From Subtercola sp. Z020 (GTDB lineage Bacteria; Actinomycetota; Actinomycetes; Actinomycetales; Microbacteriaceae), in contig NZ_PSTT01000079.1 of the NCBI RefSeq assembly GCF_002931235.1, positions 1-49,454 of the forward strand: 49,454 bases of DNA, given 5' to 3'. The position numbers were made by a program, and so were the translations under genes. Below the pieces are notes generated by a model. That model was not told the DNA's origin, did not search any database, and worked only from the letters and a program-made list of their open reading frames with translations. Positions 1-49,454 of this stretch are shown here, in pieces. Each line of letters opens with the position of its first letter. Positions within the stretch are counted from its first letter, which is position 1.

Positions 1-86
1 TCTGCGACCGGGGCGCGGCGGTCACCGCGACGACTCACCCGGGCTACCCCGCGCACCCCGCATCGCGCGGCAGGCGACAATGGGGC

Positions 87-1166
87 ATGACCCGAATGCC
101 CCACCCCCTGCCGACGCTGCCAGAACTGCTCGACCTCGCGAGCGTCGTCTCGCTGCCGCTGAACACGAGATTCCGGGGGGTGGATGCCCGCGAGGCCATG
201 ATCCTCCGTGGCCCCGAGGGCGCAACCGAGTTCTCCCCCTTCCTCGAATACGACGACAACGAGGCCGTCGCCTGGCTCGCGGCGGCCATCGACTTCGGCT
301 GGTCGACGACTCCCCCAGCGTTCCGTGACCGCATCCCGGTCAATGCGACGCTGCCGGCGGTGGCGGTGCAGGATGTCGCGGCCGTGCTCGACCGTTACCC
401 GGGATGCCGCACGATCAAGGTGAAGGTCGCGGAACGCGGTCAGACGCTCGACGACGACGTCGCACGGGTGCGCGCCGCGCGCGACTACCTCGGTGTCGAC
501 GGACGCATCCGGCTCGACGCGAACGGCGGCTGGAACGTCGATGAGGCTGAGCATGCCATCCATCGCCTCGCCGAGTTCGACCTCGAATACATCGAGCAGC
601 CGTGCCCCAGCGTCGACGATCTGTGGGAGATCCGGCAGCGGGTCAAGTACATGGGCATACCGATCGCTGCAGACGAGAGCGTTCGGAAAGTGGATGATCC
701 ACTCGACGTCGCTCGCCGCGGCGCCGCCGACCTGCTGGTCGTGAAGGCACAGCCGCTGGGCGGCATCCACTCGGCGCTCGAGATCGTCGAGCGGGCGGGG
801 CTGCCGGTGGTCGTGTCGTCGGCGCTCGACACGTCGATCGGTATAGCGATGGGGGCACATCTCGCCGCGAGCATTCCCGAACTGGAATACGACTGCGGGC
901 TGGCCACGGCGGCCCTCCTCCAGGCCGACGTCACGGCATCACCGCTCGTGCCCGTCGACGGTTCGATCGCGGTGCAGCGCCCCGAGCTCGACGAGTCTCT
1001 CGTGCAGTTCTCCCTCGCGCCCGCCGACCGCGACGCCTGGTGGCGCGCCCGCCTCGCCCGCGTGCACGCCCTCCTCACCGCGCGCAGCGCGCTGGCCACC
1101 CGTACGCCGGATCCAATGCGCCACCGTCCTCATAGCGGCGCCTCAAACGCGCGTAACCGAGGATGA
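87..1166 (+). CDS. menC: o-succinylbenzoate synthase MenC
   Basis: This enzyme dehydrates SHCHC to o-succinylbenzoate in menaquinone synthesis and acts in the cytoplasm. The 359-aa protein shows the enolase-superfamily barrel signature in order: KVKV at 111-114 (KxK catalytic lysine), LDANGG with Asp144, EQP with Glu170, ADES with Asp196, and Lys220 in LVVKAQP. It is somewhat longer than usual because about 30 residues trail the barrel; the last codons and the stop lie inside an inverted repeat (1152-1219). The ATG at 87 is preceded by GACAAT five bases upstream and no Shine-Dalgarno, so the mRNA may be leaderless. It converges on the cytochrome c maturation operon. Family call is secure; start and native C-terminus are less so. 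Confidence 0.93.
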   Translation: MTRMPHPLPTLPELLDLASVVSLPLNTRFRGVDAREAMILRGPEGATEFSPFLEYDDNEAVAWLAAAIDFGWSTTPPAFRDRIPVNATLPAVAVQDVAAVLDRYPGCRTIKVKVAERGQTLDDDVARVRAARDYLGVDGRIRLDANGGWNVDEAEHAIHRLAEFDLEYIEQPCPSVDDLWEIRQRVKYMGIPIAADESVRKVDDPLDVARRGAADLLVVKAQPLGGIHSALEIVERAGLPVVVSSALDTSIGIAMGAHLAASIPELEYDCGLATAALLQADVTASPLVPVDGSIAVQRPELDESLVQFSLAPADRDAWWRARLARVHALLTARSALATRTPDPMRHRPHSGASNARNRG

Positions 1167-1219
1167 GGCGCAACACGCGCTCGCAAAGCGACCCACCGGT
1201 GCACTCATCCTCGGTTACG
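1152..1219. repeat. Inverted repeat, full copy of a dispersed palindromic element
   Basis: Perfect 16-bp arms CGTAACCGAGGATGAG (1152-1167) and its reverse complement (1204-1219) flank a 36-bp spacer. The left arm contains the menC stop codon. A half copy occurs at 1357-1370 and another paired copy at 29180-29246. It could be a REP-like element or a bidirectional transcript-end hairpin between converging genes; there is no T-tract. Confidence 0.8.
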
Positions 1220-1491
1220 GACATGTCGCGCGATGGAAGCGGCTCGCGGCCGCGGGTGCGCGCCCGATCACGCGGCAGCGGCAGCAGCAGCGCACGTCAA
1301 CTCGCGCACCGGAGGAACACGCGTATCACGCGCCTGTAGAGCGACCCGACGGCACCCTCATCCTCGGTTAGCGACGCGTCCCGCGAAGAAGAGGGCGCGG
1401 GGCGGCGCTGCGCGGGGCGGGCGGGCCAGCCGACGGGGCGGCGGCGCTGCGAGGAGCGGCGGACGACGGCGGGCGGCCGAAGCGGCGCGGC
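1167..1491. other. Non-coding gap between menC and resC with repeat remnants
   Basis: About 325 bases separate two converging genes. I see the right arm of the inverted repeat (1204-1219), then a second related segment. That segment has an AACACGCG...GCGACCC...CTCATCCTCGGTTA order resembling 1172-1217 and ends in a lone right arm at 1357-1370. From 1385 to 1490 the DNA is G/C-rich low complexity. No convincing gene is present; short open frames here lack ribosome sites and homology. Confidence 0.6.
1357..1370. repeat. Solitary half copy of the AACCGAGGATGAG element
   Basis: CTCATCCTCGGTTA matches the right arm of the element at 1204-1219, but no left arm is visible within the preceding 140 bases. 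It appears to be a decayed or half-size copy. Confidence 0.65.
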
Positions 1492-2589
1492 CTACAGGCC
1501 GCTGTAGGAGTGCAGGCCGTGGAAGAAGACGTTCACGATGCCGAAGTTGAAGAGCACTGCCGCGAAACCGATGATCGCGAGCACTGCCGAGCGCGAACCG
1601 CGCCAGCCGCGCGTGGCGCGCGCGTGGATGTAGCCGGCGTAGATGACCCAGATGATGAAGGTCCAGACCTCTTTGGTGTCCCAGCCCCAGTACCGGCCCC
1701 AGGCGCGCTCCGCCCACACCGCGCCCGCGATCAGCGTGAACGTCCAGAAGACGAAGCCCACGATGTTGACGCGGTAGGCGAGGTTCTCGAGGCGCTTGGA
1801 GTCCGGCAGCGACGCCATGAACTTCAGCTTGAGAGTACGGGCCCCGGCGCCGATGGCCTCACGGCGGTACTGTACGAGCTGGATCGCCGACAGCGCGAAG
1901 CCGAGCGCGAAGAATGCCGTGCCGAGGCTCGCCACGAACACGTGGATCACCAGCCACGCCGACTGCAGCGCCGGCGGCAGCGGGGCCACACCGACGTAGT
2001 AGTTGACGGTCGAGACACCGAGCAGAATGAGCACGAGACCGGTGATGAACGTTCCGAGGAACCGCAGGTCGACCCGCGTGATCACGACGAGGAACACCCC
2101 GACGATCAGCACCGTACCGGTCATCGAGAATTCGTACATGTTGGCCCATGGCACGCGGGCGGCAGCAATGCCGCGCAGCACATCGGCCGTCAGTTCGAGC
2201 AGGAAGCCGATCAGCGTGAAGGCGACACCGAGCCGCAGGCTGAGCGAGCGCTTCGTGACTGCGCCGTCGCCCGAGGCGGAGAGGGATGCCTCGGCTCCCC
2301 CACCACGCGAGAACAGACCCTTGCGCGCTGCGCCCGACCCACCGACGCCGACCGGCGCGGCAGTCGCAACCGAGCCGGACACGGCAGACGAGCCACCCGC
2401 GCCCACCGTCTCGAGCACACGTTCGCGCGTCGTGACCGAACCGTCGACACCGACCTCGTTGCCGGCGCCCACCTGGGCCGAACGACGGGCCAGGTCGAGG
2501 GCGAACGCGATGAACGCGAACGCATACACCGCCATGGCGGCGTAGAGGAAGAAGACGGAGTACTCGTCGATGGTTTGCGTCACGATCAC
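1492..2589 (-). CDS. resC: Cytochrome c biogenesis protein ResC/CcsB-like (heme handling)
   Basis: This is the heme-handling membrane subunit of system II cytochrome c maturation, working with ResB to attach heme to apocytochromes outside the membrane. The 365-aa polytopic protein carries the tryptophan-rich WGWDTKEVW motif at 301-309, plus His residues in an outer loop (VIHVFVASLG) and near the end (NVFFHGLHSY), which are typical heme ligands. Residues roughly 40-110 are a Gly/Ser/Ala-rich linker absent from most homologues. The start is GTG at 2589, three bases beyond the end of resB (2593); a second GTG lies two codons in. It is last in an operon with resA, ccdA and resB. Confidence 0.93.
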   Translation of the reverse strand: MIVTQTIDEYSVFFLYAAMAVYAFAFIAFALDLARRSAQVGAGNEVGVDGSVTTRERVLETVGAGGSSAVSGSVATAAPVGVGGSGAARKGLFSRGGGAEASLSASGDGAVTKRSLSLRLGVAFTLIGFLLELTADVLRGIAAARVPWANMYEFSMTGTVLIVGVFLVVITRVDLRFLGTFITGLVLILLGVSTVNYYVGVAPLPPALQSAWLVIHVFVASLGTAFFALGFALSAIQLVQYRREAIGAGARTLKLKFMASLPDSKRLENLAYRVNIVGFVFWTFTLIAGAVWAERAWGRYWGWDTKEVWTFIIWVIYAGYIHARATRGWRGSRSAVLAIIGFAAVLFNFGIVNVFFHGLHSYSGL

Positions 2590-2592
2590 AGC

Positions 2593-4299
2593 CTAAGCGT
2601 TAGTTTCGGGCACCGCGCGGCCCGCCAACAATTTGGCGTGACGCTCGGCCAGATCGGCGACAGCGGGCACCAACCGGGGGTCTTCGCCGCGCGCGAGGCC
2701 GGCATATTCGAGGGTCACGGAGCCGTCGGCGCGCTCGGTCGCCTTGACCCACACCCGCCGCCTCGGAATGAACAGGGAGATGAGCAAGCCGAGCAGCGCG
2801 AGCGAGGCGAAGAGCAGCACGTAACCCTGTGTCGGGTCGTGGTGGATGTCGAGTGATGCGTACCGCGCGACGTTGTCGAAGCTGATCGTGCCCAGCCCGT
2901 TCGGCAGTGCCGTGCTCTCGCCCGGCTTCAGCTCGATCGATGCGACGCCCGTGCTGCCGCCGGTCAGCTGCGAGAGGGTGTCGGTGTCGAGGGAGTAGAC
3001 CGAGGTGGGGGTTCCTCCGTTGAGTCCGAGGTCGCCCTGGTACACGTTCAGCGTCAGTACGGGGTAGTCGTCGTCGGGGTAGGTCGAGTAGTAGGCGCCG
3101 GTCGTCGACACCGCCTGGGTCGGGTAGAAGAAGCCGATCATGCCGAGTTGCTGGCTCAGCCCGTCGGGAACCTTGACGACGCCCACGCTGGTGAGGCTCG
3201 CATCCTGCGGCAGGAACGGAATGGAGTCGGTGAAGACGACCTTTCCGGTCGGGTCCTTCACCGTGACCGTCGGGGCGTAGCCGTTGCCGAGCAGGTAGAC
3301 GTCGGTGCCGCCGATGCGCAGCGGGGAGTTCACCTTGATGTCGCTCTGCTGCTCGGAGCCGCCCTGCTCCTGGGTCGTCACGGCCGCGTCGTAGTCGAGC
3401 GGCTGGCCGAACGCGCCGTCGGCCTTGGTCTCGTAGGTCGCGGTGAACTTGTCGAGCTTCATCGAGTAGGGCGTGAGAGAACTCTCACTGAAGAACCGCC
3501 CCGGGTTGAAGGAGTCGAAGGCGCTGAGGGTGTTGACGAACGTCTGGCCGTTCTCGACGAGCACGCGCTGGCCGCTGAATCCGAAGCCGCCGCCGACTCC
3601 GACGGTGATCAGGATGCCCACCAGCGCGGCGTGGAAGACGAGGTTGCCCGTCTCCCGCGCGTAGCCGCGTTCGGCCGACACGGAGGTGATCTCGCTGCCG
3701 TTCTTGCCCGGAGCCGTGAACACGACGGCACGGTAGCCCGCCTTGCGGAGCATCCCGCGGGCCACCTCGATGGCCTCTGCGCCGTTGGTGCCGGGCTCAG
3801 CCGCCCGCTGCTCGAAACCGGCGAGGCGCGAGAGCCGAGCCGGCGTGCGCGGCGGCTTGGCGCGAAGCGCGTCGAAGTGGTGCTTCGCCCGCGGGATGAC
3901 GCACCCCACCAGCGAGATGAACAGCAGCAGGTAGATGCTCGAGAACCAGACGGAGGTGTAGACGTCGAACGCCTGCACCTTGTCGAGGATGGGCGCGAGG
4001 TCGGGGTTGTCGACGAAGTACTGCGTGACACCGTTCGGGTCGGCGGCGCGCTGCGGAACGAGGGAGCCGGGCACCGCCGCGAGAGCGAGCAGGAGCAGCA
4101 GGAAGAGCGCGGTGCGCATGCTCGTGAGCTGCCGCCAGAACCAGCGCAGCCAGCCGACGACACCGAGCCGAGGCTGCGCGATGTCGGGCGAGGAGCCGTC
4201 GCCCGCCCCGCTGCTGCTGCCGTCGTCGCTCGCCGCGCCTCGGGCACGTGTGGCCAGAGCCGGGTCCGGGGAGTCGTAGTGATCAGATGGCCGGGACAA
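2593..4299 (-). CDS. resB: Cytochrome c biogenesis protein ResB
   Basis: ResB forms the system II cytochrome c synthetase with ResC. The 568-aa protein has a low-complexity cytoplasmic N-terminus, then hydrophobic segments starting with RTALFLLLLLALAAVPGS (about residues 61-78), a large extracytoplasmic domain, and a last membrane segment (LLFASLALLGLLISLF) followed by a basic anchor. The best frame start is TTG at 4297-4299, which sits inside the 3' end of ccdA (17-bp overlap) and implies translational coupling. The next in-frame Met (about residue 60) would start right at the first membrane segment. Gene order supports the assignment strongly; the exact start is uncertain. Confidence 0.92.
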   Translation of the reverse strand: MSRPSDHYDSPDPALATRARGAASDDGSSSGAGDGSSPDIAQPRLGVVGWLRWFWRQLTSMRTALFLLLLLALAAVPGSLVPQRAADPNGVTQYFVDNPDLAPILDKVQAFDVYTSVWFSSIYLLLFISLVGCVIPRAKHHFDALRAKPPRTPARLSRLAGFEQRAAEPGTNGAEAIEVARGMLRKAGYRAVVFTAPGKNGSEITSVSAERGYARETGNLVFHAALVGILITVGVGGGFGFSGQRVLVENGQTFVNTLSAFDSFNPGRFFSESSLTPYSMKLDKFTATYETKADGAFGQPLDYDAAVTTQEQGGSEQQSDIKVNSPLRIGGTDVYLLGNGYAPTVTVKDPTGKVVFTDSIPFLPQDASLTSVGVVKVPDGLSQQLGMIGFFYPTQAVSTTGAYYSTYPDDDYPVLTLNVYQGDLGLNGGTPTSVYSLDTDTLSQLTGGSTGVASIELKPGESTALPNGLGTISFDNVARYASLDIHHDPTQGYVLLFASLALLGLLISLFIPRRRVWVKATERADGSVTLEYAGLARGEDPRLVPAVADLAERHAKLLAGRAVPETNA

Positions 4300-5026
4300 A
4301 ACCTGTGATCACCGCCTGCAGTTGGTAGGTCCATGCGGTCCAGAGGCCGCTGACCATGAGAATGCCGATGACCACGAGGCCCGCTCCCCCGAGAATGTTG
4401 ATGAGGCGAATATGCCGCTTCAGGAATGTGATGGTGTGTGTGACCCAGTTGAGGCCGAGCGCGACGAGCAGGAACGGTACGCCGAGCCCGAAGCAGTAGA
4501 ACAGCCCCAGCAGGGCGCCGCTCCAGGCTGATCCACCGGTGAGGCTGAGCGCCTGGATGGCACCGAGCGTCGGGCCGATGCACGGCGTCCAGCCGAGGCC
4601 GAACACGATGCCGAGGATCGGCGCGCCCGCCAAGCCTGTGGCGGGGCGCCAGCTCGTCTTGAACGTGCGCTGCAGAAAGCTGAACTGCCCGATGAACACG
4701 AGCCCGAGCAGAATGACGACGACGCCGAGCACCCGCGTGATGACCTCGCCCCACACCAACAGCCAGACGCCGAGCGCGCCGAACAGCGTCGACGCCGCCA
4801 CGAAGACGAGCGAGAACCCGAGAACGAAGAGGCTGATGCCGAGCAGTACCCGCCGCCGATTGCTGCGCGCGCTGGGGTCGCTCAGCCCGCCGACGTACGC
4901 CAGGTAGCCCGGCACGAGCGGCAGCACGCACGGCGAGGCGAACGACACCAGGCCGGCGAGCATCGCGATCGGGATGGCGACGATGAGCTGGCCGTTCAGC
5001 ACTGCATCGGCGAACGGGTTCACCAT
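4283..5026 (-). CDS. ccdA: Cytochrome c biogenesis thiol-disulfide transporter CcdA
   Basis: CcdA passes reducing equivalents from cytoplasmic thioredoxin across the membrane to ResA. The 247-aa protein has about six membrane segments and the two hallmark cysteines: Cys33 in ASPCVLPLVPGYL and Cys149 in GWTPCIGPT. These are the redox pair of the family. It lies three bases after resA and overlaps resB by 17 bases, so all four genes are probably co-transcribed. ATG start at 5026. Confidence 0.95.
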   Translation of the reverse strand: MVNPFADAVLNGQLIVAIPIAMLAGLVSFASPCVLPLVPGYLAYVGGLSDPSARSNRRRVLLGISLFVLGFSLVFVAASTLFGALGVWLLVWGEVITRVLGVVVILLGLVFIGQFSFLQRTFKTSWRPATGLAGAPILGIVFGLGWTPCIGPTLGAIQALSLTGGSAWSGALLGLFYCFGLGVPFLLVALGLNWVTHTITFLKRHIRLINILGGAGLVVIGILMVSGLWTAWTYQLQAVITGFVPAI

Positions 5027-5029
5027 GCC

Positions 5030-5680
5030 TCAGCTCGTCTCTGCGACAGCTGTCGAGATGAGGGTGTCGAGGATGCTCGGGGCCGTCGCCTGGCCGAGGA
5101 TGCGCGCGGCGACCCTTCCCTGCTTGTCGATGACCAGTGTGGTGGGTACGGCGTTCGGCGCCACAACCCCGCTCATCGCGAGCTGTACCGCACCGTTCGT
5201 GTCGATGACCGAGGGATAGGTCACCCCGAACGACGTACCGAAGGCGACGGCCGTGGCGGGCTGGTCGCGCACATTGACGCCGAGGAAGGATGCTCCCTTG
5301 CCGTCGTACTTCGTGTTCAGCTGCTCGAGCGCAGGTGCCTCTGCCCGGCACGGAGCGCAGCCCGCATACCAGAAGTTCAGCACCAGCACCTGGCCGAGGT
5401 ACTGCGAGGAGTCGACGGTGGCGCCGGTCTCCGTGGTTCCGGTGAAGGAGACGGGTTCGGCGCGGTCTGCAGCCGGGATCTCGGTGACGGTGCCGTCGCC
5501 GGCGATGTATTGCTTACTGTCGCCGCTGCGGTACTGATCCGCCAGAGGGTCACTCGCGCATCCGGCCAGCAGCCCGATGGCGAGTATGGACGCAGCCACC
5601 CCGAGGGCGGCGCGGCGCCGCGACCGCCCGGCGACGGAGCGTGGCATGAGCGAGAAGTTCGATCCGGGCATCCTGATCAC
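5030..5680 (-). CDS. resA: Thiol-disulfide oxidoreductase lipoprotein ResA/TlpA
   Basis: This extracytoplasmic thioredoxin-like reductase reduces the CXXCH cysteines of apocytochrome c before heme attachment. The 216-aa precursor has a twin-Arg-rich n-region, a hydrophobic stretch, and a lipobox ending LLAGC (Cys41), so it is a predicted lipoprotein. The thioredoxin fold carries WYAGCAPC with the redox pair at Cys108 and Cys111. It starts at GTG 5680 and overlaps the phosphatase stop by four bases (GTGA). It is followed by ccdA, the electron donor, after three bases. Confidence 0.94.
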   Translation of the reverse strand: MIRMPGSNFSLMPRSVAGRSRRRAALGVAASILAIGLLAGCASDPLADQYRSGDSKQYIAGDGTVTEIPAADRAEPVSFTGTTETGATVDSSQYLGQVLVLNFWYAGCAPCRAEAPALEQLNTKYDGKGASFLGVNVRDQPATAVAFGTSFGVTYPSVIDTNGAVQLAMSGVVAPNAVPTTLVIDKQGRVAARILGQATAPSILDTLISTAVAETS

Positions 5681-6321
5681 ACCGCCCCATCGTCGACGGC
5701 CGACGCCAGGAGCACAGCCGCAGGGTCTTCGTAGCCGACTTCGACGAACCGTGAGCCACGGCGCTCGAACGACGTGATGCTCGAGAGGTTGCAGCGGCGC
5801 TTGCTCGGGTCGTGCCAGAGTCTCTGGCCGGTGATCGCCAGATGGGTCGACCAGATGGGCAGCTGGTGGCTGACCATCACGACGTCTCCGCCGTCGACCG
5901 AGTCATAGGCGTCGTGCATGGCGGCGATCATGCGCGTCGTGATGCTGCGATACGGTTCGCCCCAGCTCGGCAGAAGCGGATTCCACATCCACCACCAGTT
6001 CTGCGGCTTGCGGAGGACGGCACGTTGCGTCGCAGGGCTCATGCCCTCGAACCGGTTGGTCGGCTCGATGATGCGCGACTCGGTCTGCACGGTCAGGTCG
6101 AAGACCCGCGCGAGAGGCTCCGCTGACTCCTGGGCACGCTGGAGCGGCGACGCGAACAGCGCAGAGACGGGTCGGTCTCGCTGCCGGAGCTCGTCGGCGG
6201 CCTGCTCGGCGATCTGTCGCCCGAGATCGGAGAGGCCGAAGCCGGGCAGACGTCCGTACAGAACGTGCCCGGGGTTATGGACCTCGCCGTGTCGCACGAG
6301 ATGAAGTTGGCTTGCTACCAC
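5677..6321 (-). CDS. Histidine phosphatase superfamily (phosphoglycerate mutase-like)
   Basis: This is a phosphohydrolase of the histidine phosphatase superfamily; the substrate is unknown. The catalytic LVRHGEVHNPG motif (His11 when starting at GTG 6321) and the second His in VVMVSHQLPIW are present, as is the SPLQRAQESAEPLA segment typical of the family. The open frame extends further upstream, but that extension has no homology features and would run into the promoter of the divergent small gene. GTG 6321 gives 214 aa, the family's usual size. It is the first gene of the cytochrome c maturation operon and overlaps resA by four bases. The functional link to heme attachment is by position only. 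Confidence 0.85.
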   Translation of the reverse strand: MVASQLHLVRHGEVHNPGHVLYGRLPGFGLSDLGRQIAEQAADELRQRDRPVSALFASPLQRAQESAEPLARVFDLTVQTESRIIEPTNRFEGMSPATQRAVLRKPQNWWWMWNPLLPSWGEPYRSITTRMIAAMHDAYDSVDGGDVVMVSHQLPIWSTHLAITGQRLWHDPSKRRCNLSSITSFERRGSRFVEVGYEDPAAVLLASAVDDGAV

Positions 6322-6472
6322 GACGTCAAGTCTACGGAGCGTAGAACTGACCAAGCTGCCCGCTGCCTGAACGCTTCGCAGAAGAAGTAGTGCAACTTCA
6401 TGAATCCGCAAGATGAATGCGATTGTGCTGAACAGTTGTTGCGAGCACCATTGGAGACAGAAAGGTTCACTC

Positions 6473-6604
6473 ATGGCTCTCATCATCGTTCTCTCCGTCT
6501 TCGCACTTCTCTCCCTCGTGGGTATCGTCGCGGCTGTCATTCAGACCGCCACCGACGGCTACGGTCGCATCGCCACCCGCGCCTACTACCGCCGCCTGCC
6601 CTAG
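6473..6604 (+). CDS. Small single-pass membrane protein, 43 aa
   Basis: The frame encodes 43 residues. The first 25 or so are a hydrophobic helix (LIIVLSVFALLSLVGIVAAV), followed by a short polar tail rich in Tyr and Arg. An AGAAAGG ribosome site lies about eight bases before ATG 6473, supporting translation. A longer frame from 6413 lacks a ribosome site. It is divergent from the phosphatase-res operon. I do not recognise the family; size and topology suggest a membrane-associated regulator or stabiliser, but nothing proves this. Confidence 0.6.
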   Translation: MALIIVLSVFALLSLVGIVAAVIQTATDGYGRIATRAYYRRLP

Positions 6605-6666
6605 CCCACTCCCGCGGCGGCCGGCTGCGGCCCGCTCCCCGAGCGGCCTCACCGGGGCCTGTCGGC

Positions 6667-7479
6667 TCAGTCAAGGGTCGACCACCCCGACTCAGTGACG
6701 ACGACCGTCGAGAGGTAACGGAGGCCCACGGTGGCCGCGGCCAGCTTCAGAACGTCTCGCGTGGCCCTGAGCCCGTCGTCGGGTTCCGGATGCCCCGTCG
6801 GCCTGACCGCGACGGCGAACGCCGAACCCCCGCGGTAGAGCACCTCGTGCAGCACAGCTGCGACGAGCGAGCCCCTGTCGGGCAGTGGCACGACGACGCG
6901 CAGTCGCAGCTCGCCGTCGGCCACCACCACGAACAGCGCGTTCTTGCCCACTGGCGACTCCCCGGCCGGCGCGTTCTCGCCCGCGGGCGACTCACCGGCT
7001 GGACCGTTGTCGCCGGCTGGTGACCCTTCGGCTGGTGCGTTCCCGCCGGCTGGTGACCCCGAGGCTGGCACCTTTTCGCCGGCTGGTGCCCCCTCGGCCG
7101 ATGCCGCGGCGCGGGCGGCCAGATGCGCTCGCACGGCAGCGACCACATGCTGCGGTGTCTCGAGCAGCGGCCCCGGTGGTGGGTCGTTGGCCCGGCGCCA
7201 GAGCTCAGCGACCGCGACGACCCGCCCTGCGGTGGCGACGCCGACACCCATCAGGGACTTCAGTTCACCGACGGTCATCGTCATGAGTTCGGTGACCCCG
7301 CCGGCCTGGTCGAGCAGGGAGCGAGCGCTGTCGAGCACGTTGACGCCGGGCATTCCCGATCCGAGTACGAGCGCGACGAGTTCTGCCTCGCTGAGCCCGG
7401 ACGGGCCGAGGCGCTCGAGTCGCTCGCGCGGCCGATCGTTCGGCGCGACAGCCCAGAGGGAGTGGCGTGGCGTTGTCAT
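6667..7479 (-). CDS. RadC-like protein with degenerate metal site
   Basis: The 270-aa protein has the RadC layout: a helix-hairpin-helix-like N-half (PRERLERLG, LSEAELVALVLGSG, LMGVGVATAGRVVAVAELWRR), then the MPN-type C-half. Canonical RadC proteins carry an HNHPSG...D (JAMM) zinc motif. Here the same place reads AVRPTGHPEPDDG, with the HxH pair missing, so metal-dependent activity is unlikely. Residues about 127-180 are a Pro/Ala/Gly/Glu repeat (SPAG-x-NAPAGE type) inserted between the halves. ATG 7479 is preceded at six bases by TACCGT inside a palindrome, so a leaderless mRNA is plausible. RadC function is poorly defined even in intact members. Confidence 0.75.
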   Translation of the reverse strand: MTTPRHSLWAVAPNDRPRERLERLGPSGLSEAELVALVLGSGMPGVNVLDSARSLLDQAGGVTELMTMTVGELKSLMGVGVATAGRVVAVAELWRRANDPPPGPLLETPQHVVAAVRAHLAARAAASAEGAPAGEKVPASGSPAGGNAPAEGSPAGDNGPAGESPAGENAPAGESPVGKNALFVVVADGELRLRVVVPLPDRGSLVAAVLHEVLYRGGSAFAVAVRPTGHPEPDDGLRATRDVLKLAAATVGLRYLSTVVVTESGWSTLD

Positions 7480-7481
7480 GG

Positions 7482-7507
7482 GGCAACGGTAGGGCGGCGC
7501 CGTTGCC
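7482..7507. promoter_or_regulatory. Palindrome overlapping the radC-like promoter
   Basis: GGCAACGG (7482-7489) and CCGTTGCC (7500-7507) form an 8-bp inverted repeat just upstream of the start codon at 7479. It overlaps a possible -10 (TACCGT on the minus strand). It may be an operator; no regulator can be named. Confidence 0.4.
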
Positions 7508-7603
7508 GTCGACGGCCTCCGGCCCGGATCTGTGGAGAACTCCACCAGCCCCACAGCTGGGGAGGAGAGGTGCGCGGTCGGCGACCCAGCGATCGCCTCG
7601 GCG

Positions 7604-7903
7604 CTACACCTCGAAGTCGATGGCGGCGCGACCCGAGAAGAGCGGCTTGATCGACGCCGAGACCCGCACGTGGTCGGGGTGCACCTGGTACCGGTCGAGT
7701 GCAGCCTGGTCGGCGTAGTCCGCGATCAGGGCCACGTGCGCATTGCCGGGTGTCGCGTCGACGTCGTTGACGACGCTGAGCGCGAGCAGTTCGGGAACCA
7801 CACCGACGAGCGACTGGAGCTGCGACGCGACGAAGGCCGACTGCTCTGACCTCTTCTCGGGCGACGGGTCGGCGAGAGTGAAGGTGACGATGTGACGGAT
7901 CAC
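7604..7903 (-). CDS. Dabb (stress-responsive alpha/beta barrel) family protein
   Basis: A 99-aa protein starting VIRHIVTFTL with the Dabb-fold pattern: a strand at the N-terminus, a helix with SLVGVVPELLALSVVNDV, the VALIADYADQAALDRYQVHPDH segment, and a final strand. These ferredoxin-like proteins dimerise; some are polyketide cyclases or stress proteins, many have no known role. The GTG at 7903 overlaps the upstream glutaredoxin-like gene by four bases (GTGA), so the two are co-translated. A much longer open frame through 9058 is antisense to the HAD gene and was rejected. Confidence 0.85.
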   Translation of the reverse strand: MIRHIVTFTLADPSPEKRSEQSAFVASQLQSLVGVVPELLALSVVNDVDATPGNAHVALIADYADQAALDRYQVHPDHVRVSASIKPLFSGRAAIDFEV

Positions 7904-8193
7904 GAGGCTGCTCCTGGGGATGCGTTCGACGGGTGGGAGGGGGCGGCACGCAGCGCGGCCGTCAGCCGCGCCGGATCGACGCGCCAGAACGTGTGCACAC
8001 GGCCGTCGATGAGCACGACGGGAATGTCTTCCACATGCTCGTCGTACAGCGCCTGGTCGTCGAAGATCGAGACCTCGCGAAACTCGACGGCGAGAGGGGC
8101 GACGGCAGCGATCACCTCGAGCACCACGGCCCGCGCGTCGTCGCACAGGTGGCATCCCGGCTTGGAGACGAGCGTCAGGTCGATGGATGCCAC
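7900..8193 (-). CDS. Glutaredoxin-like (DUF836) thiol protein
   Basis: A 97-aa thioredoxin-fold protein. The start reads VASIDLTLVSKPGCHLCDDA, giving a CHLC redox pair (about residues 14-17) after the first strand. The cis-proline loop is DIPVVLIDGR, and the end (FWRVDPARLTAAL) matches small glutaredoxin-like proteins of actinobacteria. It probably exchanges thiols with mycothiol or mycoredoxin, but that is inference. Start GTG at 8193; it is coupled to the Dabb gene and divergent from the HAD phosphatase. Confidence 0.85.
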   Translation of the reverse strand: MASIDLTLVSKPGCHLCDDARAVVLEVIAAVAPLAVEFREVSIFDDQALYDEHVEDIPVVLIDGRVHTFWRVDPARLTAALRAAPSHPSNASPGAAS

Positions 8194-8305
8194 GCCCCAT
8201 CGTAACGCGGCAGCCACCGCCGGAGCGGCGCCGCAGCGGTAGAGCAGCGACGCAGCGCGCCGCAGAAACCTGAGCCGCGCAGGCCCCACAGGCGCGATCG
8301 CTAGC

Positions 8306-9076
8306 ATGAGCAGCATGCCGGGCCCCGTCATCGCCTTCTTCGACATCGACAACACTCTGGTGCGCGGCGCCACCGTGTACTTCGTCGGCTTCGGTGCGTG
8401 GCGGCTCCGGCTGCTGACGCTGCGGGATGTCGCGGTCTTCGCCTGGCAGCAGGCGCGCTTCATCTCCGTGGGCGAGAACATGAAGCACACGGAGAGCATC
8501 AAGACCCGCACCCTGGCGATGCTCCGCGGCCACACCGAGGAGGAGCTCGAGCGTCTCGGCGAAGACGTCTACGACCGGCAGATCATGCAGCGGCTCTGGC
8601 CCGAAGTGGTGGCGAAGGCCGACGACCACCTCGCCCGGGGGCACCAGGTGTGGCTCATCTCGGCCACCGGCGACATCGTCGCGCAGGTGATCGCCCGTCG
8701 GCTCGGCCTGACCGGAGCTCTCGGCACACGCTTCGAGGCCGTGAACGGGGTGTTCACCGGGCGACTCGAGGGTGGGATGGTGCACGGCCCCGAGAAGGCC
8801 GTCGCCGCACGACGACTGGCGTCCGAGGCCGGCGCCGATCTGGCGGAGTGCTGGGCCTACTCGGATTCCGCGAACGACCTGCCGCTGCTGGGCACGGTCG
8901 GGCATCCGGTCGCCGTCAACCCCGACGACGCCCTGCGGGCGGAGGCGCGAGCGCGCGCCTGGCCGGTCATGCAGCTCAGGCGAAGGAAGAGCCGCCCGGT
9001 CGACGACACCGGCCCCGCCACCACCAACACCGCCACCGCCACCGCCACCGGCACACACAAAAAGCGTCAGGCCTGA
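8306..9076 (+). CDS. HAD superfamily subfamily IB hydrolase (PSP-like)
   Basis: A 256-aa phosphatase with all HAD motifs: motif I FFDIDNTLV (nucleophile and acid Asp), motif II LISATG, the lysine region HGPEKAVAA, and motif III YSDSANDLPLL. Subfamily IB includes phosphoserine phosphatase and enzymes acting on lysophosphatidic or other lipid phosphates; the substrate is not deducible. About 60 C-terminal residues are basic then Thr/Ala-rich (TNTATATATG) and not part of the fold. The last codons lie in the stem of the bS22 terminator. The same family of domain is fused to the fatty-acyl reductase at 38047. Confidence 0.88.
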   Translation: MSSMPGPVIAFFDIDNTLVRGATVYFVGFGAWRLRLLTLRDVAVFAWQQARFISVGENMKHTESIKTRTLAMLRGHTEEELERLGEDVYDRQIMQRLWPEVVAKADDHLARGHQVWLISATGDIVAQVIARRLGLTGALGTRFEAVNGVFTGRLEGGMVHGPEKAVAARRLASEAGADLAECWAYSDSANDLPLLGTVGHPVAVNPDDALRAEARARAWPVMQLRRRKSRPVDDTGPATTNTATATATGTHKKRQA

Positions 9077-9105
9077 CCCGCCCGGGGGCGAGAGGCTCTG
9101 ACGCT
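9059..9105 (-). terminator. Intrinsic terminator of the bS22 gene
   Basis: Read on the minus strand, a stem with AGCGTCAG arms (9063-9070 and 9098-9105) plus an inner AGCCT/GGCCT extension is followed by a T-run (9059-9063). It lies 22 bases after the bS22 stop and overlaps the 3' end of the HAD coding sequence. Confidence 0.75.
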
Positions 9106-9126
9106 GATTGGCAGAAGGAGAGAGCT

Positions 9127-9225
9127 CTACTTCTTGTTGCGTCGCTGGTGGCGCGTCTTACGAAGCAGCTTGCGGTGCTTCTTCTTCGCCATGCGCTTAC
9201 GACGCTTCTTAATTACGGAACCCAC
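9127..9225 (-). CDS. Small ribosomal protein bS22 (AURKAIP1/COX24-type)
   Basis: The 32-aa peptide starts GSVIKKRRKRMAKKKHRK after the initiator and ends in RRNKK. This very basic pattern is diagnostic of the actinobacterial small-subunit protein bS22. The start is GTG at 9223-9225 with a TGAGG ribosome site five bases upstream. It has its own intrinsic terminator and lies 93 bases downstream of the HTH gene, a pairing common in actinobacteria. Confidence 0.92.
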   Translation of the reverse strand: MGSVIKKRRKRMAKKKHRKLLRKTRHQRRNKK

Positions 9226-9318
9226 ATGTACCTCACAGGATTGGGGAGTGGCCGGGCCGGCAGAAATGCTGCCGTGAACGACCGAGAAGGAAAAATTGCC
9301 TCGGAGCAGTCTAGCGCA

Positions 9319-9579
9319 CTACTGCGCCTGCCGGTTTTCAGCCCCACCCGAGCCCGAAACCGGCCCGAGACCCGAGACCGGCCCGAGACCCGAACCAGAC
9401 GCCGGCCGCGCCAGCACCTCGGCCACCGCCGTCTCGGGCACTCGGAACGACCGCCCGAACCGAATGGCCGGCAGCTCCCCCGAGTGCACCAGGCGATACA
9501 CCGTCATCTTCGAGACACGCATCATGTCGGCCACCTCTGCAACGGTCAGGAATCGCACGTCAGCCAGATCATTCGGCAT
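9319..9579 (-). CDS. Excisionase/BldC-type helix-turn-helix DNA-binding protein
   Basis: An 86-aa protein with a MerR-like winged helix: FLTVAEVADMMRVSKMTVYRLVHSG followed by the wing GELPAIRFGRSFRVPE. That pattern (HTH_17, BldC-like) is typical of small actinobacterial developmental or global regulators. The tail after residue 60 is an imperfect Gly/Ser/Leu/Pro repeat (GSGLGPVSGLGPVSGSG). ATG 9579 has an AAAGG site about seven bases upstream. It probably shares transcription with bS22 downstream. DNA targets are unknown. Confidence 0.85.
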   Translation of the reverse strand: MPNDLADVRFLTVAEVADMMRVSKMTVYRLVHSGELPAIRFGRSFRVPETAVAEVLARPASGSGLGPVSGLGPVSGSGGAENRQAQ

Positions 9580-9677
9580 TGCGCGCCTTTCGAGAACACG
9601 GGGAGATGGATGTTGCCTGAGTGAACTCTAGGGGCTGGTGAGAACGCCTGTCCACCGGGCGGAGGGAAGAACACGGA

Positions 9678-9720
9678 GGAGGGCCGGGCCCGCGCCGCGA
9701 AGCGCAGAACCCGGCCCTCC
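9678..9720 (-). terminator. Hairpin terminator after the subtilase gene
   Basis: GGAGGGCCGGG (9678-9688) pairs perfectly with CCCGGCCCTCC (9710-9720), 39 bases past the stop of the minus-strand protease gene. No long T-run follows, so termination is likely but not certain. Confidence 0.6.
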
Positions 9721-9734
9721 CGACCGTCAGCAGT

Positions 9735-9780
9735 GACTACTCGTCACTGCCACCGGCGACTACTCGTCACTGCCACCGGC
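9735..9780. repeat. Perfect 23-bp tandem duplication over the protease stop codon
   Basis: Two adjacent identical 23-bp units (9735-9757 and 9758-9780) cover the last codons and stop of the subtilase. The copy nearer the gene contains the used stop at 9760-9762; the other repeats stop and flanking codons. It looks like a recent slippage duplication with no effect on the protein. Confidence 0.85.
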
Positions 9781-12700
9781 CTGGGCGCTGCGACGCTGGC
9801 GGCGCACGATGAGTGCACTGATGCCGGCCAGCAGCAGGATGCCCGCCACACCGATCGGCACGATCGTGCTGAGACCCGTGTTGGCCAGGTCACCCGGGTC
9901 ACCGGGCGCCGGCGACGACGAACCGGTCGGCACGGGTGCGGCCGTCGCGGTGCCCGTCGGGGTCGGCACCGGCCCGGCAGTGCCGGTCGGGGTCGGCGTC
10001 GGGGTCGGTGTCGGCTCCGGCGCGGCCTCTGTCACCACACCGACGAACGTCGAGACACCCGAGTCGCCGTACGAGACGAGTCCGAGGTACTTCGACGCGT
10101 AGTCGAGGTTCAACCACGAGGCGGTGTAGCTGACCGGCTGGCCCTGCGTGCCAGCGATGCTGGCCGGCACCGTGAAGTCACCAGCACCACCCGTCGGCGT
10201 CACGTAGTACGCGTTCAGGTCCATCGCGGCGTTCGGCTGGTCCGTCGGCAGGGCGAACACGTCGGCGCGCACGGCGTACTTGCCGGCCTCCGGCGCGGCG
10301 ATGTCGACGCGCTCGTTGGCCTCACCCGTCGCCGAGGTGTAGGTCGCGATGACCTTGCCCTTCGCGTCGAGCTGGTCGACGAAGAGGTCGAGGTCAGCAC
10401 CCTCCTCAGCGGTCGTGATTGACGTCAGGTCGAACCGTGCCGCAGTGAGACCCTCCGGGATGGTCACCGCGAACTCCGCAGTGCCCTTCAGCGGCGTGAC
10501 AGCCGAGTGGCCGTCGAGCGGAATGCCCGCGTCCTGGTTGTCGGCCTCGAGCAGGTCGCCCTTGGCGAGTCCCTCCGCGGTGAGCGGGATGTCGCCGTCG
10601 GAGCCCGGGATGACCGAGACGTCGACCGAACCCGTGGTTCCGGTTCCGTCGACCTCGAACGGTGCAGCGATCGGGACGGGGCGGAGCGCGATGGGGCTGC
10701 GCACCGTCTGGTCACCGTTCGCCCAGGTCATGTACCCGGTCGTGAACTCGTTCAGCGCGGCATCCGTTCGCGTGAACTGCACCGTGTAGCTCTGCGACTC
10801 GCCGGCTGCACCGAAGGTGAGGCTGGTGGGGCTCACGACGGTCTCGATGCCCGGGATGTCGATCGGATCGACAGTGAACGTTCCGGCTTCGGTGGCCGTC
10901 ACCGTACGGGTGACGGTCTGCGTGCCGGTGAGCGAACCGATGGAGATGGACGCCAGGTTCAGGTCGCTCGCGTCGATCGGATCGACTCCGACGTCGTAGC
11001 CGATGCCCTCGAGGTACGCGTACCAGTCGGGAACGTCGTTCAGGTAGAGCAGTCCCGGGTTGAAGTACTTCGTCGGGGTGACGTTGCCAGCACCCTGCCC
11101 GAAGACGTCTTCGACCGGCGAACCGTCGGCAGCAACCGTGTTGACCGCGGTCGTCATCATGGCCGACTTGATCTCTGCGACCGAGGCCTTCGGGTGAACG
11201 CCCAGGTACAGAGCGGCAAGGCCGGTGATGTGCGGGGCAGCCATCGAGGTACCCGAGAGGAACTCCCACGTCGGGTCTTCACCCTCGGCGTTCGCGCCGG
11301 CGGCGAGGATCGCCACACCGGGGGCCGAGATGTCGGGCTTCAGGATGTCGCTGCCATCCGCCTCCACCGGGCCGTGGCTCGAGAAACCGGCGAGCACCGG
11401 AACAGCGGGCGAGGCACCGGCGGTGTTGCCCTTGGTGAAGGTCACCGTCGCGCCGTCTTCGGCGGAGTACGCGTAGGTCGCGTCCCACGCCGGAGCGTCG
11501 AGGTGCACGGTCGGGATCGAGTGCTCGTCGAGGTCGATCGAGCTGGGCGTCTTGTTCACGAGCAGCATTCCGATACCACCGGCGCGCTTCACCTCCGCCG
11601 ACTTCGCCGTGCGGTCGTAGACACCGCGCTGGCAGAAGACGATCTTGCCGTCGACCTTGGCCGGGTCGAGCGAGTCGGGAGCACACAGCAGCGCGTCGTC
11701 GGCGCTGGCCGCATCGGCCTTCACCAGATCGGCACGAACGAGGTCGCCCTCTGTGGGAGCGTTGTCGCCGGTCTCGACGGTGATCGATCCACCCGCGAAC
11801 TTGCGGCCGTCACCGAGAGTGGCTGTCGCTTCGTAGCTCGGGATGGTGGTCGCTGCGACCGTCGTGTACCACGGCGACGCATTGTCGAGCGTGGATGCAC
11901 CGGGGCCGGAGTTGCCCGCAGAGGCCGCCACGAAGATGCCGGCCGAAGCCGCCCCGAGGAAGGCCTGGTCGGTCAGCGAGACGGTCGTCTGCGCCGAGCT
12001 GCCGCCGATGGAGAAGTTCAGCACGTCGACACCGTCGAGCACAGCCTGGTCGATCGCGGCGAGCATGTCTGCGGTCGAGCAGCCGTCGTCGGTGGTCTCA
12101 GCAGGTTCGGGACCCGACCAGCAGACCTTGTAGGCAGCGATCTTGGCGGCCGGAGCGACACCGCTGATGTCGCCGAAGCTGTCGCCGGCGATGGTCGCGT
12201 CGGTCGCGTTGTTGCCGGCAGCAGTGCTCGCCGTGTGCGAGCCGTGGCCGTCACCGTCACGCGGCGAGACGTACTCGCCGGTCGCCGCGGTGCCGATGTT
12301 CTTCTTGCCGAAGCCGTCGAGGAAGTAGCGTGCGCCGACGATCTTGGTCGAGCAGTCGCTGGCGGCGAACTGCTCACCCGTGACACAGGCACCGTAGAAG
12401 GTGCTGCCATCGGCCTTGTCGAAGCGGATGTCCGCATCCGGATGCTTCGGGTCGACCTCGTCGGTGATGTACGGCTCGTCACCCGCGGCCGTGCCGAGAG
12501 CGTCGCCCGCGAACGACGGGTTCTCCGGCGCGATACCGGTGTCGAGGTCGCCGATCACGATGCCCTTGCCGGCTGCGTCGACGCCGCCGTGCTGGGCCCA
12601 GACACCGGTGGAACCGTCGAGACCGAGGTAGGTGGTCGACGGCTCAGCGGCGGTGATGTGCTTGATCTCGTCTTTGGTCACCTGGGAGACGTCTTTGCTC

Positions 12701-13188
12701 GAGGTCAGGGCCGAGGCCTGTTCGGGCGTGAGGTTCGCCGAGAACGCGTTCAGCGCGAGCGTGTACGAGTAGTCGATGTCGACGCCGACGGCAGAGGCCA
12801 CATCTTTCTGGCGCCCCGCGAGGAAGTCGGAGTAGCTCGAGACGGGCGCGGAACGCGCGTTCATCTGGTCGCCAGCAGACGGCTTTGTCGCTGAGAAACC
12901 ATCGATGCCACCGGAGTAGGTCGACGCGGCCGGGTTCGTGAGGGTCACGATGTAGCGGCCGGCGGTGAAGTCGGTGGCGGGCTTGGTGGGCCCCCCGGGC
13001 AGCGGAACGAAACCGACGGCCTGGTCGGCTGCCGCCGAGAGGGAACCGGCCTGGGGGGCGAACGCAGCGGCACTGCCTGCGGCGCCGGAGACAGCGAGAA
13101 CGATGGCAGCCGCGGCGGCGATCGTAGCGCTTCTTCGGGAGATGGAACGGGGGAAGGGCGCTGATGAACGTCGCCGGGAACTACTCAC
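9760..13188 (-). CDS. Secreted S8 subtilisin-like serine protease with LANTG wall anchor
   Basis: A 1142-aa extracellular protease. In order: signal peptide (ISRRSATIAAAAAIVLAVSG), I9-type propeptide (RYIVTLTNP), S8 catalytic domain with Asp in VIGDLDTG, His in GHGSHTASTA and Ser in SGTSMAAPH. A PA domain (about FCQRGVYDRTAKSAEVKRAG) is inserted before the Ser, and Ig/Fn3-like C-terminal domains follow. Near the end is a Pro/Thr spacer with PTPTPTPTPT, then LANTG, a hydrophobic helix and RRQRR, a sortase signal of the LAxTG type. GTG 13188 has an AGAGG site; a longer frame to 13245 lacks one. It probably degrades external protein while wall-bound. The class F sortase at 17110 is the only sortase in the window. 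Confidence 0.93.
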   Translation of the reverse strand: MSSSRRRSSAPFPRSISRRSATIAAAAAIVLAVSGAAGSAAAFAPQAGSLSAAADQAVGFVPLPGGPTKPATDFTAGRYIVTLTNPAASTYSGGIDGFSATKPSAGDQMNARSAPVSSYSDFLAGRQKDVASAVGVDIDYSYTLALNAFSANLTPEQASALTSSKDVSQVTKDEIKHITAAEPSTTYLGLDGSTGVWAQHGGVDAAGKGIVIGDLDTGIAPENPSFAGDALGTAAGDEPYITDEVDPKHPDADIRFDKADGSTFYGACVTGEQFAASDCSTKIVGARYFLDGFGKKNIGTAATGEYVSPRDGDGHGSHTASTAAGNNATDATIAGDSFGDISGVAPAAKIAAYKVCWSGPEPAETTDDGCSTADMLAAIDQAVLDGVDVLNFSIGGSSAQTTVSLTDQAFLGAASAGIFVAASAGNSGPGASTLDNASPWYTTVAATTIPSYEATATLGDGRKFAGGSITVETGDNAPTEGDLVRADLVKADAASADDALLCAPDSLDPAKVDGKIVFCQRGVYDRTAKSAEVKRAGGIGMLLVNKTPSSIDLDEHSIPTVHLDAPAWDATYAYSAEDGATVTFTKGNTAGASPAVPVLAGFSSHGPVEADGSDILKPDISAPGVAILAAGANAEGEDPTWEFLSGTSMAAPHITGLAALYLGVHPKASVAEIKSAMMTTAVNTVAADGSPVEDVFGQGAGNVTPTKYFNPGLLYLNDVPDWYAYLEGIGYDVGVDPIDASDLNLASISIGSLTGTQTVTRTVTATEAGTFTVDPIDIPGIETVVSPTSLTFGAAGESQSYTVQFTRTDAALNEFTTGYMTWANGDQTVRSPIALRPVPIAAPFEVDGTGTTGSVDVSVIPGSDGDIPLTAEGLAKGDLLEADNQDAGIPLDGHSAVTPLKGTAEFAVTIPEGLTAARFDLTSITTAEEGADLDLFVDQLDAKGKVIATYTSATGEANERVDIAAPEAGKYAVRADVFALPTDQPNAAMDLNAYYVTPTGGAGDFTVPASIAGTQGQPVSYTASWLNLDYASKYLGLVSYGDSGVSTFVGVVTEAAPEPTPTPTPTPTGTAGPVPTPTGTATAAPVPTGSSSPAPGDPGDLANTGLSTIVPIGVAGILLLAGISALIVRRQRRSAQAGGSDE

Positions 13189-13389
13189 GTAGGAACCTCT
13201 ATCTGTAACCGAACAGGTGGGTTGGGCGCAGGCCTCGGCCCGCACTCGTTCGACTACCCTAAGCAGGTTCTGGCCTTCTAGTACGGGCGGCTATGTTTCG
13301 GTTGTGTTAAGGATGTGAGCTGGCACAGAATCCTTGCGCTCACAGCTGTTTCTCAGCGCGATTGGCGCGCAGATGAGAGTTTTCCGCGA

Positions 13390-13899
13390 TTAATCACTGC
13401 TTCGTGAAATATTCGGAAACCGCCTGGTCACCTCTTCGAGAATCGACCGGGCGCGGCCGGTCGCCGAGGCGACGGAGTGCCCCACACGCTCTCCCACCGC
13501 AGCGGCCTGCGACTTCGACCGCTCGGCCACGTCGGCCAGGGAACCCTCGATGTCGAGCCCCTCTTCCTCCTGCACCTCGTCGAAGTCGGCGCTCAGGAAC
13601 GGGATGAGCCAGTCTTCGACGTCTTCGAGCGGCGAGGCATCCAGAGCATAGAAACGGTGCTGCCCGACCTCCCGAACGCTCACGAGCCCGGCGTCGCGAA
13701 GCACGCGCAGGTGCTTCGACACGGTCGGCTGGCTCAACTCGAGCTGGGCGACCAGCTCGGAGACGCTGATCTCGCCGAGCGGGGCGAAGTCGGGCTCGCC
13801 GGGCAGACCCACCTTGTCGGAGGCCACATACCGCTCCAGGAGCAGTGAGAGCACGTGGCGGCGCGTGGGGTCAGCTATCACGGAGAAGATGTCGGCCAT
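13390..13899 (-). CDS. ArsR-family winged-helix transcriptional regulator
   Basis: A 169-aa regulator. The first 95 residues form an ArsR-type winged helix: IADPTRRHVLSLLLE, the recognition helix in LELSQPTVSKHLRVLRDAG, and the wing VREVGQHRFYALD. No cysteine metal site is visible, so metal sensing is unlikely. The C-terminal 70 residues are acidic then Ala/Ser/Arg-rich, predicted helical and of unknown role. ATG 13899 has TACCCT six bases before it and no ribosome site, suggesting a leaderless mRNA. It diverges from the potassium transporter by about 60 bases and might control it; that is inference. Confidence 0.85.
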   Translation of the reverse strand: MADIFSVIADPTRRHVLSLLLERYVASDKVGLPGEPDFAPLGEISVSELVAQLELSQPTVSKHLRVLRDAGLVSVREVGQHRFYALDASPLEDVEDWLIPFLSADFDEVQEEEGLDIEGSLADVAERSKSQAAAVGERVGHSVASATGRARSILEEVTRRFPNISRSSD

Positions 13900-13960
13900 G
13901 GCTACAGGGTAGCGGCCCGGTCGCGTTGTGTCGGCGCGAAACGAGTGCCAAGCTGAGGCG

Positions 13961-15409
13961 GTGAACCAGGGTGCCCCCGTACGCCAGCCCCGCTACGGGG
14001 TGCGAACCGGTTCGGTGCGCTTCCGCGACGCGATCGAGGACTTCTCGGGCCGATCACCCGCCCGCTTCGCCGTGATCGTGTTCGTGGTTCTGATCGTCAT
14101 CTTCACCGTCTTGCTCTCCCTGCCGGTGTCGAGTCGCACCGGCGCCGCCACCAGCCTCGCCGACTCCCTCTTCACCGCCGTCTCCGTGATCTGCGTCACC
14201 GGTCTCTCGACCGTCGACATGGCGACGCACTGGTCGTTCTTCGGTGAGGTGGTCATCTATGTCGGCGTGCAGATCGGCGCCCTCGGCGTCTTGACCCTCG
14301 CCTCCATCCTCGGGCTGGTCGTCTCCCGGCGGCTCGGCCTCCGCTCGCGCATCCTCGCGGCCGGCGAGGCCGATCCGTCACGCACCCACTCGGGAGTGGC
14401 GGGCGCGAGCCAGGCCGTGCGGCTCGGCGAAGTCGGTGGGCTGCTCGCCACCGTCGCGGTCAGCGCGCTGGTCATCGAGGGCGGGCTCGCTCTGCTCCTC
14501 TTTCCCCGGCTGCTCATCGACGGCATCCCACCCGGCACCGCCGCGCTCGAGAGCCTGTACTACTCGGCGATGGCCTTCACGAACACCGGATTCACACCGA
14601 ACGCCGAGGGGCTGGCGCCCTTCGCGTCGGACTACTACTTCCTCACCATCCTGATGGTGGGGGTGTTCCTCGGCAGCATCGGCTTCCCCGTCATCTACGC
14701 GTTCTCCCGGGCACTCCGCACGCCCGGCCGCAACCAGTGGTCGCTGCATGTCAAGCTCACGCTCGTCACCTCGGCCATCCTGCTCGGCGCGGGGGCCGTG
14801 ATGTACTTCGCCCTCGAATTCTCGAACCCTGCGACCTTCGGGCCGCTGAACGGGTTCGACAAGGGATTCCAGTCGCTCTTCCTCTCGACGATGACGCGGT
14901 CGGGTGGCTTCTCGACGATCCCCATCGACCAGCTGAACGGGTCGAGCATGCTCGTCACCGACATGCTGATGTTCATCGGCGGGGGGTCAGCGTCCACCGC
15001 GGGGGGCATCAAAGTCACGACGCTCGCGATCCTCTTCCTCGCCGCGTTCGCCGAGGCACGGGGCAACGACCAGGTTCAGGCCTTCCGTCGCCGCATCCCC
15101 GTCGACATCCTGCGCCTCGCGGTGAGCGTGGTGCTCTGGGGTGCGAGCACGATCGCGGTCTCGGCCATCATCATCCTGCAGATCTCGAAAGCCCCGCTCG
15201 ACAACGTGCTCTTCGACGTCATCTCCGCGTTCGGAACCTCGGGCCTCTCGACCGGCCTCACTGCCGAGTTGCCGGATGCCGGGGTCTACGTCATGGCGGC
15301 CACGATGTTCATGGGCCGCATTGGTACAGTGACGTTCGCCGCCGCCCTCGCGCTCCGCCAGAGGCGGCAGCTGTTCCAGAACCCCGAAGAGAGGCCGATC
15401 GTTGGCTAG
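13961..15409 (+). CDS. ktrB: Potassium uptake channel subunit KtrB/TrkH
   Basis: The membrane subunit of a Ktr-type K+ (Na+-coupled) uptake system, about 482 aa. The four pore-loop repeats with filter glycines can be seen: CVTGLSTVD, FTNTGFTPN, TRSGGFSTI and GTSGLSTG, each between two membrane helices. The gated loop after the third repeat (GGGSASTAGGIKVTT) is also present. Starts at GTG 13928, 13961 or 14000 are possible; 13961 has TGAGG close upstream, though only two bases away. It overlaps ktrA by eight bases. Length and motifs match KtrB rather than the longer TrkH. Confidence 0.9.
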   Translation: MNQGAPVRQPRYGVRTGSVRFRDAIEDFSGRSPARFAVIVFVVLIVIFTVLLSLPVSSRTGAATSLADSLFTAVSVICVTGLSTVDMATHWSFFGEVVIYVGVQIGALGVLTLASILGLVVSRRLGLRSRILAAGEADPSRTHSGVAGASQAVRLGEVGGLLATVAVSALVIEGGLALLLFPRLLIDGIPPGTAALESLYYSAMAFTNTGFTPNAEGLAPFASDYYFLTILMVGVFLGSIGFPVIYAFSRALRTPGRNQWSLHVKLTLVTSAILLGAGAVMYFALEFSNPATFGPLNGFDKGFQSLFLSTMTRSGGFSTIPIDQLNGSSMLVTDMLMFIGGGSASTAGGIKVTTLAILFLAAFAEARGNDQVQAFRRRIPVDILRLAVSVVLWGASTIAVSAIIILQISKAPLDNVLFDVISAFGTSGLSTGLTAELPDAGVYVMAATMFMGRIGTVTFAAALALRQRRQLFQNPEERPIVG

Positions 15410-16073
15410 AGACAGATCGAGCGACGCCCCTGTTCTCGTCATCGGGCTGGGCCGATTCGGGGCTGCCGCCGCCGACAAGCTCGAGCAGCTGGGCCGCGAG
15501 GTGCTGGTGATCGACACCGATCCGATGCTCGTGCAGAAATGGGCCACCCGCGTCACGCACGTGGTGCAGGCCGACGCAACGGATCTGGATGCCCTGCGGC
15601 AGATCGGCGGGCAGGACTTCGACGTGGCCATCATGGCCGTCGGCTCCTCTGTCGAAGGCAGCGTGCTGATCACGGCGAACCTGGTCGACCTCGGAATCTC
15701 GCAGATCTGGGCGAAGGCGATGTCGCGTTCCCATGGCAAGATCCTCGAACGCATCGGCGCCAACCACGTGATCTACCCCGAAGCGGAGTCCGGCGACCGC
15801 ATCGCACACCTCGTCTCGGGGCAGGTGCTCGACTTCATCGAGTTCGACGACGAACTCTCGCTTGCGAAGCTTCGCCCTCCGCAGGTGGCGACGGATGCCC
15901 CGCTCTCGACTCTCGGGCTCCGCCGCAGGTACGGCATCACCATCGTCGGCGTTCGCACCCAGGGTTCCCCGTTCGTCTACGCCGGGGCCGACACCGTCGT
16001 GCACACGGCGGACTCGATCGTGGTGTCGGGCACCGCCGCCGACGTCGACGCCTTCGCCCGGCTGCCCCGCTGA
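15402..16073 (+). CDS. ktrA: Potassium uptake regulatory subunit KtrA/TrkA
   Basis: The cytoplasmic RCK gating subunit for KtrB, 223 aa. The N-terminal Rossmann domain starts VLVIGLGRFGAAAADKLEQL with the GxGxxG nucleotide site and VIDTDP at the second strand; the RCK_C domain occupies roughly residues 140-223. The start is TTG at 15402 with a GAGAGG site seven bases upstream, overlapping the last eight bases of ktrB. Family members sense ATP/ADP or NAD(H), and some bind c-di-AMP through RCK_C. Confidence 0.92.
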   Translation: MARDRSSDAPVLVIGLGRFGAAAADKLEQLGREVLVIDTDPMLVQKWATRVTHVVQADATDLDALRQIGGQDFDVAIMAVGSSVEGSVLITANLVDLGISQIWAKAMSRSHGKILERIGANHVIYPEAESGDRIAHLVSGQVLDFIEFDDELSLAKLRPPQVATDAPLSTLGLRRRYGITIVGVRTQGSPFVYAGADTVVHTADSIVVSGTAADVDAFARLPR

Positions 16074-16134
16074 GCATCCCGCGCCCCGCGGTCTTAAGAT
16101 TGGCCGAAGGCAGTATCGAACGAGGGACGATCAC

Positions 16135-17097
16135 GTGAGTACAGGCGGCGGCAACACAGCGATCTTCGCGGCGCTGGGGGCCAACCTCGGCATCGCCGTG
16201 ATCAAGTTCATCGCGTTCGTCTTCTCGGGGTCGTCGTCGATGCTCGCCGAGAGCGTGCACTCGCTGGCCGACTCCGGCAACCAGCTGCTGCTTCTGCTCG
16301 GCGGCCGCAAGGCGAAGAAGGCCGCCGACGTCGAGCACCCGTTCGGGCACGGCCGTGAGCGCTACGTGTACGCATTCGTGGTGTCGATCATCCTGTTCTC
16401 CGTCGGTGGCGTCTTCTCGATCTACGAGGGCGTCGAGAAGATCGGCGACCCGCACCCGGTCGACACGCCCTGGTTGCCGATCGCCGTGCTGGTCGCGGCG
16501 ATGGTGCTCGAGGGCTTCTCCCTGCGCACCGCGATGAAGGAGAGCAACCACAGCAGGGGCACGCAGACCTGGGTGCAGTTCGTGCGGCGGGCGAAGGCGC
16601 CGGAACTGCCCGTCGTGCTGCTCGAAGATGTGGCCGCCCTCACCGGTCTCACGCTCGCCTTTGTCGGCGTGGTTCTCGCCGTCGTCACGGGCAACGGTGT
16701 CTACGACGGCATCGGCACCGTTGCGATCGGCGTGCTGCTGGTGCTCGTCGCCCTGGTGCTCGGCATCGAGACGAAGAGCCTGCTGGTCGGCGAAGGAGCG
16801 AGCGAGGTGGACACCCGGTCGATCCTCGGCGCGATCGAGGCCGACGACGACGTCGAGCGCGTCATCCACATGAAGACGCTCTACCTCGGCCCCGAAGAAC
16901 TGCTGGTCGCCGCGAAGATCGCGCTGCCGGCGAGCGCCCGGCTCGAAGACGTGGCGAACACGATCAACGCGGTCGAGGCGCGCATCAGGGCCGCCGTGCC
17001 GATCGCGCGGGTCATCTACATCGAGCCCGACGTCTACGTTCCGCCCGCCCCGCCCGCGCAGCCGACAGAGGCGATCGTCATCAAGGCCTCGGACTAG
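16135..17097 (+). CDS. Cation diffusion facilitator family transporter
   Basis: A 320-aa divalent metal/proton antiporter of the CDF family. The metal-site motif ESVHSLADSG in the second membrane helix (HxxxD) and the Asp in the fifth (LLEDVAALTGL) form the usual transport site. The histidine stretch VEHPFGHGRERY and a ferredoxin-like C-terminal domain (after about residue 220) are also present. Metal (Zn, Mn, Fe or Co) is not deducible. GTG 16135 is preceded by GAGGGA; longer upstream frames read antisense or through ktrA and are rejected. It follows ktrA by 61 bases and may share its transcript. Confidence 0.9.
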   Translation: MSTGGGNTAIFAALGANLGIAVIKFIAFVFSGSSSMLAESVHSLADSGNQLLLLLGGRKAKKAADVEHPFGHGRERYVYAFVVSIILFSVGGVFSIYEGVEKIGDPHPVDTPWLPIAVLVAAMVLEGFSLRTAMKESNHSRGTQTWVQFVRRAKAPELPVVLLEDVAALTGLTLAFVGVVLAVVTGNGVYDGIGTVAIGVLLVLVALVLGIETKSLLVGEGASEVDTRSILGAIEADDDVERVIHMKTLYLGPEELLVAAKIALPASARLEDVANTINAVEARIRAAVPIARVIYIEPDVYVPPAPPAQPTEAIVIKASD

Positions 17098-17109
17098 CGG
17101 CTTCGCCGG

Positions 17110-17874
17110 TCAGTTCGTGCCGGGCGTCTCGGTCGCGAACACGACCACATTGTCGAGGTAGTGGCCCCAGGAGTCGTCGAACACGCCTCCGCAGGTGATG
17201 AGGCGCAGCTGGGCCGTGGGCGTCGGCCCGTAGACCTCCTCGGTCGGAAAGTCGGCCTTCGCGACCTGGATCGAACGGTCGACCGCGAAGGTGCGCACCG
17301 CGCCGTCAGACATCGCGACCTCAATGGTGTCCCCCGCCTTCAACGACGAGAGTCGGTAGAAGACGGCCGGGCCGACCGACGAATCGATGTGACCGGCGAT
17401 CACGGCGGGGCCGATATCGCCGGGAACGACGCCTTGGGCGTACCAGCCGGCCGAGCCGAAGTCGACGGGAGGCAGCAGCGCTCCCTCGGCGTCGCGCGAC
17501 AGGCTCTCGAGCCCCGAATCGACGCCGATTCCGCCGATCACGACACGCTCGGGCACGGCGCCGGAGGTGGCGCCGGGAGCCTCCGCCCCACCGAGGTCGG
17601 GGTTCTGGTAGCTGCCGGCCGCGCCCCGGTCGCTGGCCGGGTCGGTCGCCGGGTCGGGTACGTCGGTTCCGGATGCCGCACCGGGCGATGACGGCGCAGC
17701 CGCCGCGGGGCCGCCGGCGCCCGCGCCCGCACCACCGCTGCCGGCACCGCCACCGTTTGCCTCCGCCGCGCATCCCGCCGCTCCGAGCAGCACGCCCACC
17801 AGCAGGATCGCGCCGGCCACTCGCGCGGCACCCCGCCGCCCGGCGCGCGGCTCAGGCCTCCGGGTCAGCGCCAC
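17110..17874 (-). CDS. Class F sortase, membrane-anchored transpeptidase
   Basis: A sortase that cleaves a C-terminal sorting motif and links the substrate to the cell surface. The 254-aa protein has an N-terminal hydrophobic segment ending GAAGCAAE (possible lipobox) and a Gly/Ala/Pro-rich linker to about residue 105. The catalytic domain follows, with His in AVIAGHIDS and Cys in LRLITCGGVFD. The TCGGxFD pattern marks class F. The usual catalytic Arg shortly before the NVVV strand is not visible; the site reads SWGHYLDNVVV. GTG 17874 overlaps the DUF4397 gene by 10 bases. Confidence 0.87.
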   Translation of the reverse strand: MALTRRPEPRAGRRGAARVAGAILLVGVLLGAAGCAAEANGGGAGSGGAGAGAGGPAAAAPSSPGAASGTDVPDPATDPASDRGAAGSYQNPDLGGAEAPGATSGAVPERVVIGGIGVDSGLESLSRDAEGALLPPVDFGSAGWYAQGVVPGDIGPAVIAGHIDSSVGPAVFYRLSSLKAGDTIEVAMSDGAVRTFAVDRSIQVAKADFPTEEVYGPTPTAQLRLITCGGVFDDSWGHYLDNVVVFATETPGTN

Positions 17875-19250
17875 TCACGCGTCCGTAGCGTGGTGTACGC
17901 GGCTGCGCGCCACGGCTCCGCTTCGTCGTCGGGCTGCGAACCGCCGCGCTCGGCATCGTCGGGCCCGCCGCGCTCTGCGTCACCCCACGCCGCACCGTCA
18001 GGGTCAGCGTGGCCCGCCGCGCTGCCGCGGTCGGCGTCACCCCACCCCGCACCGTCAGGGTCGGCGTGGCCCGCCGCGCTCCCGCGGTCGGCGTCACCCC
18101 ACCCCGCACCGTCGCCGTCGGCGTGGTCGACCGGGCGGTCCGACGACGCGCCAACCGCGCCGCGACCGGCGACCCGCGCGAGGCGGTCGGCGACCCTCAG
18201 GTCGACGCTGGTGCTCGGGGTCGGGCGCGTGCGCCGGCGGTGGATGAACACGCCCACCCCCGCTGCGATCAGGCAGATGGCTCCGGTGACGATGTCGATG
18301 AGCATCCGCCCCGTCGGCACGCCCGAGCCGGGCTCGGGCTGGCCAGCCGCGAAGGCCGTACCCGCAACGGCACCCGTACCCACAGCGGCACCCGCAGCCG
18401 CACGGGCATCCGACCCGACGGCGGAACCGCCGGCCGTCGAGACATGCTGCGTCGCGGTCGCGCCACCACCGGTCTGGATGCCGCCGGCCGGCAGATCCCC
18501 GGCACTCGCCGAGTCGAGAACGGCCTTCAGCGCCAGCCCGCCCGATGCGTCGTCGAGCACGAACAGCGTCGACACGGAGCCCGGGTCGAGCTGCACCTGC
18601 GCCGTCGACGAGACCGTTCCGCCGGTGAGATCGAGAGTCCACGGCCCGGTGGGAACGCTCGCGTAGTCGGTCGCGCTGCCCTGGGCCACCGTGCTGGCGA
18701 TCGGCAGGCCGGTCGAGGTCGCGACAGAGACCGTCGGCACGATGGTCGACGCCTGCACGACCCGCACCCGCGCCTGCCCCGTGCCCGGCGTCGACAGGTC
18801 GTCGTGGTAGATCGCTGCCTGCAGGTCGGCGTTCTTGCCGTAGGCCGCCACGGTGAGCGGCTGGCCGGCGACGACGGTCACCGACGCCTGAATGACGGGC
18901 GCGGCGAAGTCACTGCCGGTCGGCGCCATCGCGACGACGTACGTACCCGGGTCGAGCGCCATGTAGGCAGAGACGGCACCGTACCCGATGTCGGAGAGCG
19001 ACGTGACGATCGATCCGCCGGAGAGCGCGGACAGCCGGATGTCGACAGCCTTCGTGTCGGGCGAGAGGTGGGCGAGCCTCAGCCAGCCCGTGCTCACCGT
19101 CGCGGGGACGGAGGGGCTCGTGACCTCGGCCGCAGAAGCGGCGGCCACTCCGAGGCTCCCGACCAACAACCCCGCGGCGGCCGCGCCGACCACCATCGCA
19201 GCGGCCAGGCGCTGCCGAGCCGTCGAACGGGTGCGGGAGAAGGGTGCCAT
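17865..19250 (-). CDS. DUF4397-domain surface protein with cytoplasmic repeat tail
   Basis: A 461-aa membrane-anchored exported protein. A signal peptide (MVVGAAAAGLLVGSLGVAAASA) precedes a DUF4397 region recognisable from WLRLAHLSPDTKAVDI and the repeated beta-sandwich pattern (ARVRVVQAS). A Gly/Ala linker, one membrane helix (IVTGAICLIAAGVGVFI) and HRRRTRP follow. VPTG sits before the helix where an LPxTG might be, but the motif is not intact. The cytoplasmic tail contains three 19-aa GWGDADRGSAAGHADPDGA-type repeats. ATG 19250 has AAAGGA upstream. It is operonic with the sortase downstream; DUF4397 genes beside class F sortases are a known arrangement. Function unknown. Confidence 0.82.
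   Translation of the reverse strand: MAPFSRTRSTARQRLAAAMVVGAAAAGLLVGSLGVAAASAAEVTSPSVPATVSTGWLRLAHLSPDTKAVDIRLSALSGGSIVTSLSDIGYGAVSAYMALDPGTYVVAMAPTGSDFAAPVIQASVTVVAGQPLTVAAYGKNADLQAAIYHDDLSTPGTGQARVRVVQASTIVPTVSVATSTGLPIASTVAQGSATDYASVPTGPWTLDLTGGTVSSTAQVQLDPGSVSTLFVLDDASGGLALKAVLDSASAGDLPAGGIQTGGGATATQHVSTAGGSAVGSDARAAAGAAVGTGAVAGTAFAAGQPEPGSGVPTGRMLIDIVTGAICLIAAGVGVFIHRRRTRPTPSTSVDLRVADRLARVAGRGAVGASSDRPVDHADGDGAGWGDADRGSAAGHADPDGAGWGDADRGSAAGHADPDGAAWGDAERGGPDDAERGGSQPDDEAEPWRAAAYTTLRTREWR
17979..18126. repeat. 57-bp coding tandem repeats in the DUF4397 tail
   Basis: Units begin at 17979, 18036 and 18093, each 57 bp (19 codons); the third diverges after about 18126. Units are near-identical at DNA level, pointing to recent expansion in frame. 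They encode an acidic Asp/Gly/Ala-rich cytoplasmic tail. Confidence 0.85.
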
Positions 19251-19377
19251 GGTGGATCCTTTCGGTGCGGAGCGGTCAAGCGGAACGGAGCGGTCGGGCG
19301 ACGAGGAGTCGAACGGTGTGGAGCGGTCGAACGGTGAGGAGCGGGGCGTGCGGGATGCCCGGTGAGCCGTCACGCGC

Positions 19378-20898
19378 TCACCCCCCGCCGGTCGCGGGCA
19401 GCAGTTCGACAGGTTCGCCGAACGGGAAGATTACGAGAACACCTTCGTCGGTACCCACGACACTGGCGCCCGCAAGCGGAGCGTTGAGGCCGAGAAAGTA
19501 CGCCGCGATTTCTTTTCTGATCCGCTCGTCGCCGCTCGCGTCGGTGCCGTCGACACTGCTGATGAGAATCTGCCGGCGGGGTTCGCCCGTTTCGGCGTCG
19601 AGGGCGGGAAAGTCGGCGACGGCGACATCGGTCGAGGCCAGCAGTTGGCCGAGGGAGAGGATCGAGCGCACATCGACGTCGCCAGCCCGCAGTTCGGCCG
19701 CGGCCCCGACGGTGAGCGAGAGGGCCGGGTTCCGACTGAGCTCCGCGCCGGCGGATGCCCGTGCCGCGGACTGGCCGGCCGACGCCGACTCGGCGGCGGC
19801 TGCCGGGTCGACCGATGCGGAGGGAACGGGCGTCAGCACCGGCGCGGCTGCTGCGGCCGCCGGTGCCGTTCCGGCCGATGCGCCCGCTGAGGGATCAGCG
19901 GCTGTCGTCGGCTGCGCCCCCGCACCAGGCGCTGCACCCGCCGCCGCAGCCGGATCGGCGGAACCGCCCGGCGCGCCGAGCGGCGCCCCGGGCAACAGGC
20001 TGCGGTACCCGGGAGCGAGCGCGGGGGCCGCGAAGATGAAGACGCCGACGGTGGCGACCAGCAGCACGCCGGCTGCGATCTCCTGCCAGAGGGCCGTGAA
20101 GTCGGAGTCGAACGCGCTCTGCACCGCCTCCTGCACCACCCCGGCAACCAGCAGCACGGCGAGCGGCAGCCAGACCACGACAGAGGAGGAGGGCAGATCG
20201 GCACCCGGCCGGAGGGCCAGCAGAATGAAAACGAGCGACACCGCGCCGAACGGTCGAAGCTGCTTCAGTGCGAGCGCGGCCGCCGAGCAGCCCGTTCCGA
20301 GGATGAGCAGGGCCGGATCGAGATTCCACCAGCGGGCGAGTGCGGGTTCCGACGAACCGTTCCCGGCCGACACCAGGGGGAACACCACTGCCAGAACGAG
20401 CACGACTCCGATGGCGGCGAGGGCGATCATCCGGAGCCGCCTGTTGACGGGGCGCCGGAGCGCCACGATCGCCCCCGCGAGAAGAAGGGGAACGGCCAGG
20501 TTCTGCAGGGCGGGTGTCGTGTGAACGACGAGGGAGATCGGGGAGAAGAGAAAGAGGAGCAGCATCGCTGCCGCGATCGGCCGCGAGAATCGCAGGCGGC
20601 GCGCGAGCATCCAGAGCAGCACCGCCGACAGCGACGCGAAGAAGATCGCAGACGGTGCGCCCGTGAACACCGATGCGTCGTTCACCCCGACCCGTGCCTG
20701 CACGATGACCACTTCGACGCCGATACTGACGACGAGCAGCGGCACGAACCAGCAGATCGACGCGAGGTGACGGCGCGCCCAGCGACCGGCCGGCGTACCC
20801 GCTGCGCCCGCGGGCGGCGTGTCGATGACGGGGCGGCGGGGCGCGACGGTGCTCGGAGGGCCGCCGGAGGAGCCCTCGACAAGAGTCGACGAGTCCAT
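19378..20898 (-). CDS. Polytopic membrane protein with exposed C-terminal domain ending in LPATG
   Basis: I do not recognise this 506-aa family. Residues 45-310 contain around nine hydrophobic segments (e.g. FVPLLVVSIGVEVVIV, LAVPLLLAGAIVAL, VLLVATVGVFIFAAPALA). Residues about 325-390 are an Ala/Pro/Ser linker, and the last 115 form a soluble alpha/beta domain (VRSILSLGQLLASTD, RRQILISSVDGT, RIRKEIAAYFLGLN). The protein ends ...VELLPATGGG: an LPxTG-like motif at the very end with no following hydrophobic tail. It is first in an operon with DUF4397 and the sortase, 127 bases upstream of the DUF4397 start. A weak ribosome site precedes ATG 20898. A role with the sortase system is inferred from position. 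Confidence 0.7.
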   Translation of the reverse strand: MDSSTLVEGSSGGPPSTVAPRRPVIDTPPAGAAGTPAGRWARRHLASICWFVPLLVVSIGVEVVIVQARVGVNDASVFTGAPSAIFFASLSAVLLWMLARRLRFSRPIAAAMLLLFLFSPISLVVHTTPALQNLAVPLLLAGAIVALRRPVNRRLRMIALAAIGVVLVLAVVFPLVSAGNGSSEPALARWWNLDPALLILGTGCSAAALALKQLRPFGAVSLVFILLALRPGADLPSSSVVVWLPLAVLLVAGVVQEAVQSAFDSDFTALWQEIAAGVLLVATVGVFIFAAPALAPGYRSLLPGAPLGAPGGSADPAAAAGAAPGAGAQPTTAADPSAGASAGTAPAAAAAAPVLTPVPSASVDPAAAAESASAGQSAARASAGAELSRNPALSLTVGAAAELRAGDVDVRSILSLGQLLASTDVAVADFPALDAETGEPRRQILISSVDGTDASGDERIRKEIAAYFLGLNAPLAGASVVGTDEGVLVIFPFGEPVELLPATGGG

Positions 20899-20913
20899 AC
20901 AAACTCACTGTCT

Positions 20914-20938
20914 GTGGCCGGCTTCGGTTTCCGGCCAC
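20914..20938. promoter_or_regulatory. Hairpin in the 5' leader of the membrane protein operon
   Basis: GTGGCCGG (20914-20921) and CCGGCCAC (20931-20938) form an 8-bp stem with a 9-base loop, 16 bases upstream of the ATG at 20898. It could hide the ribosome site or bind a regulator. The remaining gap to tadA (20939-21131) shows nothing else clear. Confidence 0.4.
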
Positions 20939-21131
20939 GGGGAACCACAGCGCAGGAACGCCGTGATGCTGCTAGGAACCCCCATTCTGCGACTCAGCCA
21001 CGAAAAAAGCTCGTTATCGGCAAGAAAACATTCATGGGTTCCGAAAGCGCGACTAATCCATTACCCTCGGTGCCCGGCCACGCGGCTCCCGACCGACGCG
21101 GAGGGCCGAGCTCCGCGTTCGGGCGGCGGCG

Positions 21132-21602
21132 TCAGGCGCGAAAGAAGTCGGTGAGAAGCGCGCCGCACGCGTCGGCATCGACGCCGGCGAACACCTCGAC
21201 GCGGTGGTTCAGCCGGCGGTCGCGCAGGGCGTCGTAGACCGACCCGGCCGCGCCCGCCTTCTCATCCCATGCGCCGAACACGACGCGCTGCACGCGGGCC
21301 GCGAGAATTGCGCCCGCACACATCAGGCACGGCTCGAGCGTGACGACGAGCGTGGTGCCGGGCAACTGCCAGTCGCCCAGGGCCGACGCCGCCTGCCGCA
21401 GGGCGACGATCTCCGCGTGCGCTGTGGGGTCGCTGTGCAGCTCGCGCTCGTTGTGTCCGCGGCCGATGATGCGGCCGGCGGCATCGAGCACGATCGCACC
21501 GACCGGTACGTCGCCCCCGTCACGCGCCAGGCGTGCCTCGGCGAGGGCCTGCTGCATCCACTCGCCGTGCTGGGGGGAGGCGGGCAGAACGGGGCCGGGC
21601 AC
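21132..21602 (-). CDS. tadA: tRNA-specific adenosine deaminase TadA
   Basis: TadA converts A34 to inosine in tRNA-Arg(ACG). Zinc ligands and catalytic Glu are in HAEIVAL, and the two cysteines in EPCLMCAGA. The segment DVPVGAIVLDAAGRIIGRGHNERE is typical. GTG at 21602 with GAGGAG four bases upstream gives 156 aa, the usual size. A longer frame from 21704 adds a Pro/Thr/Ser repeat (from GGGTCGGGGCTGG-type DNA repeats at about 21617-21680) and is less likely. It is divergent from upp. Confidence 0.92.
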   Translation of the reverse strand: MPGPVLPASPQHGEWMQQALAEARLARDGGDVPVGAIVLDAAGRIIGRGHNERELHSDPTAHAEIVALRQAASALGDWQLPGTTLVVTLEPCLMCAGAILAARVQRVVFGAWDEKAGAAGSVYDALRDRRLNHRVEVFAGVDADACGALLTDFFRA

Positions 21603-21745
21603 TGCACTCCTCGGGTCGGGGCTGGTCTGGGTCGGGGCTGGGCTGGGCTGGGTCGGGGCTGGGGCTGGTCGGGCTGGTCGCCAGCGCCGCACCGGCGACG
21701 ACACCGCGCAGGCGCCGCGAACCGGCGCACCTGTAGATTGAGCCT

Positions 21746-22378
21746 ATGCGAGTACACGTTGCCGACCACCCGCTCATCACGCACAAACTCACCGTGCTGC
21801 GCGACAAGACGACGCCGTCGGCGACCTTCCGCGCCCTGACCGAAGAACTCGTCACGCTGCTCGCCTACGAAGCGACCCGCGGTGTTCGGGTGAACGAGGT
21901 CACGATCGAGACGCCCGTCACGACCACCACCGGTGTGGCCCTCAGCGAGCCCCGCCCGCTCGTCGTGCCCATCCTGCGCGCCGGTCTCGGCATGCTCGAA
22001 GGCATGGTCAAGCTCGTACCGACGGCCGAAGTCGGCTTTCTCGGCATGGTTCGCAACGAAGACACGCTTGAGCCGAGCACCTACGCAGAGCGCCTGCCCG
22101 ACGATCTCTCCGATCGCCAGTGCTTCGTTCTCGACCCGATGCTCGCCACGGGTGGGTCGCTCGGGGCGGCCATCGACTTCCTCTTCGACCGGGGAGCCAT
22201 CGACGTGACGGCGATCTGCCTGCTCGCGGCGCCCGAGGGCGTTGCGGCACTCGAAGAGCGCACCTCCGGCCGCGAGGTCACCCTGGTGCTGGGTGCTCTG
22301 GATGAACGGCTGAACGAGAACGGCTACATCGTGCCCGGGCTGGGCGATGCGGGCGATCGCCTGTACGGCCTGGTCTAG
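21746..22378 (+). CDS. upp: Uracil phosphoribosyltransferase
   Basis: A pyrimidine salvage enzyme making UMP from uracil and PRPP. The 210-aa protein, exactly the family size, carries the PRPP loop [16 protein letters not shown] and the uracil-binding end [18 protein letters not shown] 21746 lies about 143 bases from the divergent tadA start, across a G/T-rich repeat. It stands alone; the next transcription unit starts at a strong promoter 43 bases after its stop. Confidence 0.97.
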
Positions 22379-22420
22379 CCCTCGTTCTCCTCCCTTTCCG
22401 TGCGTTTTCGCGCAAAAGAA

Positions 22421-22450
22421 TTGACACGCGCGCGGATAATCGGCTTTACT
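22421..22450 (+). promoter_or_regulatory. Promoter for a leaderless leader-peptide transcript
   Basis: A consensus -35 TTGACA (22421-22426) is followed after 18 bases by TTTACT (22445-22450). The first base of ATG 22458 lies eight bases beyond the -10, the expected transcription start, so the mRNA should begin at the ATG. Confidence 0.65.
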
Positions 22451-22457
22451 CGTAACC

Positions 22458-22559
22458 ATGTATGACAGTGCGCTCACCCCAACCTCCTTCGAGGCTCTGA
22501 GGAACGCCGGCATGATGATGCCCGGCCGTGCGTGCATGTGTTGTCGAATGTGTGCCTGA
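22458..22559 (+). CDS. Cys-rich leader peptide, 33 aa (putative attenuator uORF)
   Basis: The frame starts MYDSALTPTSFEALRNAG and ends RACMCCRMCA before TGA. It has four cysteines in the last eight residues in a proteome otherwise poor in Cys. ATG coincides with the predicted transcription start, so it would be leaderless. Two hairpins (22585-22611 and 22620-22639) lie between it and the winged-helix gene at 22732. Leaderless Cys-rich leader peptides that stall when cysteine is scarce are known in mycobacteria. I infer a similar cysteine-responsive attenuator here. Confidence 0.6.
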   Translation: MYDSALTPTSFEALRNAGMMMPGRACMCCRMCA

Positions 22560-22584
22560 CGCGAACTCCTTTTCGCTGAGGCAA

Positions 22585-22639
22585 GGCCCGACCCTCTTCT
22601 CCAGGGTGGCCTGACTCCCGGATCCGCTTTGAGCGATCC
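22585..22639 (+). promoter_or_regulatory. Two hairpins downstream of the leader peptide
   Basis: The first stem has GGCC/GGCC outer and ACCCT/AGGGT inner pairs (22585-22611). The second is GGAT(c)CGCT-TTG-AGCGATCC (22620-22639). No U-run follows, so control would act by Rho or ribosome access rather than intrinsic termination. The remaining leader to 22731 holds a GAAGGA ribosome site for the next gene. Confidence 0.5.
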
Positions 22640-22731
22640 GTTCCCGGCTCACGCCGCATTCATCTCCCGCACCGTCGACCAGGCCGACCGGCCTTCCGGT
22701 GCTCAGCATCATCATCTGAAGGATCTCCATC

Positions 22732-23448
22732 GTGTCCATCGCACACCTGACCGCTCCCCGCTCGACCTCGTACACCGCTGCGCCCGCCGCCGCCACCGCT
22801 TCCGCCCCCCACATCCGCGCGGTGCCCACCGGCACGGAGGCCCGCGGGTTCGTCGTCTACGTCGGCATCGATGAGGAGAAGGCCGAAGCCGACGGCACCT
22901 CGCTCGGCTCGATCGTCTCCCAGATCAAGGCCCTCGTCGCCCAGCTCGCGCCGAGCTCCGAGACGTACGCCGCCGTTGCGCTGGCCCCGCGGGGCTCCGG
23001 CGGACGCGACGTCGATGTCGTGCGGCTCGCCCTGCAGGATCCCGCCGCCCTCGCCCAGCACCGCCAGGGCACAGATGCCGATGTGGACGCCGCCGACCGC
23101 GCCCGCGACGGCGTCGTGATCGACCTCTCCCGCAAGCGCTTGCTGCTCGACAACGAATCGGCCAACCTGACCTACAAGGAATTCGAGCTGCTGCAGTACC
23201 TGGTGCTCCGCGAGGGTCGCACCATCGAGCGGGCCGAGCTCATCTCGTCGCTCTGGGGCGCCGGTCACGACGACCTCGACGACATCCCCAACGAACGCAC
23301 GATCGACGTGCACGTGCGGCGCCTCCGCGCCAAGCTCGGCGACTACGAAGACATCGTGCGCACCGTGCGCGGCGTCGGCTACCGCTTCGACCGCCACGCC
23401 GACGTCTCCGTGCGCCAGACGAGCACCCCCTCCCCCGACCTGATTTAG
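22732..23448 (+). CDS. OmpR-type winged-helix regulator without a receiver domain
   Basis: A 238-aa protein. Residues about 125-222 are a Trans_reg_C winged helix: LTYKEFELLQYLVLREG, ERTIDVHVRRLRAKLGDYE and IVRTVRGVGYRF. The N-half (GFVVYVGIDEEKAEADGTSL, ETYAAVALAPRGSGGRDVDV) is not a response-regulator receiver: no phospho-acceptor Asp pocket can be seen. It may bind a ligand or partner instead. GTG 22732 has GAAGGA eight bases upstream. Its transcript begins with the Cys-rich leader peptide, which suggests a link to cysteine or sulfur status. Confidence 0.82.
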   Translation: MSIAHLTAPRSTSYTAAPAAATASAPHIRAVPTGTEARGFVVYVGIDEEKAEADGTSLGSIVSQIKALVAQLAPSSETYAAVALAPRGSGGRDVDVVRLALQDPAALAQHRQGTDADVDAADRARDGVVIDLSRKRLLLDNESANLTYKEFELLQYLVLREGRTIERAELISSLWGAGHDDLDDIPNERTIDVHVRRLRAKLGDYEDIVRTVRGVGYRFDRHADVSVRQTSTPSPDLI

Positions 23449-23480
23449 GCGCTGGGTGAACACTCGGGAAACTCCCCGAA

Positions 23481-23525
23481 ATATAACGGTTGGGTAACTA
23501 GCGCTCCGTTACGCAACCGTTATAT
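23481..23525. promoter_or_regulatory. Long palindrome upstream of a candidate small RNA
   Basis: ATATAACGGTTG (23481-23492) and CAACCGTTATAT (23514-23525) are perfect inverted copies. Inner GTAAC/GTTAC repeats extend the symmetry to 45 bp with one mismatch and a 9-base centre. The right arm overlaps a -10-like TATAGT (23522-23527). It reads as an operator or a stable hairpin. Confidence 0.65.
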
Positions 23526-23533
23526 AGTTCAAG

Positions 23534-23640
23534 AGCGTTAGTTGTTTGCTGTGGCAGCGAAGCGCGGAATGTGATTGCAGGACACTCTTGGTGCAAGGGA
23601 AAGAGCCGGTCGTTAGCCTCTACGACCGGCTCTTGTCCGT
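23534..23640 (+). ncRNA. Candidate small RNA between palindrome and terminator
   Basis: The segment has no open frame of note. It starts about seven bases after TATAGT and ends at a strong intrinsic terminator (23601-23634). The distance from the previous stop (23448) is long for a plain 3' end, so an independent transcript of roughly 100 nt is possible. It does not look like tmRNA, 6S, RNase P or SRP RNA. It could equally be the 3' region of the winged-helix mRNA. Confidence 0.35.
23601..23634 (+). terminator. Strong intrinsic terminator hairpin
   Basis: AAGAGCCGGTCGT (23601-23613) pairs perfectly with ACGACCGGCTCTT (23622-23634) around an 8-base loop, preceded by A residues and followed by a weak GTCCGTTT tract. 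It ends the winged-helix transcript or the candidate small RNA. Confidence 0.8.
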
Positions 23641-23701
23641 TTAACGGCCCTCCGGCGATCGCGTGCGACGAACTAACCTGTACTCACACGAGAGGACAGG
23701 T

Positions 23702-24193
23702 ATGACGAACGCGGATCGGGCCACAAAGGTCTCCCCCATCGCTGCGTGGGAGTCGCTGTTCCGCGCCCAGGTGGCCGTCATGCGCACGCTCTCCGACGAC
23801 TTTCCCTCACAGGTGGTCACCCTCGCCGAGTACGACGTTCTCTACACCCTCTCGATCCAGCCCGAGCGCCGCATGCGCATCCGCGACCTGAACACCCGCA
23901 CCCTGCTCACCCAGCCGAGCGTCTCGCGCATGGTCGACCGGCTCGTCGGCCGGGGGCTCGTCGCCAAGTCGGTCGACCCCTCCGACGGCCGCGGCACCAT
24001 CGTGCACCTTACCGACGAGGGTTTCCGCCTCTACCACGAGGCCGCGAGGGCGCACGGGCGGTCGATCACCGGCCAGATGACGAAGGCGCTGAACGACGAC
24101 GAACTCGCCCAACTGAAGGATCTCTGCGAGAAGCTCCGCATCGGTGTCAGTGGTGGCAGCGATGATTGCATCGTGGAAACTCCGAACGCCTGA
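23702..24193 (+). CDS. MarR-family transcriptional regulator
   Basis: A 163-aa MarR protein. The winged helix runs from VTLAEYDVLYTLS through RIRDLNTRTLLTQPSVSRMVDRLVGRGLV to the wing SVDPSDGRGTIVHLTDEG, with dimerisation helices at both ends. ATG 23702 has GAGAGGACAGG just upstream. The stop (TGA 24191-24193) overlaps the photolyase ATG by one base, so the two are coupled. It might sense an oxidant or phenolic ligand; no ligand site can be read. Confidence 0.88.
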   Translation: MTNADRATKVSPIAAWESLFRAQVAVMRTLSDDFPSQVVTLAEYDVLYTLSIQPERRMRIRDLNTRTLLTQPSVSRMVDRLVGRGLVAKSVDPSDGRGTIVHLTDEGFRLYHEAARAHGRSITGQMTKALNDDELAQLKDLCEKLRIGVSGGSDDCIVETPNA

Positions 24194-25596
24194 TGGCCTC
24201 CCCCAGCATCGTCTGGTTCCGCGACGACCTGAGAGTGGCCGATCATCCGGCCCTCCATGCCGCCGCCGAACGCGGCGAACCGATCGTCTGCGTCTACATC
24301 CTCGACGAGCAGACCGACTACTCCGACACTGCCGTCTTCAGCGAAGACACCCCGGGTGTGCGGCCCTACGGCGGCGCCGCGAAGTGGTGGCTGCACCACT
24401 CGCTGACAGCGCTCGCCGGGGAACTGGATGCCCGGGGTCTCACCCTCACCTTCCGTTCCGGCCCGGCGGCTGACGTGATCGCCGACCTTCAGCGCGAGAC
24501 CGACGCCGGCGCCGTGTACTGGAACAGGCGCTACGGCCTCACCGAACGCGAGCTCGATGCCTCCATCAAGGCGCGCCTGAAAGACGACGGCGTCGAGGCC
24601 CGCAGCTTCCAGGCCAACCTGCTGTTCGAACCGTGGACCCTGCAGACCGGCCAGGGCCAGCCCTACAAGGTGTTCACCCCGTTCTGGCGGGCGTGCCTCG
24701 GGGCGCCGACCCCGCGGCATCCACTGCCCGCCCCCTCGGCCGGGCACGTCGACGGCCTGGCCGGCACCGGTGCGCCGTCGAGCGAGAACCTCGCCGACTG
24801 GCACTTTCTGCCGACGCGACCCGACTGGGCGGGCGGCCTCCGCGACACCTGGACCCCGGGCGAGAAGGCAGCGCACGCCGAACTCGGCGGCTTCGAGAAG
24901 GAGGGGCTCGGCGACTACCAGCGCGAGCGCGACTTTCCGGCTCAGGATGCGACCTCCCGCATGTCCCCGAGGCTCCGTCACGGCGAGATGAGCCCGTTCC
25001 AGGTCTGGCACGGGGTGCGCGACGCGTCGTCGAAGGAGGGCGCAGCATCCTTCCTCCGCGAGCTCGGCTGGCGGGAGTTCGCCTACCATCTGCTCTACCA
25101 CTGGCCGAAGCTCGGCACCGAGAACATGCGACCGGCCTTCAACGCGTTCCCCTGGAACGACCCCGACCCCGAGGTGCTGGGGCGGTGGCAGCAGGGGCAG
25201 ACGGGCATCCCGATCGTCGACGCCGGCATGCGCGAGCTCTGGCAGACGGGCGTGATGCACAACCGCATCCGCATGGTCACGGCGTCGTTCCTTGTGAAGA
25301 ACCTGCTGCTCGACTGGCGCCTCGGCGAGGCCTGGTTCTGGGACACGCTGGTCGACGCCGATCCCGCGAGCAACACGATGAACTGGCAGTGGGTCGCCGG
25401 GTCGGGGGTGGATGCTGCGCCGTACTTCCGCGTCTTCAACCCCGAGTTGCAGGCGAAGAAGTTCGACCCGAACGGCGAGTACATCCGGCAGTACGTGCCC
25501 GAGGTGGGAACGCCCGACTACGTCGAACCGATCGTCGACCTGGGCGAGTCGCGCAAGCGCGCGCTGGCCGCCTACGACGAGATCAAGGGGCAGTAG
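24193..25596 (+). CDS. phr: Deoxyribodipyrimidine photolyase/cryptochrome family
   Basis: A light-driven flavoprotein that splits pyrimidine dimers, 467 aa. The N-terminal antenna domain starts IVWFRDDLRVADHPAL. The FAD domain has WREFAYHLLYHWP, GIPIVDAGMRELWQTGVMHNR, NLLLDWRLGEAWFWDTLVDAD and NWQWVAGSGVDAAPYFRVFNP, matching class I CPD photolyases. The Trp chain and FAD contacts appear intact. ATG 24193 sits in a TGATG junction with marR. A cryptochrome role cannot be excluded by sequence alone. Confidence 0.93.
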   Translation: MASPSIVWFRDDLRVADHPALHAAAERGEPIVCVYILDEQTDYSDTAVFSEDTPGVRPYGGAAKWWLHHSLTALAGELDARGLTLTFRSGPAADVIADLQRETDAGAVYWNRRYGLTERELDASIKARLKDDGVEARSFQANLLFEPWTLQTGQGQPYKVFTPFWRACLGAPTPRHPLPAPSAGHVDGLAGTGAPSSENLADWHFLPTRPDWAGGLRDTWTPGEKAAHAELGGFEKEGLGDYQRERDFPAQDATSRMSPRLRHGEMSPFQVWHGVRDASSKEGAASFLRELGWREFAYHLLYHWPKLGTENMRPAFNAFPWNDPDPEVLGRWQQGQTGIPIVDAGMRELWQTGVMHNRIRMVTASFLVKNLLLDWRLGEAWFWDTLVDADPASNTMNWQWVAGSGVDAAPYFRVFNPELQAKKFDPNGEYIRQYVPEVGTPDYVEPIVDLGESRKRALAAYDEIKGQ

Positions 25597-25644
25597 AAGC
25601 GCTCGTGGCAGGGGCGGCGCCTTCGAGGCGCCCGCCCCGCGCGC

Positions 25645-26742
25645 TCACGGCGCCGGCGCCGGAATCGTGCTGTCGAGGCTGCGGTTCAGCTCCTCGGCCT
25701 GCGAGTCGAGCGCCTGCAGCTGATCGCGCAGGCTGTCGTAGTCGGCGATGTGCTTCTGGATCTGGTCGTACCGGGCCGCCAGTTCGCTCTGCCGGGCCTC
25801 GAGCGCAGCGCGCTCCCTGTCGAACGCACTCTGGGTGCCGAAGTCGCCGGCGTCTGCACGAGCGTTGAAGTCGTCGACATCGGCACCGAGAGCGTCACTG
25901 CCGGCAGAATACGACGCACTCTCCGCGTCGATCGCGTCACCCGCCGCGGTCACCTGGGCCGCGAGCGACGTCTCCTGCTCGTGGATCTGATCGAAGACCG
26001 CCTCGAACGAGGTGTTCAACGCGACCACCTTCGACCGGTCGCCGAAGTACTTCGCGTAGTGCGCCTCGAGCTCCGGGCTGAGGCTCGCGACCTCGGTTCC
26101 GAAGATGGAGTGCAGCTCGTTGTCGCGCTCGCCCGGCTCCGTCGTCGCGTAGCTCAACATGCGCGCCGCGAGGTCGGGGTCGTCTTTGACCGTCTCGTAC
26201 TGCGCCTCGAGCGCACGGTCGAGATCGCTCCGGTCGGAGTCGCTGAGGCGCGCATACACCGCATGCAACATCTCGTGCGCGGCGGTCACGCCCCTGATGC
26301 CGCTCAGCCGGGCATCCGACACATTGAAGACATGGATGCTCGAACCGGTGTAACAGCCGAGCAGCACGAAATCGTCGGTCGACGAGCCGCAGACGCTCTG
26401 GAAGTCGGCCGCGCTCTCGACCGTCGGGGAGCTGGCGTAGAAGTAGAAGCGCCCCTCGTCGTTCATTCCGGAATCGTCGGCCATCTGGGTGATCGCCGGG
26501 CTCGGAACGTAGTGCCAGACCGCGACTTGGTCTTCGATGCGCTGGTGCAGAAAACCCCACGCCACAGCCCCGGTCGGCACGCCCACCAGCACCACGATGA
26601 GCACAACCAGCCCGACGCGCCTCAGGATGGTGGATGCCCGACTGCGCGGTCGCGGCCCGCCGCCGCCTGCACCCGCGCCCGCACCCGCGCCCTCGGCGCC
26701 TTCGAACTCCCCTTCGAGGGAGCTGAAGTCGAAGAGCGTCAT
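25645..26742 (-). CDS. Membrane-anchored putative zinc metalloprotease with coiled coil
   Basis: A 365-aa protein with an acidic/Gly N-terminus, one membrane helix (RRVGLVVLIVVLVGVPTGAVAW, about residues 42-63), then an extracytoplasmic domain. A zinc-binding motif HEMLH lies in GVTAAHEMLHAVYARLSDSDR (about residue 150). A possible third ligand Glu is in RDNELHSIFGTEV about 60 residues later. The last 110 residues are heptad-like (RAALEARQSELAARYDQIQKHI), a coiled coil. ATG 26742 has GGAGGA upstream. The family is uncharacterised to my knowledge; protease activity is inferred from HExxH alone. Confidence 0.7.
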   Translation of the reverse strand: MTLFDFSSLEGEFEGAEGAGAGAGAGGGGPRPRSRASTILRRVGLVVLIVVLVGVPTGAVAWGFLHQRIEDQVAVWHYVPSPAITQMADDSGMNDEGRFYFYASSPTVESAADFQSVCGSSTDDFVLLGCYTGSSIHVFNVSDARLSGIRGVTAAHEMLHAVYARLSDSDRSDLDRALEAQYETVKDDPDLAARMLSYATTEPGERDNELHSIFGTEVASLSPELEAHYAKYFGDRSKVVALNTSFEAVFDQIHEQETSLAAQVTAAGDAIDAESASYSAGSDALGADVDDFNARADAGDFGTQSAFDRERAALEARQSELAARYDQIQKHIADYDSLRDQLQALDSQAEELNRSLDSTIPAPAP

Positions 26743-26834
26743 GGGTTGTTCCTCCCGGAGTAGTAGGGCACGGGCATCCCGTTCGCTAGATTAAGTGTAG
26801 GTTGCACGGTCGAACCTTGCGAAAGGAAAGAAGA

Positions 26835-27428
26835 ATGGGCATTTTCTCTCCCGGCTTCGTCGGGCGGCGGCGTGACGCCAACCCCCTGCTGCCTCCCGGC
26901 CAGTACGAGGTGACGAACTTCCCGGTACTCTCCGCCGGCCCCACGCCGTCGATCGCGAAGGAGGACTGGGCGTTCTCGATCCAGGCCGCCGACGGGTCGA
27001 AGAAGGCGTGGAACTGGGAGACGCTCATGCAGAACCCGGTCGACGAGTTCACCGTCGACCTGCACTGCGTGACGCGCTGGTCGCAGTTCGGCATGGGCTG
27101 GCGGGGCGTCTCGCTCGACCACCTGCTCGAGGGCGTCGACACCTCGACCCAGTTCGCGATGGCGTCGTGCTACGGCGGATACACGACGAACGTGCGCACC
27201 TCAGACCTCGTCGGAGGGCAGGCCTGGATCGCGTTCCAGTTCGACGGAAAAGACCTGGCCCCCGAGCACGGCGGGCCCGCGCGACTGCTGATTCCGCACC
27301 TCTACCTCTGGAAGAGCGCGAAGTGGGTCAACAAGATCACGCTGATGGACCACCACCAGCTCGGCTTCTGGGAGCAGTACGGCTACCACGACATCGGCGA
27401 CCCGTGGAAGGAAGAACGCTATTCCTGA
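26835..27428 (+). CDS. Sulfite oxidase/MsrP-like molybdopterin oxidoreductase
   Basis: A 197-aa cytoplasmic enzyme of the sulfite-oxidase fold. The molybdenum-coordinating cysteine is in FTVDLHCVTRWS, with fold markers WRGVSLDHLLEGV, ASCYGGYTTNV and PHLYLWKSAKWV. There is no Tat or Sec signal, unlike periplasmic MsrP, so it acts inside the cell. ATG 26835 has a GAAAGGAAAG site. It overlaps the flavin reductase that follows by eight bases; that pair is common in actinobacteria and the reductase is the likely electron partner. A MOSC protein lies 3 kb away. Substrate unknown. Confidence 0.88.
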   Translation: MGIFSPGFVGRRRDANPLLPPGQYEVTNFPVLSAGPTPSIAKEDWAFSIQAADGSKKAWNWETLMQNPVDEFTVDLHCVTRWSQFGMGWRGVSLDHLLEGVDTSTQFAMASCYGGYTTNVRTSDLVGGQAWIAFQFDGKDLAPEHGGPARLLIPHLYLWKSAKWVNKITLMDHHQLGFWEQYGYHDIGDPWKEERYS

Positions 27429-28266
27429 GTGGCAGGCGGCCCGTCTCGTCGCTGCGCACGACGAGACGGCGACCGCCCGCACGCTCGTCTTCGATGTTCC
27501 CGGCTGGCCGGGGCACCTGGCGGGGCAGCACGTCGACATCCGCGTCACGGCGCCCGACGGGTACAGTGCGTCGCGCGAGTACTCGATCGCGTCGGGTGAG
27601 GTGGCGGCGGCCGCTCCACTGCCGGGGGCTCCGGATGCCGCGGGTTCTGCGCCGGGCTCCGTGTCGGGTTCTGCGCCGGGCTCCGTGTCGGGTGACAGCT
27701 CTCCGCTCACGGGGGCCCCGCCCGGCGCCAACGTGGAGTTCTCGATCGAGGAGCTCGCCGACGGCGAAGTGTCGCCGTACCTCGTGCGTGGGCTCGAGAT
27801 CGGCGACCACCTCGAGATCCGCGGGCCGGTCGGCGGATATTTCGTCTGGAAGGCTACTCAGCCGGAACCCGTGCAACTGATCGCGGGCGGGTCGGGTGTC
27901 GTGCCGTTGATGTCGATGCTGCGCACGCACGCTGCCGCCGGGCATCCGACGCCCATGAAGCTGCTGTACTCGGTGCGCGGCCCGCAGTTCGCGTTCTACA
28001 CCGACGAGCTGCGGCGCATCGCCGACACGTCGATGGGCGCGGCGAGCGTCGACTACGCGTTCACGCGCTCGGCTCCCGAGGGATCCGACCGGTCGGTGGG
28101 GCGGCTCATGCGTGAGGAGCTCGAGATGCTGGCGCTGCCGGTGTCGTCATCGCCGACCATCTATCTCTGCGGGCCGAACAGCTTCGTGGAGGGCATCTCG
28201 CAGTGGCTGCTCGAGCTCGGGCACCCGGCGTCGCGCATCCTGACCGAGCGGTTCGGCGGGGCGTAG
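27421..28266 (+). CDS. Ferredoxin-NADP reductase family flavoprotein, apparent ATT start
   Basis: An FAD/NAD(P)H electron-transfer protein of 281 aa. FAD motif REYSIAS, nucleotide motif GGSGVVPLMSML and end motif YLCGPNSFVEG are in family order. The frame is open from 27346 but contains no ATG, GTG or TTG before the conserved domain starts (EWQAARLVAAHDETATA). ATT at 27421 sits six bases after AAGGAAG and matches the expected N-terminus; the next canonical start (GTG 27601) would delete the FAD domain's first strands. Residues about 61-105 are a Gly/Ala/Ser/Pro insert with a duplicated SAPGSVSG. It probably feeds electrons to or from the molybdoenzyme. Confidence 0.85.
   Translation: MPEWQAARLVAAHDETATARTLVFDVPGWPGHLAGQHVDIRVTAPDGYSASREYSIASGEVAAAAPLPGAPDAAGSAPGSVSGSAPGSVSGDSSPLTGAPPGANVEFSIEELADGEVSPYLVRGLEIGDHLEIRGPVGGYFVWKATQPEPVQLIAGGSGVVPLMSMLRTHAAAGHPTPMKLLYSVRGPQFAFYTDELRRIADTSMGAASVDYAFTRSAPEGSDRSVGRLMREELEMLALPVSSSPTIYLCGPNSFVEGISQWLLELGHPASRILTERFGGA
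27642..27689. repeat. Two perfect 24-bp tandem repeats in the reductase insert
   Basis: Units 27642-27665 and 27666-27689 are identical and in frame, coding for the doubled Ser/Ala/Pro/Gly/Val insert within the FAD-binding half of the reductase. Confidence 0.85.
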
Positions 28267-28323
28267 CGTCGGGGCTGGGCCGCGGTTCGCCGCGCATCGT
28301 GCCGCTTGCCGCCGTGCGTCGGG

Positions 28324-29082
28324 TCAGTCGGCCAGGTGCAGGGCGAAGAAGGCGTCGATGCGCTTCCACGCGTCGGCCGCCGCCTCGGGTTCGGGCCCTG
28401 CGCCGAGGATCGCCTTCATCAGCGGGCGCATCGCTCTCGGGCCGGTCGGCGCATCGTTCAGAAAGGAGTGGCCGGCGGTCGGGTACTCCTTCGTGTCGTG
28501 CGGGATGCCCTTGGCCTCGAGCGCGTCGCCGAGCTTCGCGGCGGATCCGCGCAACCACCGGTCACGGCCGCCGTAGCTGCCGACGATCGGGCAGGCGCCC
28601 TCGAACACCGTCGCCATGTCGTCGGGGAGTCGGCCATAGTTTGCCGACACCGCATCGAATCCGCGGTCTGCCGCTGCGACGAGCGCGAACCCGCCGCCCA
28701 TGCAGAAGCCGAGCAGCCCGACGCGGCCCGTGCAGTCGTCGCGGCCGATGAGGTACTGCCGGGCCGCCTCGACGTCGACCCAGATGCGGCCGTGCCCGCT
28801 CGCGATCGCGGCGAAGGTGGAGCGCAGACATTTGCGCGGTCCGCCGTCGACGAACAGGTCGGGCATCAGCACGAGGAACCCGGCCGCCGCCATGCGCTCG
28901 ACCTGCCGCCGCATCACGTCGGTGAGCCCGAACGCCTCGTGCACCATCACGACGGCCGGCCACGGACCCGCGCCCGCCGGCACCGCCAGCACTCCGTTCA
29001 GCCCCGGGCTCATCCCCGCCACCGCCGGCCGGCTGAGGTCGACGTCGCTGACGGTGGGCTCAACTGCACGGCGCGCGCTCAT
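28324..29082 (-). CDS. Dienelactone hydrolase family alpha/beta hydrolase
   Basis: A 252-aa hydrolase with the DLH triad: Cys in LLGFCMGGGFAL, Asp in YGGRDRWL and His in AGHSFLND. The GPWPAVVMVHEAFGL segment forms the oxyanion region. Family members open dienelactones in aromatic degradation, but many act on other esters. It is preceded by a repeat-bearing gap (29083-29323) and followed by the reductase converging from the plus strand. No pathway partner is visible, so substrate is unknown. Confidence 0.88.
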   Translation of the reverse strand: MSARRAVEPTVSDVDLSRPAVAGMSPGLNGVLAVPAGAGPWPAVVMVHEAFGLTDVMRRQVERMAAAGFLVLMPDLFVDGGPRKCLRSTFAAIASGHGRIWVDVEAARQYLIGRDDCTGRVGLLGFCMGGGFALVAAADRGFDAVSANYGRLPDDMATVFEGACPIVGSYGGRDRWLRGSAAKLGDALEAKGIPHDTKEYPTAGHSFLNDAPTGPRAMRPLMKAILGAGPEPEAAADAWKRIDAFFALHLAD

Positions 29083-29179
29083 CCGCCGACTCTACCCCCG
29101 CCGCCCCGCAGCGCCGTGCCGCGCTGCGCCCCCCTCGCGCGCCGTACCTTCGCACCCTGCTCCCCGCGGCGCACCCGGG

Positions 29180-29246
29180 CGCAACCGAGGATGAGAGCGG
29201 CGATGGGCCCTAGGGGCACGCATCGGCGGCCACATCCTCGGTTACG
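29180..29246. repeat. Inverted repeat, second paired copy of the AACCGAGGATG element
   Basis: CGCAACCGAGGATG (29180-29193) and CATCCTCGGTTACG (29233-29246) pair at 13 of 14 positions around a 39-bp spacer. It shares the 11-base core AACCGAGGATG with 1152-1219. It lies between the F420-type oxidoreductase stop and the hydrolase start. The rest of the 29083-29323 gap is plain G/C-rich sequence. Confidence 0.75.
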
Positions 29247-29323
29247 GCCGGCCGGCCGACGTAGGGGCGAGTCGCACGGGCGGGAAGATCGATCGGAGCG
29301 GGGCGGGCGGGCGGGGGCGGGGG

Positions 29324-30298
29324 CTAGAGGGCGCGGAGCTTGTCGAGGAGGGGGGCCGCGACGGTGTCGAGGAACTCCTGCTGGCGCTGGTCGCCGACCT
29401 GAACGAGCGCGACGTCGCTGTAGCCCGCCTCGAGAAACGGCTTCACGCTCTCGGCGAGCTCGTCGAGGTCGGGGCCGCAGGCGATGCTCCCGGCGACATC
29501 CTCGGGGCGAACGAATTGGCTCGCGCCCGCGAACCCGGCCGGCGTGGGCAGGTCGGCGTTCACCGACCATCCACCGGCGAACCAGCGGAACTGGTCGTGC
29601 GCGAGGGCGATCGCCTCCTCCTTGTCGGGCCCCCAGCAGATCGGAACCTGCCCGATCGACCGCGAGGCCGGCTGGTCGCCGCCGCGGGCCTCGTTCCACC
29701 CCGTGATGAGGTCGGCCTCGGGCTCGGTCGAGATCAGGTGGTCACCGAGGGGCGCAAAACGCGCGATCGACTTCTCGCCCGACACGGCCAGCCCGATCGG
29801 CACGCCGCCGTCGGGCAGATCCCAGATGCGCGCGGAGTCGACGCGGAAGCACTCGCCCTCCCAGGTCACCAGCTCGCCGGTGTGGAGCTCCCGGATGATC
29901 TGTACCGCTTCTTCGAGCATGTTCTGCCGGGCATCCACCATCGGCCAGCCCTCCCCGACAACGTGCTCGTTCAGGTTCTCCCCCGCGCCCAGCCCGAGAA
30001 TGAAGCGGCCGTCGGCGAGCAGCTGGAGGGTCGCGGCCTTCTGCGCCACGACGGCCGGGTGGTAGCGCACCGTCGGGCAGGTGACGTAGGTGGCGAGTTC
30101 GACGCGCGAGGTCGCCTGGGCGACGGCGCCGAGCATGGTCCAGGCGTAGGAGGCATGGCCCTGCGAGGTGAGCCACGGCGAGTAGTGGTCGCTCGAGACT
30201 TCGAAGTCGAAGCCGACATTCTCGGCGTCGACGGCGTACTTCACCAGTTCTTTCGGGCCGCTCTGCTCGGTCATCAGCGTGTATCCCCAGCGGGTCAT
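29324..30298 (-). CDS. LLM-class F420-dependent oxidoreductase (FGD-like)
   Basis: A 324-aa TIM-barrel protein of the luciferase-like monooxygenase class, subfamily resembling F420-dependent glucose-6-phosphate dehydrogenase. Starts MTRWGYTLMTEQSGPKELV, with FEVSSDHYSPWL, QATSRVELATYVTCPTVRYHP, GRFILGLGAGENLNEHVVG and GVPIGLAVSGEKS in order. ATG 30298 has GGAGGAG upstream; a longer frame to 30613 runs into an inverted repeat and is rejected. True FGD activity is not proven; related proteins are hydride-transfer enzymes on other substrates. Confidence 0.85.
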   Translation of the reverse strand: MTRWGYTLMTEQSGPKELVKYAVDAENVGFDFEVSSDHYSPWLTSQGHASYAWTMLGAVAQATSRVELATYVTCPTVRYHPAVVAQKAATLQLLADGRFILGLGAGENLNEHVVGEGWPMVDARQNMLEEAVQIIRELHTGELVTWEGECFRVDSARIWDLPDGGVPIGLAVSGEKSIARFAPLGDHLISTEPEADLITGWNEARGGDQPASRSIGQVPICWGPDKEEAIALAHDQFRWFAGGWSVNADLPTPAGFAGASQFVRPEDVAGSIACGPDLDELAESVKPFLEAGYSDVALVQVGDQRQQEFLDTVAAPLLDKLRAL

Positions 30299-30431
30299 GG
30301 CTCCTCCAACGTGTCGTTCGTGGGTTCGGTTCGTCGTTCTCGCACCCACGTTTCGCCACGCCGCGAGCCGTGTCAAGCCGCCCGTGCGCGCGCCATCCCG
30401 CGCAGTAGAATCCGGGTCTCGTGCCGCTCTT

Positions 30432-30505
30432 TCGCGAGACCGTCGCGTGCGGGCGAGACGGTCTGCTGCAACGATCGGTCTCGCCCGCAACTGACCGTCT
30501 CGCGA
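30432..30505. repeat. 28-bp-arm inverted repeat between two genes
   Basis: Arms 30432-30459 and 30478-30505 match at 24 of 28 positions, including perfect outer TCGCGAGAC and inner GCGGGCGAGAC blocks, around an 18-base loop. The GAGAC/GTCTC unit also recurs within each arm. It lies upstream of the F420-type oxidoreductase gene and downstream of the MOSC gene. It could be a MITE-like element, a terminator or an operator. Confidence 0.75.
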
Positions 30506-30554
30506 CCATCGCCGGTGGCTCGCCGGGGTGGGTGGGTGCGCGGCCGGGCCGACT

Positions 30555-31145
30555 TCAGAAGAGAACGGCGCCGTTCGATTCGAGGGCGATGGATGATCGG
30601 AGCACCGCCGCACCGACAGCCAGGGTTCCGCTCGACAGCGGCTCGCACCGCACCCCGCCGCGGCCGCGCAGTGCCTGATGCGCCCCGGGCGCCAGCATCA
30701 CGTCCATCCAGGCACACGGATTCGCCGGCCGGTGCCCCTGGAACTCCACCGCGCCCTGACCGGTGTCGAGGCTGAACCGCGCCTTCTTCAGCAGGTCGAT
30801 GTCGACTCCGCGCAGCAGGATGTTGCGTCTCGTGGCGTACGGATCGAGCGGTGTGGCCAGCCCGAGCGCCCGCTCCACGTGCTCGACGGATTCGACGGCC
30901 ATCACGGTCACGGACGCACTGCGATGTGCAGCGTGCCCGAAGTGCCGGTCGCCCCGGATCCCGAGATGCGCCCGCACCTCCACACTCCGCCGCGCCTCCT
31001 CGGGTGCGCCGCTCGGCAGCGCCCGCGGCCCGTCGCCCGGCCGCCCCTCGTACCGGTGGAGCGGCGAGGCGAGCAGGTGCACCACCTGCACCTCGTAGCG
31101 GTACGGCAACACTGCGTCGCCGCCCGCCCCCGCCGTCTCGCTCAC
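30555..31145 (-). CDS. MOSC-domain protein
   Basis: A 196-aa protein with a MOSC beta-barrel: VQVVHLLASP at the start, the HLGIRGDRHFG strand-loop, ATRRNILLRGVDI, and PCAWMD followed by GRGGVRCEPLSSGTLAVGA. MOSC domains bind the molybdenum cofactor or act as sulfur carriers, as in YiiM-type detoxifying reductases. The usual late cysteine is replaced in context by NPCAWMD, which contains one candidate. A link to the molybdoenzyme at 26835 is plausible but not operonic. Confidence 0.82.
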   Translation of the reverse strand: MSETAGAGGDAVLPYRYEVQVVHLLASPLHRYEGRPGDGPRALPSGAPEEARRSVEVRAHLGIRGDRHFGHAAHRSASVTVMAVESVEHVERALGLATPLDPYATRRNILLRGVDIDLLKKARFSLDTGQGAVEFQGHRPANPCAWMDVMLAPGAHQALRGRGGVRCEPLSSGTLAVGAAVLRSSIALESNGAVLF

Positions 31146-31200
31146 CTCTTCAGCCTAAGCCGAGGGACCCGAGCGGCGGCCCTGCGAACGTCGAGGCGGT

Positions 31201-32910
31201 CTACTCGACCGGATCCACGGCGTCTACGTCTGTGGCTCCGGCCGCCCGCTTCCGTCGTCGAGCGGCACGCGCGCCGACGAGGATCGAACCACCGACCAAC
31301 GCCAGCACCAAGGCAGCGATGCCCGCCACGATGATCGGCGCCTGGCTCATCCCCGTCGAAGCCAGCCTCCCACTGCCGCCCGTGCCACCCTGCCCGCTGG
31401 CCACGCCCGTACCCGGCCCGGTCGGCGGAGCGGGCGTCGCCGAAGTGGTCGTATTCGAAGGGGTCGACGTGGGCTCCGCGGTCGCCGTGGCGGATGGTGT
31501 CGGCGCGACAGCGCTGTACGCCCGGAGGTAGGTCTGCGACCGATCACTGCTCCCGGGAACTGCCGACAGCCCGGGCGCGACGGAGGTGAACGCGACGTAG
31601 CCCCCATCGCCCGACAGCGCGACCTCGAGAGATCTCAGGGAACCACCGGCGGTGGCGTCTCCTGATTGGACACTCATGGCGCGCGTCGTGCTGGTGCCGA
31701 CCTGATGCACGTACACCTGCGTCACTCCGAACGTGGAGATGTCGGTGAGGTCGGTGGCCATCGACAAGAACGCCACTCTGCTTCCGTCTGCGGAGATCGA
31801 TGGATCGACCGATGTATCGTCTGCGCCGCTGGTGCCGTCGCGTGCGACGCTCTGCAACACGTTCTTCATCGTGGCTCGATCGAAGAGGAACACCTGTCCG
31901 TTCCCGCCCGTTGCGGCAGCGCTGAGGTTCGTCGCTCCGGATTCGTAGGCGACCCGGGAGCCGTCGAAGGAGAGCGATGGCCGACCTGATCCGCCGTCTC
32001 CGGCTAGAGATGCATCCGCCTGATCGATGCTGATCAGACTCGTCGTGTCAGTGGCGAGAACCCGCACATAGACCTGGCTGAGGCCGCCGCTGGGAACGGC
32101 CATGAGATCGGTCGCCTGAGAGGCGAACGCGACCGATCTCCCGTCACCCGAGATCGACGGGTCGACCGCCTGATCATTCGGCAGGCCGTTGGTCGTCGCG
32201 TTCCGCGCGCTGACCAACCGGGTCATCGGACTCGCTGTGGTCTTCGAGACGTAGACCTGCGTCGTCGTGGGCAGGAGCCCCGTCACGAGGTCGTCGGCGA
32301 AGGACTGGTAGGCGACGAGCGAACCGTCGGCGGAGATCGACGAGTTCCAGGAGCGCCTGTCACCGGCGCTCAGCAGACCGGGCGTCATGCTGAGGAGGCG
32401 TGTCGACGAGGTGACGGTGTCCACGACATACACCTGGCTCACCCCGACGCCGAGAGGGACAGGCAGGGCAAGGTTGCGCGACGTCGAGGTGAAGGAGATG
32501 TACCTCCCATCTGCCGAGATGGCGGGCTCACTCGAGTCGCTATCTCCCGAATCGTTTCCACTCATCGCCAGGCTGACGAGGCTCGTCACCCCGGTCACCA
32601 TGTCGCGCTTGTAGATCTGGAAGTGCCCGTGCGGGTCGATCGAGGTGAGGTTCGTCGACGGCGAGCTGAAGGCGACGAATCTGCCATCAGCTGAAACGAC
32701 AGTATTGAGCGCTCCGGCTCCGGCGAAAGACGGAGGTGTCGACAGGTCCACGCTCGTCATCACGGTTTCGCCGGCGGCGGGCAGCGCCGCCTCAGCCGTC
32801 GCCGCGAGGACCGTTCCGCCGAGACCGAGCACCGCCAGGGCCACGGTGGCGGTGAGAAGTCGGGATCGATGTGTGGGGGGCGCAGAGACATGCAGGTGAG
32901 CATAGCTCAT
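31201..32910 (-). CDS. Secreted seven-repeat PD40/TolB-like propeller with LASTG wall anchor
   Basis: A 569-aa surface protein. After a signal peptide (LLTATVALAVLGLGGTVLAATAEA) come seven repeats of the PD40 type: VSADGRFVAFSS, ISADGRYISFTS, ISADGSLVAYQS, ISGDGRSVAFAS, LSFDGSRVAYES, ISADGSRVAFLS and LSGDGGYVAFTS, enough for a full seven-bladed propeller. A Thr/Ser/Pro spacer leads to LASTG, a membrane helix and RRRKRA, an LAxTG sortase signal. ATG 32910 is chosen; a longer frame to 32934 adds nothing. It probably binds a ligand at the surface; no enzyme motif is visible. Confidence 0.83.
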   Translation of the reverse strand: MSYAHLHVSAPPTHRSRLLTATVALAVLGLGGTVLAATAEAALPAAGETVMTSVDLSTPPSFAGAGALNTVVSADGRFVAFSSPSTNLTSIDPHGHFQIYKRDMVTGVTSLVSLAMSGNDSGDSDSSEPAISADGRYISFTSTSRNLALPVPLGVGVSQVYVVDTVTSSTRLLSMTPGLLSAGDRRSWNSSISADGSLVAYQSFADDLVTGLLPTTTQVYVSKTTASPMTRLVSARNATTNGLPNDQAVDPSISGDGRSVAFASQATDLMAVPSGGLSQVYVRVLATDTTSLISIDQADASLAGDGGSGRPSLSFDGSRVAYESGATNLSAAATGGNGQVFLFDRATMKNVLQSVARDGTSGADDTSVDPSISADGSRVAFLSMATDLTDISTFGVTQVYVHQVGTSTTRAMSVQSGDATAGGSLRSLEVALSGDGGYVAFTSVAPGLSAVPGSSDRSQTYLRAYSAVAPTPSATATAEPTSTPSNTTTSATPAPPTGPGTGVASGQGGTGGSGRLASTGMSQAPIIVAGIAALVLALVGGSILVGARAARRRKRAAGATDVDAVDPVE

Positions 32911-33018
32911 TAAATAGCCAGGCCACCGGACCAAACGGCAGGCCGCGCGGGTACGAATAGAGGGCCAGTGCAGGCGCGAGCCCGCACGAGCCCTTCAGCG
33001 AAGCTGGTTAGAATACTG

Positions 33019-33804
33019 GTGACAGACAGGGGTGCGACAGTTGGGCGGTTCGTTCTGAAGATCATGAGCTACAACCTGCGGAGGCACGCGGCGGTCGCCG
33101 AGTTGCAGGAGCTGGTTGAGCGGTACCCCGTCGACGCGCTGTGCCTGCAGGAGGGCGATGGCACTCGAATGCCCGCCCAGGTGGGCGAGCTGCAGCTTGC
33201 TGCCGCCACCTACAAGAGCGAGCTCGGCCTGGCCATCTACTACCACCCCGACCGCTTCACGGCGCTCGACTCGCACGCGTTCACGCTGCGCAAGGCCATG
33301 CACGACCGCGTGCTGCTGCCCGGCATCGAACGCCTGCTGACCTCGCGGCTGGTCGACCTGCAGTCCGGGCAGGATGTGCAGCTCGCCTCGTTCCACGCCT
33401 CGCCGCTCTCGGCGACGAACCTGCTGCGCCGCCAGCAGATCGCCCAGGCGCACGTGCACCTCACCGAGCTGACGGGCGACATCCCGACGGTCATGACCGG
33501 CGACTTCAACTACCCGCTGCTGCGGGGCCGTCTCATCAAGCAGGTCGAGAAGGCCGGCTACTCGCTCTCGCTCAGCGACGGCCCGACCTACTACTACTCG
33601 AAGTCGGTGGCGTACCACTTCGACTTCGCGACCTCGAAGGGGATGGATGTGCAGCTCGTCGAGACCCTCCCGAAGGGCCTCAGCGACCACCGCCCCATTC
33701 TGATCACCGCCGAGATTCTGAAGCGCCAGAACCTGCAGCAGCCGGAGGGCTCGCAGGATGCGGATCTCGACCCGCAGGATCCGGTCTACGGCGGCGTCGA
33801 GTAG
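33019..33804 (+). CDS. Endonuclease/exonuclease/phosphatase family protein
   Basis: A 261-aa metal-dependent phosphodiesterase-type protein. EEP motifs are in order: IMSYNLRRH, DALCLQEGDG with the metal Glu, TGDFNYPLL with catalytic Asp/Asn, and GLSDHRPIL with the final His. The mid-chain His of ASFHASPL is also present. No signal peptide is visible. GTG 33019 lies right behind TAGAAT (33009-33014), so the mRNA is probably leaderless; ATG 33064 is an alternative but would remove the first strand. Substrate (nucleic acid, lipid head group or sugar phosphate) unknown. It ends at a strong terminator. Confidence 0.85.
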   Translation: MTDRGATVGRFVLKIMSYNLRRHAAVAELQELVERYPVDALCLQEGDGTRMPAQVGELQLAAATYKSELGLAIYYHPDRFTALDSHAFTLRKAMHDRVLLPGIERLLTSRLVDLQSGQDVQLASFHASPLSATNLLRRQQIAQAHVHLTELTGDIPTVMTGDFNYPLLRGRLIKQVEKAGYSLSLSDGPTYYYSKSVAYHFDFATSKGMDVQLVETLPKGLSDHRPILITAEILKRQNLQQPEGSQDADLDPQDPVYGGVE

Positions 33805-33855
33805 CGGGAAGCGACCAGAAGCTCAACCGACCGACGAACCACGAGAGCATCGCAC

Positions 33856-33887
33856 AAAAAAAGGGGCCCGATCGGGCCCCTTTTTTT
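33856..33887. terminator. Bidirectional intrinsic terminator
   Basis: A perfect 32-bp palindrome: seven A, GGGGCCC, GATC centre, GGGCCCC, seven T. It serves both the plus-strand EEP gene (stop 33804) and the minus-strand AgpS-type gene, whose stop codon uses its last base. Confidence 0.95.
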
Positions 33888-35557
33888 CAGTCGCGTGCGA
33901 GGATTTTGCCCGGGTTCAGGTTCTTGCCCGGGTCGACCGCCGTGAACATCCCCTGCACCAGGTCTGCACCCGCGACGGAGATGTCCTGCTCCGTCCACTG
34001 CGAGTGCTCCACCCCGACGCTGTGGTGGTGCGAGAGGGTTCCGCCCGAGTCGATGAACGCCTGCTGGATGGCCGACTTCACGATGTCGTACTGCGCGATC
34101 GGGTCGACCCCGTCGTGCGTGAACGCGAACGTGAAGTAGAGGCACGCGCCCGAGTGCATCGAGTGCGAGAGGTGGCACATGATCCAGCCGCTCTCGCCGA
34201 GCGATGCGTAGGCCTTGTTGGCTGCCGCGAAGACGTTGTCGTAGAGCGGCTTGAGGCGTGACCACGGCGCGGAGGTCTCCGACACGTCGGCCGCTGCGCC
34301 CCGGTCGAGCAGGAAGTCGCGGAGGTACGGAGTGTCGAACTTCTTCTGGTCGTAGAGCACGCCCGGGCCCTTGCCGAGGGTGATCGCTCCATGCTTCTTC
34401 AGGATGCTGCCGACCAGGCTCTTCTGGTGCGCGACATTCGCTGCCGTGCCCTCGTAGCCGATGAACGACAGGCACACCTCGTCGAGGTTCCAGCCGCGCT
34501 TCTGCAGGAAGGCGAACAACGCCTTCTGCACCTGGCCGCTGATGCCGTGCGAGGCCTTCGACGTCGAGAACGAGAAGGCCGTCTCACGGGCGTCGGAGAC
34601 GCGGGTGATCGACGGCGCAGCGTCACTCTTCTCGATGTCGTGCATCGCGGCGAGCCCCGAGTCCCAGTCGCGGAACAGGTAGCCGATGATCTCGCGCTTC
34701 TCGGGCAGGCGGTGCACCTGCACGGTGGCCTCGGTAATGACGCCCAGCCGGCCCTCGCTGCCGAGGATGGCCTCCCGCACGCTCGGCCCGGTGGCCGACG
34801 AGGGAATCGGGCGCACGACGAGCAGCTTGCCCGGCTGAACGACCCGCAGCCCCTTGGTGATCTCGGCGATGTCGCCGAACTTGTCGCTCTGCATGCCCGA
34901 GGAGCGCGTCGCGATCCAGCCGCCGAGCGTGGAGTGGGTGAAGCTGTCGGGCTGGTGCCCCATGGTCCAGCCGCGGGCCTGCAGCTGCTCCTCCATGTCG
35001 GGCCCGAGCACACCCGCCTGGATCACGGCGAGACCGGAGTACTCGTCGATCTCGAGCACCCGCGACATCCGCCCCATGTCGAGGGAGATGACGGTGCGGG
35101 TCTCGGTCGGGCGCGGCTCGAGCGAGCCCACGATGTTGCTGCCGCCACCGAACGGGATGATCACGGCATCCGACGCCACGGCCAGGTCGACGATGCGCTG
35201 CACGGCGCTCTCATCGGCCGGGTAGACGACCACATCGGGCACGCGGGGGAACTCGCTGGCGCGAACGCGGATCAGGTCCCGGATGCTCTTGCCGTACGTG
35301 TGCACGACGCGCTCTTCATCGTCGACCGTCGAGTACTCCGGGCCGACGATCGTCGTCAGAGCCTCGAGCAGGTCGGCGGGCGCCTGGGAGCCGGGGATGT
35401 CGAGCTCGGAGAAGTCGACCGGCGGAACCGGCTCACGCCACACATCGATTCCGACGGCATTCACGACGAAAGGCGCGAACCCGGGCTTGTCTTCGTGGTG
35501 GAATCCCACACCCTCGACGCCCCAGCCCCACCATTTCATGTGCTTGACGTCGGTCAT
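33887..35557 (-). CDS. AgpS-type FAD-binding oxidase (alkyl-DHAP synthase-like)
   Basis: A 556-aa flavoprotein of the alkyldihydroxyacetonephosphate synthase type, which swaps the acyl of acyl-DHAP for a fatty alcohol to form an ether bond. The FAD domain shows VVVYPADESAVQRIVDLA, PFGGGSNIVGS and GHQPDSFTHSTLGGWIATRSSG. The cap domain has GYEGT and the active-site HHHSVGVEH near the end, followed by DPGKNLNPGKIL. The HHH motif separates it from lactate/glycolate oxidases. Mycobacterial homologues carry the AgpS name without proof of ether-lipid synthesis. It overlaps the acyltransferase gene upstream by four bases (ATGA). Confidence 0.88.
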   Translation of the reverse strand: MTDVKHMKWWGWGVEGVGFHHEDKPGFAPFVVNAVGIDVWREPVPPVDFSELDIPGSQAPADLLEALTTIVGPEYSTVDDEERVVHTYGKSIRDLIRVRASEFPRVPDVVVYPADESAVQRIVDLAVASDAVIIPFGGGSNIVGSLEPRPTETRTVISLDMGRMSRVLEIDEYSGLAVIQAGVLGPDMEEQLQARGWTMGHQPDSFTHSTLGGWIATRSSGMQSDKFGDIAEITKGLRVVQPGKLLVVRPIPSSATGPSVREAILGSEGRLGVITEATVQVHRLPEKREIIGYLFRDWDSGLAAMHDIEKSDAAPSITRVSDARETAFSFSTSKASHGISGQVQKALFAFLQKRGWNLDEVCLSFIGYEGTAANVAHQKSLVGSILKKHGAITLGKGPGVLYDQKKFDTPYLRDFLLDRGAAADVSETSAPWSRLKPLYDNVFAAANKAYASLGESGWIMCHLSHSMHSGACLYFTFAFTHDGVDPIAQYDIVKSAIQQAFIDSGGTLSHHHSVGVEHSQWTEQDISVAGADLVQGMFTAVDPGKNLNPGKILARD

Positions 35558-36327
35558 GCGGCTCCTTCTCGAGGCTGTTCATCGGAGGCGTCGGGCGTCG
35601 AAGCGCCGGCGGCGGAGCCGATGGTGGGGTGGTTGTGGACGTTGGCGCCGGTGTCGGCGAGGTAGAGGGCGAGCTCAGAGGCGTGCATCTCGCGCACGAC
35701 CCGCTCGATGCGAGCGTTGAACTCGGGCACGCTCTCGCCGTCGGCGGCGATGAGCGGCTCGCCGAACCGCACGCGCACCGGCGGCCGGCCGGGCACGGGC
35801 CAGTTGCGGCCGCGCGGCATGGCCTGCGTCGCGCCGACGAGGGCCATCGGGATGCACGGGATGCCGGCCTTCATGCAGAGCGCAGCCGCGCCGCCCTTGA
35901 ACGGGGCGATGGTGCCGTCTTTCGACCGGGTGCCCTCGGGGAAGACGAGCAGCGGAACGCCGGCCTTCAGCAGCTTTCCGGTGAAGCCGGTGGACTTGGC
36001 GTTCGCGCTGCGGTCGACGGGGAACGCGTTGAAGAAGAGGGCCGTGAGACCCTTTCGCCACCACACGTCGAAGAAGTAGTCGGCCGCGGCGGCCGCGGCG
36101 AGGTAGCGGGAGAGGCGGGAGGGCATCGACCCGAGGATCAGCGGCGCATCCAGATGGCTGGAATGGTTGGCCACCACGATGTAGGGGCCCTTCACGTCTT
36201 TGAGAAGGGAGCGGCCGGTGATCTCGACCCGCACCATCGACCAGATCACGGGCTTCAGCATGAGGCGCTGGGCGACGAACCGCGCGCCGGCCTGGGCCCT
36301 CGATGTGTACCTGTTGCCGAATTCCAC
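35554..36327 (-). CDS. plsC: 1-acyl-sn-glycerol-3-phosphate acyltransferase (PlsC family)
   Basis: A 257-aa membrane-associated acyltransferase. Motif I is ANHSSHLDAP (catalytic His and Asp), motif III VFPEGTRSKDG, and motif IV GIPCIPMALVGA; all are intact. It would acylate a lysophosphatidic acid or its alkyl analogue. The start is GTG 36327 with TACGCT six bases before it, consistent with a leaderless transcript. It overlaps the AgpS-type gene by four bases, so the two proteins are made together, which supports joint action on glycerol-3-phosphate lipids. Confidence 0.9.
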   Translation of the reverse strand: MEFGNRYTSRAQAGARFVAQRLMLKPVIWSMVRVEITGRSLLKDVKGPYIVVANHSSHLDAPLILGSMPSRLSRYLAAAAAADYFFDVWWRKGLTALFFNAFPVDRSANAKSTGFTGKLLKAGVPLLVFPEGTRSKDGTIAPFKGGAAALCMKAGIPCIPMALVGATQAMPRGRNWPVPGRPPVRVRFGEPLIAADGESVPEFNARIERVVREMHASELALYLADTGANVHNHPTIGSAAGASTPDASDEQPREGAA

Positions 36328-36379
36328 CTGCCCAGCGTACTCACTCTGCCTGAGTAACCGAAACGCGCCAGACGATACG

Positions 36380-37150
36380 CTAATCGTTGCGGCTGGAGGA
36401 GATCCTGCCGGAGGCCCAGCGGATGCCGCTGCGCGGCGCGTGCTTGATCACGAACATCAGGAACTTGAACCGGCGTGAAGGGACGGACATGACCTTTCCC
36501 TTCGCAACGTCTGCCAGGCAGGCCGCGACGAGCTCGTCGACATCGACCCAGAGAAAGCCGGGGATGGACGACTCGCGGATGCCCGCCCGCGAGTGGAACT
36601 CCGTCTTCACCCAGCCGGGGCAGAGGGTCGTGACCTGCACGCCCGAGCCCGCGAGCTCGACGGCGAGGCCCTGGCTGTACGAGGCGACCCACGCCTTGAC
36701 GGCGGAGTAGCTGCCCATTGTGATGAACCCGGCCACGCTCGAGACGTTGACGATCGTTCCGCTGCCCCGCGCCCGCATCGTGCGGCCGGCAGCGGCACCG
36801 AGCATCAGCACGGCGCGCACCATCACGTCGAGCGCCTTCTCATGGGGTGTGGTGTCGGCGGCGAGCAGGGAGGTGTGCACACCGAAGCCGGCGTTGTTCA
36901 CCAGCGTGTCGATCGGCGCCGAGGTGTCTTCGAGGCGCGCCGCGACCCGCAGCACGTCGTCGCGGTCGGAGAGGTCGGCCGAGATCGTCTCGACCGCGAT
37001 GCCGTATTCTTTCCGCAGCGATTCTGCCGTCTCGCCGAGTCGCGTCGCGTCGCGCGCGACGATGACGAGATCGTCGCCCCGGTTCGCCAGTGCGCGGGCG
37101 AACGCAGCACCGATTCCCGAGGTGCCGCCTGTGACCATTGCCGTAACCAT
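36380..37150 (-). CDS. Short-chain dehydrogenase/reductase
   Basis: A 256-aa classical SDR. Cofactor motif TGGTSGIGAAFARAL, NNAGFG, and the catalytic Ser (NVSSVAG) with YSAVK are present. The tail (KVMSVPSRRFKFLMFVIKHAP) is hydrophobic-basic, as in SDRs that reduce lipids at membranes (mycobacterial Rv2509-like, 3-oxoacyl or acyl-DHAP reductases). ATG 37150 lies seven bases after TATCGT and no ribosome site is present, so it is probably leaderless; GTG 37159 is an alternative. It is divergent from the ferritin-like gene across a palindrome and 52 bases upstream of plsC. A role in reducing alkyl/acyl-DHAP is inferred. Confidence 0.85.
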   Translation of the reverse strand: MVTAMVTGGTSGIGAAFARALANRGDDLVIVARDATRLGETAESLRKEYGIAVETISADLSDRDDVLRVAARLEDTSAPIDTLVNNAGFGVHTSLLAADTTPHEKALDVMVRAVLMLGAAAGRTMRARGSGTIVNVSSVAGFITMGSYSAVKAWVASYSQGLAVELAGSGVQVTTLCPGWVKTEFHSRAGIRESSIPGFLWVDVDELVAACLADVAKGKVMSVPSRRFKFLMFVIKHAPRSGIRWASGRISSSRND

Positions 37151-37154
37151 GGCA

Positions 37155-37169
37155 ATCACGATACGTGAT
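37155..37169. promoter_or_regulatory. Palindromic operator candidate in the divergent promoter region
   Basis: ATCACG-ATA-CGTGAT is a perfect 6+3+6 palindrome between the SDR and the plus-strand lipid genes. It overlaps the SDR -10 (TATCGT on the minus strand). One regulator could control both directions; no regulator gene lies nearby. Confidence 0.45.
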
Positions 37170-37234
37170 GGCGACGAACCACTGTCGCACGGCCAAAAGA
37201 TTTCTCACCTTTGCAGCACACCCGAAAGGCCACA

Positions 37235-38050
37235 GTGACCGACGACTTCGACATCCGCGCGTACACCCGCACCGCAGCCGGCAGCCACGAGGCGAGCCTG
37301 CCGCTCGCGGCCTTCGCCGAGCATCCACTCGCCCCAGAGACGCTGCGCGCACTCGGCTACCTGCGCGACCTCGAGGACTTCACCATGCACCACATGCGCG
37401 ACGTTCTGGTGACCCCGAGCCACAAGGATGCCCGGCTGACGGCCTTTCTGGCGACCTGGGCCTTCGAGAAGTACTGGATCGCCGACGCCTTCGACCGCAT
37501 CATCGCGGCGCACCCCGACTTCACCCCCGTGGCCAACCGCGCCCGTTCGGGAGTGGTGCGGTTCGCGCGGGAGGCCGTCGACCGGGTCTCGCCCATCGTC
37601 ACGGCCGTGCGGGCCAACCTCATCGGCGAGGACATCATCGCCGGGCATGTGACCCGCGGCTACATCGACGAGCTGGTCAGCCGCGTGTCGTATTCTCGGG
37701 TGCTGGAGAACGACCCGAACGAGGCCCTCGGCGAGGTGCTGACGGGCTTCCAGGTGCTCCGCGACCGGCACCTGCAGTTCTTCGAAGGCGAAACCGTTCG
37801 AAGACTGGAAGAATCGGTCTCGGCTCGCAGGCTCACCCGGTCGTCGCTTCGACGTTCGTGGGTACCGACGGGCACACACGAACAACCGATCCAGGAGACC
37901 CGATTCATGATGAAGTACCTGTTCAGTGATGCCCGCGGGCGCGCTGGAGTCTCCGGGATCGATGGCACCGTCGACCGACTGCCGGGCCTCGGCGGCCTCG
38001 GCCTGCTCGCCAGGGCGGCCAGGCGGTACGGCGTGAAGGCGACCGCGTGA
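37235..38050 (+). CDS. Ferritin-like protein, paralogue with incomplete diiron site
   Basis: A 271-aa helical protein that aligns without gaps over most of its length to the ferritin-like protein at 42739 (e.g. MRDVLVTPSHKD against MRDMLVTPSHRD). Of the six ligands seen in that paralogue, three are retained (first-helix Glu, third-helix Glu, last His). Three are replaced: Glu77 by Lys, His80 by Ile and Glu171 by Arg, in the paralogue's numbering. A catalytic diiron centre is therefore unlikely; a partner or regulatory subunit is possible. GTG 37235 has AAAGG six bases upstream. It overlaps the reductase gene by four bases (GTGA). Confidence 0.75.
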   Translation: MTDDFDIRAYTRTAAGSHEASLPLAAFAEHPLAPETLRALGYLRDLEDFTMHHMRDVLVTPSHKDARLTAFLATWAFEKYWIADAFDRIIAAHPDFTPVANRARSGVVRFAREAVDRVSPIVTAVRANLIGEDIIAGHVTRGYIDELVSRVSYSRVLENDPNEALGEVLTGFQVLRDRHLQFFEGETVRRLEESVSARRLTRSSLRRSWVPTGTHEQPIQETRFMMKYLFSDARGRAGVSGIDGTVDRLPGLGGLGLLARAARRYGVKATA

Positions 38051-40359
38051 GCACGTTCTCGCCCCTCGAGGGCCAGCACATCATGCTCACCGGGGCGACC
38101 GGATTCGTCGGGCAGGCCATTCTCGAGAAGCTGCTGGCCGACTACCCGACGACCCGGATGACGCTGCTGATCAGGCCGAAGGGTTCGCTCACCGGCGAGG
38201 CCCGGCTGAAGAGCCTGCTGCGGAAGCCCGTCTTCTCGAAGTGGCGGGAGCGGGTGGGCCAAGACGAGGTCGACCGCGCGATGGCCGAGCGCATCACGGT
38301 GATCGAGTCGAGCATGGGATCGGTCGCGGGCCTCCCCGCCGACCTCGACGTGCTGATCCACAGCGCGTCGACCGTGTCGTTCGACCCGCCGATCGACGAG
38401 GCGTTCAAGACGAACGTCGGCGGCGCCGTCGGGCTGTACGAAGCGCTGCTCGCCACCGGCAGCGACCCGCACGTCGTGCACGTGTCGACGGCCTACGTCG
38501 GCGGCATCAACAAGGGCACCGCCGTCGAGGCGAGCCTGAAGCACTCCATCCAGTGGCGCGACGAGATGGCCGCCGCGCTGGCCGCCCGCACCACGGTGGA
38601 GGCATCGTCGCGGAGACCGGAGGTGCTGCGCAAGCTCATCGCCGACGCGAAGATCGACAACGGCAAGGTCGGGCCGCACGCTGTCGCGCTGGCCGCCGAG
38701 GCCGGCCGCGTCGAATGGGTCACGAAGCGCCTCGTCGACTACGGTCGCACCCGTGCGCAGAGCGTCGGCTGGGCCGACGTCTACGCCTTCACGAAGTCGA
38801 TGAGCGAGCGTGTCGCCGAAGAGCTCTGGGCCGGCAACGGGCACCGCCTCTCGGTCGTGCGCCCCGCGATCATCGAGAGCGCGCTGCGGCACCCGTTCCC
38901 GGGCTGGATCGACGGCTTCAAGGTGGCCGATCCGCTGATCATCGCGTACGGCCGTGGCCTCGTTCCCGAGTTCCCCGGCCTGCCCGACAGCATCCTCGAC
39001 ATCATCCCCGTCGACATCGTGGTGAACGCGACGCTCGCGGTGGCGGCGAACCCGCCGGCGGTCGACGACCCGAAGTACTACCACCTCTCCTCCGGTGGGC
39101 GGAATCCGCTCACGTTCCGGGAGATCTACGAGAACGTGCTGAAGTACTTTCGCGCGAACCCGATCCCCGACGACCAGCGCGGGCACATCCGCACCCCCTA
39201 CTGGGACTTCCCCGGCGCCCGCGCCATCGCCCGCAGCCTCCGCACCGGCGAGCGCGCGAACCGGCTGCTGCAGCGCACGCTGCTGCGGCTGCCCTCCACG
39301 AAGACCACCCGCACCTTCATGCGACAGGCCTCTGCGCGGCAGACCGACCTCGACCTGCTGCGCGCCTACAGCGACCTCTACCAGAACTACACGCAGGCCG
39401 AGATCATCTACGACGACTCGCGCACGGCGGCCCTGAACGAGACCCTGCCGGCCGGAGCGCACGAGACGTTCGGCTTCGATGCGACGGAGATCGACTGGGA
39501 CCACTACCTGCAGGAGGTGCACTTCCCGGCGGTCACCACGCTCATGCGCACCTTCAGCTCGCGGCCCCGCGCGAAGGCGCAGGTCGAGAAGCCGCTGCCG
39601 CACAATCCGGAGGCCGCCGCCTTCTTCGACCTCGAAGGCACGGTACTCGCGTCGAACATCATCGAGCAGTACCTCTGGGTGCGCCTCGCGAGCCTCGACA
39701 GGTCGAAGTGGCCGCAGGAGCTCGCGAACCTCTTCGGTTCGCTCCCCCGCTACATCGCGGCCGACCGGCGCGACCGCGGCGAGTTCATCCGCACCTTCTA
39801 CCGCCGGTACGAAGGCGTCGACGAACAGGCGCTGAAGGGCCTCATCCACGACACCGTCGGCGACGTGCTGTTGCAGCGCATCCGCCCCGAGGCCGTGCGC
39901 CAGATCCGCAAGCACCGCGAAGCGGGGCACCGCACCATCCTGGTCACGGGCGCGATCGACGTGCTCGTCGAGCCCTTCGTGACGCTCTTCGACGAGGTCG
40001 TGTCGAGCCACATGCACTCCAAAGACGGCATCTGGACGGGCCATCTCTCGAAGCCGCCGCTGGTCGACGAGGCGCGGGCGGCCTGGCTCCGGCTCTACGG
40101 CGCACGCGAGGGCATCGACCTCGCGAAGTCGTACGCCTACGGCGACAGCATCGCCGACCGCTCCTGGCTCGAGCTCGTGGGCAACCCGCAGGCCGTAAAC
40201 CCCGACGCCGCTCTCTTTCAGCACGCCACCCAGAAGCACTGGCGCATCCACCAGTGGAGCGACCACAACCACAGCCGCATCGACACGATCAGCGAACTGC
40301 TGCGCGGCGACATCGTGACCGATTCCACCCCGAGCCCGAAAGACATCACTCATGAGTAG
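38047..40359 (+). CDS. Fatty-acyl reductase fused to HAD-IB phosphatase domain
   Basis: A 770-aa two-domain enzyme. Residues 1 to about 400 are the NAD_binding_4/male-sterility type: MLTGATGFVGQAILEKLL (NADPH loop), HVSTAYVGG and catalytic YAFTK with Tyr246. They are followed by a FAR C-terminal region. From about 520 to 770 lies a HAD-IB phosphatase: FFDLEGTVLASN (nucleophile Asp528, with the usual second Asp replaced by Glu530), VTGAIDVLVEP and YGDSIADRSWLE. Expected chemistry: acyl-CoA or acyl-ACP to fatty alcohol, and dephosphorylation of a lipid phosphate. The start GTG overlaps the preceding stop (GTGA); the end overlaps the LarA-like gene by eight bases. Confidence 0.85.
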   Translation: MSTFSPLEGQHIMLTGATGFVGQAILEKLLADYPTTRMTLLIRPKGSLTGEARLKSLLRKPVFSKWRERVGQDEVDRAMAERITVIESSMGSVAGLPADLDVLIHSASTVSFDPPIDEAFKTNVGGAVGLYEALLATGSDPHVVHVSTAYVGGINKGTAVEASLKHSIQWRDEMAAALAARTTVEASSRRPEVLRKLIADAKIDNGKVGPHAVALAAEAGRVEWVTKRLVDYGRTRAQSVGWADVYAFTKSMSERVAEELWAGNGHRLSVVRPAIIESALRHPFPGWIDGFKVADPLIIAYGRGLVPEFPGLPDSILDIIPVDIVVNATLAVAANPPAVDDPKYYHLSSGGRNPLTFREIYENVLKYFRANPIPDDQRGHIRTPYWDFPGARAIARSLRTGERANRLLQRTLLRLPSTKTTRTFMRQASARQTDLDLLRAYSDLYQNYTQAEIIYDDSRTAALNETLPAGAHETFGFDATEIDWDHYLQEVHFPAVTTLMRTFSSRPRAKAQVEKPLPHNPEAAAFFDLEGTVLASNIIEQYLWVRLASLDRSKWPQELANLFGSLPRYIAADRRDRGEFIRTFYRRYEGVDEQALKGLIHDTVGDVLLQRIRPEAVRQIRKHREAGHRTILVTGAIDVLVEPFVTLFDEVVSSHMHSKDGIWTGHLSKPPLVDEARAAWLRLYGAREGIDLAKSYAYGDSIADRSWLELVGNPQAVNPDAALFQHATQKHWRIHQWSDHNHSRIDTISELLRGDIVTDSTPSPKDITHE

Positions 40360-41908
40360 ACCCGGCTTCGTTCTGAGCGTCGATGCGCAGACCCCGCCCC
40401 TCGTCGTGTTCCAGGGCGAGAAGGTGCTGCTCGAGCGGCTCCCGATCGACGCGAGCGTGCTCTACCCACCCGAGGCACTGCCGGGCATCCATTCGCTCGA
40501 TGCAGCCATCGACGACGCACTCGACACCCCCGTCGACAGCGACCCTCTCAGCGCACTGCTGAAGCGCGGGTCGCGGGTCACGATCGTGTTCGAAGACCTC
40601 ACGCAGCCCGTCACCAGTCGTACGGCTCCGGATGTTCGGCAGCGCGTCATCGAGCACGTACTCGAACGCGCGGCAGCGGCCGGGGTCGACGACGTCGAGC
40701 TCATCGCCGCCACCGGACTGCGCCGGCGACTCACCGCACAGGATCTGCAGCGCGTGCTCGGCGAGCGCATCTACGCCTCGTTCGGCCCCGACCACGTCAG
40801 GAGCCACGACGCCGAGTCGGACTCCCTCGTCACGGTCGGCGAGTTGCCAGACACGACCCCGATCGAGGTGAACGGGCGGGTCGCGTCGAGCGACCTCGTG
40901 ATCTCTGTGCGGCTCGCGACGGCCGTCGGCAACGAGGGGGCGGCAGCGGTCGCGACGAAGCTGATCGGCGCGAAGACGGCCCGGGCCCGTGGGGCGTTCG
41001 CGAACCGGGGCGCCGGCGCAGCCGCCGACACGAACGGCGCCGACGCCTTCGACGGCCTGGTCGACACCATCGGCGACAAGGCGCAGGTCTTCACCATCGA
41101 CGTGACCCTCACGCCCGAACCCACCGGCCCCGCCTCGGCGTTCCTCAGCAAGCGCGAGCGGGAGTGGAGCCTCACCGACCGCGCCCTCTCCGCCGGGCTG
41201 CAGGCCGCCACGCGCATCCTGCCGTCGCGCGCCCGCGTGGGCCTCGCCCAGGTCTCGGGCGTCGGCTACGGCGTCACCTCTGTGGTCGCCGGCAAGCCGA
41301 GCTCCGTGCATCCGCTCACCGAGAGTTTTCTCACCCAGCAGCAGGTCGGCCAGTTCGACAGCCCGGCCGATGTGGCCCTGTTCGGCATCCCGAACCCCGG
41401 TTCGATCGGATCGAGCCTCAACCCGGTCACGGCCGCGGCGCTCGGTCTCGGCCAGATCTTCAACGGGTCGACCGCGGAACCTGTCGTTCGGGCGGGCGGA
41501 ACCGCGATCTTCTACCACCCGCTCACACCGTGGTTCCACCCGCTGCACGACCCCGCGTACATCGACTTCTTCGCCGAGGTGCTCACGAAGACCACAGACC
41601 CGGCCGTGATCTCGGCGGAGTACGAGGAGAAGTTCGCGGCCGACCCCTGGTACCGCCACGTGTACCAGACGAGCTTCGCGAACCACGCGCTGCACCCCTT
41701 CCACGCCTGGTACTCGGCGGCTCCCGCCATCGACCATCTCGGCGAGGTCATCTTCGTGGGCGGCGACCACGAAGCGACCAGGCGGCTCGGCTTCAAGTCG
41801 GCGACCACCCTCGCCGACGCTCTCGAGATGGCCTCGGACTCGGTCGGGCTCACCCCGTCGATCACCTACGTACACGGTGCGCCGGTGAGCGTCCCAGAGG
41901 TCAGCTGA
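40352..41908 (+). CDS. LarA-fold (DUF2088) protein without the lactate racemase site
   Basis: A 518-aa protein. The N-half matches the LarA N-domain pattern: VTIVFEDLTQPV in the place of the V-x-D-x-TRP strand, then a helix and VDDVELIAATGLRRRLTAQDLQRVLG. In lactate racemase the corresponding GTHR carries a nickel-pincer histidine; here it is GLRR, and the later Lys/His ligands are not recognisable. Lactate racemisation is thus unlikely. The C-half (NPGSIGSSLNPVTAAALG, GGTAIFYHPLTPWFHPLHDP) is well ordered, suggesting another enzymatic or binding role. It overlaps both neighbours (8 and 1 bp), so it belongs to the lipid operon. Confidence 0.72.
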   Translation: MSRPGFVLSVDAQTPPLVVFQGEKVLLERLPIDASVLYPPEALPGIHSLDAAIDDALDTPVDSDPLSALLKRGSRVTIVFEDLTQPVTSRTAPDVRQRVIEHVLERAAAAGVDDVELIAATGLRRRLTAQDLQRVLGERIYASFGPDHVRSHDAESDSLVTVGELPDTTPIEVNGRVASSDLVISVRLATAVGNEGAAAVATKLIGAKTARARGAFANRGAGAAADTNGADAFDGLVDTIGDKAQVFTIDVTLTPEPTGPASAFLSKREREWSLTDRALSAGLQAATRILPSRARVGLAQVSGVGYGVTSVVAGKPSSVHPLTESFLTQQQVGQFDSPADVALFGIPNPGSIGSSLNPVTAAALGLGQIFNGSTAEPVVRAGGTAIFYHPLTPWFHPLHDPAYIDFFAEVLTKTTDPAVISAEYEEKFAADPWYRHVYQTSFANHALHPFHAWYSAAPAIDHLGEVIFVGGDHEATRRLGFKSATTLADALEMASDSVGLTPSITYVHGAPVSVPEVS

Positions 41909-42600
41909 TGTCCCGCCTCGCGGTGCGCCTCTCTGTCACGGCCCAGTCGTACGGTCTCGAGCACGTCGCCGAGACGAAGGGCCCGTACATCTTCGTCTCG
42001 AACCACCCCAGCGAGCTCGACGAGGCACTGGTGCGGGATGCCCTGCGGCACCTGAGCCCGCGACTGGTGACGGTCGCGGTGGAGCCCCGCCGCGGCATCC
42101 GGGGCCTCGTCGACCAGGCGCTGAGCCTGCGCTCGGCGTCGCGACTGGCGGTGCTGCTCGCGAGTGGAACCAGTGTGCTGCTCTTCGCCGAGAAGACCCG
42201 CACCGACGACGGATCGCTCGCGCAGCTCGATCTCGGGGCCGCTCTGCTCGGCATCCGCACCGGCGCGCCCCTCGTGCCGGTCTCGATCGTCGGGAGCTAC
42301 CGCGCGCTGCCACCGTGGCGAACGACCGTCGAACCCGGCAGGCCCCGCGTTCAGGTGCTGTTCGGCCGACCAATCCGCGCGGGGGTCGGCGACGAACCCT
42401 CCGCAGTGACCGACGAGCTCGCCGCGGCGATCTCCACCGGGCTGGCCGAGGAGTCTCGCGGCTGGTACGGCGCGAGGCGGTCGCAGGCCGACGGAGCGCA
42501 TGCTCCCGAAACCGCTGCCGGAGGCGAGGCCGGCTGGCGGAAGATCTGGAAGGCGACAGCAACGCCGACCAGCCCCAGCAGGCGCAGGGTGTGGCAGTGA
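41908..42600 (+). CDS. PlsC-like acyltransferase, divergent motif III
   Basis: A 230-aa member of the lysophospholipid acyltransferase fold. Motif I is VSNHPSELDEAL with His and Asp kept; motif III reads LFAEKTRTDDG instead of FPEGTRS, with Pro and Gly lost but Glu and Arg kept; motif IV is GAPLVPVSIVGS. It may use an unusual acceptor or donor, or be impaired. The tail beyond residue 190 is Ala/Gly-rich then basic. ATG 41908 lies in a TGATG junction with the LarA-like gene. It is the last gene of the four-gene overlapping block. Confidence 0.8.
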   Translation: MSRLAVRLSVTAQSYGLEHVAETKGPYIFVSNHPSELDEALVRDALRHLSPRLVTVAVEPRRGIRGLVDQALSLRSASRLAVLLASGTSVLLFAEKTRTDDGSLAQLDLGAALLGIRTGAPLVPVSIVGSYRALPPWRTTVEPGRPRVQVLFGRPIRAGVGDEPSAVTDELAAAISTGLAEESRGWYGARRSQADGAHAPETAAGGEAGWRKIWKATATPTSPSRRRVWQ

Positions 42601-42610
42601 ACGCCTGTGC

Positions 42611-42635
42611 AATTTACCTGCTGAGGCAGTAAATT
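42611..42635. promoter_or_regulatory. A/T-flanked hairpin before the second ferritin-like gene
   Basis: AATTTA(c)CTGC-TGAG-GCAGTAAATT forms a 10-bp stem with one bulged base, 10 bases after the plsC-like stop. It is conspicuously A/T-rich for this DNA. It may end the preceding transcript or act as an operator for the gene at 42739; a purine-rich AGGAGG follows at about 42694. Confidence 0.45.
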
Positions 42636-42738
42636 CCACATTCACCCAGCACAATGGTTACACCCGACAGTCAGAACTTGGCATTTCAGAAACAGGAGGA
42701 TGAGGCACGGCTCTCCCGCGAGCCGGTCTCAAGCGCCC

Positions 42739-43536
42739 ATGGCCTTCGATATCGACAACTACACGAAGACGTCGAAGAACGTCGCCTGGGAAGACCTCGA
42801 TTTCGAGACGTTCCGCAGCAACCCGCTGCCTCCTGACACGCTGCGTGTCATCCGCTACATGGCGGATGTCGAGTACCACACGGTCTGCTACATGCGCGAC
42901 ATGCTCGTGACGCCGTCGCACCGCGACAAAGACGTGACCGGCTTCATGACGATGTGGAACCGCGAAGAGTTCTGGCACGGCGAGGCGCTGGCCGATGTGC
43001 TGCGCATGCACGACATCGAGCTCGAGTTCGACGAGCTGAAGTCGAAGCGCCTGAAGCTCGGCTGGAAAGACCGGCTCGACCCGGTGAAGCAGTCGGTTCT
43101 CTCGAACCTGGTCGGCAAGGACTTCATCGCCGTGCACATGATTTGGGGTGCCGCGAACGAGTGGTCTGCCGTCGCCGCGTACAAGCGCCTCGCTGAGATC
43201 GAGGGTCACCCGGTGCTCGCCGAACTGCTGAAGCGCATCGCGATGCAGGAGGCCAGGCACGTCGCCTTCTACGCAACGCAGGCGCGCGAACGCCTCGGCA
43301 AGAGCGTCATCGCTCAGAAGTTCGCCCGCTTCGCCCTCGGCAAGTTCTGGGGCCCGGTCGGCTCGACGATCATGGACCAGACCGAGGTCAAGCACGTGAT
43401 GGGTCACATCTTCGGCGGCATCGACGGGCGCAAGGCCATCAACGCCATCGACGCGCACATCGCGAAGATGCCCGGTCTCTCCGGCCTGACGATCGTCGCC
43501 GACTCGCTCGACGGTCACGGCATCGCGGCGGTCTGA
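42739..43536 (+). CDS. Ferritin-like diiron protein, intact ligand set
   Basis: A 265-aa four-helix protein. Six likely iron ligands appear as two halves: Glu45 (ADVEYH) and Glu77/His80 (EEFWH), then Glu141 (ANEWSA) and Glu171/His174 (EARH). The two ExxH motifs are the diiron oxidase hallmark of acyl-ACP desaturases and AurF-type oxygenases. The start MAFDIDNYT matches the paralogue at 37235. It lacks a close ribosome site; ATG 42700 directly after AGGAGG is the alternative. No signal or membrane segment. It probably oxidises or desaturates a lipid substrate made by the neighbouring genes; that is inference. Confidence 0.8.
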   Translation: MAFDIDNYTKTSKNVAWEDLDFETFRSNPLPPDTLRVIRYMADVEYHTVCYMRDMLVTPSHRDKDVTGFMTMWNREEFWHGEALADVLRMHDIELEFDELKSKRLKLGWKDRLDPVKQSVLSNLVGKDFIAVHMIWGAANEWSAVAAYKRLAEIEGHPVLAELLKRIAMQEARHVAFYATQARERLGKSVIAQKFARFALGKFWGPVGSTIMDQTEVKHVMGHIFGGIDGRKAINAIDAHIAKMPGLSGLTIVADSLDGHGIAAV

Positions 43537-43556
43537 GCCGTGAGCGCGGCGGCGCG

Positions 43557-44750
43557 GTGAGCGGGGTCGGGGGCGCCGCGGGGGCTGGTGGCGAGGGTGC
43601 TGAGGGTGGCGCTGCTGGCGGCGGCGCTGCTGACGACGGGTCTTCCGGCTCGGCCGACCTGCCACGGGCCGCGATCGTCTACAACCCGACCAAGGTCAAC
43701 ATCCGGCGCCTGCGCGGCATGGTGGCCGCGATGGAGGCCGAGAAGGCGTGGGGCCCCTCGCTCTGGGCCGCGACCACCGTCGACGATCCCGGTGAGGGGC
43801 AGGCGCGGCGTCTGCTCGCCGCCTCCCCCGCGGTCATCATCGCGGCGGGCGGCGACGGCACCGTGAGCGCGGTCGCCCAGGCGCTGCTGAGCCAGCCCGT
43901 GCCGCTCGGCATCCTGCCCTCTGGCACCACCAATCTCTTCGCGCGGGCACTCGGGCTTCCTCTGGGCGTGATCGGCCTGCCGTTCGTCAACGCGCGCCGG
44001 GCCCTTCGGGCCGCCTTCAGCGACGTCGTTCGCACCGTCGATGTCGGCCGAGTGGATGCCCTGCTCGAGAACGGCGCGACCCTCAGCCGCGCGTTCACCG
44101 TCATGGCCGGCATGGGTGTGGACGCCCAGATGGTGGTGAACACCTCGTCGAAGGGCAAGGAGACGCTCGGCTGGACCGGGTACGTCGGGGCGATCCTCGA
44201 ATCCCTGGTGCGCAACCGGCGCTTCGACCTGGCGTTCAGCCTCGACGGTGTCGCGCTGCCCGAGACGCCGGCTCACACGATCGTGCTCGGCAATGCGGGC
44301 GTGCTGCCGGCGGGCATCCGGATGATCCCCGGCGCCTCGATCGACGACGGCGAGCTCGACGTGGTGGTGCTCCGCCCCCTCGGTGCGGGCGAGTGGGTGC
44401 GGGCGATGCAGTGGTTCTGGCGCACCAACACGGCGTACCTGCCGCGGAGGCCGGCGACACGCGCTGCGGCCGACGGCTCGGCCCCTGTGGTCAACGCGGC
44501 GGTCTGGCACGCACGAGGTGGTGCTGTGACGCTGACCGTCGGTGTGCCGCAGGACTTCGAGATCGACGGCGAGTACCTCGGCCGCGTGGTGTCGGCGTCG
44601 GCCTGGATCGAGGCGGGCGCGCTGCGCGTGCGCGGGTCGGCCGTGCCGCCCGCAGGCGCTGCCGCGCCCGCCGCGCTGTCTGCCGCCGATGCTGCTGCCT
44701 CCGCTGACGCTGACGCATCCAGCGCCGACGCCGACGCCGCGAACGCTTGA
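43557..44750 (+). CDS. Diacylglycerol/lipid kinase family protein (DAGKc)
   Basis: A 397-aa lipid kinase of the YegS/DgkB type. The nucleotide loop is IIAAGGDGTVSA (GGDGT at 98-102), followed by GILPSGTTNLFARALGLP and the substrate-domain segment MAGMGVDAQMV. It phosphorylates diacylglycerol, ceramide-like or similar neutral lipids. The first 36 residues are Gly/Ala-rich and the last 35 Ala/Asp/Ser-rich, both outside the fold. GTG 43557 follows the ferritin-like stop by 20 bases, so they may be one operon. It could return a dephosphorylated alkyl- or diacylglycerol to the phospholipid pool. Confidence 0.87.
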   Translation: MSGVGGAAGAGGEGAEGGAAGGGAADDGSSGSADLPRAAIVYNPTKVNIRRLRGMVAAMEAEKAWGPSLWAATTVDDPGEGQARRLLAASPAVIIAAGGDGTVSAVAQALLSQPVPLGILPSGTTNLFARALGLPLGVIGLPFVNARRALRAAFSDVVRTVDVGRVDALLENGATLSRAFTVMAGMGVDAQMVVNTSSKGKETLGWTGYVGAILESLVRNRRFDLAFSLDGVALPETPAHTIVLGNAGVLPAGIRMIPGASIDDGELDVVVLRPLGAGEWVRAMQWFWRTNTAYLPRRPATRAAADGSAPVVNAAVWHARGGAVTLTVGVPQDFEIDGEYLGRVVSASAWIEAGALRVRGSAVPPAGAAAPAALSAADAAASADADASSADADAANA

Positions 44751-44813
44751 CGGGAAGAGGGGCGGGGCGCAAGGCCTCGGCGGATGTCGGAGGGGGCAGG
44801 TAGCGTCGGAGAC

Positions 44814-45050
44814 ATGAATTCGACAGACATCAAGTGGAACGACGAAGCCCGCGCCAAGGTTCTGACCGACGCCGACAACGTGCTGCGCGAGGCGGTGCTC
44901 GACCTGAACGGCTCCATGCAGGGGTCGAGCTCCGACGAGATCTACGCGGCACTCAACGACCGCCTCAAAGACCGGTTCATCGACTACGAGCCCGGCCCCG
45001 ACGTGCGCAAGTACGCTGACGCCATCGCCTCCGGCGAGATCGACGCCTGA
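44814..45050 (+). CDS. Small acidic conserved protein, 78 aa
   Basis: The protein starts MNSTDIKWNDEARAKVLTDAD and contains SSDEIYAALNDRLKDRFIDYEPGPDVRKYADAIASGEID. It is predicted helical and acidic, with no cysteines and no membrane segment. ATG 44814 has CGGAG four bases upstream; ATG 44784 in the same frame is an alternative. It sits 16 bases before the helicase start and may be co-transcribed. I do not recognise a function. Confidence 0.65.
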   Translation: MNSTDIKWNDEARAKVLTDADNVLREAVLDLNGSMQGSSSDEIYAALNDRLKDRFIDYEPGPDVRKYADAIASGEIDA

Positions 45051-45066
45051 CCCCGCCGCCTGACAG

Positions 45067-46935
45067 GTGAGCACCACAACCAACACCGCGCCCGACCGCG
45101 TCACCAAGGCGGGCGGGCCCAAGCGCGGCGCCGCGAATGCGCGTCCCGCGAAGACCGGCGCCCCGGGCATCCCGCTCTCCACCCTCGACGAGGAGATCCG
45201 CCGCACGGCGCGGGAATCCTTCGGGTGGAAGAAGCTCCGCCCGGGGCTCGAAGACGCAATGACGGCGCTGCTCGAAGGCCGCGACGTTCTCGCGATCATG
45301 CCCACGGGGTACGGCAAGTCGTCGATCTACGAGGTCACCGGCACGATGTTCGGCGGCGTCACGATCGTCGTCTCGCCGCTCATCGCGCTGCAGGAAGACC
45401 AGGTGCGCACGCTGGAGGAGGCTCCGGATGCGCCTCGCGCCGTAGCGATCAACTCCTCACGCGGTGCCGCCGCCAACCGTGCGGCCTGGTCGGCGCTCGA
45501 GCGGCGCGAGGCGCGGTTCGTGTTCCTCTCGCCCGAGCAGCTGGCGAAGTCCGCGGTGCGCCGCCGGCTCCAGGCGCTGCCGATCGACCTGTTCGTGGTC
45601 GACGAGGCGCACTGCGTGTCGTCGTGGGGCCACGACTTCCGCCCCGACTACCTGCAGCTCGGCGAAGCGATCGAGAGCCTCGGGCATCCCCCCGTGCTCG
45701 CCATGACCGCGACGGGGGCGGCGCCGGTGCGCGACGAGATCGCGCAGAAGCTGGGGCTCGCGAGCCCCTTGCTCATCGCGCGCGGCTTCGACCGGCCGAA
45801 CCTCCGCTACGAGGTGCGTCGGCATGAGAGCGATGCCGACAAGCGCCGCGAGGTCGTGCGGCACGTCGAGTCGCTCGACCGGCCGGGGCTCGTCTACGTC
45901 GCGACGAGGAAGGACACCGAGAAGTACGCCGCCGAGCTGGAGCAGCGGGGCATCCGATCGGCCGGCTACAACGGCGGCATGAGCGCGAAGGCGCGCGACG
46001 AGGTGTACGAGAAGTTCATGGCCGACGAGGTCGACATCGTCGTGGCGACCAGCGCCTTCGGTATGGGCATCGACAAGCCGAACGTGCGGTTCGTGGTGCA
46101 CGCGGCGGTCACCGATTCGATGGACAGCTACTACCAGGAGGTCGGCCGGGCCGGCCGCGACGGTGACGCTGCGGCCGTCACGCTGCACTACCGGCCGGAG
46201 GACTTCGCGCTGACGAGCTTCTTCGGCGGGGGCGAGCCCGATCGCGACGAGCTGGAGCGCACGTTCGCGGCGGTGCGGAAGGGTCCCGGTGCGGCTGGCG
46301 CAGCGGGTGCGGCGGGCGGCGCGGCCAGTTCGGCAGGCGCGACGGGTGCAGCGGGTGCGGCGGGCATCTCGCGGGAGGAGCTCGCCGAGGCGCTGGGCAC
46401 GAGCACGCGATCGCTCGCCCGCGTCGTCGGGCTCCTGGAGGACTCGGGGGCGATCACATTGGTCGACGGGATGCTCAGGGCCACCCGCATCGCACCGCGA
46501 ACCGCCGCGAAACGGGCCATCGACCATGCCGCGACCCGCTCACGCATCGAGCACTCCCGCGCGCAGATGATGCAGGAGTTCGCCGAGACCGTCTCGTGCC
46601 GCCGCCAGTTCCTGCTCGGCTACTTCGGCGAACAGCTGCCGAAACCCTGCGGCAACTGCGACACCTGCGCGTCGGGCAGCGCCTACGAGTACTTCGCCGA
46701 GCACGTGGAGCCCGGGCATCCGGAGCCGTCTGCCGGCGCTCTGGGTGGCGCCGGAGACCCGCTGCCGTTCCCTGTGGGCGCGCGGGTCAGGCACGCGGTG
46801 TGGGGCGAGGGCCAGGTGATGCGCCGTGAGAACGATCGGGTGACAGTGTTCTTCGACGAGCAGGGCTACAAAGTGCTGTCCCTAACGGCGGTCACCGAGC
46901 ACGACCTGCTCAGGGAGGAGCCCGAACTCGCCTGA
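45067..46935 (+). CDS. recQ: RecQ-family ATP-dependent DNA helicase
   Basis: A 622-aa 3'-5' helicase. Motif I TGYGKS (80-85), motif Ia VVSPLIALQEDQV, motif II DEAH (179-182) with the RecQ loop HCVSSWGHDFRPDY, motif III AMTATG, and motif VI YYQEVGRAGRDG are present. So is the zinc-binding cluster CRRQFLLGYFGEQLPKPCGNCDTC region (first Cys about 515). An Ala/Gly insert (GAAGAAGAAGGAAS) splits the zinc region from the helicase core, and a PcrA-like C-terminal barrel (VGARVRHAVWGEGQV) replaces HRDC. GTG 45067 is a reasonable start. It probably unwinds recombination intermediates. Confidence 0.9.
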   Translation: MSTTTNTAPDRVTKAGGPKRGAANARPAKTGAPGIPLSTLDEEIRRTARESFGWKKLRPGLEDAMTALLEGRDVLAIMPTGYGKSSIYEVTGTMFGGVTIVVSPLIALQEDQVRTLEEAPDAPRAVAINSSRGAAANRAAWSALERREARFVFLSPEQLAKSAVRRRLQALPIDLFVVDEAHCVSSWGHDFRPDYLQLGEAIESLGHPPVLAMTATGAAPVRDEIAQKLGLASPLLIARGFDRPNLRYEVRRHESDADKRREVVRHVESLDRPGLVYVATRKDTEKYAAELEQRGIRSAGYNGGMSAKARDEVYEKFMADEVDIVVATSAFGMGIDKPNVRFVVHAAVTDSMDSYYQEVGRAGRDGDAAAVTLHYRPEDFALTSFFGGGEPDRDELERTFAAVRKGPGAAGAAGAAGGAASSAGATGAAGAAGISREELAEALGTSTRSLARVVGLLEDSGAITLVDGMLRATRIAPRTAAKRAIDHAATRSRIEHSRAQMMQEFAETVSCRRQFLLGYFGEQLPKPCGNCDTCASGSAYEYFAEHVEPGHPEPSAGALGGAGDPLPFPVGARVRHAVWGEGQVMRRENDRVTVFFDEQGYKVLSLTAVTEHDLLREEPELA

Positions 46936-47014
46936 ATCGTCGGCGGCGGCCGCGGCGGCGACGTGATCGGGTCGGCCGCTGACGGAGCCGGGCCGAGCCG
47001 GAGATGTCGGCGAG

Positions 47015-49366
47015 TCAGGCGGTGGGGTTGCCCTGCAGCTGGAGCGCGATCTGCTCCGCATCCAGGGCGGAGAGGGCGGCGTCGAGAGTGTCGGCGTTGA
47101 ACGTTCCGTCGTCGCGGGCGTCGAGCAGCACGGTGCGCCTGGCGGCGATGAGCGCGAGCGTCTCCTGCTTCGGGGTGCGGGCGGCGGCGGCCGCGGGGTC
47201 GGGGTCGTCCGCGGCGACCGCGGCAGACGAGGGGTCGACCGCCGCGGCGTCCCCATCGGCGTCGTCGTCGAGTGCGTCGGCGTCATCGCGTGCGTCGGCG
47301 TCGTCGGGCACGTCGTCGGAGCTGCCCGAGGTCGTCGTCGTGCTGCTCGCGGCTTCGGGATGATCATCCACCGTCGTCTCGTCGAGCAGCGCGAACAGGC
47401 GGGCCCGCTCCTCGTCGGCCAGCGCTGGATCGGGCGGCGTGAGCTTCAGGAGCCGGATGACCAGCGGCAGCGTTCCGCCCTGGATCAGCAGCGACAGGGC
47501 AGCCACGACGAACGCGATCAACACCAGCAGGGAGCGGAACGGGGTGCCGTCGGGCAGGGTCTGGGCGGCGGCGACCGTGACGGCTCCGCGCATGCCGGCC
47601 CAGACCACGACGACGCCCTCGCGCCAGCCGAGCGGAGCCTGCACGAGATAGTCGATGTCGGCGAGGGTGCGGGTGATGCGTGTGGTGAAGCGCGCCATGT
47701 CGGCGACGGTGGGCGGTCGACGTCTCCGCAGCCGCCGGCGCAACCGCAGCTTGGCGCGCTCGCTGAGGTCCGCCCGGAGCGCCCGGTCGGCGTCGCTCTG
47801 CACCCGCAGGTCGCGGCCGGTGCTGTGGTCGCGGCCGGCGCTGTGCGTGTGCAGGTCGCGGTCGGCGTGGCCGGCGCGTGCCTCACGGCCCGTGCCCGAT
47901 CGACGTCCCGTGCGGCCGAGCCCGGGTCCTCCGACGATCTCGCCGGGCCCCCATCCGCCGCCGGGTTGTCCGGTGCCTTCTGCCTCATCCGCCTCATGCG
48001 CGTCATGCGACTCGCGAGCCGCTTCCGCCACGGTGGCGGCCGGAGCGACCCCGGCGGCGGCATCCGCGTGCGTGGCAGCATCCACGGTGTCTGCCGGAGC
48101 GACCCGGGCGGAGTCCACGCGGGCGGCATCCGCCTCGACAGCGTGCGGGTCAACGGCACCGTCGGCGGCAGCATCCACGCCGGCGACTCCCGCGGGGGCA
48201 GCATTCGCAGCGGCGACACCGTAGCTCGCCGGCAGCTCGCGCGGACGCGCGGGGTCGCCGCGCGCGGCCCGCATCTGCTCGAGGAAGCCCGACGCCCGCT
48301 CCGCCGCCGCGGCCGGGTCGGCGAGCACCTCCTGCATCTTCGCCAACCGCGGCTTGAGCCGCTCACTCCGGGCCGAGCGGCGCTTCAGCCCGCGGAGCAG
48401 CGGCGCCACGTAGGCCGCCCGCACCAGCACCGTCAACAGCAGGGCGCCGAGCGCGATCAGCAGCGTCGGGCCGACACCGATGCGCTCCGACCCCACATCC
48501 GCGAAGATCGACGAGAGTTCGAGGCCCATCAGGAGGAAGACGGCGCCCTCCAGCACCATCTCGACCGTGTTCCAGTTCTGGGCGTCCGACAGGCGGCTCT
48601 GCGGCGAGAGCATCCGCGGCGCGAGTCGCCCGGTGACCAGCCCGGCGACCACGGCCGCGACGAGACCGGATGCGCCCAGCAGCTCGGCCGGGATCGACGC
48701 GAGGAACGGCACCGTGAACGAGAGCACCGTGCCGACGGTCACGTTCTGCAGACGGGCGCGCACGAACAGGTTCAGCCGCCCGACCGCGAACCCCAGCATC
48801 ACCGCCACGGCGACCGCGAAGACGAACTCGCCAAGGGTACCCCAGAGCGACACCGCGGCTGCCGCTCCGGCGATGGCGGTGCGCAGCAGAACGAGGGCGG
48901 TGGCATCGTTCAGAAGGCTTTCGCCCTCGAGTATCGCCACAGCACGGGGCGACACAGGCGATCGCTTGACGATCGAGGTGGCGACGGCATCCGTGGGGCT
49001 GACGATCGCACCGAGGGCGATGCCCCACCAGAGCCCCAGCCCCGGAATCACCCAGGCGAAGAACAGCCCCAGCACGACGGCCGACGCGATCACCAGCACG
49101 ATCGAGAGACCGCTGATCGCGGCGAACTCGCGGCGGAAGTTCATGGCCGGCATCGATACCGACGCCGAGTAGAGCAGCGGCGGCAGCACGCCCGCGAGAA
49201 TCAGCTCGGGCTCGACCTGGAACGCCGGTACGAACGGCAGAAAGCTGACCCCGATGCCGAGCGCGACGAGCACGAGCGGCGAGGCGATGCGCACCTTCGG
49301 CCCGATCAGTGCGGCGGCCGCGATGCCGAGCAGGGTGAGCACGCCGGCGATCAACAGTTCCATCAC
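47015..49366 (-). CDS. CPA1-family Na+/H+ antiporter with long inserts
   Basis: A monovalent cation/proton antiporter of the NhaP/NHE type, 782-783 aa. Ion-site motifs IVSPTDAVATSIVKRSP and LEGESLLNDATALVLL lie in the first half, and WAGMRGAVTVAAAQTLPDG after the insert. The core has about 12 membrane helices. Residues about 350-570 form a huge soluble loop, rich in Ala, Asp, His and Arg (HADRDLHTHSAGRDHS), and the last 110 are an acidic Asp/Ala tail; homologues are usually 520-560 aa. GTG 49366 or ATG 49363 starts within a 33-bp inverted repeat that runs to the window edge. Confidence 0.88.
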   Translation of the reverse strand: MMELLIAGVLTLLGIAAAALIGPKVRIASPLVLVALGIGVSFLPFVPAFQVEPELILAGVLPPLLYSASVSMPAMNFRREFAAISGLSIVLVIASAVVLGLFFAWVIPGLGLWWGIALGAIVSPTDAVATSIVKRSPVSPRAVAILEGESLLNDATALVLLRTAIAGAAAAVSLWGTLGEFVFAVAVAVMLGFAVGRLNLFVRARLQNVTVGTVLSFTVPFLASIPAELLGASGLVAAVVAGLVTGRLAPRMLSPQSRLSDAQNWNTVEMVLEGAVFLLMGLELSSIFADVGSERIGVGPTLLIALGALLLTVLVRAAYVAPLLRGLKRRSARSERLKPRLAKMQEVLADPAAAAERASGFLEQMRAARGDPARPRELPASYGVAAANAAPAGVAGVDAAADGAVDPHAVEADAARVDSARVAPADTVDAATHADAAAGVAPAATVAEAARESHDAHEADEAEGTGQPGGGWGPGEIVGGPGLGRTGRRSGTGREARAGHADRDLHTHSAGRDHSTGRDLRVQSDADRALRADLSERAKLRLRRRLRRRRPPTVADMARFTTRITRTLADIDYLVQAPLGWREGVVVVWAGMRGAVTVAAAQTLPDGTPFRSLLVLIAFVVAALSLLIQGGTLPLVIRLLKLTPPDPALADEERARLFALLDETTVDDHPEAASSTTTTSGSSDDVPDDADARDDADALDDDADGDAAAVDPSSAAVAADDPDPAAAAARTPKQETLALIAARRTVLLDARDDGTFNADTLDAALSALDAEQIALQLQGNPTA

Positions 49367-49454
49367 CGCTCCAGACTGGCACGGCGGGCTCCGGATGCCC
49401 AGCAGCCCCCGCGCGCACCCCGCCCGCCGTGCCAGTCTGGAGCGGTGATGGAAC
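49357..49454. repeat. Perfect 33-bp inverted repeat at the window end
   Basis: Arms 49357-49389 and 49422-49454 are exact reverse complements around a 32-base spacer. The left arm holds the antiporter start codons; the right arm would start an identical second copy on the plus strand. The right arm is cut by the window edge, so the repeat may be longer. It could be a real inverted duplication or a fold-back assembly artefact. Confidence 0.85.

Follow-up and report, generated by a model that had tools for sequence, protein, structure and literature searches.

Does the divergent gene block found in a Subtercola species (Microbacteriaceae) encode an ether-lipid pathway, and which of its products would form the vinyl-ether bond of plasmalogens? 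Dimethyl acetals (DMAs) released on acid methanolysis are the usual sign of such lipids. Branched DMAs with i-16:0, a-15:0 and a-17:0 chains have been reported for S. vilae DB165, S. boreus, S. frigoramans and S. lobariae, and the same acyl chains occur in all four species (PMC5945732). According to that report, the DMA and acid profiles do not run parallel, a-15:0 in DB165 accounting for 50% of the acids as against 3.2% as DMA, the DMAs of this strain were assigned by MIDI peak naming, Agreia is low in DMA and Frondihabitans is said to be without it (PMC5945732). Kineococcus rubinsiae is described as a DMA producer, and DMAs and hydroxy acids are misnamed for one another in both directions; one example is a peak of a-15:0 DMA to which the MIDI system had given the name 14:0 2-OH (PMC7472656). 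The match between phenotype and genotype concerns one genus only, Subtercola, and the DMA reports cover strains other than the one analysed here.

CarF (PF10520) was matched in none of 12 Subtercola and none of 299 Microbacteriaceae genomes, regions outside the block included. Since the model itself works (matches in 13 of 326 genomes of the phylum; 0 of 14 control genomes), a CarF encoded elsewhere in the genome was rejected as an explanation. The anaerobic enzyme PlsA was rejected too, as HGD-D (PF06050), which we take to be a domain of PlsA, gave no match in the genomes of S. vilae, S. lobariae and S. boreus (three genomes); it is unmatched in 9 of the 12 Subtercola genomes, and in the other three it lies on separate open frames of 228-621 aa.

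A conserved core of six genes

Gene calls and domain searches of the window, that is the whole analysed stretch of 49,454 nucleotides, recovered every gene of the original prediction in its place, and the coordinates reproduce exactly the overlaps of 4, 8 and 1 bp noted there. The conserved core consists of six genes, agpS-plsC1-sdr on the minus strand and fer1-FAR/HAD-fer2 on the plus strand, with an intergenic region (37160-37234, by gene boundaries) separating the two divergent sets. The complete set is present in the same arrangement in 30 of 40 fetched Microbacteriaceae loci from 24 genera, counting two loci in which agpS was matched in two pieces (L065, where plsC1 was likewise, and L085), and fer1 and fer2 flank FAR in all 30. 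Within Subtercola the FAR/HAD fusion is matched in 12 of 12 genomes, and all nine genes of the block are collinear in 7 of 7 loci with long flanks (L005-L011), among them the own contig of S. vilae DB165 (L007), which carries all nine. The six core genes are also found on a linear megaplasmid of Streptomyces sp. NBC_01450 and can therefore travel as a unit.

In the 299 Microbacteriaceae genomes fer2, agpS and FAR occur together in 85, and 205 contain neither fer2 nor agpS; weak fer2 matches in six g44 genomes (E 3.8e-6 to 9.2e-10) and AgpS matches of 33-38% in six genomes were not scored as positive. The association of fer2 with agpS is strong (Fisher p about 5e-64 for the 299 genomes, a statistic that ignores kinship). 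Had the genes occurred independently of one another in relatives, this would have spoken against a common pathway; such independence is mostly not found, as 85 of 93 fer2-bearing genomes carry agpS and FAR.

The alkyl-ether genes

Among the solved structures, AgpS (33887-35557) is nearest to the alkyl-DHAP synthases 2uuu (382 bits) and 4bby (287 bits), with D-lactate dehydrogenase as the next-best family at 68 bits, a difference that rules out a D-lactate or glycolate oxidase identity of this flavoprotein. The equivalents of the active-site residues R419, R515, Y578 and H615-H617, numbered on the alignment to the solved synthases, are invariant at all six positions in 32 of 32 aligned rows (33 extracted sequences, two dropped by length, the window sequence added). 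By its sequence, AgpS is thus an alkyl-DHAP synthase homologue with a conserved active site. It is overlapped by 4 bp by plsC1 (35554-36327, PF01553, 81 bits), whose PlsC-type product is a candidate DHAP acyltransferase; of the 33 sequences extracted, 32 contain an HX4D string and 22 contain PEGTR (pattern search, any position). Two more PlsC-type proteins are encoded elsewhere in the genome. The product of sdr (36380-37159, PF00106, 139 bits) is a candidate alkyl-DHAP reductase, as judged from its membership of the short-chain dehydrogenases and from the glycine motif (33 of 34 sequences) and YxxxK string (34 of 34).

The FAR/HAD fusion on the opposite strand (38047-40359) combines a fatty acyl reductase (PF07993, 152 bits) with a HAD-IB domain (PF12710, 115 bits). 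Its nearest solved relative is the fatty acyl-CoA reductase 7eoz (E 5.6e-44), and the GxxGxxG and YxxxK columns of the NAD_binding_4 domain are invariant (36/36); the C-terminal Sterile domain PF03015 scores 30.2 bits against a cut-off of 35.4.

The ferritin-like pair

GTG 37235 is the most likely start of the fer1 gene (37235-38050, plus strand); the open reading frame beginning at 37165 lies in a different frame. For fer2 (42739-43536, plus strand) the alignment makes ATG 42739 the most likely start, because M occupies that column in 37 of 39 rows (rows of either protein outside 230-320 aa were left out).

Fer2 retains the ligand set E/ExxH/E/ExxH, which we take to be the ligand pattern of soluble acyl-ACP desaturases, in 41 of 41 aligned rows, five matches with a stop inside the aligned stretch having been set aside. 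A Foldseek search with its AF2 model (pLDDT 86.6, pTM 0.87) gave an acyl-ACP desaturase as the best solved structure (E 6.2e-4, TM 0.60) and as the single match at E <= 0.001, followed by R2-like oxidases, with TM values of 0.60-0.65 at about 14% identity. In a search of its sequence profile against the PDB a designed helix bundle ranks on top and mycobacterial DesA2 has an E of 0.005; the Pfam desaturase model PF03405 scores 16.9 bits, under its cut-off of 22.7. Fer2 is thus a predicted ferritin-like diiron protein whose model lies nearest to the soluble acyl-ACP desaturases. In Fer1 (AF2 model, pLDDT 91.0, pTM 0.88) three of the six ligand positions carry other residues in almost every one of 44 rows, and the fold search returned no match at E <= 0.001; the alignment marks it as a degenerate paralogue of Fer2 that has lost metal ligands. 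Where two diiron proteins had been predicted, Fer2 has kept this character and Fer1 has not.

One genome (G105) has agpS-plsC1-sdr and FAR adjoining with no fer match, so that the alkyl-ether genes can exist apart from the pair. The pair occurs without agpS or FAR in 7 of the 93 fer2 genomes, with the Fer2 ligands intact in all three pair-only loci that were aligned (L068, L081, L088). In the fer1 tree (FastTree, midpoint root, as for fer2) four pair-only loci cluster among cassette carriers, which suggests that the pair-only state is derived, although the fer2 part places L088 with the carriers L063, L073 and L098. The neighbours of stand-alone or split pairs are unrelated genes (for example NusA-type, peptidyl-tRNA hydrolase, DNA ligase).

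Fer2-like proteins are found in further actinobacterial families. No agpS or FAR match lies near their genes in 17 fetched stretches outside Microbacteriaceae, and no family recurs among the nine nearby genes checked. One feature of these stretches, L139:10101-11264, is the Fer2-like gene itself and not a neighbour.

Discussion

Taken together, our data are best explained, with a probability of roughly 0.6, by an oxygen-dependent plasmalogen pathway encoded by the six core genes, in which Fer2, together with Fer1, takes over the role of CarF in forming the vinyl-ether bond. PlsC1 would acylate DHAP, and FAR, for which there is family-level support, would turn branched acyl thioesters into fatty alcohol. 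AgpS, by its family and its active site, would then put the alcohol in the position of the acyl group, yielding alkyl-DHAP, the SDR would reduce this to 1-alkyl-glycerol-3-phosphate, and ordinary PlsC and phospholipid enzymes would complete the plasmanyl lipid. Finally Fer2, a soluble diiron protein, with Fer1 as a degenerate subunit, would use O2 and electrons to strip two hydrogens beside the ether oxygen, leaving the vinyl-ether bond. The domain search of the window detected no electron-donor gene within the block. The ether-lipid part of this reading is strong; the role of the Fer pair as vinyl-ether desaturase is what we infer. That a diiron protein might introduce this bond had been guessed from the DNA, and the guess fits the DMAs, the missing CarF match and the desaturase-like Fer2 model. 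Several points count against our reading: the pair-only genomes, the only moderate Foldseek support for a desaturase, the MIDI-based naming of the DB165 DMAs and their departure from the acid profile, and the chance that the DMAs derive from free aldehydes.

But would the cassette have to make plasmalogens at all? It may instead yield saturated alkyl-ether lipids only, with Fer1 and Fer2 oxidising lipid chains in another way, for instance by acyl desaturation, and the DMAs stemming from another enzyme. The pair-only genomes, the Fer2-like proteins of other families that lack the cassette and the closeness of the Fer2 model to acyl desaturases speak for this. However, it has to accommodate DMAs reported in a genus in which a working CarF model finds no match, ether genes in 85 of 93 fer2 genomes and a FAR bracketed by fer1 and fer2 in every complete locus, and the pair-only loci look derived in the fer1 tree, the differing position of L088 in the fer2 part notwithstanding. 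We regard it as unlikely.

Improbable, in our view, is a fuller pathway that requires the LarA-type protein (40352-41908, plus strand), plsC2 (41908-42600, plus strand; the second, weaker PlsC-type gene, PF01553, 38 bits), the HAD phosphatase and the YegS/DAGK-type lipid kinase that adjoins the block (43557-44750, plus strand; PF00781, 62 bits). The tight gene overlaps in the window favour it, as does an Actinobacteria bacterium contig (L012) on which the end of a FAR/HAD gene, a LarA-type gene and a PlsC gene follow one another. Against it, LarA and plsC2 lie within the block in only 2 of 40 fetched loci besides Subtercola, both g33 (L072, L091), and neither was found beside the Streptomyces copy; of the loci compared, only those of Subtercola and g33 have the kinase following fer2. 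LarC is needed for the cofactor of the NPN-dependent LarA racemase, and it was matched in 0 of 12 Subtercola genomes as against 6 of 14 controls. Moreover, the LarA-type protein scores 489.6 bits with NF052592, under the cut-off of 740, and in the window and 5 of 5 extracted sequences Arg replaces a His of the solved LarA-type proteins that is presumably one of the catalytic His pair, so that neither the His pair nor LarC marks it as an NPN-dependent racemase. LarA does not look like a core component, given that among the loci its place in the block is confined to Subtercola and g33 and that LarC went unmatched in the 12 genomes; a 2-hydroxy-fatty-acid route with LarA was rejected as core on its distribution, the His to Arg change and the LarC result. 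The main text of a paper on LarA (PMC11770544) contains neither 'lipid' nor 'fatty acid'. The motif I of HAD-IB phosphatases is DxDxT, with the second Asp as general acid. In the fusion this Asp is not found, Glu standing at the +2 position (DxE) in 36 of 36 sequences, and the motif III column is Lys in 12 of 36, with the motif IV residues present in all 36. Our preferred reading treats LarA, plsC2 and the kinase as accessory genes added in Subtercola and g33. The original prediction of a complete ether-lipid pathway is thus supported in part: for the six-gene core it fits the AgpS active site and the Subtercola DMAs, but it finds no support for LarA and plsC2 as core genes, nor for the kinase, whose position is not conserved.

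Least probable of all is that FAR makes aldehyde which the fer pair, as an aldehyde-deformylating oxygenase, turns into hydrocarbons while the ether genes separately use aldehydes or alcohols: FAR does lie between fer1 and fer2 in complete loci, and aldehyde-deformylating proteins appear in the structural lists of Fer2 (6d9f, rank 50, E 0.081) and Fer1 (4z5s, rank 42, E 1.9), but desaturases outrank 6d9f, the solved reductase closest to FAR acts on fatty acyl-CoA (7eoz), 7 genomes have the pair but no FAR, G105 has FAR but no pair, and the DMAs would be left unexplained.

The proposed six-gene plasmalogen cassette is a candidate gene set for the DMAs reported in Subtercola. The animal vinyl-ether enzyme was identified in 2019-2020 (cited in PMC9131029 and PMC9702350). 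Should Fer2 prove to be the desaturase, the vinyl-ether bond would have been invented twice, the second time by a soluble protein; purification and study should then be simpler than with CarF, which is bound to the membrane, a genomic marker of aerobic plasmalogen makers would be to hand, and the cassette could serve plasmalogen production in ordinary laboratory hosts. We lean, if only slightly, towards a still wider view, in which a soluble heteromer of diiron Fer2 and metal-less Fer1 is a second, unrelated aerobic solution carried by a mobile, self-sufficient six-gene cassette; aerobic plasmalogens would then be common in Microbacteriaceae and not nearly confined to myxobacteria.

Comparison with known systems

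The aerobic plasmalogen pathway of Myxococcus xanthus comprises the elb operon, MXAN_1676-1674 and CarF; it shares with our proposal the aerobic mode, a FAR1-like domain, which is in ElbD, and a HAD gene, elbB, in one operon with elbD (PMC9131029). It differs in that the Subtercola set is a single divergent cassette, with FAR fused to HAD and not to ACS/ACP/acyltransferase, and in that a ferritin-like pair takes the place of CarF in the gene set. CarF/TMEM189, the membrane protein that carries out the vinyl-ether step in myxobacteria and animals, is unrelated to the soluble Fer2 proposed here. In M. xanthus the function of CarF can be read from colony colour in light (PMC9131029). The same activities are expected as in the animal pathway (FAR1, GNPAT, AGPS, alkyl-DHAP reductase, TMEM189/PEDS1), and the active-site residues of animal AGPS are common to Subtercola AgpS, whereas the final step is proposed for a soluble diiron pair and not for a TMEM189-type PF10520 protein. 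The anaerobic PlsA/PlsR pathway yields the same product class but reduces the sn-1 acyl ester directly, with DHAP not a precursor (PMC9702350). With the soluble acyl-ACP desaturases (PF03405, for example castor stearoyl-ACP desaturase) Fer2 shares the ligand pattern and its top structural matches; its sub-threshold score and low identity set it apart from them, as does its company, the degenerate paralogue Fer1.

Results

The nine-gene block at 33887-44750 of the window, which the original prediction had read as a divergent gene cluster that could encode an ether-lipid or related alkyl-lipid pathway, was confirmed, with gene overlaps exactly as stated there. Six of its genes form the cassette, agpS-plsC1-sdr on the minus strand and fer1-FAR/HAD-fer2 on the plus strand; a LarA-type gene, plsC2 and a lipid kinase gene complete the block. 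Domain searches found FAD_binding_4/FAD-oxidase_C, PlsC, SDR, NAD_binding_4 plus HAD, Lar_N, a further PlsC and DAGK, as well as weak Rubrerythrin and FA_desaturase_2 matches in fer2, both under the cut-off, and no match to fer1 in Pfam or NCBIfam. Seven Subtercola loci (L005-L011) have the nine genes in collinear order. The window belongs to a Subtercola species, as its FAR/HAD protein is 92-93% identical to those of three S. boreus loci and its assembly, matched by contig coordinates, falls in the same genus as the genomes with these loci.

The closest solved proteins of AgpS are alkyl-DHAP synthases, with D-lactate dehydrogenase far below, and the equivalents of Arg419, Arg515, Tyr578 and His615-617, which we take to be active-site residues and number by the printed alignment, are kept in all 32 aligned sequences. 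The FAR part (residues 7-496) aligns with a solved fatty acyl-CoA reductase, and the columns of its cofactor and catalytic motifs show no variation among the 36 sequences. Judged by its motifs, phosphatase activity of the fused HAD domain is uncertain, because motif I reads DxE, not DxD, in all 36 (residues 528-532 of the window protein, 38047-40359, with an invariant Glu for the second Asp) and the motif III Lys is present in 12 of 36.

The ligand set of Fer2 (E, ExxH, E, ExxH) is intact in 41/41 sequences. In its degenerate paralogue Fer1 the second Glu is replaced by Lys, Arg or Ala (44/44), the first His by Ile, Met, Leu or Val (43/44) and the Glu of the second ExxH by Lys or Arg (39/44); mostly retained are the first Glu (42/44), the third Glu (32/44, with Asp in 7) and the last His (36/44). 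Both have confidently predicted folds. The best PDB match of the Fer2 model is the acyl-ACP desaturase 7t63 (E 6.2e-4, TM 0.60), a TM of 0.65 is reached with the acyl-ACP desaturase 1oq4, and R2-like oxidases rank next; the Fer1 model gave no significant match in the PDB fold search. At the sequence level the top PDB match of the Fer2 profile is a designed helix bundle, followed weakly by mycobacterial DesA2 (1za0, E 0.005).

Among 299 Microbacteriaceae genomes, strong matches to fer2, agpS and FAR occur in 93, 86 and 87, respectively; 85 contain all three and 205 neither fer2 nor agpS (Fisher p ~5e-64 for fer2/agpS co-occurrence, assuming independent genomes, which related genomes are not). 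Seven have fer2 alone, and one, G111, has fer2 and FAR without agpS, which may be cut off since its FAR starts 2.2 kb from the contig start. The 93 fer2 genomes each match fer2 two or three times, the second match usually being fer1 in the fetched loci. In 30 of the 40 fetched loci, spanning 24 genera, agpS-plsC1-sdr faces fer1-FAR-fer2. Four others (L068, L081, L088, L102) hold the fer1-fer2 pair alone, surrounded by unrelated genes; in L067, L092 and L096 agpS and FAR lie further off or elsewhere in the genome, in L100 agpS is ~14 kb distant, beyond the fetched stretch, L095 is a second fer2 copy and L099 a contig end.

The four loci with the pair alone represent four of the seven pair-only genomes, which belong to genera g25, g56 and g76, the other three falling outside the fetched set, and their fer1 sequences cluster together in the tree. 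One pair-only genome, G145, has an AgpS relative elsewhere (35%); at E 1e-30 no such relative was found in any of the remaining six. The 17 stretches, some short, that were fetched around Fer2-like proteins of other actinobacterial families contain no agpS or FAR match; in whole-genome searches, 6 of 15 such genomes gave AgpS-type matches with E values of 1e-30 or less. The Fer2 family is therefore wider than the cassette, and its members may have other substrates. The single genome with agpS and FAR but no fer2, G105 (85% complete), has agpS-plsC1-sdr with adjoining FAR and no fer match (L103, G105:C165:12000-30000), and is a natural candidate for alkyl-ether lipids lacking the vinyl bond.

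Besides Subtercola, only two of the 40 loci (L072 and L091, both of genus g33) have LarA and plsC2 between FAR and fer2. FAR, LarA and PlsC genes are associated elsewhere too: an Actinobacteria bacterium contig (L012, 1-4712) has the terminal part of a FAR/HAD gene next to a LarA-type gene (44%) and a PlsC gene, all three consecutive. The window LarA-type protein (40352-41908) has Arg at the position holding His in solved relatives, no LarC match was found in Subtercola, and the protein is probably not a nickel-pincer enzyme.

The six core genes also lie, in unchanged arrangement, on a linear 2.35-Mb plasmid of Streptomyces sp. NBC_01450 (NZ_CP109481.1, 1067628-1085832), predicted to be mobilizable; the 18 kb of sequence read there gave no match to LarA or the kinase. 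The whole cassette is thus able to move together.

Discussion

We conclude that the cassette makes ether lipids (probability about 0.9), and plasmalogens are its likely product. No account of such a gene cluster was found in the literature searched, which left out most subscription papers.

Dimethyl acetals (DMAs) are described, in the accessible text of PMC7472656, as a sign of plasmalogens. The accessible part of the S. vilae paper (PMC5945732) lists i-16:0, a-15:0 and a-17:0 DMAs, named by the MIDI system, for all four species tabulated, with i-16:0 DMA at 17.0% in DB165, whose contig (L007) carries the full block and whose genome, matched by contig coordinates (G011), has no PF10520 or PF06050 match. 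The same portion of PMC7472656 reports GC-MS confirmation of the DMAs of S. boreus and S. frigoramans; it also reports an a-15:0 DMA peak that the MIDI system had labelled 14:0 2-OH, and cites the opposite naming error for Selenomonadales. The S. boreus lipids were measured in DSM 13056, whereas the genomes that we compared are of strains P27444, P27479 and P27979. As excerpted, PMC12823222 gives 15:0 anteiso aldehyde/DMA for Frigoribacterium adelgis D8 and F. faeni, and two other Frigoribacterium species without it. The link of the cassette to DMAs rests on one genus, Subtercola.

According to the available sections of two reviews (PMC9131029, PMC9702350), vinyl-ether synthesis proceeds aerobically by CarF/TMEM189 and anaerobically by PlsA/PlsR. 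Neither Subtercola nor the 299 Microbacteriaceae genomes gave a match to the CarF/TMEM189 model PF10520, and across the phylum this model matches 13 of 326 genomes; PF06050, the PlsA-type model, is unmatched in nine of 12 Subtercola genomes. Twelve of the 13 genomes with CarF-type matches (loci L171-L180) belong to one family, f19; in the part of PMC9131029 available, CarF is said to occur in only a small number of bacteria, chiefly myxobacteria and, besides them, a few Leptospira and Alphaproteobacteria. Beside these two routes we place Fer2 with Fer1, which we favour, with some reserve, as a vinyl-ether desaturase.
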